Positions 1-40,095 of a stretch of 40,095 bases of DNA are shown here, one piece after another. The position numbers and the translations under genes were made by a program. Source of the stretch: Mollicutes bacterium (GTDB lineage: Bacteria; Bacillota_I; Bacilli_A; RF39; UBA660); NCBI GenBank assembly GCA_012520055.1, contig JAAYPA010000029.1:1-40095 (forward strand), written 5' to 3'. Positions within the stretch are counted from its first letter, which is position 1, and every line of letters begins with the position of its first letter. The notes beneath the pieces were generated by a model. That model was given only the letters and a program-made list of their open reading frames with translations, did not search any database and was not told the origin of the DNA.

Positions 1-533
1 ATTGACAGTTTGACAGTTATATTTTGATTAGTAATTGTTTCATCTTCCCAAATATCTTCATTATCGGCATTTAACCACATTCTAAAATTATAGACATGAC
101 TTTCATTTCCATCAAAAGCACTGGTTACTAAAGTATAATTATTTAAATAACCTACTAAGCCTTGTTGAGGTTCTTCAATAAGCTCACTTAATTTTTTGTT
201 TTTATTATAAGTTAAACCATCTAAATCTATTTTTACATATTCACGGTTAGTGATTGTCGTAGTATTTACTACTGACATAACAATTTGATATTTGACATAT
301 GTGTTACAGTTATTACGCACAGTAAAACGATATGGCTGTGTTTCCATAGCCTCTACATATGTTAAAGGATAAGCATTATGTAAATTTAATGTATTTGAGT
401 TTCCTACTATTGAAACATCAACACAATCTAAAGTACTTACGATATTAGTACTGTTTTGTGTTGTTACTTTTCTGAATATGGCATATGTCCCACCCATTAT
501 CACAGTAGCTAAAATAATTATTCCGATAATCAT
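1..533 (-). CDS. Secreted/membrane protein with SipW-type N-terminal hydrophobic segment (TasA/CalY-like), 3' part outside the window
   Basis: Not in the ORF track because it runs off the window edge. Minus-strand reading from ATG at 533: MIIGIIILATVIMGGTYAIFRKVTTQNSTNIVSTLDCVDVSIVGNSNTLNLHNAYPLTYVEAMETQPYRFTVRNNC..., open to position 2. Confidence 0.7.
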   Translation of the reverse strand, partial: MIIGIIILATVIMGGTYAIFRKVTTQNSTNIVSTLDCVDVSIVGNSNTLNLHNAYPLTYVEAMETQPYRFTVRNNCNTYVKYQIVMSVVNTTTITNREYVKIDLDGLTYNKNKKLSELIEEPQQGLVGYLNNYTLVTSAFDGNESHVYNFRMWLNADNEDIWEDETITNQNITVKLS

Positions 534-568
534 ATATACTCTGTATTTAAAAGATAAAGTTCTCATAG
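530..568 (-). other. 12-codon ORF (MRTLSFKYREYI*) with strong SD, stop overlapping the downstream ATG (ATGA)
   Basis: SD AAAGGAG upstream of ATG at 568; TGA stop at 532-530 overlaps ATG at 533-531. Confidence 0.5.
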
Positions 569-639
569 AAATTTCTCCTTTATTATATATTATACTTTAA
601 ATATTAGTTCTTGACAATTTAAAAAAAGACTGATATACA

Positions 640-990
640 TCAATCTTGAGCTTTAAAGAATAAAGTCATGATAAAGGCAAATACGATAGCGGACACTATT
701 CCCGCACTTACCGGAACTAGTATCCCACTAAATAAACCTAATAAACCATCTTCAAGGTAACCACTATATGATCCGTTTAGTAAAAGATTACCAAAAGACA
801 TAATAGGAATATTTGCTCCTGCTCCTACTACTTTGACTATTTTATCATAAAAGCTACATACTCCTAAGACACTACCCAATACAACAAAAATAGTTGTTAT
901 ATGTCCCGGAGTAAAATTGGTATTATCTAAAATTATTTGACCTATTAAACATATAAAACCACAAAACAAAAATGAATATACTAAAGTCAT
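640..990 (-). CDS. spoVAE: Stage V sporulation protein AE (SpoVAE/SpoVAEb)
   Basis: 116 aa multi-TM protein, 'GAGANIPIMSFGNLL' motif, directly downstream of spoVAD. Confidence 0.88.
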   Translation of the reverse strand: MTLVYSFLFCGFICLIGQIILDNTNFTPGHITTIFVVLGSVLGVCSFYDKIVKVVGAGANIPIMSFGNLLLNGSYSGYLEDGLLGLFSGILVPVSAGIVSAIVFAFIMTLFFKAQD

Positions 991-1935
991 TTATACCACC
1001 TCCAAATAGATAGCATGACATATGGTTGGAACTGAATGTTTTTGATTAACTAAGACAGGACTGTGCAGTGATCCAGTTGCCAAACAAAGTATTTTTTTAT
1101 ACTTTTTATTATTAAAAATTCTTGTAACAAGTATAAGAGGTAATACTGCCGGTCCACTGGCTCCCGCATATTCAAAATCTTTATAAAATATTGCTCCGGC
1201 ATCTAGATGATTATTAATTTTAATATTATGTTCTTTTTTTAGAATCTCTTTAAATATTTCTGAACCGGTACTACCTAAATCTCCGGTTATTATTAAGTCA
1301 TAATCTTTTACTTCAGTTTTACTTTGATTTAAATAATCAACTAAGGTTGTAGCTGCTCCCGGAGCCATTATAGCTCCCATATTATGAACATCTTTAACAT
1401 AAGAATCAATTACTTTCCCCAATAAACCATTTACAACTTTTATTTTAGATGAAGTTTTCGATAATTTAATACCAACCGCTGCCGTAGCTGTAAAAGTACT
1501 TCGGTATGGTTTAGGAGCTCCATATTCGACTGGAAATCTGAATTGTTTTTCGGCAGCCAAATTATGAGAACTGGTTAAAAATATTCCTTCTCTTATAAAT
1601 TTTCCTTGAATAAAACCGGCTAAAGTAAGAAACGATGCAGACATTGTAGCACAAGCTGAGTATATTCCTAGTACCGGAATATTTTTATTAATTGTAGAGC
1701 TTCCTAAAGCTGTTAATTGATTAGTTAAATCTCCCCCAATAATTAATTCAGTATTAGAATTTACCAAATTATTTAAAACGGTCCTTTGCATCTTTATCTC
1801 CGCATCTTCCACGGTCTTTTCACCAAAGTAATAATCATCTATATACATGTCACATTTTTTTACATCATGTTCCTTCTCTAAAGGTCCAGCTACTATAAAA
1901 TAATCAGTTAAATAAACATCTTTAAAATTAAACAT
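991..1935 (-). CDS. spoVAD: Stage V sporulation protein AD (thiolase-fold)
   Basis: 314 aa; 'IYSACATMSASF', 'EYGAPKPYRSTFTATAA', 'DLIITGDLGSTG' typical of SpoVAD; operon context. Confidence 0.93.
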   Translation of the reverse strand: MFNFKDVYLTDYFIVAGPLEKEHDVKKCDMYIDDYYFGEKTVEDAEIKMQRTVLNNLVNSNTELIIGGDLTNQLTALGSSTINKNIPVLGIYSACATMSASFLTLAGFIQGKFIREGIFLTSSHNLAAEKQFRFPVEYGAPKPYRSTFTATAAVGIKLSKTSSKIKVVNGLLGKVIDSYVKDVHNMGAIMAPGAATTLVDYLNQSKTEVKDYDLIITGDLGSTGSEIFKEILKKEHNIKINNHLDAGAIFYKDFEYAGASGPAVLPLILVTRIFNNKKYKKILCLATGSLHSPVLVNQKHSVPTICHAIYLEVV

Positions 1936-2365
1936 AAATGATCACCTTTAGTATTGCTAAAAAGAAAGCTGCAATAATACCATATAATAAAATACAGCCG
2001 GCTAAACGAAATAAATAACCACCTAAGCCCGTAATTAATCCATCATTTTTATAATCAAGTGCACTACTTGTTATGGAATGGGCAAAACCGGTAATAGGCA
2101 CAATAAGTCCACATTTAAATTTCATAACAAGTTTATCAAAAAAACCTAAACCCGTAAAAAGACTTGCTAAAAAGATATAAATAATTAAAACCCAAGTTGT
2201 AGCTTCTTTAATCGGTATATGAGCCCATTTCACAATCAGACATTTTAAACCATCCGCTATAAAACCTAATGTTCCCCCCATTAAAAAAGCATTGAATGCA
2301 TTTTTCAATTTTTTCTCTTTAGGAGTAAATTTTTTAACCAGTTTTAAATATTCTTTTTTATTCAC
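1928..2365 (-). CDS. spoVAC: Stage V sporulation protein AC
   Basis: 145 aa membrane protein, 'GGTLGFIADGLK...FDKLVMKFKCGLIVPITGFAHSITSSALDYKNDGLITGLG'; overlaps spoVAD start. Confidence 0.93.
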   Translation of the reverse strand: MNKKEYLKLVKKFTPKEKKLKNAFNAFLMGGTLGFIADGLKCLIVKWAHIPIKEATTWVLIIYIFLASLFTGLGFFDKLVMKFKCGLIVPITGFAHSITSSALDYKNDGLITGLGGYLFRLAGCILLYGIIAAFFLAILKVIIYV

Positions 2366-2395
2366 ATTAGTTCACCTATTATATTATGAACAATT

Positions 2396-3046
2396 TTAGG
2401 CAGCAATATACTCTTTGATCTTTTTCTTACACTTGTTTTCAAGTCTTGAAACCTTAACTTGACTAATTCCTAAAGCTTCGGCTGTTTCAGTTTGAGTTAA
2501 ATCTTGAAAATAACGATAATCAATTACCGATTGTTCTAAAGGATCTAACGTTTCTATAGAAGAACTGATTAATATTTGATCATCTATATTGTTTTCTACT
2601 CCAATCATATCGGAAATCTTAACTTCTCCGGTTAAGGTTTGATATTCATCTTCTAAGCTTAACATTGTACTTGTCATTGAAAAAGCATCATAAGCTAATC
2701 TTTCATCTATTTCCAAATATAAACAAATTTCTGTTAAACTGGGTATTCTATTTAATTTTTGCGTAAGCTCATTTTTCGCTTTTTCGATTTCTTTTGCAAT
2801 CTTTAAATACTGTTTATTGATTTTTATGTCTCTACTTTTGTTAGCAAGTTCATACATTTCTCCAAAAACATATTTATAAGCAAATGACATAAAATCAACA
2901 CCTAAATTTTCATTATATTTACGATATGCTTTAATAAGACCTATACAACCAGCTTGATATAAATCAGAAATTTCCACATTATAAAATTTTTTAGCTATTT
3001 TGTAAATAAATAATTCATACTGAACTACTGTTTCTTCTTCAGTCAT
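2396..3046 (-). CDS. sigF: RNA polymerase sporulation sigma factor, sigma F-like
   Basis: 216 aa sigma-70 family; 'DLYQAGCIGLIKA', C-terminal 'TQTETAEALGISQVKVSRLE' closely resembling B. subtilis SigF; upstream of spoVA genes as in B. subtilis. Confidence 0.85.
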   Translation of the reverse strand: MTEEETVVQYELFIYKIAKKFYNVEISDLYQAGCIGLIKAYRKYNENLGVDFMSFAYKYVFGEMYELANKSRDIKINKQYLKIAKEIEKAKNELTQKLNRIPSLTEICLYLEIDERLAYDAFSMTSTMLSLEDEYQTLTGEVKISDMIGVENNIDDQILISSSIETLDPLEQSVIDYRYFQDLTQTETAEALGISQVKVSRLENKCKKKIKEYIAA

Positions 3047-3054
3047 ATTATCAC

Positions 3055-3372
3055 CTATACTTGAATTAGCTTTAACGCTACTAATTCATTTTTCACTATT
3101 TTAAATTCACTATTTAGAGTTAGATTGGTATTACATATTAAGCCATCACCTTGATTTAATTTAGCAGCTTCTATTCCCTTTCTTAATGATTCTCTACCAT
3201 AATTATCAATTATTGTAACAGCGCCTAAATTGTAAACAATATATTTAATTCCTTGTTTGCTAATTACCGGAATTAAATAATTATCTAAACTTCTAACGGT
3301 ATCTTTAGTTAAATTACCTTTTAATCTAATAAACAAAACACCTTTACGAAATTCCATATTGATTTTTAACAT
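3055..3372 (-). CDS. spoIIAA: Anti-sigma factor antagonist (STAS domain), SpoIIAA-like, lacking the canonical phosphoserine
   Basis: 105 aa; aligns along its length with SpoIIAA (GVLFIRLKGNL...IKYIVYNLGAVTIIDNYG); the usual DSSG motif is DNYG. SigF ATG follows after 8 nt. Confidence 0.75.
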   Translation of the reverse strand: MLKINMEFRKGVLFIRLKGNLTKDTVRSLDNYLIPVISKQGIKYIVYNLGAVTIIDNYGRESLRKGIEAAKLNQGDGLICNTNLTLNSEFKIVKNELVALKLIQV

Positions 3373-3575
3373 AATCTTCCCTCACTTTTAATATAGGTTA
3401 GTAATAATACTTTTTAAACATCTTCGACAAAACCTCTATTTATTTACCGGTCTAATTATAGAGGTAATTGACATAATATTAACTATTTATATTAATACTG
3501 TTATAAAAACTTTGATGTTTTCTTTTTACTTTTTTTAATTATTGATAATTAAATTGTCAGTTTTAAACCTTTTAC

Positions 3576-3604
3576 TGGACATTTACCTAAAAATGTAATA
3601 TAAT
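3576..3604 (+). promoter_or_regulatory. Predicted housekeeping promoter for the RNase J gene (TGGACA-N17-TATAAT)
   Basis: -35 TGGACA at 3576-3581, 17-nt spacer, -10 TATAAT at 3599-3604; ORF ATG at 3658 with AGGAGG-like SD. Confidence 0.6.
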
Positions 3605-3657
3605 GAATTTACTAAGCAGAACTTTTATTTTTTTATTTTAGGAGGATTTTAAACACA

Positions 3658-5325
3658 ATGAAACACAATGAAAATGTGACGACTATTTTTGCGCTTGGTG
3701 GTTTAGGCGAAGTTGGCAAAAACATGTATGTCGTCGAACATGATAATGAAATAATAATAATTGATGCCGGTATTTTATTTCCGGAAAATGATCTACTAGG
3801 TATTGATTATGTTATTCAAGATATAACTTATTTAAGGAATAAAGAAAAAAATATTAAAGCTTTATTCATAACCCACGGTCACGAAGATCATATCGGCGGT
3901 GTTAGTTTTTTACTGCAAAATGTTAATATTCCGGTTATTTATACCCCTGGTATTACCATTGACTTAATTAAAAATAAGTTTGCTGATCGTAATATTAATT
4001 ATAAGAATGTTGAAGTTTACAATAAAGACAGTATCTTTAAATTTAAAAATTTTACGGTTGAATTTGTGGGAACTACCCACTCTATTCCAGATAGTTTTGG
4101 CATAATAATCAGAACACCAAATGGCACTATTTTTACAACCGGAGACTTTAAATTTGACTTAACTCCAATCGGACCTATGGCTGATATTCATAAAATGGCC
4201 GCTTTAGGTAAGGAAGGCGTTAAAATTTTACTATCAGACAGTACTAATGCATTAACACCCGGTTTTTCTCGTAGTGAAAATATCGTCGATGAAGCTTTAG
4301 GTGAAATATTTGCCAGAAGCACATCAAGAATTATCTTAGCAACCTTTGCTTCAAACATTTATCGAATCAAACATATCGTAGAAACTTGCCGCAAAAATAA
4401 TCGAAAGATTGTTACTTTCGGTCGTAGTATGGAAAATGCTAAAGAAATAGCTTTAAAAAATAATCTAATTACTGATAGAACAATTTTTATTGATACTAAT
4501 GAAGCTAAAAAATACAAAAAAAATGAAATATGTATTTTATGTACGGGATCTCAAGGTGAACCACTGGCAGCTTTAACCAGGATAGCCGATGGTAGTCATA
4601 AACAAATTGAATTATTGCCTGATGATATTGTTGTCTTCTCATCCAGTCCGATTCCGGGTAATAAAGCAAGTATTAACAGAGTTATCAATAAATTATATTT
4701 AAGAGGTGTCAGAGTTTTCACTAACACTGAGCTATCAGATATCCACACTTCAGGTCATGCTAATCAGGAAGAATTAAAATGGATGTTAAGATTAATTAAA
4801 CCTAAATATTTTATGCCGGTTCATGGTGAGTACCGAATGTTAAAAACCCATGGTGATTTAGCCAATCTTTGCGGAGTTCCTAAAGAAAATATCTTCATTT
4901 GCAAAAATGGTGATACCATAGAACTTACTAAAGATGGTGCTAGACTAGGAAGAAAAGTCCAAGCCGGTGATATTTATGTAGACGGTTCCCGAGTTGGTGA
5001 TATTGGATCAGTAGTTGTTAAAGACCGTCAATTAATGAGTAAAGATGGTATTTTAGTAGCTATTATTAACATTGATCCAAGAACCAGAGAATTGTTAATT
5101 AAACCAAATATTACAACGAGAGGTTTCGTCTTAATTAATGAAAATGCTGAATTAATATCAAAAATAGAAACTAAAGTAACAGAAATTGTTACTAATACAA
5201 TTAAAACAACATATAACTATTTAGATTTAAAAAATCAAATAATTTTAGAGTTAAATCCCTTTATTAATAGTTTAACCGGTAGAAGACCAATAATAATGCC
5301 GGTAATTATGGAAGTTAATCGTTAA
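3658..5325 (+). CDS. rnj: Ribonuclease J
   Basis: 555 aa; beta-CASP metallo-beta-lactamase motif 'THGHEDHIGG', 'ALGGLGEVGKNMYVVE', 'MPVHGEYRMLKTHGDLA', 'TSGHA'. Confidence 0.96.
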   Translation: MKHNENVTTIFALGGLGEVGKNMYVVEHDNEIIIIDAGILFPENDLLGIDYVIQDITYLRNKEKNIKALFITHGHEDHIGGVSFLLQNVNIPVIYTPGITIDLIKNKFADRNINYKNVEVYNKDSIFKFKNFTVEFVGTTHSIPDSFGIIIRTPNGTIFTTGDFKFDLTPIGPMADIHKMAALGKEGVKILLSDSTNALTPGFSRSENIVDEALGEIFARSTSRIILATFASNIYRIKHIVETCRKNNRKIVTFGRSMENAKEIALKNNLITDRTIFIDTNEAKKYKKNEICILCTGSQGEPLAALTRIADGSHKQIELLPDDIVVFSSSPIPGNKASINRVINKLYLRGVRVFTNTELSDIHTSGHANQEELKWMLRLIKPKYFMPVHGEYRMLKTHGDLANLCGVPKENIFICKNGDTIELTKDGARLGRKVQAGDIYVDGSRVGDIGSVVVKDRQLMSKDGILVAIINIDPRTRELLIKPNITTRGFVLINENAELISKIETKVTEIVTNTIKTTYNYLDLKNQIILELNPFINSLTGRRPIIMPVIMEVNR

Positions 5326-6095
5326 CCTAAAGAGATATCTAAAATCATCATAATAATAAACCCAAGAATAAGATATAATGCCATTATATCTTTTTTTTCA
5401 TTTGTCATACTTTCCGGTATTAATTCTACTACTATGACATATAACATAGCACCGGCTGCAAAAGCTAGTAAAAAAGGTAAAATAAATTTCATTTTAATAG
5501 CTAAGAAAAGTCCTAATAAAGCCCCAATCGGTTCAACTATTGCGGTAAGTGCTCCAATTAAAAATGATTTCTTTTTAGAATAACCTTCCCGATATAATGG
5601 AAAACTGATTGCACTACCTTCCGGGAAATTTTGAATACCAATACCTAAAGCAAGAGTTAAAGCTCCCATTACCGTAGCTCCCGGTATTCCGTATATAACC
5701 GAACCAAAAGCCACCCCTATTGCCATTCCTTCCGGAAAGTTATGTAATGTTATCGATAAAATGATCATATTAAGTCCGCTTCTTTTTTTATTCTTTTGAT
5801 AAAACTTATCACCTAAAAATAATAATAATCCTCCACAAATAATTCCCAAACTGCATATTAACCAAGGAATAACATCAATACTTTCTGAATAACTTATCGC
5901 CGGATTAATTAAAGAAAACATTGTCGAAGCAAGCATAATACCTGCTGAAGCTGAAAGAAGTTTATCCATTTTAGCTTTATTAAGACTGGTAAATAAAAAA
6001 ATCATAGCTGATCCAGATGCAGTAATTAAAAATGTTATAGTACTGGCAATTAAAGTTTGAATAACCGGATTTAAATCAACAAAAAAACTAATCAT
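5322..6095 (-). CDS. ZIP family divalent metal transporter
   Basis: 257 aa; 'LHNFPEGMAIGVAFG' and 'IQNFPEGSAISFPLYREG' ZIP signatures. Confidence 0.92.
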   Translation of the reverse strand: MISFFVDLNPVIQTLIASTITFLITASGSAMIFLFTSLNKAKMDKLLSASAGIMLASTMFSLINPAISYSESIDVIPWLICSLGIICGGLLLFLGDKFYQKNKKRSGLNMIILSITLHNFPEGMAIGVAFGSVIYGIPGATVMGALTLALGIGIQNFPEGSAISFPLYREGYSKKKSFLIGALTAIVEPIGALLGLFLAIKMKFILPFLLAFAAGAMLYVIVVELIPESMTNEKKDIMALYLILGFIIMMILDISLG

Positions 6096-6140
6096 ATTAC
6101 TCTCCTCTAGAGTATGATATGATTAGTCATTTTAAAGTGT

Positions 6141-7694
6141 TTATTCAATTAAAGATTTAATTTTATCTTTATATTCTTCGATTTGTCTTTGCAACTCTTC
6201 TTTTTCATTAGTTAACTGATTATTCTTTTCTTCTAATTCATCTATTTGATATTCTAAATCATTAATTTGATTATAAAGACTATCTATCTCATTTTCATAG
6301 TAATTATAACGTTCTTGAACATAATGTTGATCTTTATAATAATCATTTAAATTTTTTCTTAAATTATCAATAACTTTTTCACTGGTTGTTATTATTAATT
6401 TTGTATTATCATTATAATTAAAATCATATATTTTTCTTTCTTTTAAATTATTAATAATTAAATCGATAAAATTCATAAAATTATCGATATCTATATGATA
6501 ATCATAAATATGATATCCACTAGCTTGTTGTTCAATTCTAATTTTATTAATATTTTCATAAGAATTAATTGATATATGAATACGATTTTTTAAACTATTA
6601 TCAACTACATATTCAATACCATTCCAGTAGTCAAAAAACATATCTTCTTCATAAGTATACTCGTAAGTATTATTAATTTGTTTTATTTCACTAGGTATAC
6701 CATTAATTACTTTGGTATTATGAAGATCAAGTAATAGAAAACCTGACCCAATGCCTAATCCAGCTATACTAACAATAAGCATGGTAAGTAATAAACGGAA
6801 ATTTTGTTTTCTGTTAAAAATAAAATTAAAGACAAAAACAATAAATAATATGTTTAAAATAATACTGAATATTATTATAATAAGAAAACTGAAATATTTA
6901 ACACCGGATAAAATTAAATAAATATCTAAAACTAATCCACCAAATAAACCAAATAAGGTAAATACAAACGGCATTGCAAAAAAGATTAAAAATATTTTTA
7001 TAAAGAATATTGATATCTTACCTAAAGTATCAAAGAAAGCAAAATTTGGAGTATTATATTCTCTAATAATTTTTTCTTCTTTAATTTGTTTTTTTTCATA
7101 ACTAATCTCTTCTTTTGGTTCTTCCTTATCTTTTTTACTTTCAACCATTACTAATTCATATTTATCTAAAAATCCAATTTTAAATATATAGATAAATAAT
7201 AAAACATAACCAACAAAATATGCCGCATCCAATAAAAAATTAATTATCTTTGATAAAACTTCAGCAACTTTAACACTACCAAACGAGTAAATAATATCAT
7301 AAATAGAATATTGAAAAGCATTTAACGGTATATATAATAAACCTAAAATGATTCCTACTATGACCATTAAAAATATACATCTTACCAGTTCTCCAAAACT
7401 CATATGAGTAAACATATTATAACTTTTCGATACTAAATCAAGAATACTATCAATAATTGATTTAAATCCGTTTTTCTTTTCGGAAGATACTTCTTTAATT
7501 TCATCATTAGTAAGTTCTTCTAAAGTACAATTAAATATTTTACATATAGCCAGTAATTTATCCATTTCCGGATATGTTTGACCACTTTCCCATTTGGATA
7601 CTGATTGTCTGGTAACATCTAACATCTCTGCCAATTCTTCTTGAGAATACTTTTTCTCTTTTCTTAAAATTTGTAGTTTTTCACTAAAATTCAT
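6141..7694 (-). CDS. Membrane-anchored XRE-family transcriptional regulator with C-terminal coiled coil
   Basis: N-terminal HTH 'LQILRKEKKYSQEELAEMLDVTRQSVSKWESGQTYPEMDKLLAICKIF', several TM segments, C-terminal coiled coil 'YNQINDLEYQIDELEEKNNQLTNEKEELQRQIEEYKDKIKSL'. Confidence 0.85.
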   Translation of the reverse strand: MNFSEKLQILRKEKKYSQEELAEMLDVTRQSVSKWESGQTYPEMDKLLAICKIFNCTLEELTNDEIKEVSSEKKNGFKSIIDSILDLVSKSYNMFTHMSFGELVRCIFLMVIVGIILGLLYIPLNAFQYSIYDIIYSFGSVKVAEVLSKIINFLLDAAYFVGYVLLFIYIFKIGFLDKYELVMVESKKDKEEPKEEISYEKKQIKEEKIIREYNTPNFAFFDTLGKISIFFIKIFLIFFAMPFVFTLFGLFGGLVLDIYLILSGVKYFSFLIIIIFSIILNILFIVFVFNFIFNRKQNFRLLLTMLIVSIAGLGIGSGFLLLDLHNTKVINGIPSEIKQINNTYEYTYEEDMFFDYWNGIEYVVDNSLKNRIHISINSYENINKIRIEQQASGYHIYDYHIDIDNFMNFIDLIINNLKERKIYDFNYNDNTKLIITTSEKVIDNLRKNLNDYYKDQHYVQERYNYYENEIDSLYNQINDLEYQIDELEEKNNQLTNEKEELQRQIEEYKDKIKSLIE

Positions 7695-7729
7695 AATTCA
7701 CCACTCCTGCCAAAAATATATTACGTAAC

Positions 7730-7792
7730 TCAGTTGCATTCTACCACATTTTAGTTGTTTTTTGTTAATTTTCAGTTGCATTTTAATTAAAT
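7730..7792. repeat. Three ~21-bp direct repeats (tcagttgcatt / ttagttgtttt / tcagttgcatt), candidate operator
   Basis: Conserved cores begin at 7730, 7751 and 7772 (exact 21-bp spacing), between the divergent regulator and SHOCT genes. Confidence 0.65.
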
Positions 7793-7821
7793 TTACTTTT
7801 TTAATATTTTAAACGTATAAT
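7792..7821 (+). promoter_or_regulatory. Predicted promoter TTTACT-N18-TATAAT for the SHOCT gene
   Basis: -35 TTTACT 7792-7797, -10 TATAAT 7816-7821, followed by AAAAGGAG SD and ATG at 7846. Confidence 0.5.
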
Positions 7822-7845
7822 TAATTCATAAAAAAGGAGTATGAG

Positions 7846-8217
7846 ATGTTTAATAATATAGGTAGAAAAATTAAAAAAGTGGCTAATGTTTTTTGTTGGA
7901 TTGGTATTGTGGGTTATATTATTTTAGCTATTTGCTTATTTATCACAGCCGGTTCTTATTATAATACCGGTGATATTGTTGCTTCCGGTTTTGTAATTTT
8001 ATTTGTTGGTCCTGCCCTTTCTTGGTTAGTTAGTCTTTTCATTTATGGCTTTGGAGAATTAATTGATAAAACAAATGAAATCAACGAGAATATAAATGTT
8101 GTAAAACACAGATTAGCAAAAGGTAATACTAAAAATAAAAGAAGCAATGAAATTGAAAGATTATATTCTGAAGGATTAATATCTGAAGAAGAACATCAAT
8201 TATTAATTAGTCAATAA
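7846..8217 (+). CDS. Small membrane protein with C-terminal SHOCT domain
   Basis: 123 aa, two TM segments and C-terminal 'NEIERLYSEGLISEEEHQLLIS' SHOCT-like motif. Confidence 0.75.
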   Translation: MFNNIGRKIKKVANVFCWIGIVGYIILAICLFITAGSYYNTGDIVASGFVILFVGPALSWLVSLFIYGFGELIDKTNEINENINVVKHRLAKGNTKNKRSNEIERLYSEGLISEEEHQLLISQ

Positions 8218-8320
8218 AAAAGTACATTAGAGTTAGTTTGATTAAATAAGACATCTAAAAAAAGAACATATGAGAAATCATATGTTTTTTAATTTGGTAA
8301 AATATAAATGGAGGGAAGAA

Positions 8321-8659
8321 ATGAGAAAAACAAAAAAGCATAAAACTTATACAATTGATGAAAAAAATGAAATAGTAAGAGAATATTTAAATGGTAAAAC
8401 AAGAAGTTCAGAACTGATAAGACAATATGATATCGCTTCTTTTTCAGTTCTTCAAAGATGGATAATACAATATCAAAAATATGGTTCTGTTCAAGACAAT
8501 CGTGGGAAATCTTCTAAAGGAAAAGGTAATTATACTAGAAAGAAGAAACTAGTCCCAGAACAAATGTCTAGAGAAGAATTAATTGAATATGTAAAGGCGG
8601 TTGAGGATATAAAAAAAATAACTGTCTTCCTAAAACACCAAAAGAAAAATATCAAATAA
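8321..8659 (+). CDS. IS3-family transposase OrfA (HTH/helix-turn-helix protein)
   Basis: MRKTKKHKTYTIDEKNEIVREYLNGKTRSSELIRQYDIAS...VLQRWIIQYQKYG; ATG at 8321 has SD GGAGGG; A8 tract at 8601-8608 fits -1 frameshifting. Confidence 0.85.
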   Translation: MRKTKKHKTYTIDEKNEIVREYLNGKTRSSELIRQYDIASFSVLQRWIIQYQKYGSVQDNRGKSSKGKGNYTRKKKLVPEQMSREELIEYVKAVEDIKKITVFLKHQKKNIK

Positions 8660-9524
8660 TTGATATTCTAAAAAGTAAATATAATATTAATTTATTATGT
8701 TTAATACTTAAATGTTCAAGGAGTGGATACTATTTTTGGATAAATTTAGGAAGACCATTATACAAGAAATATGATGAAAGTATCGCCAAAATCATATTAG
8801 AACAATACTCAAAAGATAATAGACAAGGAATTAGGAGATTACGAATGAATATAAAAAAGATATATGGAATTAAGTTAACAAATTCTACCATATATCGCTA
8901 CATGAATATTCTGAATATAAGTTCAATCATTCGTAAGAAAAAGAATAAATACTCTAAAGTCAAACATCATAAAATACCTAACTTAATCAAACGTGATTTC
9001 AATGCCATACATCCTAATCAAAAATGGAGTATAGACATAACTTATATTCATACTAATTCTGGTGTCGAATATCTTTGTGCAATTAAAGATATGTACGACA
9101 AGAGTATTGTATCATATAATCAGTCAAAATTTATGGATAATAATTTATTTTATCAACTGTAAAGCATGCGATAGAAGCAGTCCCTTATAGTAAGAGAAAA
9201 GGATTAATTCTTCATTCAGATCAGGGCGTTCATTTTACGGGAATTCAATATGGATTATTATTAAAGCATAATAAAATAAGACGAAGTTGTTCTTATAAGG
9301 GAAGTTGTGTTGATAATGTACCAATAGAATCTTTCTTTAGTTCTTTGAAAACTGAGTGTTTATATCTTTACAAAAATATAACTAGAGAATTGTCTAGAAT
9401 ACTTGTAGATAACTACATTAAATATTATAATTATGATAGATTACAAGAAAAATTAAAAGAACTGACTCCGATTCAATATCGTCATCAATTCTCCCAATGT
9501 TCTTTTTTTAGATGTCTTATTTAA
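8595..9524 (+). pseudogene. IS3-family transposase OrfB (DDE integrase), frameshifted
   Basis: Frame 1: KCSRSGYYFW...QGIRRLRMNIKKIYGI...HPNQKWSIDITYI..., then stop TAA 9160-9162. Continues in another frame as STVKHAIEAVPYSKRKGLILHSDQGVHFTGIQYG...DNVPIESFFSSLKTECLYLYKN...CLI*. A 1-nt loss in the T-rich stretch near 9143-9153 explains it. Confidence 0.85.
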
Positions 9525-9550
9525 TCAAACTAACTCTTATGTACTTTTTA

Positions 9551-10438
9551 TTATGAAAAATAAATACTTTTCATTAACACAGCACCTATTTCCTGAGTAT
9601 TAAAAGCTTCACATATGGTTATGGGTGTTAAATTTACTTCCTTAAGTGCTTTAATATAATCTTCAGCTCTAGGCATATATTCATTATCACTGTCACTGTC
9701 AAAAATCGATAATTGATTTTCTTTTGTTTTATCCCCGAAAGCTTTATGAATTTTTTCCCCTTTTTCCGTATAATCTACCGGATAGACATGAAAATGAGTT
9801 TCCTCTAAAATTTTTCTTCCTAATTCTTTTTCAATTTTATTTAAAACTGCTATAATCTGATCTGCTGAATTCATACTACCCTTTTCTCTGGCATGTAGGT
9901 GGGCTAAATCTATACATGGTCTGGCAAACTTAACTCCTTTACATATTTCAATTATTTCTTCCAAACTACCCAATTGATTTATTTTACCACCTATTTCCGG
10001 ATAAACTTTAATATTTTTAAGATCTATTTCTTTTTCAAGTGAATTAAGAATCTTAATTATTCTTTCCAATCCGGCTTTTCGATCTGTACCATAACCTCCA
10101 CCGGGATGAAATATTATTCTCTTTACATCTAATATATGAGCTAGCTCAATAGCTTTTTTTAATTCTTCTTTTGATCTTTCAACTACTTCATCATTGGCTG
10201 AGCCTAAATTAATATAATATGGTGCATGCATAGTTAAAGTAATCCCATATTGTTTGGCTAAATCACGGTATAACACGGCTTGATCTTTTTTCATACGTAT
10301 TCCGTAAGTACATTGGATTTCCATCGCATCTAAATCAAGTTCCTTCAACCATTTAAAAATATTTTCTCTTTTTTTACCATACGGAGTAGCAAAAAAATTT
10401 ATAGGAAACCCTGCTACTCCAAATATAGGTTTATTCAT
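9551..10438 (-). CDS. AP endonuclease family 2 / deoxyribonuclease IV-like TIM barrel protein
   Basis: 295 aa; 'ITLTMHAPYYINLGS', 'IIFHPGG', 'PCIDLAHLHAREKG', 'EETHFHVYPVDY' motifs. Confidence 0.8.
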   Translation of the reverse strand: MNKPIFGVAGFPINFFATPYGKKRENIFKWLKELDLDAMEIQCTYGIRMKKDQAVLYRDLAKQYGITLTMHAPYYINLGSANDEVVERSKEELKKAIELAHILDVKRIIFHPGGGYGTDRKAGLERIIKILNSLEKEIDLKNIKVYPEIGGKINQLGSLEEIIEICKGVKFARPCIDLAHLHAREKGSMNSADQIIAVLNKIEKELGRKILEETHFHVYPVDYTEKGEKIHKAFGDKTKENQLSIFDSDSDNEYMPRAEDYIKALKEVNLTPITICEAFNTQEIGAVLMKSIYFS

Positions 10439-10472
10439 AAAACACGTCCTTTGTTGATTTATTTCTATGAGT

Positions 10473-10913
10473 CTATTGGATAATTTTTCTAAAATACTCT
10501 CTTGCCTTATTTAAATCTTTATCATTAGGATGTTTTTTAGCTATACCACCAATATATTTAAGTGGTCCATATGTATCAAATCCTCTACAACCAAACGATC
10601 CTAATAATTTACATGATTTATCTTTAAAGATCTTTTTCATTTCTTTCGTGTAATTAGCTTTAACACCATAGGTATAGATTAAAAATACATTTTGGGAATG
10701 AGGTAAATAATCTTCGGCAAATTCTAAAATATCTTTATGGTATTTAGTATGATAAATACCGGAGGCAAAGCCAATTACATCATATTTAATTAAATCTTTT
10801 TCTTTTATTTTTTTAACATCAAATAGAGTTACATCAGCCATATCTTTAATGGCATCTAATACTTTTTTAGTATTACCATGATGCTCAGAATAATAAATAA
10901 TAGCTATTTTCAT
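10473..10913 (-). CDS. Flavodoxin family protein
   Basis: 146 aa; 'IAIIYYSEHHGNTKKVLDAI' FMN-binding loop. Confidence 0.88.
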   Translation of the reverse strand: MKIAIIYYSEHHGNTKKVLDAIKDMADVTLFDVKKIKEKDLIKYDVIGFASGIYHTKYHKDILEFAEDYLPHSQNVFLIYTYGVKANYTKEMKKIFKDKSCKLLGSFGCRGFDTYGPLKYIGGIAKKHPNDKDLNKAREYFRKIIQ

Positions 10914-10934
10914 GTTTCCTCCAATTAATATAAC

Positions 10935-11300
10935 CTATTTATTTCTGTAATCTTCCCACTGACTATCATATTCATTAATATTTGATAAATAGTCCTTTTG
11001 AATTTCATCGGTAATCTCTATATTATTTGATATTCGTAGTTCATTTAAATAACTGATTACTGAAAGATGAATATTATTATTTTTCATATAAACATTCATG
11101 TCTTTTTCTTCAGTTAATTCTGCATCAAAAAATCTTTTGATTAAGTAATCTTTCAAATTCTCATCTGGAATATTAATATCATTTGTTTTTAATAAATCCA
11201 ATAAATAAAGGATTAATTCTTGATGTCTTTGTTCATTTCTAGGTAATATAGTTTCTTCTCTTTTTCCTATATCACCGGGATTAACATAATTATCTTGCAT
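10935..11300 (-). CDS. Hypothetical protein
   Basis: ORF track 10935-11321; internal ATG at 11300 has SD AAAAGGTG, so MQDNYVNPGDIGK... is the likely start. Confidence 0.6.
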   Translation of the reverse strand: MQDNYVNPGDIGKREETILPRNEQRHQELILYLLDLLKTNDINIPDENLKDYLIKRFFDAELTEEKDMNVYMKNNNIHLSVISYLNELRISNNIEITDEIQKDYLSNINEYDSQWEDYRNK

Positions 11301-11369
11301 AATTAAACACCTTTTCCACAAAGTGGACCCTTTCTTCTATTATATTAAGTGCAAAATTAAATAGGTCTA

Positions 11370-12554
11370 TTATTTTTTTGTCAAAATACAAATTGTTTCA
11401 AAATGATAAGTTTGAGGAAACATGTCAAATAAATAACATTCTTTTATACAGTATTTATCTTTTAGTTTTTTTAAATCTCTTGATAAGGTATGAGGATTAC
11501 ATGACATATATATTATACTGCCTACATTTAAATTTAATATATGTTCCATAGTTTTCTTATTGATTCCACTTCTCGGAGGATCTACAATAATTAAATCTAT
11601 GTTATCTTTAATTTCACTTATCTTAGAACTATCTCCTAAAAGATAATAATTATTTTCTTGCTTATTCATTTTAGCATTTAACAAAGCATCTTTAATAGAT
11701 GAATAAGAATTTTCTATACCATATAGTTTTTCTTTATTTATAACGGTACCTAAAACACCTACTCCACAATATAAATCTATCATATTTGTGGTATTTGTTT
11801 TAGATAATATTTTAAATATTTCTTTTAAAATATCTATATTTACTTGAAAAAATGAATTAATAGATACTTTAAATAAATAATTATCGATAAATTCAATAAA
11901 GGAATCTTGTCCATAATATATTTTATCATTGATTATTATACCTAATAATCTATTATCTTTTTTTAATTCTTCAATATCTACTTCATATTTAGATTCTGTA
12001 TTTATACTAATTAATATTTCATCATTATAGTTAGAACGTATTACTATTTCACCGGTTGCTATTTTAAATAAGTCTTGTCTTTTAATAATTTTATTAATGG
12101 ATTCTTTTGCTATTAAACATTGATTGATAGAAACAAATTGATGACTTTGATTTTCATAATATCCCCATTTATAATTCTCAATCTTTAAAGTTACTTTATT
12201 TCGGTAATAATAATTTTTAGGACTTTCAATAACTATTGGATTGACATCTAAATGACAATTACTTTTAATAAGACTTACAAACTCTGTTTTTTTAAAATGT
12301 AATTGTTCTTTAAAATGAGATAAATTACATCCACCACATTCTTCATAGTAAGGACACTTTGGTATAACTCTCTCCGGACTTGTAGTTAAGTAATCTATAA
12401 CTTTTCCTTCGGCAAAACTCTTTTTTTCTTTAGTTATTTCAATTAAGACTTCTTCACCTGGTAAAGCGTTTTCAATAAAAATAATCTTTTTATCCAGATA
12501 GGCTATTCCTCTACCAAAATAATCTAGTTTTTCAGTTGTTAACTTTATAGGCAT
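11370..12554 (-). CDS. rlmD: 23S rRNA (uracil-5-)-methyltransferase, RlmD/RumA family
   Basis: 394 aa; TRAM-like N-terminus, 'CPYYEECGGCNLSH' FeS cluster, 'DLYCGVGVLG', 'DPPRSGI', 'YMSCNPHTLSRDL'. Confidence 0.92.
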   Translation of the reverse strand: MPIKLTTEKLDYFGRGIAYLDKKIIFIENALPGEEVLIEITKEKKSFAEGKVIDYLTTSPERVIPKCPYYEECGGCNLSHFKEQLHFKKTEFVSLIKSNCHLDVNPIVIESPKNYYYRNKVTLKIENYKWGYYENQSHQFVSINQCLIAKESINKIIKRQDLFKIATGEIVIRSNYNDEILISINTESKYEVDIEELKKDNRLLGIIINDKIYYGQDSFIEFIDNYLFKVSINSFFQVNIDILKEIFKILSKTNTTNMIDLYCGVGVLGTVINKEKLYGIENSYSSIKDALLNAKMNKQENNYYLLGDSSKISEIKDNIDLIIVDPPRSGINKKTMEHILNLNVGSIIYMSCNPHTLSRDLKKLKDKYCIKECYLFDMFPQTYHFETICILTKK

Positions 12555-13251
12555 ATAATTTCTTTACTTCCTTTATTGAAAGTTCTCTATAGTCTCCACT
12601 TTTAAGATTGTCTAAGGTTAAAAAACCATATTCTACTCTACTTAATTTATCTACTAAGTATCCCATTTTTGCAAAAATATTTTTAATAATATGATTTCTG
12701 CCTTCGATGATAGATACTTCTACGATGGAAGAATCTTTATTTAAATCATTTTTTTTAATTTTTACTCTGGTTGGAGTACATTTAATTCCATCAATCACTA
12801 TACCTTTTTTTAATTTATGATAATCATCTATTGCAAAAGCTTTATTTAATTTAACTATATATTTCTTTTCAACATGATTACTGGGATGCATTAAAATATT
12901 AGATAATTCTCCATCATTAGTCAAAATAAGCAGTCCGGTAGTATCGTAATCTAGTCTGCCGACTGGATATATTCTTTTATCGGTTTCTATTAAATCTATA
13001 ACGGTTTTTCTTCCCTTTTCATCACTGTTGGTAGTAACTATACCTCTTGGTTTATTTAATAAATAATAAACCTTATCTTCTTTACGTAAGGTTACTCCAT
13101 CAACGGTTATAATATCACTAGGTGATACTTTAGTACCTAAAGTTGTTACTTTTTCCCCATTAACATATACTTTTCCTTGAACAATTAATTCCTCAGCTTT
13201 TCTTCTAGATGTATATCCCGATTCAGCTATGACTTTTTGTAAACGTTCCAA
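12532..13251 (-). CDS. rluB: Pseudouridine synthase RluB/RsuA family
   Basis: 239 aa; S4 domain plus 'YPVGRLDYDTTGLLILTNDGEL'. Confidence 0.94.
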   Translation of the reverse strand: MERLQKVIAESGYTSRRKAEELIVQGKVYVNGEKVTTLGTKVSPSDIITVDGVTLRKEDKVYYLLNKPRGIVTTNSDEKGRKTVIDLIETDKRIYPVGRLDYDTTGLLILTNDGELSNILMHPSNHVEKKYIVKLNKAFAIDDYHKLKKGIVIDGIKCTPTRVKIKKNDLNKDSSIVEVSIIEGRNHIIKNIFAKMGYLVDKLSRVEYGFLTLDNLKSGDYRELSIKEVKKLYAYKVNN

Positions 13252-13280
13252 TGATAATCACCCAGTTAATTTTAACATAA

Positions 13281-13799
13281 TTAGAAAAATAAGTATACCA
13301 GTAAAAAGGAGACAATTATTCCACATAAATCGGAAAATAAACCCACAGATAAAGCATACCTATTTTTATTTATACCAACACTGGCATAATAAAGTGCTAT
13401 AACATATAGGGTGGTATCTGATGAACCTTGAATGACACTAGCAAGTAATCCCATAGTTGAGTCAGGACCATATTCTTTAAAAATATTTGACATAATAGCC
13501 AAAGTACTTGATCCAGATATACTTCTTAAAAAACACATTGGTAATATATCTGATGATAATCCCAAATTTTCTAAAAATGGTTGTAAAAATTTAAACAAAT
13601 CATGAATAAGATTACTTTTTATTAAAATATTGATGGCAAATAACATACCAACAATATTAGGAAGAATTTTAACAGTCATAGATAGACCATTCTTAGCACC
13701 GATTAAAAATTCATCATATATATTTATTTTTTTCTTAAAACCATAAAAGACAATAAAAAATACTAAAAGAGGTAGAGCTATAAAACTAACTGTTGCCAT
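13281..13799 (-). CDS. spmB: Spore maturation protein B
   Basis: 172 aa nucleoside recognition (Gate) domain, 'CFLRSISGSSTLAIMSNIFKEYGPDSTMGLLASVIQGSSDTTLYVIALYY'. Confidence 0.92.
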   Translation of the reverse strand: MATVSFIALPLLVFFIVFYGFKKKINIYDEFLIGAKNGLSMTVKILPNIVGMLFAINILIKSNLIHDLFKFLQPFLENLGLSSDILPMCFLRSISGSSTLAIMSNIFKEYGPDSTMGLLASVIQGSSDTTLYVIALYYASVGINKNRYALSVGLFSDLCGIIVSFLLVYLFF

Positions 13800-14370
13800 T
13801 TTTTCTCCTTATCAAATAATCTAAAGTTAAACCTCCAATTTGAGCAGATAAAGTAGCAATTAAACAAGCCGGAATGACAATAGTTGGATTTTCACTGCCA
13901 TACATCATTCTCAAAGAAATAATAGTTGTAGGAATAAGAGTTACACCTGCCGTATTTAAAACTAAAAATGTAATCATGGAAGTTGTTGCTCTTTTTTTAT
14001 CGGTATTTAATTCCTGTAATTTTTCCATTGCCTTTAAACCAAAAGGTGTGGCAGCTGAATCTAGTCCGGCCATATTAACGGCAACATTACTGGCAATATA
14101 ACCAATTGATTCATGTCCTTTAGGTATTTTAGGAAATAGTTTTGATAATATAGGAGTCATGATTTCGGCAATTCTTTTGATTAAGCCACTTGTTTCTGCA
14201 ATTCTCATTAGTCCCATCCAAATAACTAAAAGAGGTGCTATTTCTTTTATTAAATTAAAACCATCTTTCCCACTTTGTAAAATAACATTATTTATTTCCA
14301 TAATGTTACCATTAATTAAGCTATAAACTATTCCAACTAAAATAAATACTCCCCAAATAATGTTAACCAT
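13786..14370 (-). CDS. spmA: Spore maturation protein A
   Basis: 194 aa; 'NVAVNMAGLDSAATPFGLKAMEKLQELN' ; overlaps spmB. Confidence 0.93.
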   Translation of the reverse strand: MVNIIWGVFILVGIVYSLINGNIMEINNVILQSGKDGFNLIKEIAPLLVIWMGLMRIAETSGLIKRIAEIMTPILSKLFPKIPKGHESIGYIASNVAVNMAGLDSAATPFGLKAMEKLQELNTDKKRATTSMITFLVLNTAGVTLIPTTIISLRMMYGSENPTIVIPACLIATLSAQIGGLTLDYLIRRKNGNS

Positions 14371-15418
14371 TTAAACCAAACATCCTTTTTATTTTTTGCC
14401 ATAAAGTTAATTTTTTTTTAAGTTTTACTTCTTCTTTAAATATTTTTTCTTGATGATAAGTTTTACCATTTAAAATAACTTCCACTTCTCCAATAACATT
14501 AGTAACATTTTCCTCATAATAATTGATTTTTAAATTAACTTTTTTTAATTCATTTTTCGATAAAGTCATTTTAATATCATTTTTGATATAGGTATTAGTA
14601 TATTTAGTTTCAATAAAACCTTTTTTTACCAATATATAATTTTTATAACTTTCAAAATATTTATTATATAAATCTTCATGATCTTTAAAATCATTACCAT
14701 CTTTAAAAGTTACAACTGTTAAATTCATATTATCTTTAGAAGCAGTTGTAACTAAAGTTCTTCTAGCCAGTTCCGTAAAACCTGTCTTTCCCCCGGTACA
14801 ATATTCATAAGTATTAAGTAAACGATTTTTATTATGCCATATATAGGTTTTATAATTAGTAGTTACTTGATATTTTTTAGTAGAAGTAATTTTTTGAAAA
14901 ACATGATTTTTAATAGCATAACCAGACAGTACTCCCATATCATAAACCGAAGATTTATTACCTACATTACCTTTTTCTTCTAAACCATGATTATTTAAAA
15001 AAATTGTATTTTCCATACCTAAAGATTTAGCTGTTTCATTCATTAATAAAACAAAACCCTCCATTGATCCTCCCACATGTTTGGCAAGGGCCATAGCAGC
15101 ATCATTACCACTCCTAAGCATTAGCCCATATAAAAGATCTTCAACTTTTATTTTTTCACCTACTTCAACATAAATACCACTACCATAGCTTTTTAATACT
15201 TCTTCACCTATGGTAACCATCTCTTGTAAATCAGAATTATTAATTACTACCATAGCTGTCATTATTTTAGTTGTTGAAGCAATAAGATAAGGAGTATGGA
15301 TATTACTTCCTTCTAAAACCCGATTATTATCCGTATCCATAACAATATAGGCAGAAGCCGAAATCGCCTTAACATTTAAAGGTATAAATAAGATTAAAAG
15401 TAGTAAAATTCTTTTCAT
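14363..15418 (-). CDS. D-alanyl-D-alanine carboxypeptidase (DacF/DacB type)
   Basis: S11 peptidase motifs 'ASTTKIMTAM', 'SGNDAA', 'KTGFT'. ORF extends to 15472; MKRILLLLILFIPLNVKA at 15418 is the plausible signal-peptide start. Confidence 0.92.
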   Translation of the reverse strand: MKRILLLLILFIPLNVKAISASAYIVMDTDNNRVLEGSNIHTPYLIASTTKIMTAMVVINNSDLQEMVTIGEEVLKSYGSGIYVEVGEKIKVEDLLYGLMLRSGNDAAMALAKHVGGSMEGFVLLMNETAKSLGMENTIFLNNHGLEEKGNVGNKSSVYDMGVLSGYAIKNHVFQKITSTKKYQVTTNYKTYIWHNKNRLLNTYEYCTGGKTGFTELARRTLVTTASKDNMNLTVVTFKDGNDFKDHEDLYNKYFESYKNYILVKKGFIETKYTNTYIKNDIKMTLSKNELKKVNLKINYYEENVTNVIGEVEVILNGKTYHQEKIFKEEVKLKKKLTLWQKIKRMFGLNG

Positions 15419-15452
15419 AGCATCACATTTAAACTTATGTTTTAAAATAAAA

Positions 15453-15475
15453 AAAATGCTTTTGATAAGCATTTT
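15453..15475 (-). terminator. Intrinsic terminator overlapping the end of the prepilin peptidase gene
   Basis: Minus: AAAATGCTT-loop-AAGCATTTT followed by T tract. Confidence 0.6.
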
Positions 15476-16232
15476 ATGTGACTTTAAATAAAGCTTGTAA
15501 GAACTCTAAAATCATATTTGAGTTACAAAAACATATAAACAAACTAGTTACTAAAAAAGGCCCAAAAGGAAGCATGCCATCTTCATTTTTAATCGAAATA
15601 TATACAGCGTAAGGAAAAGCTAAAAAGGAAGCAAACATGACATAAAATAATCCTACCGGAACTCCTAAAACCATCCCGGCTAAAAAGGATAATTTAATAT
15701 CTCCTCCACCTAAAGATTCTTTTTTAAATAAGAAATTGCCTATCAACATTAAGACATAAACAAAGATAAAGATAACTAATCCATAGCCTAAACTAATAAG
15801 TGTTTTATCAATTCCCTGATAAATAATCTCAATAACAGTTATTAATACTCCACCAGCAATAAGTACTTCATCTAAAATAATCATATATTTAGAGTCCGTA
15901 ATAAATATTAAAACTACTAAACTTGCTAGAACTAATGATATATAGAACTCATAACTGAACCCAAATAATTTATAACTAATGGTAAAAAGAAGCGCTGTCA
16001 GTAATTCCATTCCCGGATACATAAAAGATATTTTTTCTTTACAGGATTTACATCTTCCTTTTAAAAATATATAGGAAATGACAGGTATATTTTCCCACCA
16101 AGCTAATTTATGATTACATTTTAAACAGTGACTACCCGGTTTAATTATTGAATTTTTATTGGGTAATCTTAAACCTACCACATTATAAAATGATCCTAAT
16201 ATTAAACCAATAATAAATATTAATACTCCCAT
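15474..16232 (-). CDS. pilD: Prepilin peptidase (A24, PilD/ComC)
   Basis: 252 aa; 'GSFYNVVGLRLP', two CxxC motifs 'CLKCNHKL', 'CKSCKEKI', and GGGD 'ESLGGGDIKL'. Confidence 0.94.
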   Translation of the reverse strand: MGVLIFIIGLILGSFYNVVGLRLPNKNSIIKPGSHCLKCNHKLAWWENIPVISYIFLKGRCKSCKEKISFMYPGMELLTALLFTISYKLFGFSYEFYISLVLASLVVLIFITDSKYMIILDEVLIAGGVLITVIEIIYQGIDKTLISLGYGLVIFIFVYVLMLIGNFLFKKESLGGGDIKLSFLAGMVLGVPVGLFYVMFASFLAFPYAVYISIKNEDGMLPFGPFLVTSLFICFCNSNMILEFLQALFKVT

Positions 16233-16241
16233 AATTACCCC

Positions 16242-17873
16242 CTATGTTTGAATTTGAGCATATAAATTGAACATTGGTAGGATTACAGCCATAACAATAC
16301 CACCAACTACAACAGCTAAGAAGATAATCATTACCGGTTCTATAAAGCTTTTCATACTATTAATAATTGCTTTATGACTATTTTGATAGTAATTAGCTAC
16401 TCTGCTCATCATTTCGGCTAGTTCTCCGGTTGATTCACCGGTAACGATCATATAATATGCTACATCCGGAACTGCCCAGTGATTTTTAAAAGCCTGACTT
16501 ATTTTATCACCTTTAGCAATATTTTGAATAGTCTCAAGCATTATTTCTTTATATATTTCATTATTGGTAATATTAGTTAAAATAGAAATACTTTGGGTAA
16601 TAAAAACATTATTTTTTAATAAAGATGAAAACGTTTTTGCAAAAATAGTCATTTCTTTATAAATAATTATCTTACCAATTATAGGTAAACGCATTAATAT
16701 TTTTTGGATAAGATGTCTAAAAGCTTTAATTCGGCGATATAAAATAGTTATTCCAAAAATAGCCAATATTAAGAATAATACAATATATATTATATTACCT
16801 TCCAAATATTTACTGGTATTTAAAATTAATAATGTAAACTGATTAAGTTCTGCTCCAGCTGATTGATATACCTCTTCAAATTTAGGAATAACAAATAATA
16901 AAATAAAAATAACAACAATTAAAGAAAAAGCCATAATGATTAATGGATAACTCATAGCCGTAATCATTTGTTTTCTAGTTATTTCAATATCATCATAGTA
17001 ATTAGCCATTTCATCTAAAGTTTGTTCAAGTTCACCAGTTGCTTCAGCGGCTTTAATCATATTTACCAATAATTTAGGAAATACATTGTTCTGTTTTTCT
17101 AAAGCTGATGAAAAAGATTCTCCTAAAGTTAAATTATAAATTATCGAATCAAAAATTCTTTTTTTGCCGGCATCTTTACTCATTTGTTTACTTAAGATTC
17201 GCATTGAATCAGTAAGTGGAATACCAGATTTAATATAAGTTGATAATTGAGTAAGCCAAAAAATTAAATCTTTATTGTTAAATTTTCCGGCATTAAAAGA
17301 AGTCGGTCCATATAGAAATTCGATTAATTTAGAAGTTTCTATCTTAAGTACTTTATATTTTTCATTTTCCAAATATGTATAAACTTCTATTTTAGAATAC
17401 GCTATAAAAGTATTTACTTCTTTTTGACCTTCACTATTAATAGCTGTATAACGATATGTTACCGGTTTTTCATTACGACCGGTATCTTCTTGTAAGGAAG
17501 ATAATAAAGCTTCTCTGATTTTTTCTTCTTTTTCTCTTTGTTTTTTTACAAATGATAAATTATTATAAAATTCTTTTAATCGATTTGGCTTTTGAGGTTT
17601 TTCTTCCTCTTGTTCTTCTTCCTCTACTTCTATTTCTTCATTATTTAAATTAACTGCTTCATTGGGAGCTATATCTTCTAATTTGATTTTTTTATCTTCT
17701 TGTTTTTTATAGATTTTAAAAATAGTATCACCTAAGACTTTAAAAAAGATACGAATTGGTGATACTACTCCATAAAAAACATAGTAACAACCTATAAAAA
17801 AGTACATTAAAACTATAAAAGGAAGTTTTAAAATTTTAATTAATGAACTAGATTTTACTTCTTGCGTTGCCAT
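16242..17873 (-). CDS. pilC: Type II secretion / type IV pilus inner membrane protein (PilC/GspF) with N-terminal extension
   Basis: 543 aa; two T2SSF domains ('FWLTQLSTYIKSGIPLTDSMRIL', 'FAKTFSSLLKNNVFITQSISIL'); extra N-terminal TM plus Glu-rich region. Confidence 0.9.
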   Translation of the reverse strand: MATQEVKSSSLIKILKLPFIVLMYFFIGCYYVFYGVVSPIRIFFKVLGDTIFKIYKKQEDKKIKLEDIAPNEAVNLNNEEIEVEEEEQEEEKPQKPNRLKEFYNNLSFVKKQREKEEKIREALLSSLQEDTGRNEKPVTYRYTAINSEGQKEVNTFIAYSKIEVYTYLENEKYKVLKIETSKLIEFLYGPTSFNAGKFNNKDLIFWLTQLSTYIKSGIPLTDSMRILSKQMSKDAGKKRIFDSIIYNLTLGESFSSALEKQNNVFPKLLVNMIKAAEATGELEQTLDEMANYYDDIEITRKQMITAMSYPLIIMAFSLIVVIFILLFVIPKFEEVYQSAGAELNQFTLLILNTSKYLEGNIIYIVLFLILAIFGITILYRRIKAFRHLIQKILMRLPIIGKIIIYKEMTIFAKTFSSLLKNNVFITQSISILTNITNNEIYKEIMLETIQNIAKGDKISQAFKNHWAVPDVAYYMIVTGESTGELAEMMSRVANYYQNSHKAIINSMKSFIEPVMIIFLAVVVGGIVMAVILPMFNLYAQIQT

Positions 17874-17977
17874 TAATTTAAACCTCCTTTTCCTATTCTA
17901 GAAACATTATAGCATAAAAAAAAATGATATTAAACATTTTTGTTTTTTAGACATATAATTATTATAGGTGATTCTTT

Positions 17978-18226
17978 ATGTACGGAACTCCTAATTTTTC
18001 CTTAAATACTTTCTTAACAGGAATATCAAAAACTTTAGGTGTAGCCAGAGAAATTATTCCTTTATGGCAACAAACGAGACCTCTTATTAATAATGCTCGG
18101 AAAGCTTATAATTTAATAAAACAAAACAATAATAGAAATAATCCAACCAATAAAAATCAAAATACTCAAAATATTCCAGAAAAAAAGGATTATTTAAAAT
18201 CCAATAATCCTCAGTTCTTTTTATAG
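17978..18226 (+). CDS. Small protein, possibly VrrA/YqfQ-like
   Basis: 82 aa; 'ISKTLGVAREIIPLWQQTRPLINNARKAYNLIKQ' recalls the YqfQ C-terminal motif; assignment weak. Confidence 0.5.
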   Translation: MYGTPNFSLNTFLTGISKTLGVAREIIPLWQQTRPLINNARKAYNLIKQNNNRNNPTNKNQNTQNIPEKKDYLKSNNPQFFL

Positions 18227-19566
18227 TATTCAATCAAATTAATAAATTCTCTTTTTCTTAAATCCAATTCTTCTTCATTTTGAGCTTCAAAACGTAAAGT
18301 AATATAAGAACTAGTATTGCTACCTCTTATTAAAGCAAAACCATCAGGATAATTTACTCTAACCCCATCGATAGTTAATACATCCTTATATTTTTTTAAA
18401 GCATAGTCTTTAATTTTTTCTACGAGGTCCCACTTTTTATCATCATCGACATCTATTTTAATTTCTGGAGTATTATAATATTTTTCAAAATGTTCATATA
18501 ACTGTGAACATTTTTTATTTGTTTCAGAAATAATGTTTAATAATCTAATACTGGCATAAATGCCATCATCATAACCATCGAAATCATCTCTGAAGAAGAC
18601 ATGTCCGGAATATTCTCCACCAATTAAACAGTTTTGATTAATCATTTCATTTTCTAAATAAGCTGAGCCATTTTTGAGCATTATTGGTTTACCACCAATT
18701 CTCTCAATTTCCTTAGACAACCCTGCCGAACATTTTACATCAATAATAACGTTTTTATTATTTAATTTAGGTATAAAATTCTCAGCATATATTCCGATTA
18801 AAGTGTCAGTAGGTACAATATTTCCTTTTTCATCTACGACTCCTAAACGATCTCCATCTCCATCAAAAGCTAAACCGATATCTGCTTTTAATTCTAAAAC
18901 ATGATTAATTAATTCTTGTAAGTTTGAAGGTTCATTAGGATCCGGATTGTGAACCGGAAAAACCCCATCACTGATTTCATTCAAATATATAACGTTTTTA
19001 AATAATTTATCAAATACTTCCTTTATTAAAATAGAAGGAGTTCCGTTACCTGTATCAATTACTACTTTTAAATTCGGATTAACTTCTGCTTTGGAAATTA
19101 ACATCTGAATATATTCTTCTTTCAAATTTGATTCGGTAACACTACCATTACCTGTACTAAAGGTACCATTTTTAATAAAATTATAAAACACTTGTAATTC
19201 TTCTTGTTCTAAATGAGTAAAATTTTCTCCAAATATTTTAAATCCATTATGATGAGATGGATTATGACTGGCTGTAATCATAATCCCAAAGGGAATATCC
19301 AAACTATGAGCTGAAAAATTAAATAATGGTGTTGTACATAGTCCTATATTTACAATATTTACTCCTGTACTTAAAATACCTTCAATTAATTTATTATGAA
19401 GTGTTTCACTACTTAAACGATTATCATAACCAATTTGGCAAATATTTTTCTTTTTTGTTAATAAATAAGTCCCAAAAGCTTGACCAACGATATATGCTAC
19501 TTCTTCATTTATTTGATCAGGAAATATTCCTCTGATGTCATTCTCTCTTAATATATTGTAGTCCAT
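18211..19566 (-). CDS. Phosphomannomutase/phosphoglucomutase
   Basis: 451 aa; 'MITASHNPSHHNGFKIF', 'LAFDGDGDRLGVVDEKG', 'GGEYSGHVFFRD'. Confidence 0.95.
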   Translation of the reverse strand: MDYNILRENDIRGIFPDQINEEVAYIVGQAFGTYLLTKKKNICQIGYDNRLSSETLHNKLIEGILSTGVNIVNIGLCTTPLFNFSAHSLDIPFGIMITASHNPSHHNGFKIFGENFTHLEQEELQVFYNFIKNGTFSTGNGSVTESNLKEEYIQMLISKAEVNPNLKVVIDTGNGTPSILIKEVFDKLFKNVIYLNEISDGVFPVHNPDPNEPSNLQELINHVLELKADIGLAFDGDGDRLGVVDEKGNIVPTDTLIGIYAENFIPKLNNKNVIIDVKCSAGLSKEIERIGGKPIMLKNGSAYLENEMINQNCLIGGEYSGHVFFRDDFDGYDDGIYASIRLLNIISETNKKCSQLYEHFEKYYNTPEIKIDVDDDKKWDLVEKIKDYALKKYKDVLTIDGVRVNYPDGFALIRGSNTSSYITLRFEAQNEEELDLRKREFINLIEYYKKN

Positions 19567-19689
19567 AGGATCACCTATTATTATTATATAATAAATTAAC
19601 TTTAAATACTTTTTTTATTATCCGGAAAAAATATACTTTACACTCATTTTTTTAATTAAAATTTATATGATTTAATAAAAGGAGAATTT

Positions 19690-20253
19690 ATGAATAATAA
19701 TTTAAGCGCTTATCATAGTGAATTACCTTTTCCACCAATAAAAGTAAAAGAAAAAAATCTTGTATATGCTTCTTTGCTTATGAACGGCTATGCAGGATTT
19801 ATTAGTGAGTTTACTTCTTTATCTCAATATTTTTATCATTACTTGGTAAATGAAGAAGTAGATCAGGAAATAGCTAATATGTTAAGAAATATTTCGACAG
19901 TGGAAACAATTCATTTAGATATTTTAGGTAAAATAATAAAAATGTTAGGTGGAGATCCTAAATATTATGCCCAGGATAATTACTGGACAGCTGAATATAT
20001 TACATATGGAAATAATATTTTAGAACAACTTGAAGCTGATTTACAAAATGAATTAGATGCCATAACTAACTATAAAAAAACGATATCTCAAATTCAAGAT
20101 CCTTATATCATTGGTATTTTAGAAAGAATCATTTTAGATGAAGAAGTCCATGTCAGATTATTTGAAAAAGCTATTGAAAAAGTTAAAGAAAGTCAAAAAC
20201 CTAAAGAAACATTGACTGATGTTGTAGAAGAAATATTTCCTAGTAAAAAATAA
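19690..20253 (+). CDS. Ferritin-like/rubrerythrin-type diiron protein
   Basis: 187 aa helical protein; 'EFTSLSQYFYHYL', 'VETIHLDILGKII', 'DEEVHVRLFEKAI' E/ExxH-type ligands. Confidence 0.75.
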   Translation: MNNNLSAYHSELPFPPIKVKEKNLVYASLLMNGYAGFISEFTSLSQYFYHYLVNEEVDQEIANMLRNISTVETIHLDILGKIIKMLGGDPKYYAQDNYWTAEYITYGNNILEQLEADLQNELDAITNYKKTISQIQDPYIIGILERIILDEEVHVRLFEKAIEKVKESQKPKETLTDVVEEIFPSKK

Positions 20254-20342
20254 AAAAATGTAGTCTTTAAAGTTGTAAAATAAAAGCATATACTTCGTTT
20301 TATGTACACTTTTATATTACAACTTCATGTTATACATTTTTT
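20252..20342. other. ~91-bp imperfect inverted repeat / structured intergenic element
   Basis: AAAAAATGTA(20253-20262)/TACATTTTTT(20333-20342); AAGTTGTAA(20270-20278)/TTACAACTT(20317-20325); ATAAAAG(20280-20286)/CTTTTAT(20309-20315). Confidence 0.6.
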
Positions 20343-20489
20343 AAATATCTTGAGTATTTATTTTTCATAATAAACCAATATCTATATCGTAATGAAAATT
20401 TTACCACTTGGTAATATTAGTATTCTATTTATACAAATTGTTAACGAACCCATATTATATGAAAAAACTTAATAAAGTAATCACTACTT

Positions 20490-22007
20490 TTAAACATCTT
20501 CAATAATTAATGATTTAGATTCCTTCATACTCTTTGGAATTGCTATATCCATATAATGCAATAAGGTTGGAGCTACATTGATTAGTTCTCCTTTTCCTTT
20601 TAATAATATATGTTTATCTAAAATTATAAAAGGAACTGGATTTAAAGAATGGGTTGTTACAATATTATTGTTTTCATCTAACATAGTATCGGCATTACCA
20701 TGATCGGCTAGGATTATTACTTTATAGAAATTATCTTCTGCAGATTGAACTAATTTTTGTAATTCTTGATCCAACCCTTGTAGAGCCTTAATAGTTGCTT
20801 CCAGATTACCGGTATGGCCTACCATATCAGGATTAGCATAATTTACTAAAATAAAATCATAATCTTTTTCTAAACATTTGATAGCCTCTTTAGTAACTTC
20901 TGGGGCACTCATCATTGGTGTTTGATCATAGGTACTTACCTTTGGACTAGATATTAAGAAATTATCTTGTCCTTTAAATTTAGAATTTTTTTCCGCATTA
21001 AAGAACTTAGTAACATGGGCATATTTTTCTGTCTCGGCAATTCTGGCTTGTGTTAGACCTAAGTCAGCAAAATATTCACCTATCGGATATAAGCTTTCTT
21101 CATCATATGTAAATAAAGGAGTAACATTCTCTATATCATCTTGGGCAAATAAAGTATATACTTTAAAATTATTAATAATTTTATTTCTAAATCCTTCAAA
21201 TTCGGGATTAGTTATGGCATTTAAAATTTGTCTTGCTCGATCTTGTCTGAAATTTAACCATAATAAGGCATCATGTTCCTCAAATTTAGTAAATCCCGGT
21301 AATTTTAAAGGAGGAATATGTTCATCATAAATATTTCTTAAATAACAATTTCTGATAGCTGTTTCCAAGCTTAAAATATTAAGACCCGCATCTCCGACTA
21401 TCATATTATAATATGCTAAAGTTCGGTCGTATTTATTATCTCTATCCATGGCATAATATCTACCACAAACTGATGCTAAAAAACCTAAATCATTTTCTTT
21501 AAACACTTTTTGTAATTCATTAAGATAAGTAAGACTTTTATTACGATCAGTATCTCTTCCATCAGTTATGGCATGAAATGCTAGTTTTTTTACACCTTTA
21601 TTTTTTAGAATGGGTATCAATTTTAAAATATAATCAAGATGACTATGAACACCACCATCAGAGACTAAACCCATTAGATGTAAACAAGAATCATTAGTAA
21701 CAACATGATTTACTAAGTCATTTATAACTTCATTTTCATAGAATTTCTCATTACTTACTTCTTCATGAACTACGGTTATTCTTTGTTTAACTTTATGACC
21801 TAAACCAATAGCTGCATGTCCTACTTCACTATTACCAAACTGATTTTCCGGAAGTCCAACTGCTTCTTCAGAAGCTTCCAAAGTACTATGAGGATAATCA
21901 TTCCATAAACTATTAAAATATTCCATATTAGCCATTTTAATAGCATTCCCTTTTTCATCTTCTCTTAATCCAAAACCATCTAGTATAACCATTAATATTT
22001 TTTTCAT
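20490..22007 (-). CDS. gpmI: 2,3-bisphosphoglycerate-independent phosphoglycerate mutase
   Basis: 'MKKILMVILDGFGLRE', 'NSEVGHAAIGLG', 'NYANPDMVGHTG', 'ADHGNAD'. ORF extends to 22040, but ATG at 22007 has SD AAAGGATG. Confidence 0.95.
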   Translation of the reverse strand: MKKILMVILDGFGLREDEKGNAIKMANMEYFNSLWNDYPHSTLEASEEAVGLPENQFGNSEVGHAAIGLGHKVKQRITVVHEEVSNEKFYENEVINDLVNHVVTNDSCLHLMGLVSDGGVHSHLDYILKLIPILKNKGVKKLAFHAITDGRDTDRNKSLTYLNELQKVFKENDLGFLASVCGRYYAMDRDNKYDRTLAYYNMIVGDAGLNILSLETAIRNCYLRNIYDEHIPPLKLPGFTKFEEHDALLWLNFRQDRARQILNAITNPEFEGFRNKIINNFKVYTLFAQDDIENVTPLFTYDEESLYPIGEYFADLGLTQARIAETEKYAHVTKFFNAEKNSKFKGQDNFLISSPKVSTYDQTPMMSAPEVTKEAIKCLEKDYDFILVNYANPDMVGHTGNLEATIKALQGLDQELQKLVQSAEDNFYKVIILADHGNADTMLDENNNIVTTHSLNPVPFIILDKHILLKGKGELINVAPTLLHYMDIAIPKSMKESKSLIIEDV

Positions 22008-22011
22008 CTTA

Positions 22012-22458
22012 TCATCCTTTACATGTATCTGATGCTGCATTAATTATTCGGTCTTTAACAAACTCAGCTTTTAGACTCAAAGAACTAACATCATAAGTTA
22101 AACGAACACAACCATTTAATTTTTCATTAGTAAGTGGATCAATAACAATACTCTCACCATTTACAGTTTCTTCAGCAGGATATACGCCATATGTTAATAA
22201 AAACTGATACAAATCATATTCTTTGCAACAATTAAGCTGATTGGTACAAGTTTGTCCAGCTGGTTTTATATCATCGATTAAATGTAATTTAGCAAACTTT
22301 AGCATAGCAGAGTTAATAACATTAATTTTATTCTCATAACTACTTTTGCGAATAGCATATGAAGCCGTATTATAACTGGGAATAGCAATTAATATGATTC
22401 CCGATAGAATTATAATAACTGATATTACTTCTACTAATGTAAATCCTTTATTCTTCAT
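22012..22458 (-). CDS. Prepilin-type N-terminal cleavage/methylation domain protein
   Basis: 148 aa; 'MKNKGFTLVEVISVIIILSGIILIAIPSY'. Confidence 0.85.
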   Translation of the reverse strand: MKNKGFTLVEVISVIIILSGIILIAIPSYNTASYAIRKSSYENKINVINSAMLKFAKLHLIDDIKPAGQTCTNQLNCCKEYDLYQFLLTYGVYPAEETVNGESIVIDPLTNEKLNGCVRLTYDVSSLSLKAEFVKDRIINAASDTCKG

Positions 22459-22495
22459 ATGTACACCCTAGTATAATATATCACAAAAACATGAA

Positions 22496-22519
22496 AAAAA
22501 GTAGTTTTAACTACTTTTT
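22496..22519 (-). terminator. Intrinsic terminator after cdaR
   Basis: AAAAAGTAGTT-AACTACTTTTT hairpin with T tract on minus strand. Confidence 0.6.
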
Positions 22520-23871
22520 GCCATGATTCTAATCTTTACGGTAGTAACTTTTGGTATTAGATTAATTCGAATATCATCAATTGATACCTTAACCGGTACT
22601 TCATGAGTACCTATACCGTAACCACTTAAATCAATCTGAGCTTTTATCATTGACATATCAATGTTATTTAGAACAGTAGCTACACCTTTAGCTACAACCG
22701 ATATTTCACTATCACTTTCACTTAAGGCATTAACAGTATAGTTATTTCCTAAATTAATTGATTCAATTTTAATGTTACTAAATTCTCTGCTGATTTCTTG
22801 ATCCATTGTAACATTAATTGTCATGGTAGTTTCACTCATATATCTGACTCCTGCCGGTTTAGTCAAAGTCACATTGAAATTTTTGTTAGTGCTTAATCCA
22901 TCAATGTCGATAACTGCTTCAATATAAGATAAACTTTCAATAGCATTTTGATCTCCATAAACACCTACTTTAGATATAGATGATACAGCACTGGAAATAG
23001 CATATCCTACAGTTGGCATTCCGGTAGTAACAATTTTAATTGGTAATTCAGCATAATAAGAATCTACTTCAACTGAGGCACTAAGTTTACTTGGAACAAT
23101 TTCTACATTATTAATTTTAACACCATTATTATCATAAGCAACAAGTGCTATGGAATCGATCGTAAATGTTCCTTTTTCAGTTAAATTAGCTGCTTTTAAA
23201 TCTATTAAAGCTCTTACACTAGCAACAGTATCTAATGCTTCGGCTGACCCTTTAACAATAACTTCATTACGATCTAACTGAACATTTTTAATGGATAATT
23301 TACTATCTAATTTATCTTTATTTAGTAAATCATAAGTAAGAGATTTAACAGCACTTACCTTTTCACTTATTTTAATAGTTAAAGTACTTGGATCGAGTTT
23401 ATAATTAACTGACTCAATATTATGATTATATTTTAACTTAACTTTATATTGACCGGTAGAATAACCACTTAAATCTAAAACTACTTCATGTTCTCCTAAT
23501 TGTTTAGCTAAATATAAATCACTTTTACGACCAATTAAAGTAATATCAACACTTTCCGGTACACCTTCAACGACATAAGCTTCTTCGTTATAAATAATTT
23601 TTATAGGTTGTCCGGATATTATTTCTGCTTCTTCAGTTACTAAATTGATAGCTTTGGTATCAATAAGTAAAAAGATAATAATAGCTGAAAATAAAGAAAC
23701 ATATATTAAAATATTAGGACGATTTAAAATCTTTTCAAAACGGCCACTATTGTTTTTGGATATCTCACTAACGCGATAAATAATTCGACTAATCGGGATA
23801 ACAATTAATTTATCAATTAATTTATAAATTCCTTTAAAGAAAGCTATGAAAGGTTTGAAAATTTTACTCAT
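22507..23871 (-). CDS. cdaR: YbbR/CdaR domain protein (CdaA regulator)
   Basis: TM plus repeated YbbR-like domains ('GQPIKIIYNEEAYVVEGVPESVDITLIG', 'LPIKIVTTGMPTVGYAI'); MSKIFKPF start at 23871 is behind SD GAAGGTGAT. Confidence 0.85.
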   Translation of the reverse strand: MSKIFKPFIAFFKGIYKLIDKLIVIPISRIIYRVSEISKNNSGRFEKILNRPNILIYVSLFSAIIIFLLIDTKAINLVTEEAEIISGQPIKIIYNEEAYVVEGVPESVDITLIGRKSDLYLAKQLGEHEVVLDLSGYSTGQYKVKLKYNHNIESVNYKLDPSTLTIKISEKVSAVKSLTYDLLNKDKLDSKLSIKNVQLDRNEVIVKGSAEALDTVASVRALIDLKAANLTEKGTFTIDSIALVAYDNNGVKINNVEIVPSKLSASVEVDSYYAELPIKIVTTGMPTVGYAISSAVSSISKVGVYGDQNAIESLSYIEAVIDIDGLSTNKNFNVTLTKPAGVRYMSETTMTINVTMDQEISREFSNIKIESINLGNNYTVNALSESDSEISVVAKGVATVLNNIDMSMIKAQIDLSGYGIGTHEVPVKVSIDDIRINLIPKVTTVKIRIMAKSS

Positions 23872-24718
23872 CTTGATCACCTTCTTTATCTTCTTCATCA
23901 TATTCATCGGCATCATAGAAGACTTCCATTTTTGGTTTTAATTCATCAAGTAACAATATTTTAAATTCTTCTAATGTCAAATTATAATGCAAATTACTAT
24001 CTACGGCAACACTGATACGACCGGTTTCTTCTGAAACAATTAAAGCTATAGCGTCAGTTTCTTCGGCTATGCCTAAAGCAGCACGGTGACGTGTTCCCAA
24101 TTTTTTATTAATATTAGGATTCATACTGGTTTTAAACACTGCACCAGCACAAGTTAGTCTATCACCTTGAATAATAACTCCTCCATCATGAAGAGGATTT
24201 GGTGGCATAAAAATAGCTTCAAGTAGTGGTGCAGTAATATCTGCATATATTTTTTGAGCAGGTGCGATATATTCTTGCAAGGAAATGTTTCTCTCAACAA
24301 CTATTAAAGCTCCGATACGATTTCTTTTTAAATATTCAATCGCATTCATTATTTCATAAACCACTTTTTCCCGTTCATCAACTGTAAGTACTTTATGACG
24401 TCCCAGAAGCTGACTACGGCCAATTGATTCAAGGACAGCTCTAATTTCCGGTTGAAATATAATAATTAAAGCTAAAGGTCCCCAAGAAATAACATATTCA
24501 AGTAGTAAACCGATAGTATATAAATTTAATAAATTACTAAAAATCTTTATAACTACAATGATTGCTACTCCTTTAAAAATTAGGACTAACTTTACGTTAT
24601 TACGTAAATTTTTAAGTAAATAATAAAACATCAACCAAACAATACCGATGTCTATTATCTTTGTTATTATCCCCCACATTGACATTAATGTCATGTTTTT
24701 ATCACTCCTTAGTAGCAT
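23864..24718 (-). CDS. cdaA: Diadenylate cyclase CdaA (c-di-AMP synthase)
   Basis: 284 aa; DAC motifs 'HDGGVIIQGDRL' and 'LGTRHRAALGIAEETDAIALIVSEETG'; three N-terminal TMs. Confidence 0.95.
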   Translation of the reverse strand: MLLRSDKNMTLMSMWGIITKIIDIGIVWLMFYYLLKNLRNNVKLVLIFKGVAIIVVIKIFSNLLNLYTIGLLLEYVISWGPLALIIIFQPEIRAVLESIGRSQLLGRHKVLTVDEREKVVYEIMNAIEYLKRNRIGALIVVERNISLQEYIAPAQKIYADITAPLLEAIFMPPNPLHDGGVIIQGDRLTCAGAVFKTSMNPNINKKLGTRHRAALGIAEETDAIALIVSEETGRISVAVDSNLHYNLTLEEFKILLLDELKPKMEVFYDADEYDEEDKEGDQDE

Positions 24719-24794
24719 AAGTATTATATCAAATCTATAATCAAATTACTACACCTAAGTCATTTAATTTTATGATTAGTTTCCTTTTTAAATT

Positions 24795-24819
24795 AAAAAA
24801 AAGACATTAAAAATGTCTT
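24795..24819 (-). terminator. Intrinsic terminator after TasA-like gene
   Basis: Minus: AAGACATT-TTT-AATGTCTT + T tract. Confidence 0.65.
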
Positions 24820-26344
24820 ATATTGCTTTAAATGGATTGTTCATACTACCATCACCTGTTACTCTTACATTGCCTTTAATAGATAATACAGGTCTAACAC
24901 CAAGACTGCCGGAAACGCCATTACTAGATATAGAACCATAATCATTTAGATAAATAACAGTCGGATTTGGATAATAAAAATTATAGGGTGAAAAAGTCCA
25001 AAAATTTTGATTTGTTGTTAAATAAATTGATGTTCCAACTTGAGCTTCTGCTAATCCACCAAATATTAATTCCGAATTTGTAACAAGCCCAATCGGATAC
25101 TCTAAATTACCATTACCGACTTCCGTATCTTCTTTAGTAAAACGATCATTTTTATCTGGACATTTTAAAGAAGGTAATTTAGAAGATAAATTATAATATT
25201 CTCCATAATTTGAATTATAAACTCCATAACCTTGTCCGCTTAATAAAGTACGGTTATTACAAAATAAATTATCTGCTACTTGTGATTCATATGATTTACC
25301 TAAAATACTATTTTGATACCATGTTTCTAAATATGTTTTGATATTTGAATTTGTTTCATTCAATATCACTTCTTCTCTTGAGCTCGAAGATACTCCTGAT
25401 GTTCCACCATACATATATCCAATATATTTATTATCTCCTCCAGCTGAATTCCAAGTTGATGTACCAATCTGTGTATTTAGACCTGTACTATTTACATAAC
25501 CCATTATATTGAATTCTTCTTCTGTTCCATTATATAAAAGTCTTATGGATCCATCTCCATTAATACGGATAATTTTCCACTGAAAACCTCCCCAAATAAC
25601 ATTGTTATTTAATAAATCTTTTTGTCCTCGATAATAATATGAAGTTCCATATTCATCTAAACTGGCATATAAACCTGTATCAGTTGAAGTAGCTATTTGA
25701 GTAAAATTAGGATTTCCTTTTGATTCAATGGTAGCTGCTCCACCACCTTGAGCCAAGATAGCATCATGAAGTGATATATTTTGAGGTGCAGTATAATTTT
25801 CAATTAATACATAAGCACCAAAGGTTTTCTCTTGATCAATATTTTGATTATATTCTTGGTTAGGAAAATATATTTCTAATCTATAAGTGTGAATTTTATT
25901 ACCTCCGGTTGGCACATCAAATGTAGCTGTACCTAGTTCAATAGTTTTTGTTCCCGTACCAATATTTGTCATATCAATATTAGGAGCAACAGTACCATTA
26001 TTATCAGTATTAGTACCATTAAGCTTATATTTTAATGCTTCTTCACTAAAATCATTTGCTTCTACTACTAAACTTAATTTATATCCCATTGGTATTTCCG
26101 TATTATTATTTCCAGTTACCGTGAATGTCTTAATAGCAGCTGGACTATTATCCGGAATAATATTAGCTATATTGATGTTCGGTCCACCATCATAAGTAAT
26201 ATTCATTCTACCACCTGTGACCGTAATTGTATCAGTTGTTTCTCCACCGGTAAATTGCGCTGTAAAATATGCAAATGATATACCAATCGTAACTATTAAT
26301 GTTACCACTATAAACGATAATAGTAGCGCTGTGTTTTTCTTCAT
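24818..26344 (-). CDS. Secreted protein: SipW-type N-terminus/TasA-like domain plus C-terminal 'YYYRG...GFQWKIIRINGDGSIR...RPVLSIKG...GDGS..NPF' domain
   Basis: 508 aa; N-term MKKNTALLLSFIVVTLIVTIGISFAYFTAQFTGGETTDTITVTGG. Confidence 0.8.
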   Translation of the reverse strand: MKKNTALLLSFIVVTLIVTIGISFAYFTAQFTGGETTDTITVTGGRMNITYDGGPNINIANIIPDNSPAAIKTFTVTGNNNTEIPMGYKLSLVVEANDFSEEALKYKLNGTNTDNNGTVAPNIDMTNIGTGTKTIELGTATFDVPTGGNKIHTYRLEIYFPNQEYNQNIDQEKTFGAYVLIENYTAPQNISLHDAILAQGGGAATIESKGNPNFTQIATSTDTGLYASLDEYGTSYYYRGQKDLLNNNVIWGGFQWKIIRINGDGSIRLLYNGTEEEFNIMGYVNSTGLNTQIGTSTWNSAGGDNKYIGYMYGGTSGVSSSSREEVILNETNSNIKTYLETWYQNSILGKSYESQVADNLFCNNRTLLSGQGYGVYNSNYGEYYNLSSKLPSLKCPDKNDRFTKEDTEVGNGNLEYPIGLVTNSELIFGGLAEAQVGTSIYLTTNQNFWTFSPYNFYYPNPTVIYLNDYGSISSNGVSGSLGVRPVLSIKGNVRVTGDGSMNNPFKAI

Positions 26345-26434
26345 ATTCTGACCTCTATTCTATTAAAATTATATCTATATCAATGATAGAAATTTGTCAT
26401 AAAAAAACTTTATTAAGTATTTTTTTATTAAGTA

Positions 26435-27741
26435 CTATAAAAGCTTAAATGGGTTAGCATTACTACCATCACCAGTTACCGTAATATCTCCTCTTATAGA
26501 TATTACTGGTCTTACTCCATAAATATTATTCGTAGCAACATAAGTAAAATACCCAGTTAAATGAACAGCAAATGCATTAATTTCGTTATGATCATTCATA
26601 TAAAATGGTGTTAATAACCAGAAAGGACTTTCTAAAAATAGATAATTAGAATTATTATTAGTGCTAAGAAGAAGGCCTACCATAGACGCTTCGTCAGCCG
26701 TTAGAAGTCCTACCGAATAAGTCAAAGCTCTATTTCCAATCTTTATATCACTTTTTGTAAAACGATCATTTTTTAGACCACATTTTAAGGTTGGATTTTT
26801 ATATGAATATAAACGGTGATATTCGGCATAAGTAGTATATCTATCTAATCTTCCATAACCTGGTCCGGTAGGAGTTCCTCCTACTTCACTACTTAATTGT
26901 CTGTCATTACAAAATAAATTATCAACGATTAGATTTTCCAGATCTTTACCAGAAAAATTAGTTTGATACCAACTATCTAAAAAGGATTTAATAGTTGAAG
27001 ATGTTTCATTTATTACTGCACCTTCTCTTGATGTTGAAGCAGAGCCAAAGGCTCCTCCGTACATGTATCCTAAATATTTAGCATCATTTATATTGGTACT
27101 AAAAGCCGATGTTCCTATATTATAACCAGAATATGATGTACAGTTTTCATTGCTACAAGTTCCTCCATATATTAGTCTTATGGATCAAGATTGCTTTCAG
27201 TTTTAATAAAAGCATTTAAGTTTTTTTCTTGATCAATATTTTGGTTATACTCTTGATTAGGAAAATAGATTTCTAATCGATATGTATGGGCTTTATCTCC
27301 TTCTGTTGGTACATCAAATGTACCTGTTCCTAATTCAATTGTTTTTGCTCCCGTACCAATATTTGTCATATCAATATTAGGAGCAACAGTACCATTATTA
27401 TCAATATTAGTACTAATAAGCTTATACTTTATTGCTTCTTCACTAAAATCATTGTATTCTACTACTAAACTTATTTTGTAACCCATTTCAATAACAGTAT
27501 TATTATTCCCAGTAACAGTAAATGTCTTAATAGCAGCTGGATTATTATCTGGAATAATATTACTTATATTGATGTCTGCACCACCATTATAAACGATATT
27601 CATTCTACCACCGGTTACAGTAATAGTATCTGTTTCTTCACCACCTGTAAACTGAGCTGTAAAATAGGCATAAGATATGCCTATTGTAATTAACAAAACT
27701 ACTATTATACAGCTCACAAAAAGTATTGTGCTACCTTTCAC
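26435..27741 (-). pseudogene. Paralogue of 24818..26344 carrying an out-of-frame internal deletion (ORFs 27178-27741 and 26435-27064 are its two halves)
   Basis: 27178-27741 aligns to the N-terminal half of the neighbour and stops at ...ESNLDP*; the other frame continues immediately SIRLIYGGTCSNENCTSYSG...YLGYMYGGAFGSAS... to the C-terminus. The YGTSYYYRG...RINGDG block is missing. Confidence 0.8.
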
Positions 27742-27825
27742 TAAGCTTCACCTATTTTCAATTATAGGTTACTTTTCTTTTTTAAATCAATGGAAAAATT
27801 TGGCAACTTTTAGCTCATTTTGTCA

Positions 27826-27857
27826 AAAAAAAGATAATAATTTTTAATTACTATCTT
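27826..27857 (-). terminator. Intrinsic terminator at the 3' end of the small acidic membrane protein gene
   Basis: Minus: AAGATAGTAATT-AATTATTATCTT imperfect hairpin followed by a T tract. Confidence 0.5.
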
Positions 27858-28152
27858 TTTGCTTATCTTCTTCTGTTTCAGGTTCGGTTTCTTCTACTTC
27901 TGGAACCATTTTTTTAATATCTTCTTCTGTTTCTTCTACCGGTAGTTCTGCTTCCTTTGAAACTTCTTCATTAATTTCTGTTTCTGCCTCCGGCTCACCT
28001 ATTTCCTCTGTACTCTCTAAAGTTGTTTCTTTTATTTGTTCATTTCTTTTCTTATTTTTGATTGTATCAATTATGTAACCTATTAAAGCAAATATTAAAA
28101 ATAATAATACAATCATAATAATTAAATAATGATCTTTAATAAAGTCTAGCAT
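27844..28152 (-). CDS. Small single-TM protein with Glu-rich tail
   Basis: 102 aa; TM 'YLIIMIVLLFLIFALIGYII' then acidic low-complexity region. Confidence 0.7.
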   Translation of the reverse strand: MLDFIKDHYLIIMIVLLFLIFALIGYIIDTIKNKKRNEQIKETTLESTEEIGEPEAETEINEEVSKEAELPVEETEEDIKKMVPEVEETEPETEEDKQKDSN

Positions 28153-28209
28153 ATATTCCTCCCTTTCTATCTTACCTTAACTAATTATATGAACTAAAGG
28201 TTTATTTCA

Positions 28210-29283
28210 TTAATTAATTGTTAATTTTTTAATTTTAGGTTGGATTTGAATAAAAGTATTACCGTCATTTACTATTAATTTTTCACCATTTTCAAATTTA
28301 TAGATCGTTTGAGCTGAACGTGATGTTTTACTCCAAGTAATAGGAACAGCTTTTCCTTCAGAAATATAATAACCTTTTCCAGAACCAATATTATCTATAC
28401 CTTGACGCCCTTTATTTTCAGCATCATTAAGATTGTAGTTGGCAACATCATAAACAATAATGTTTTTAAAGGTATATTGATTACCAGTTACATAATCTTT
28501 ATGAATTTTGCCATTAACAAATCTTTTATAAACTTTGGCTTCTTCATCATATTCATAAGAGGAAGTTATTGTACTAGAGTATTCTACAGAAACATTTTTA
28601 GCATCAATAACATTTTCTTTTGTACTAAAATCAACAGGTTCAACACTATATTTTAATAAATAATCTTTATTTCTTTCAGTTCTTTTATTTCCAATACCAT
28701 TAGCTAATTTTTCAGTACTGGTAAATAACGTATGTTCACTTGATACTTTTAAAGTTTTATCTCGCCATCCGGTTTTGGTATTATTAACTTCAATACGATC
28801 TATTCCTAAACGGGAAAAATCACTGCCTGCTTGAGGAGATTGACCATTATGAGCTAAAAAAGCATCATTTTCCAAAACATAGTCTAAATAATAATGGCGG
28901 ACACTTCTTACTGAACCTATTCTTTCAACGTTTACATCTTGAAATAAAGCTAAGTAACGGGTAATTCCAGCTTCAACTATTATTTCGTATATGATAAAAG
29001 CATCTTGTAATCCACTTTGTAGTGACCTTGCAGTGCCAATATTATTGATCATTACTGCATATGGTCTGGTTTTTGATTCCAGATTAACAATTTGTACCTT
29101 TTTCTCTTCTATAATTTTAGTTGTTGTTGTTTCCTGATTTGGATTTTTTTCTTCTGTTTTATTAAAAATATTTAAATAGTAATAAATACCAAACCCAATA
29201 ATTATAAGCACTGCTACAATACCTATAATAATATTTTCCAGTTTGATTTTCTTAACTTTTTTTTCTTTTACTTCTGGTTCCAT
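28210..29283 (-). CDS. DUF3048 (YerB-like) lipoprotein/membrane protein
   Basis: 'RPYAVMINNIGTARSLQSGLQDAFIIYEIIVEAGITRYLALFQD...IGSVRSVRHYYLDYVLENDAFLAHNGQSPQA'. Confidence 0.9.
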   Translation of the reverse strand: MEPEVKEKKVKKIKLENIIIGIVAVLIIIGFGIYYYLNIFNKTEEKNPNQETTTTKIIEEKKVQIVNLESKTRPYAVMINNIGTARSLQSGLQDAFIIYEIIVEAGITRYLALFQDVNVERIGSVRSVRHYYLDYVLENDAFLAHNGQSPQAGSDFSRLGIDRIEVNNTKTGWRDKTLKVSSEHTLFTSTEKLANGIGNKRTERNKDYLLKYSVEPVDFSTKENVIDAKNVSVEYSSTITSSYEYDEEAKVYKRFVNGKIHKDYVTGNQYTFKNIIVYDVANYNLNDAENKGRQGIDNIGSGKGYYISEGKAVPITWSKTSRSAQTIYKFENGEKLIVNDGNTFIQIQPKIKKLTIN

Positions 29284-29399
29284 TCTTGTCCTTCTTTCTC
29301 AAATATCATATCATATTACCAGATAATTTAAAATAAATAATTGTATTCATTAACTTATTTTGATATACTTTAGATATGACGGAGGCTTGATTTTTTACT

Positions 29400-30491
29400 A
29401 TGAATATTGATAAAAGAATCTTAAAAATGATTATAATGGTAGTTGGAGGTTTTGTATTATTTTTTATAATAATTGCCTTAATTAGTAGTTGTAATAAAAA
29501 TAAAAAATATACCTTTGAAGAACTGGAACAAAAGTTAATAACTTTAGCTCAAAATTATTATGAACGTAATGAAGCTTCTTTACCGGATATTGGAAAAGAA
29601 ACATCACTTACTACAGGATATTTTATTTCTAATGGATATTTTAAAGATATAACTTTAACGACCGGAGAAACATGTACAGGAGAAATAATAGTAGCCAATA
29701 ACAATAATAATTATTTATATACTCCGAAGTTAACTTGTGGTAACAAAAAATCAGTATTTTTTGCTGATAAATTAATAGAAGATAATAATGTTGTAACTAC
29801 CGGTGAAGGATTATATCATATAGGTAATGAATATATCTATCGTGGTGAAAAAGTTAAAAATTATATATCAATAAATGAAAAATTATGGAGAATTATTAAG
29901 ATAAACAGTGATAAAACAATAAGAATAATTGAAGTTGAACGAAGTGGTTCATCAACTACTTGGGATAATAGATATAATTTAGAAAAAAAATCTAATTCAG
30001 GAATTAATGATTTTATTACTAATAATATTAATAGTCGAATTAAAAACAAATTAGAAGATTTATATAACAATGAAAATAAATTTGGCCCGGATATTAAGCC
30101 ATACTTTGTACCGCAAAATTTATGTATCGGTAAAAGAAGTGAAAATGATACTGTTAATGATGGCTCAATTGAATGCAGTCAAGTACTAGAAAATCAAATG
30201 TTTGGATTAATTCAAGTAAATGAATATTTCTTTGCTAGCTTAGATGAAAACTGCATTAACATAGCCAGTAGAAGTTGTACAAATTATAATTATCTTGCTA
30301 AATTAGATGCATCTACATGGACAATAACTGCTGATAAAGATAGTAGTTATAAAGCTTATCGATTAGATTATGATATTTCTTTAGTAAATGCATCTAGTAC
30401 CGGTGGTATATCGATCGTAGCTCACTTAAGTAAAAATCTTTTATTTGTAAGTGGTACCGGTACTGAGGAAGATCCATATATTATAAAATAG
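29400..30491 (+). CDS. Membrane-anchored protein with pilin-like segment and C-terminal 'YIYRG...LWRIIKINSDKTIRI...GTGTEEDPYIIK' domain
   Basis: 363 aa; N-terminal TM; C-terminal part matches the module in 24818..26344 and 39026..40095. Confidence 0.7.
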   Translation: MNIDKRILKMIIMVVGGFVLFFIIIALISSCNKNKKYTFEELEQKLITLAQNYYERNEASLPDIGKETSLTTGYFISNGYFKDITLTTGETCTGEIIVANNNNNYLYTPKLTCGNKKSVFFADKLIEDNNVVTTGEGLYHIGNEYIYRGEKVKNYISINEKLWRIIKINSDKTIRIIEVERSGSSTTWDNRYNLEKKSNSGINDFITNNINSRIKNKLEDLYNNENKFGPDIKPYFVPQNLCIGKRSENDTVNDGSIECSQVLENQMFGLIQVNEYFFASLDENCINIASRSCTNYNYLAKLDASTWTITADKDSSYKAYRLDYDISLVNASSTGGISIVAHLSKNLLFVSGTGTEEDPYIIK

Positions 30492-30513
30492 TTCAAAAAT
30501 GAACTATTTTTTA
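30486..30513 (+). terminator. Intrinsic terminator for 29400..30491
   Basis: AAATAGTTCA-AAAA-TGAACTATTT + TTT. Confidence 0.65.
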
Positions 30514-30517
30514 TTGT

Positions 30518-30543
30518 AAAAAAAAGATAACCACGGTTATCTT
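30518..30543 (-). terminator. Intrinsic terminator for 30537..32009
   Basis: Minus: AAGATAACC-GT-GGTTATCTT + T tract. Confidence 0.65.
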
Positions 30544-32009
30544 ATAATTTCATATTCCCAAGTAACTTGATAAATAATACCATATATACATAGATTTTTT
30601 CCTTCACCAAAGTTAAAAGTTGTTTTACATTGATTACTTACGTATCCGGCCCATTCTACTCCACGATCATAAATATCATATAAATTAGATTTACTTATTA
30701 ATACTTTAGAAAAAGCAGCCAGATTATCAGGAATACCATTAAAGTAATCACCATTTGTGCTTTGATAATCAAATGTTGACATATGATATTTATAGAAATT
30801 ATTTATATCTGTATTTGTTGATAAAGCTCTTGTATATTGAAGTTTTTTAATACGGATATTAATATAATTATCATGAGCAAGAGCAGCAGGGATTTTTAAA
30901 GTATGCTTAACTATGGGGATACTAATTTGAGACCCATAACCAGCACTATAAACATCAGTAGTATAAGTTTCGGTATATATATATTTGGCTTTTAATGTTA
31001 TATTACTATAAATTCTTGTATTAAAATCAAATAGTTTATCACCATCATACCAACCATAAAAAGTTGCTCCGCTTTTTGTTGGATTTCCTGGTTTAGTTAC
31101 ATAATTACCATAATTAACTGATACTGATGAGTAATATGAACCTCCATTACTATCAAAAGTTACAGTATATTGTGGAGTAGCTTTTTTAGTAGTTGTTTTG
31201 GTTGTGGTTTTAGTGGTAGTTTTCTTAGTAGTTGTTTTAGTGGTAGTTTGATTTTTATTAACCCATTTCGCCATTAATACTATATTACTGTTAACCGGGT
31301 TATTAAAGTTATATTCTTTATCTCCTAAATACCAACCGATAAATATATATCCGGATTTTTTTGGATTAGTCGGTCTAGTAGCAGTCTTACCAATTGGAAT
31401 ATATTGAGTTTGGATTTTTGTACCACCGTTGGAATTAAATATAACCGATACATTAGTTGCCGCTTTAGTTGTTTTAACTACTTTAATAGTTTCGGTTTGA
31501 GTAGATTTAGAAGTATTTTGATTATTATTAGATTTAGAAGTTTGAACATTTTTCTTAGTAGTCGTTGTTGTCGTTGTAGTAGTACCTACAATATCATCCG
31601 TTTTTTCTTTATTTATATAAACATATGATTTATCGGTTTCTTCTCCACAAATCAAGAATATTTCCATTTCATAGCTAGAATCTTTAGATGTTATTTGAAC
31701 ATAACTGTTTTCTTTATCACAAGAATTACCCTTAACGTCTTTCAGTTCATTTACAGCACCGATATTAATTAAATCTAATAATTTTACTTTTTTACTATCT
31801 TTAGGTAATTTATCCCCTTTAAAATAATCGTTACTTTTTGTTCTTAAAGTGGACATATTATTTTGAAATTCTATACTTTGTTCTTGATAGGCTTTTTTAT
31901 TTTCGATTGGAAGTAATTTTATTATTAAAACAACGGCTACAATTAAAAAAGCCAACTTTAATAAAAATCCTTTCCAATCGAATTCTATTTTATTATTATC
32001 TTCATACAT
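30537..32009 (-). CDS. Surface protein with two InlB B-repeat (Listeria-Bacteroides/Flg_new) domains and Thr-rich linkers
   Basis: 490 aa; 'VIFNSNGGTKIQTQYIPIGKTATRPTNPKKSGYIFIGWYLGDKEYNFNNPVNSNIVLMAKW', second copy 'VTFDSNGGSYYSSVSV...FYGWYDGDKLFDFN'; TTTKTTTKKTTTKTTTK linker. Confidence 0.88.
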   Translation of the reverse strand: MYEDNNKIEFDWKGFLLKLAFLIVAVVLIIKLLPIENKKAYQEQSIEFQNNMSTLRTKSNDYFKGDKLPKDSKKVKLLDLINIGAVNELKDVKGNSCDKENSYVQITSKDSSYEMEIFLICGEETDKSYVYINKEKTDDIVGTTTTTTTTTKKNVQTSKSNNNQNTSKSTQTETIKVVKTTKAATNVSVIFNSNGGTKIQTQYIPIGKTATRPTNPKKSGYIFIGWYLGDKEYNFNNPVNSNIVLMAKWVNKNQTTTKTTTKKTTTKTTTKTTTKKATPQYTVTFDSNGGSYYSSVSVNYGNYVTKPGNPTKSGATFYGWYDGDKLFDFNTRIYSNITLKAKYIYTETYTTDVYSAGYGSQISIPIVKHTLKIPAALAHDNYINIRIKKLQYTRALSTNTDINNFYKYHMSTFDYQSTNGDYFNGIPDNLAAFSKVLISKSNLYDIYDRGVEWAGYVSNQCKTTFNFGEGKNLCIYGIIYQVTWEYEIIR

Positions 32010-32093
32010 AAAATGTTCACACCCCTGCTCTTTTATGGGCTTTATAATAGCATTTTTTCCTTATAAAGTCAATTATATCTACTTCATATATTA

Positions 32094-32117
32094 CTTCATA
32101 TATAAAAATATATGAAG
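32094..32117. repeat. Perfect 10-bp-arm palindrome
   Basis: cttcatatat-aaaa-atatatgaag. Confidence 0.6.
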
Positions 32118-32174
32118 ATTAACAAATAATAATAAATATGAACACTCTTAAAAAAGAAAATAACATATTTTATT

Positions 32175-32300
32175 ATGAAAGAGGTGAGCAGTATAATAGG
32201 TAACTGTGTATTTAGATTATTTCGTTGTCCGGTTCGCTGTTGTTGTTGCTGCTGTAGTCAAGTTATAAATTTTACCAGAAACAATAATTCAATAGACTAA
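32175..32300 (+). CDS. Putative 41-aa Cys-rich small protein (MKEVSSIIGNCVFRLFRCPVRCCCCCCSQVINFTRNNNSID)
   Basis: Read directly from the + strand; ends 3 nt before the A tract of a hairpin terminator. Start codon uncertain: the SD-like AAAGAGGTGA overlaps the first codons. Confidence 0.4.
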   Translation: MKEVSSIIGNCVFRLFRCPVRCCCCCCSQVINFTRNNNSID

Positions 32301-32303
32301 CAA

Positions 32304-32333
32304 AAAAACAATATCGATTTTCGATATTGTTTT
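32304..32333. terminator. Bidirectional intrinsic terminator
   Basis: AAAACAATATCGA-TTT-TCGATATTGTTTT with A tract on one side and T tract on the other. Confidence 0.75.
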
Positions 32334-32841
32334 AATATTCGGTTATTTCGATATTTGCATCAAAGTATTTACCTAGAATTTGGTCGTAAACTACCCCTTC
32401 TTTGACTTTATAATCAATATCATATTCATAGTTTGCGAATTTTTTTAAAGAAATGTTTTCGATCTTAAAAACATAATAGTCTCTATTTTCAGTTAAATAT
32501 AAAGAGCTTAAGTCAAAAGACTTATCGTTAATCAAAATTAGTAAATTTTGATAATCCAAAGTTGATAATTTGGCATATTTCAATAATATTTTCCCTCCTT
32601 TTTGAGTATTAGAACGATTATAAACTATAAAATTACTTGTTTTAAAATTTGAGTCTTCGGTAATAATTGAAGCTTCACTCTTATTAACAGAATATATTTC
32701 AAGTCCCGGTTCCAAACCAGCAATACTGTCATCTAAATTAATAGTAGAAGCATTTATATTTTTCCAATAAGGAAAACTAAAAGCCGAAATAATACAAATT
32801 ACAAAAATCTCAAAAAATAGCTTAAATATTTGAAAACGCAT
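32332..32841 (-). CDS. Hypothetical single-TM exported protein of the sipW cluster
   Basis: MRFQIFKLFFEIFVICIISAFSFPYWKNINAS... start at 32841 (SD GGGGG); ORF track extends to 32940 but that part overlaps sipW. Confidence 0.6.
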   Translation of the reverse strand: MRFQIFKLFFEIFVICIISAFSFPYWKNINASTINLDDSIAGLEPGLEIYSVNKSEASIITEDSNFKTSNFIVYNRSNTQKGGKILLKYAKLSTLDYQNLLILINDKSFDLSSLYLTENRDYYVFKIENISLKKFANYEYDIDYKVKEGVVYDQILGKYFDANIEITEY

Positions 32842-32896
32842 ATTTCCCCCAAAATAAAAATTCTCTATAAAAGAGAATTTTGTATTACATATCCTA

Positions 32897-33796
32897 TCAT
32901 AACTCGTTAGGATTGTCAAAATTGTTATTATCCTCATCATTAGGAAAAATTTTTAGTGGCTCATTTGATTCTGGTTGTTCATTATTATTAACAGAGGTTT
33001 CATTTACTTTACTTTCATCAATATTTTGAATAGGTGGTGTAATATTTTTTTCTTCTTGTATTACTTCATTATTGCGAACTTCAGTATGATTCCTAGCAAA
33101 TAATTGAGGATTTTTCTTTATTTTCTCCAATGTTTCTATTATTTTTTTATTTTCTTCTTTTTCAACTACTTGTGTGATATCTTTACCAGTAATTTTTTCA
33201 GCTTTACCGGTTACTCCCAATACTTTGAATACTTTTAAAATATCATATATAATAATTCCTAAAGCAGGTAAAAGAACGATTAATAACCAACCCAACTTAG
33301 TAGCCAGCAAAAATTGTATTTGACCTAATTTCGGTATTTTTAAAATAGTTTTACCCAGTATATCTCTTTGTTGTACCGGAGAACTATCAGCACTCAAGTT
33401 ATAATCACCTTTAGTAATAAATTCTCTGGAACCATCATTTTTAATTTTTACATCTATTATACGATGAGTAATAGTCATATTTTCAATCAAAGAAGATTGT
33501 GATTTATAAGTTATTACATCTCCAATTTTTAGAGTTGTAAAATCATCTATTCGTACATTTACTATAATATCTGATCTATTTATAGCAGGAGCCATACTAC
33601 CACTGACAATTGTATATAAGGATAACTTAGGTGGCAAACCGGTTTTCTTGCTGACTATTTTAGCAGAAATAAAATAGTATATTAAAAAAGCCCCAATTAA
33701 TAGTAGGATGACAATAAATGCGGTTGAAATAAGTTTTGCAACATATTCTAAAGACTTTTTTAGGCTTTTTGTTTCATCTTTAGGGCTCTCAGGCAT
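32897..33796 (-). CDS. sipW: Signal peptidase I, SipW/ER type
   Basis: 299 aa; 'LYTIVSGSMAPAINRSDIIVNVR' (catalytic Ser), 'MTITHRIIDVKIKNDGSREFITKGDYN' (His instead of Lys), second TM. Confidence 0.9.
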   Translation of the reverse strand: MPESPKDETKSLKKSLEYVAKLISTAFIVILLLIGAFLIYYFISAKIVSKKTGLPPKLSLYTIVSGSMAPAINRSDIIVNVRIDDFTTLKIGDVITYKSQSSLIENMTITHRIIDVKIKNDGSREFITKGDYNLSADSSPVQQRDILGKTILKIPKLGQIQFLLATKLGWLLIVLLPALGIIIYDILKVFKVLGVTGKAEKITGKDITQVVEKEENKKIIETLEKIKKNPQLFARNHTEVRNNEVIQEEKNITPPIQNIDESKVNETSVNNNEQPESNEPLKIFPNDEDNNNFDNPNEL

Positions 33797-33875
33797 AATA
33801 CCACCTATTCTATTCTTCTTTTTATATTATAAGTGTTTTCATATAAAAACGCAAGAATTAGAATAATTTTTCAAA

Positions 33876-33899
33876 TAAAAAAGGATGAACTATCATCCT
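33876..33899 (-). terminator. Intrinsic terminator downstream of TasA-like gene
   Basis: Minus: AGGATGA-TAGT-TCATCCT + T tract. Confidence 0.65.
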
Positions 33900-33927
33900 A
33901 ATTTTTTAATATTAATTTCTTTATACT

Positions 33928-34530
33928 TTAAGGATTGACGGTAGTAGTTGTTGTATAAACTTCGCCTACTCTTACATCAACATATCCGGCTAAAGATTTT
34001 CCTTTATCTACATCTTGATTTTCGCCGGTTTCTGGGAAAAATATATCTAGGACATAAGTATGTCTTGAGCCACTAATAACTCCGGCAAAAAAACCTGATC
34101 CTAATTCAATTGTCTTTGCTCCAGTTCCTAAATCCGTCATTTCTATTGATTGAACAATTTGACCATTTCCATCAGTATTATCGGAAGTTAGAGAATACTT
34201 TAAAGCATCTACTGAAAAATTATTTGATTGAATTACTAAAGCTAAAGAATATGGCATAACGGCCGTAGTACTGTTTGTACCTGTTATTGTAAAGTCCTTA
34301 TGTATAGCTGGAGCATCCACTTCCGGTTGAATTGAACCTGCAATAGATGGACCATGCGGATCAGCATAGGCTATAGTAAGTTTACCAGCACCAACCGTAA
34401 TAGTTGTTCCTTCTTCCGTTCCGGTTATATTGGCAGTAAAGTATGCAAACGTTGCACCGATTACCGCTACTAATAAAGTGGCAACACCAATTACCGTAAG
34501 TAATAATGTATTTGTCCTATTTCCACTCAT
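33928..34530 (-). CDS. TasA/CalY (camelysin)-like secreted protein
   Basis: 200 aa; 'NTLLLTVIGVATLLVAVIGATFAYFTANITGTEEGTTITV' SipW-type signal, beta-rich body. Confidence 0.82.
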   Translation of the reverse strand: MSGNRTNTLLLTVIGVATLLVAVIGATFAYFTANITGTEEGTTITVGAGKLTIAYADPHGPSIAGSIQPEVDAPAIHKDFTITGTNSTTAVMPYSLALVIQSNNFSVDALKYSLTSDNTDGNGQIVQSIEMTDLGTGAKTIELGSGFFAGVISGSRHTYVLDIFFPETGENQDVDKGKSLAGYVDVRVGEVYTTTTTVNP

Positions 34531-34557
34531 TTGAAATTTCCTCCTTTATTTATAAAA

Positions 34558-35166
34558 TTATTGAACTGTAGTTGTATGTTCCATTTCCCCACTAGTTATA
34601 ACATCTATTGAAATACGAGCCAATAAACTTTTTTCTTGGCTAGCATTTTGTGGTTGTCCAGTTTCAGGAAAATATATATCTAAATAATAAATATGTGATT
34701 GTTCACCATTAGTCGGTCCATTAAATATTCCTGTACCTAAATCTGCTGTTACACCTGTCGCAGGAACGTTTGCTAAAGAAACAGCATTTAGTTTTGTACC
34801 ATTAGATGATGAAGTAGGATCAATGGTAAGAGAATATTTTAAGTGGCCTGGATAAAAAGTATTTTCAGTAACTACCAAACCTACTGTATAATATATATTA
34901 GCATCTCCTCCAGAAGTACCTTTAATAGTAAACTTTTTTTGTCCCCAAGATTCCTCTCTCGGCCAAATATTTGGTTCTACTATTACTGAGTCACTTCCTT
35001 CATATACCGTACCAATATTAGCTGCAGTAACAGTAAATGCTTGTTGTTGCTCATTGGTTGATAAAATTGCTGTGAAGTATGCAAAAGTTGCACCAATTAC
35101 AGCTATAAGTAAAGTTGCTATTCCAATTATAGTTAATAATATTGTGTTCCCTTTCCCGTCGTTCAT
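34558..35166 (-). CDS. TasA/CalY (camelysin)-like secreted protein
   Basis: 202 aa; 'GNTILLTIIGIATLLIAVIGATFAYFTAILSTNEQQQAFTVTAANI'. Confidence 0.8.
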   Translation of the reverse strand: MNDGKGNTILLTIIGIATLLIAVIGATFAYFTAILSTNEQQQAFTVTAANIGTVYEGSDSVIVEPNIWPREESWGQKKFTIKGTSGGDANIYYTVGLVVTENTFYPGHLKYSLTIDPTSSSNGTKLNAVSLANVPATGVTADLGTGIFNGPTNGEQSHIYYLDIYFPETGQPQNASQEKSLLARISIDVITSGEMEHTTTVQ

Positions 35167-35472
35167 TGATATCCTCCTTTACTATATTAATAATAGCATT
35201 TAGAAATAATAAAATCAATCTATTTTGCGTTATTTTGCATTTTTTTAACTGATGATTTATTATTCTCTACTAAGTATTATAAGGCTATTTTATTAATTTA
35301 TACTTGAGTAATAAAATTTTATTAATAATATTACTCATTAAAGATATTTCATGGATATGTATCAGGTATAGGATAATAAAATATAAACGCTCTTTTGTAT
35401 AGATTTACTCTCCTACCTTAGCATTCTTATTATACGTTAATCTCCATTTAATGATTATCTTCATAGATAATC

Positions 35473-36348
35473 TTAATCATTAGCCTGCCATCTTCCGTAA
35501 ATACCGCAAGGTAATACTAAATTATTATTTTGAATTGGTAAACCTACTTCACCTGCTTCAACGGTGCCATTAGGATATACCGGTAGGATAGTCGTTTTTA
35601 AAATATTTTCGAGTACTGTACTAGAAATACCAGTAGTATAAGAATTTACTGAAAAGAATAGGGGGTTATCACTTAATATTGTTAAACAAGCTTTAATAAG
35701 ATGATAAATGTTGTCTTCAAATTTCCACACTTCTCCGTTAGGCCCTCTTCCATAAGAAGGAGGGTCCATAATTATTGCATCATATTTATGACCTCGTCTT
35801 GATTCTCTTTCAACAAATTTTAAACAATCATCAACAATAAATCTGATGCGATTATTTTCTAAATTAGATAATTTCATATTTTCTTTAGCCCATTCGACCA
35901 TTCCCTTAGCCGCATCTACATGCACCACTTCAACTGCTCCGGCATAAGAACAAGCTATAGTAGCAGCTCCGGTATAAGCAAATAAATTTAATACTTTAAT
36001 ATCTCGATTACTTTTTTTTATTTTATCAATCATAAAATCCCAATTAACTGCTTGTTCAGGAAATAAACCTGTATGTTTAAAGTTAGTAGGTGAAACTTTA
36101 AATGATAATTCTTTATAAGAAACTGTCCAGTATTCCGGTAATTTCTTTTTAAATTCCCAGTGACCTCCCCCTTTATCACTACGATAATAATGACCATTGG
36201 GATTATTCCATAAATCACTATCAGTATTAACTGGCCAAATAGCTTGAGGATCTGGTCTTCTTAATATTACTCCATTCCAATATTCTAATTTTTCCCCATT
36301 ACCAGCATCTAGGCATATATAATCTTTCCAATCATTACTTAGTTTCAT
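35473..36348 (-). CDS. Class I SAM-dependent methyltransferase (RlmI-like)
   Basis: 'VLNLFAYTGAATIACSYAGAVEVVHVDAAKGMVEWAKEN', 'DAIIMDPPSYGRGPNGEVW'. ORF extends to 36417; MKLSNDWKDY start at 36348 has an AGGA SD. Confidence 0.88.
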   Translation of the reverse strand: MKLSNDWKDYICLDAGNGEKLEYWNGVILRRPDPQAIWPVNTDSDLWNNPNGHYYRSDKGGGHWEFKKKLPEYWTVSYKELSFKVSPTNFKHTGLFPEQAVNWDFMIDKIKKSNRDIKVLNLFAYTGAATIACSYAGAVEVVHVDAAKGMVEWAKENMKLSNLENNRIRFIVDDCLKFVERESRRGHKYDAIIMDPPSYGRGPNGEVWKFEDNIYHLIKACLTILSDNPLFFSVNSYTTGISSTVLENILKTTILPVYPNGTVEAGEVGLPIQNNNLVLPCGIYGRWQAND

Positions 36349-36403
36349 GTAATCACGTCCTAATAATATTATAACAGAAAAATATATTAAAAAAACAAAT
36401 AAA

Positions 36404-36425
36404 AAAAGAGTTGACAAACTCTTTT
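36404..36425 (-). terminator. Intrinsic terminator after yebC
   Basis: Minus: AAAAGAGTT-TGTC-AACTCTTTT + T tract. Confidence 0.65.
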
Positions 36426-37143
36426 AATCCCTTTTAATGTTATGATAAATGGCTGCTACATCGTCTATTTCATCAAGAAGATTATACAATCTTTCAAAAT
36501 GTTCTAAATCTTCACCGGTTAAAATTATTTCATCTTTAGCAAAGTAACCTATTTCATCATAAGTATACTCAATATTAGGAATAATACTTTCTAAAACATT
36601 TTTGATCTTATTAATATCGGCTGGTTTAGCTGAAATAGTGATTTCTCCATTTTCTGATTCAAAATCAACTAAGTCAATTCCTTCATTAAGTATAGCCTCA
36701 AAGATTTCCTCTTCTTTATCACTTTTGAAAGATATAACAGCTAAATAATCATAATTATAAGCAACACTGTTAGTAACTCCCAATGATTTATTAACTTTAT
36801 TAAATGCTGCTCTTATATATCCAACTGTTCTATTTACGTTATCAGTTAAACATTTAATAATAAAAGTACTGGCACCAGGACCAAAACCTTCATAAATTAC
36901 CTCTTGATATTCATCAGCATTTACGCCTTTAGCCTTATCGATAGCTCTACTAATAATATCATTCGGTACTTGATTTTTTCTGGCTTTTTCAATAATTCTT
37001 TTTAAAGAAATATTAGAATCCGGGTCAGGTGATCCCTTCTTAGCTGCTAAATAAATTTCTTTAAAAAATGTTGTGTATATTTTCCCTTTGGCAGCCCCAG
37101 TTTTTTGGATACTAGCTGCTCTAACTGAATATGCTCTTCCCAT
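36424..37143 (-). CDS. yebC: YebC/PmpR family DNA-binding regulator
   Basis: 239 aa; 'SPDPDSNISLKRIIEKARKNQVPNDIISRAIDKAKG', 'YEGFGPG'. Confidence 0.94.
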   Translation of the reverse strand: MGRAYSVRAASIQKTGAAKGKIYTTFFKEIYLAAKKGSPDPDSNISLKRIIEKARKNQVPNDIISRAIDKAKGVNADEYQEVIYEGFGPGASTFIIKCLTDNVNRTVGYIRAAFNKVNKSLGVTNSVAYNYDYLAVISFKSDKEEEIFEAILNEGIDLVDFESENGEITISAKPADINKIKNVLESIIPNIEYTYDEIGYFAKDEIILTGEDLEHFERLYNLLDEIDDVAAIYHNIKRD

Positions 37144-37186
37144 ATCTAATTTCCTTTCTTTTCTGACTTACCTATTTTAACAAATA

Positions 37187-38236
37187 TTAAAATAATTTAC
37201 AATTATTTATAAACTCTTGATATAAAGAATCTTTAACTAAATTATTTTTACGCAACTTTTTGATTTCTTTTTTAATATTATATATTTTATATTCTTCATA
37301 ATTATTTTTTTGAAGTAAATATTCTATCGTTTTAATTACCATTATTTTTGGATCATTAGTATGAAATTTTCTTTCTAAACGTGAAATTATTTCCGAATTT
37401 ATTTTTCGAATTAATCTTTTATAATACCTACTTGGCTTAGAATAAAAATAATAATCATAACCATCTAAATTTTTTACTACTTTTAAAGTATCATAATATC
37501 CCATTTTAATATGATCTATATTGGAATCTTTATCAAAAATAATCATTGATCCTAAACTTTTTTTAGGTGCTATTTCAATAACTTCAGTTTCTTCGTATAA
37601 TTTTGGTTTCTTTCTACCTATTCCTTTAATTCTGATAGCATATATTTTTTTGCATCCTTGTCTTTCCAAAAAAGGAACAGGAAGAATACTATAAAAACCA
37701 CCATCTAAATAATAATTATCATCAATAATTTTTTTAAAAGAAAAAATTGGCAGATAACAAGAAGCTAAAATATATTCAGAAAGTTTTCCTTCTGGTATAT
37801 CATCGATAGTTAGTTCTATTGGAGTAAATCCCTTTACTTTAACTGTTACCAAACCGTATTTAATTTTACTATTACGGACTTTTTTTTCATTAATATTTTC
37901 TTTTATGGACTTTAATAATAAAGTTGTATCAATACCTTTATTTTTTAAAATTAATTTCAAATTTGTTAAACCTAATTTAAAATCTTCCAAATGAATATTT
38001 TTAGATTTTATTTTAGATACTAAATCACTGTTAATACCTAAAATTTCCGTAGTGGTATTAATCCATAAATCAATCATTTTATCCAAATCCCCTTGGACTA
38101 TTAATGCGGCATTCAAAGCTCCGATTGAAGTTCCCGCAATCATTTTTGGTTTAATACCACATTCTTTAAGAGCTAAGTAAGCACCGGCTTGGTAAGCGCC
38201 TCTTGCTCCCCCACCTTCAAGAGCAATTCCTATCAT
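37187..38236 (-). CDS. Patatin-like phospholipase family protein
   Basis: 349 aa; 'GGGARGAYQAG', 'GTSIGALNAA', 'DGGFYSILP'. Confidence 0.92.
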   Translation of the reverse strand: MIGIALEGGGARGAYQAGAYLALKECGIKPKMIAGTSIGALNAALIVQGDLDKMIDLWINTTTEILGINSDLVSKIKSKNIHLEDFKLGLTNLKLILKNKGIDTTLLLKSIKENINEKKVRNSKIKYGLVTVKVKGFTPIELTIDDIPEGKLSEYILASCYLPIFSFKKIIDDNYYLDGGFYSILPVPFLERQGCKKIYAIRIKGIGRKKPKLYEETEVIEIAPKKSLGSMIIFDKDSNIDHIKMGYYDTLKVVKNLDGYDYYFYSKPSRYYKRLIRKINSEIISRLERKFHTNDPKIMVIKTIEYLLQKNNYEEYKIYNIKKEIKKLRKNNLVKDSLYQEFINNCKLF

Positions 38237-38974
38237 TTATATCACCAACCCTAATAACATAATCAAAATACCCGTTAAAATACCATAAATAGCATACTTA
38301 TTAAAGTTTTCCTTTAATTCATTAATTAATTCAAAACAAATAATATAAAATATCATACCAATAGTAATACTTAATAAAGTACCTAAGAAGAAATCTGAAA
38401 GCATATCTTTAAAAATAAAAACTAATATACCTCCTATTAAAGTAGATAATGTTAATAATCCTAAATTTATCCACAGCTTCTTTTTATTATCTTTAAGTAA
38501 AGCTGTTATTTTAATACCAAAAGGGATATTATGTAAAGCTACTCCTAAAGCATAAATAATTCCTGATTTAAAGCTTGATTCAGCAATTGCACCAATACCA
38601 ATACCTTCTACAATATTATGAATAATAATCGCAATTGATGTCATAACCCCAATATGAGTTAAATGATCATGATCATCTTTTTCAGTATGATCATGATGAT
38701 GAGGAACTAATTTTTCAAGTATTAATAATAACGCTATACCAACTAAAATTCCTCCCCCAATGGCTAAAAATTTATAATCAGGAAAAAGTTCAAAACATTC
38801 CGGTAAAATATCTAAAATTACTAATAATATTAATACGACAAAACTTATTCCCAAGCTAAAACTTATTAAATTCTTTTTATTGTTTACAAATAAAGAAATT
38901 AAGGCTCCAGCTAAAAAAAACAAACCCACTAACAAAGTAATTAATAAGCTTTGCACATATATCACCACTAACAT
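38237..38974 (-). CDS. ZIP family metal transporter with His-rich loop
   Basis: 245 aa; 'PHHHDHTEKDDHDHLTH', 'IIHNIVEGIGIGAIAESS', 'ALHNIPFGI'. Confidence 0.88.
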   Translation of the reverse strand: MLVVIYVQSLLITLLVGLFFLAGALISLFVNNKKNLISFSLGISFVVLILLVILDILPECFELFPDYKFLAIGGGILVGIALLLILEKLVPHHHDHTEKDDHDHLTHIGVMTSIAIIIHNIVEGIGIGAIAESSFKSGIIYALGVALHNIPFGIKITALLKDNKKKLWINLGLLTLSTLIGGILVFIFKDMLSDFFLGTLLSITIGMIFYIICFELINELKENFNKYAIYGILTGILIMLLGLVI

Positions 38975-38988
38975 TTTAAACCACTAAT

Positions 38989-39014
38989 CAAAAAAAAGCT
39001 AGTAGAACTAGCTT
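38989..39014 (-). terminator. Intrinsic terminator downstream of the 39026.. gene
   Basis: Minus: AAGCTAGT-TCT-ACTAGCTT + T tract. Confidence 0.65.
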
Positions 39015-39025
39015 AAGAAATTTTC

Positions 39026-40095
39026 TTATTCTGTTACTCGGTAAGGATTCGTTAGTGTTCCTTCTCCGGTTACGATTATATCAGCTTTTAAATTAATGAC
39101 CGGACGTAAACTATCATATTCTACTGTCCTTGTAACACTAGTACCAGAGATGTTAGCATGATAATCTATAGCCCATATAGTTGCTTCTTTATCAATATCA
39201 AAAAATGCATAAGGGGACATTGTATAATATGGGAAAAATACAAATAAATAGTTGTTAACATTTTGAGTCCCATAAATTAAACCGGCTATCATTGCCTCAT
39301 CAATAGTAATTAATCCAACCGGATATGTTAATGCTCCGTTTCCTTTAATTGTGTCTATGGTAGTAAAACGGTCATTTTTTAAGGCACATTTTAAAGTAGG
39401 GTTTTTCTCGGTGTATATTCTAAATCTGGGAGCATAACTAGAGTAAAATTGCCCATAACCCAGTGATTCAATTTCATCACCGCTAATTTCTTCAGCAAAT
39501 TGACGATCATTACAAAAAATATTATCAGCTATTTTATTTTCAAATAGTTGACCAGATATATTTTCTTCATACCACAAATCTAATTGCACTTTAGCATCAC
39601 TATCTGTTTGATTATAATTTGCAGCTGCCGGTATAGAACCATTTCTTTGGGTAGAAGCAACTCCTTTTGGACCACCATACATATAGCCAACATATTTGTT
39701 ATCATTAAAAACACTTGAATATGTGTAAAATCCTATTACAGTTTCAGGCCCTATGTCATTCATAGTACCATTTTGATCAAAATCTTCTTCAGTACCATTG
39801 TATATTATTCTAATTGATCCATCTCCATTAATACGTAAGATTTTCCATTGAAATCCACCAAATATTAGATTGTTTTTTAGGATATTTTTATTACCTCGAT
39901 AATAATAGCTAGTTCCATATTCATCTTCCATAGCATAAATTCCGGTGTCGCTTTCCGTAGATATCGATGAAAAATTAGGATTTCCTTTTGATATTATTGC
40001 CGAAGTACCATCTTCTTGCCATAATATTGCATTTCTAAGTGTTAAAGGTACCGGATTATATCTCAAATTAGCTGTCATCGTAATCTTGGCACTAA
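39026..40095 (-). CDS. Secreted TasA-like paralogue, C-terminal part (5' end outside the window)
   Basis: Frame stays open upstream of the ORF-track ATG (…SAKITMTANLRYN) to the window edge; C-terminal module YGTSYYYRG...GFQWKILRINGDGSIRIIYNGTEED as in 24818..26344. Confidence 0.78.
   Translation of the reverse strand, partial: SAKITMTANLRYNPVPLTLRNAILWQEDGTSAIISKGNPNFSSISTESDTGIYAMEDEYGTSYYYRGNKNILKNNLIFGGFQWKILRINGDGSIRIIYNGTEEDFDQNGTMNDIGPETVIGFYTYSSVFNDNKYVGYMYGGPKGVASTQRNGSIPAAANYNQTDSDAKVQLDLWYEENISGQLFENKIADNIFCNDRQFAEEISGDEIESLGYGQFYSSYAPRFRIYTEKNPTLKCALKNDRFTTIDTIKGNGALTYPVGLITIDEAMIAGLIYGTQNVNNYLFVFFPYYTMSPYAFFDIDKEATIWAIDYHANISGTSVTRTVEYDSLRPVINLKADIIVTGEGTLTNPYRVTE

Follow-up and report, generated by a model that had tools for sequence, protein, structure and literature searches.

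Organization of the STAS-sigF locus

The analysed stretch of DNA (the window) is 40,095 nucleotides long and is contig C98 of a 1.19-Mb genome that is 72% complete. In the window, a gene for a STAS-domain protein is followed by a sigF homologue and then by spoVA genes (Table 1). This STAS-sigF-spoVA order is the one used here as a mark of SigF membership. The locus is best read as the spoIIA operon of an uncultured lineage of Bacilli, most likely of GTDB order RF39, family UBA660. All genomes of the family are uncultured MAGs, and the lineage is known here from its genes alone.

Table 1. Features of the STAS-sigF locus, with positions in the window
Feature	Position	Strand	Evidence
STAS protein, SpoIIAA-derived, 105 aa	3055..3372	-	profiles, alignment, predicted structure
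Sigma F homologue, 216 aa	2396..3046	-	profiles, SigF tree, synteny
spoVAC	1928..2365	-	TIGR02838, E 2.3e-38; 3' of sigF in 54/73 family loci
spoVAD	991..1935	-	PF07451, E 4.6e-77
spoVAE (SpoVAEB type)	640..990	-	TIGR02839, E 2.9e-32
Putative 0A box TTTTGTCGAA, Spo0A~P site of the STAS-sigF operon	3423..3432	-	family motif
Conserved TGTTTAAA element directly 3' of the 0A box, near the -35 location	3413..3420	-	aligned family promoters
-10-like element TATATT, 34 nt from the 0A core start	3390..3395	-	cTATAtT consensus of the family promoter alignment

The STAS stop codon and the sigma factor ATG are separated by 8 nt, so spoIIAB (approximately 440 nt) cannot fit between the two genes. The absence of spoIIAB from this position, first described in an earlier note on this DNA, is therefore confirmed. 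Its recurrence in 60 family loci shows that this order is not a chance arrangement.

These loci come from a set of 77 distinct sigF loci, obtained by searching 80 related genomes and by scanning named genomes. Upstream DNA is readable in 75 of them. A STAS gene lies directly 5' of sigF (STAS end within approximately 55 nt of the sigF match) in 60 of the 75, with no spoIIAB or HATPase gene, and the remaining 15 contain sigF alone, without STAS. Among the Bacillus and Clostridia controls, all 29 loci have the order STAS-SpoIIAB-SigF.

Phylogenetic placement of the sigma factor

In profile searches, the window sigma factor best matches TIGR02980 (SigB/F/G) and TIGR02885 (SigF), and the closest solved chain is SigF (1l0o_C). 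It contains sigma-70 regions 2, 3 and 4 and groups with SigF, not with SigG. The score against the TIGR02885 equivalog is 131.9 bits, below the curated cut-off of 321.45, as expected of a fast-evolving SigF member. In the maximum likelihood tree, the 77 sigF sequences of the lineage form a single clade (support 99) on the SigF side, separate from the SigG of the window genome. That SigG is encoded elsewhere, in an intact ftsA-ftsZ-spoIIGA-sigE-sigG cluster. The tree and the spoVA synteny together indicate that the window sigma factor is orthologous to SigF despite its sub-cut-off score. This placement with SigF, separate from the SigG of the same genome, answers the possibility, raised in the earlier note, that the sigma factor is not a SigF orthologue.

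Two sequence traits of the family sigma factors were considered as marks of SpoIIAB loss. The family proteins are without approximately 30 residues at the N-terminus of Bacillus SigF (region 1.2). This trait was rejected because the SigF of Ruminococcaceae, which have SpoIIAB, is also short. The second trait is E149, the equivalent of E156 in SigG, where the substitution E156K renders SigG refractory to SpoIIAB (PMC3174212). The glutamate is kept in 89% of controls versus 18% of family sigF sequences. Its loss is suggestive at most, and the SigG of the window genome retains the glutamate.

The STAS protein and its phosphorylation site

The window STAS protein matches PF01740 above the cut-off (E 1.4e-8), and its closest solved relatives are SpoIIAA proteins, with an alignment that spans residues 2-83. 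The predicted fold has a pLDDT of 94, and its top structural matches are SpoIIAA proteins with TM scores of 0.86-0.89 (1tid_B, for example, at 0.89). The protein is thus a STAS domain with a SpoIIAA fold, although it scores 25.8 bits against the SpoIIAA equivalog TIGR02886, for which the curated cut-off is 114.75.

In the alignment to SpoIIAA, residues D56-N57-Y58-G59 of the window protein correspond to D56-S57-S58-G59. The phospho-acceptor Ser58 is replaced and both serines are gone, as the earlier note had read from the motif. Aligned at the same position, the STAS homologues of related genomes mostly lack the serine as well. Ser58 is present in 10 of 60 family sequences, and in the others residue 58 is Tyr (17 of 60), Lys, Ile, Ala, Val or another residue. 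The flanking positions are better kept, with D56 in 56 and G59 in 46 of the 60.

In the three genomes with Ser58 that were checked, G041 (DSSG), G035 (DNSG) and G039 (DGSA), SpoIIAB and SpoIIE are nevertheless also absent. Because of these genomes, the kinase was probably lost before the serine. The proposed joint loss of kinase and serine therefore describes the window, but the 10 sequences that retain Ser58 do not allow a strict coupling of the two across the family. The suggested order is loss of the kinase and phosphatase first, of the serine next in most lineages and of the entire antagonist later in some.

There is only one STAS protein per family genome, with the sole exception of G121. 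In the window genome, this single protein is the one adjoining sigF, and no second SpoIIAA with Ser58 is found in the genome as far as it is assembled. In the two least saturated pairs within the genus, the dN/dS values of STAS are 0.07 and 0.16. These are in the range of sigF (0.10 and 0.11), which indicates that STAS is under purifying selection. The divergence of STAS also correlates with that of sigF beyond SpoVAC (partial r of 0.37 vs 0.05), and this co-divergence weakly fits a functional link.

On the sigF tree, STAS has been lost approximately ten times with sigF intact. The root-to-tip lengths of sigF do not differ between loci with and without STAS, with no faster evolution of sigF after the loss. 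These lineages do without STAS, which is thus dispensable there and not an obligatory partner.

Searches for SpoIIAB, SpoIIE and other regulators

The genome survey covers 117 family genomes from 116 genera, 91 of them high-quality. With PF13581 (HATPase_c_2), no free-standing protein of SpoIIAB size is found in the window genome or in the 117 family genomes. Longer proteins do match, and a scan of the ten best shows them to be sensor histidine kinases or else HATPase_c proteins of at least 340 aa. Two shorter candidates for a hidden SpoIIAB were rejected: a 146-aa HATPase match in G035 (L034) comes from a frameshifted sensor kinase adjoining its response regulator, and a 195-aa frame in G021 is a histidine-kinase fragment. 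The identical search detects kinases of 140-160 aa in at least 9 of 12 class relatives, several of them directly 5' of sigF.

For the SpoIIE-type PP2C domain (PF07228), a match above the cut-off is found in one of the 117 family genomes, G136, in a fusion protein. The earlier note had called for a genome-wide search for the SpoIIAB kinase and the SpoIIE phosphatase. Neither is found in the window genome, and the G136 fusion is the only such match in the family. SpoIIAB and SpoIIE are also not found in the congener G002, which is 95% complete compared with 72% for the window genome. Of the three proteins of the SpoIIAA-SpoIIAB-SpoIIE switch, only the STAS protein remains. The counter-case that the earlier note had set out, a spoIIAB elsewhere in the genome together with a second STAS protein that keeps Ser58, is not found in the window genome, where the one STAS gene adjoins sigF. 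Fin, a known anti-sigma-F factor, has no match above the cut-off in the family search.

The G136 fusion is a 619-aa membrane protein in which a SpoIIE-type PP2C is joined to HATPase_c_2 (contig C2, approximately 140000-143400; L031/L049). A 408-aa STAS-containing frame lies near it. The fusion looks like an RsbU/RsbW-like stress module and not like SpoIIE.

Much of the sporulation cascade is present in the same genomes. Spo0A is found in 108 of the 117 family genomes (89 of the 91 high-quality genomes) and SpoIIR in 101 (81 of 91). The window genome retains ftsZ-spoIIGA-sigE-sigG, spo0A, spoIIR, spoIID, sigF and spoVA.

A conserved promoter with a 0A box

The core TGTCGAA is located 57 nt 5' of the STAS ATG in the window. 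Of 75 family loci, 63 have it in the 250 nt upstream, compared with 1.1 expected (200 shuffles, maximum 5). It lies on the coding strand, in most cases 25-90 nt 5' of the start codon. In the loci without STAS, the core is also found upstream of sigF. When the family promoters are aligned on the core, the consensus is tTTTGTCGAA..tgTtTAAa, followed by cTATAtT approximately 34 nt from the core start. The extended motif at positions 3413-3431 of the window is the only exact copy in its genome. A SigH-like protein is encoded in 42 of 58 genomes, but the conserved -10-like element appears to resemble the sigma-A -10. The operon has the features of a Spo0A regulon member, as its promoter contains a 0A box and its genome encodes Spo0A, and binding of Spo0A is predicted from the sequence.

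Several loci (L087, L089, L090, L091, L103 and others) have two 0A cores, the second 26 nt farther upstream, which suggests tandem Spo0A boxes.

Regulation of sigma F

We lean towards the reading that this family has dismantled the SpoIIE-SpoIIAB-SpoIIAA partner switch, that Spo0A-driven transcription sets sigF and that STAS is an orphan accessory protein. The earlier note had suggested that the phospho-switch is gone and that sigma F is controlled differently. The negative searches for the kinase and SpoIIE, the single STAS protein and the grouping with SigF support that suggestion.

In such a system, no anti-sigma kinase would restrain sigma F any longer, and the level and timing of the sigma factor would be set mainly by Spo0A~P-driven transcription from the conserved 0A-box promoter. 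The STAS protein, derived from SpoIIAA, would no longer be open to phosphorylation at residue 58 in most members, and it may act with a putative partner in a role that is useful, non-essential and accessory. The approximately ten lineages without STAS would have discarded it, with a similar promoter now directly 5' of sigF.

Uncontrolled sigma F is harmful in B. subtilis, so a complete lack of post-translational control would be surprising. A family without SpoIIAB and SpoIIE must time or place spore development in another way. The predicted Spo0A-box promoter 5' of STAS-sigF is one obvious remaining control. The spoIIA operon of B. subtilis is also controlled by Spo0A, in the predivisional cell, and the promoter alone therefore does not account for compartment specificity.

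It is unlikely, in our judgement, that STAS has taken over from SpoIIAB by binding and regulating sigma F directly, as an anti-sigma factor, stabiliser or chaperone. The STAS gene lies directly 5' of sigF, overlapping it or a few dozen nucleotides away, and is under purifying selection though there is no SpoIIAB to bind. The structure predicted for the protein is intact, and its weak co-divergence with sigF also agrees with a direct role. The repeated losses, after which sigF persists without faster evolution, argue against such a role, and no STAS protein is known to us to inhibit a sigma factor directly. A conversion after kinase loss is similarly doubtful. In that case, the former anti-anti-sigma factor would have turned into a direct sigma F partner (an anti-sigma factor or activator), forming a phosphorylation-free STAS-sigma module that some lineages discarded.

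Dismantling of the switch also has to be weighed against continued regulation of sigma F by a kinase or anti-sigma factor that is non-homologous or has escaped recognition, for example a PknB/PrpC-type Ser/Thr kinase pair acting on another STAS residue or a small protein. At least one family member (L047) contains a gene pair identified from its sequence as a PknB-like kinase and a PrpC-like phosphatase, and the 10 STAS proteins with Ser58 would suit a kinase. Residue 58 is so variable across the family, however, that no single phospho-site is retained. The searches specific for SpoIIAB and SpoIIE are clean with working controls, and Fin is not found in the family search. In the loci without STAS, no common small gene adjoins sigF. 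These results make an unrecognised regulator improbable.

That the locus is a remnant of a decaying sporulation programme and regulates nothing is very improbable: the genomes are reduced (0.5-1.7 Mb) and spoIIR, STAS or sigF is without a match in some members, but Spo0A, SpoIIR, SigG and SigF are present in most members and both the promoter and the coding sequences are clearly constrained.

Comparison with known systems

Sigma F is the first compartment-specific regulator of the spore cascade. SpoIIAA, SpoIIAB and SpoIIE couple it to the asymmetric septum and are thereby the basis of the two-cell programme. As in the spoIIAA-spoIIAB-sigF operons of B. subtilis and other spore-formers, the family operon begins with a STAS gene, ends with sigF and has a Spo0A-type control region upstream. 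The sigma factor belongs to the SigF clade, and spoVA lies 3' of sigF in the window and most family loci (54 of 73), as it does in spore-former spoIIA loci. Unlike in B. subtilis, spoIIAB is missing, the phospho-serine of SpoIIAA is replaced in most members, SpoIIE is not found and the sigma factor is approximately 40 aa shorter, mostly at its N-terminus.

The genes spoIIAA, spoIIAB, sigF and spoIIE are listed among those of all spore-forming bacilli and clostridia (PMC3533761). The family resembles Candidatus Arthromitus in being reduced and host-associated with a minimal regulatory set (PMC3533761). The streamlined Candidatus Arthromitus retains SpoIIAA, SpoIIAB and SpoIIE (PMC3533761), unlike the present family, which is without SpoIIAB and SpoIIE. 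A large family that has Spo0A, SigF, SpoIIR and SigG (and in the window genome also SpoIIGA and SigE) but no SpoIIAB or SpoIIE breaks the rule of universal presence.

According to an earlier study, spoIIAB and spoIIE are reduced or absent in the order RF39, and a different regulation was predicted (PMC10868615). In its passages on the RF39 gene sets, that study does not mention an operon of STAS and sigF, a loss of Ser58, selection acting on STAS, its repeated loss or a 0A-box promoter (PMC10868615). No description of the operon form, the serine loss, the selection on STAS, its repeated loss or the conserved promoter was found in the open-licence papers searched. These uncultured, small-genome gut bacteria still carry most of the sporulation gene cascade. 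The long-standing question of which minimal circuit suffices for forespore-specific expression becomes testable, as does whether transcriptional control by Spo0A can replace the partner switch.

Other genes in the window and its genome

In the window genome and in G002, a gene for an Hpt-receiver protein and one for a hybrid histidine kinase lie directly 5' of spo0A (contig C115, L168:4049-7596; G002, L199:1743-5310). The hybrid kinase has the domains HisKA-HATPase-receiver and, together with the Hpt-receiver protein, makes up a complete phosphorelay. As a new control point for the family, the histidine kinase and Hpt pair was rejected: it is found beside spo0A in the window genus only and is absent in 19 other family genera. 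On contig C104 (L169) of the window genome, spoIID, a SpoIIQ-like M23 gene and spoIIR are located within approximately 20 kb of a dnaA-like gene. In the window itself, frames at positions 8270-9162 resemble orfA-like and integrase-like parts of an IS3/IS150-type transposase and may represent a broken insertion sequence.
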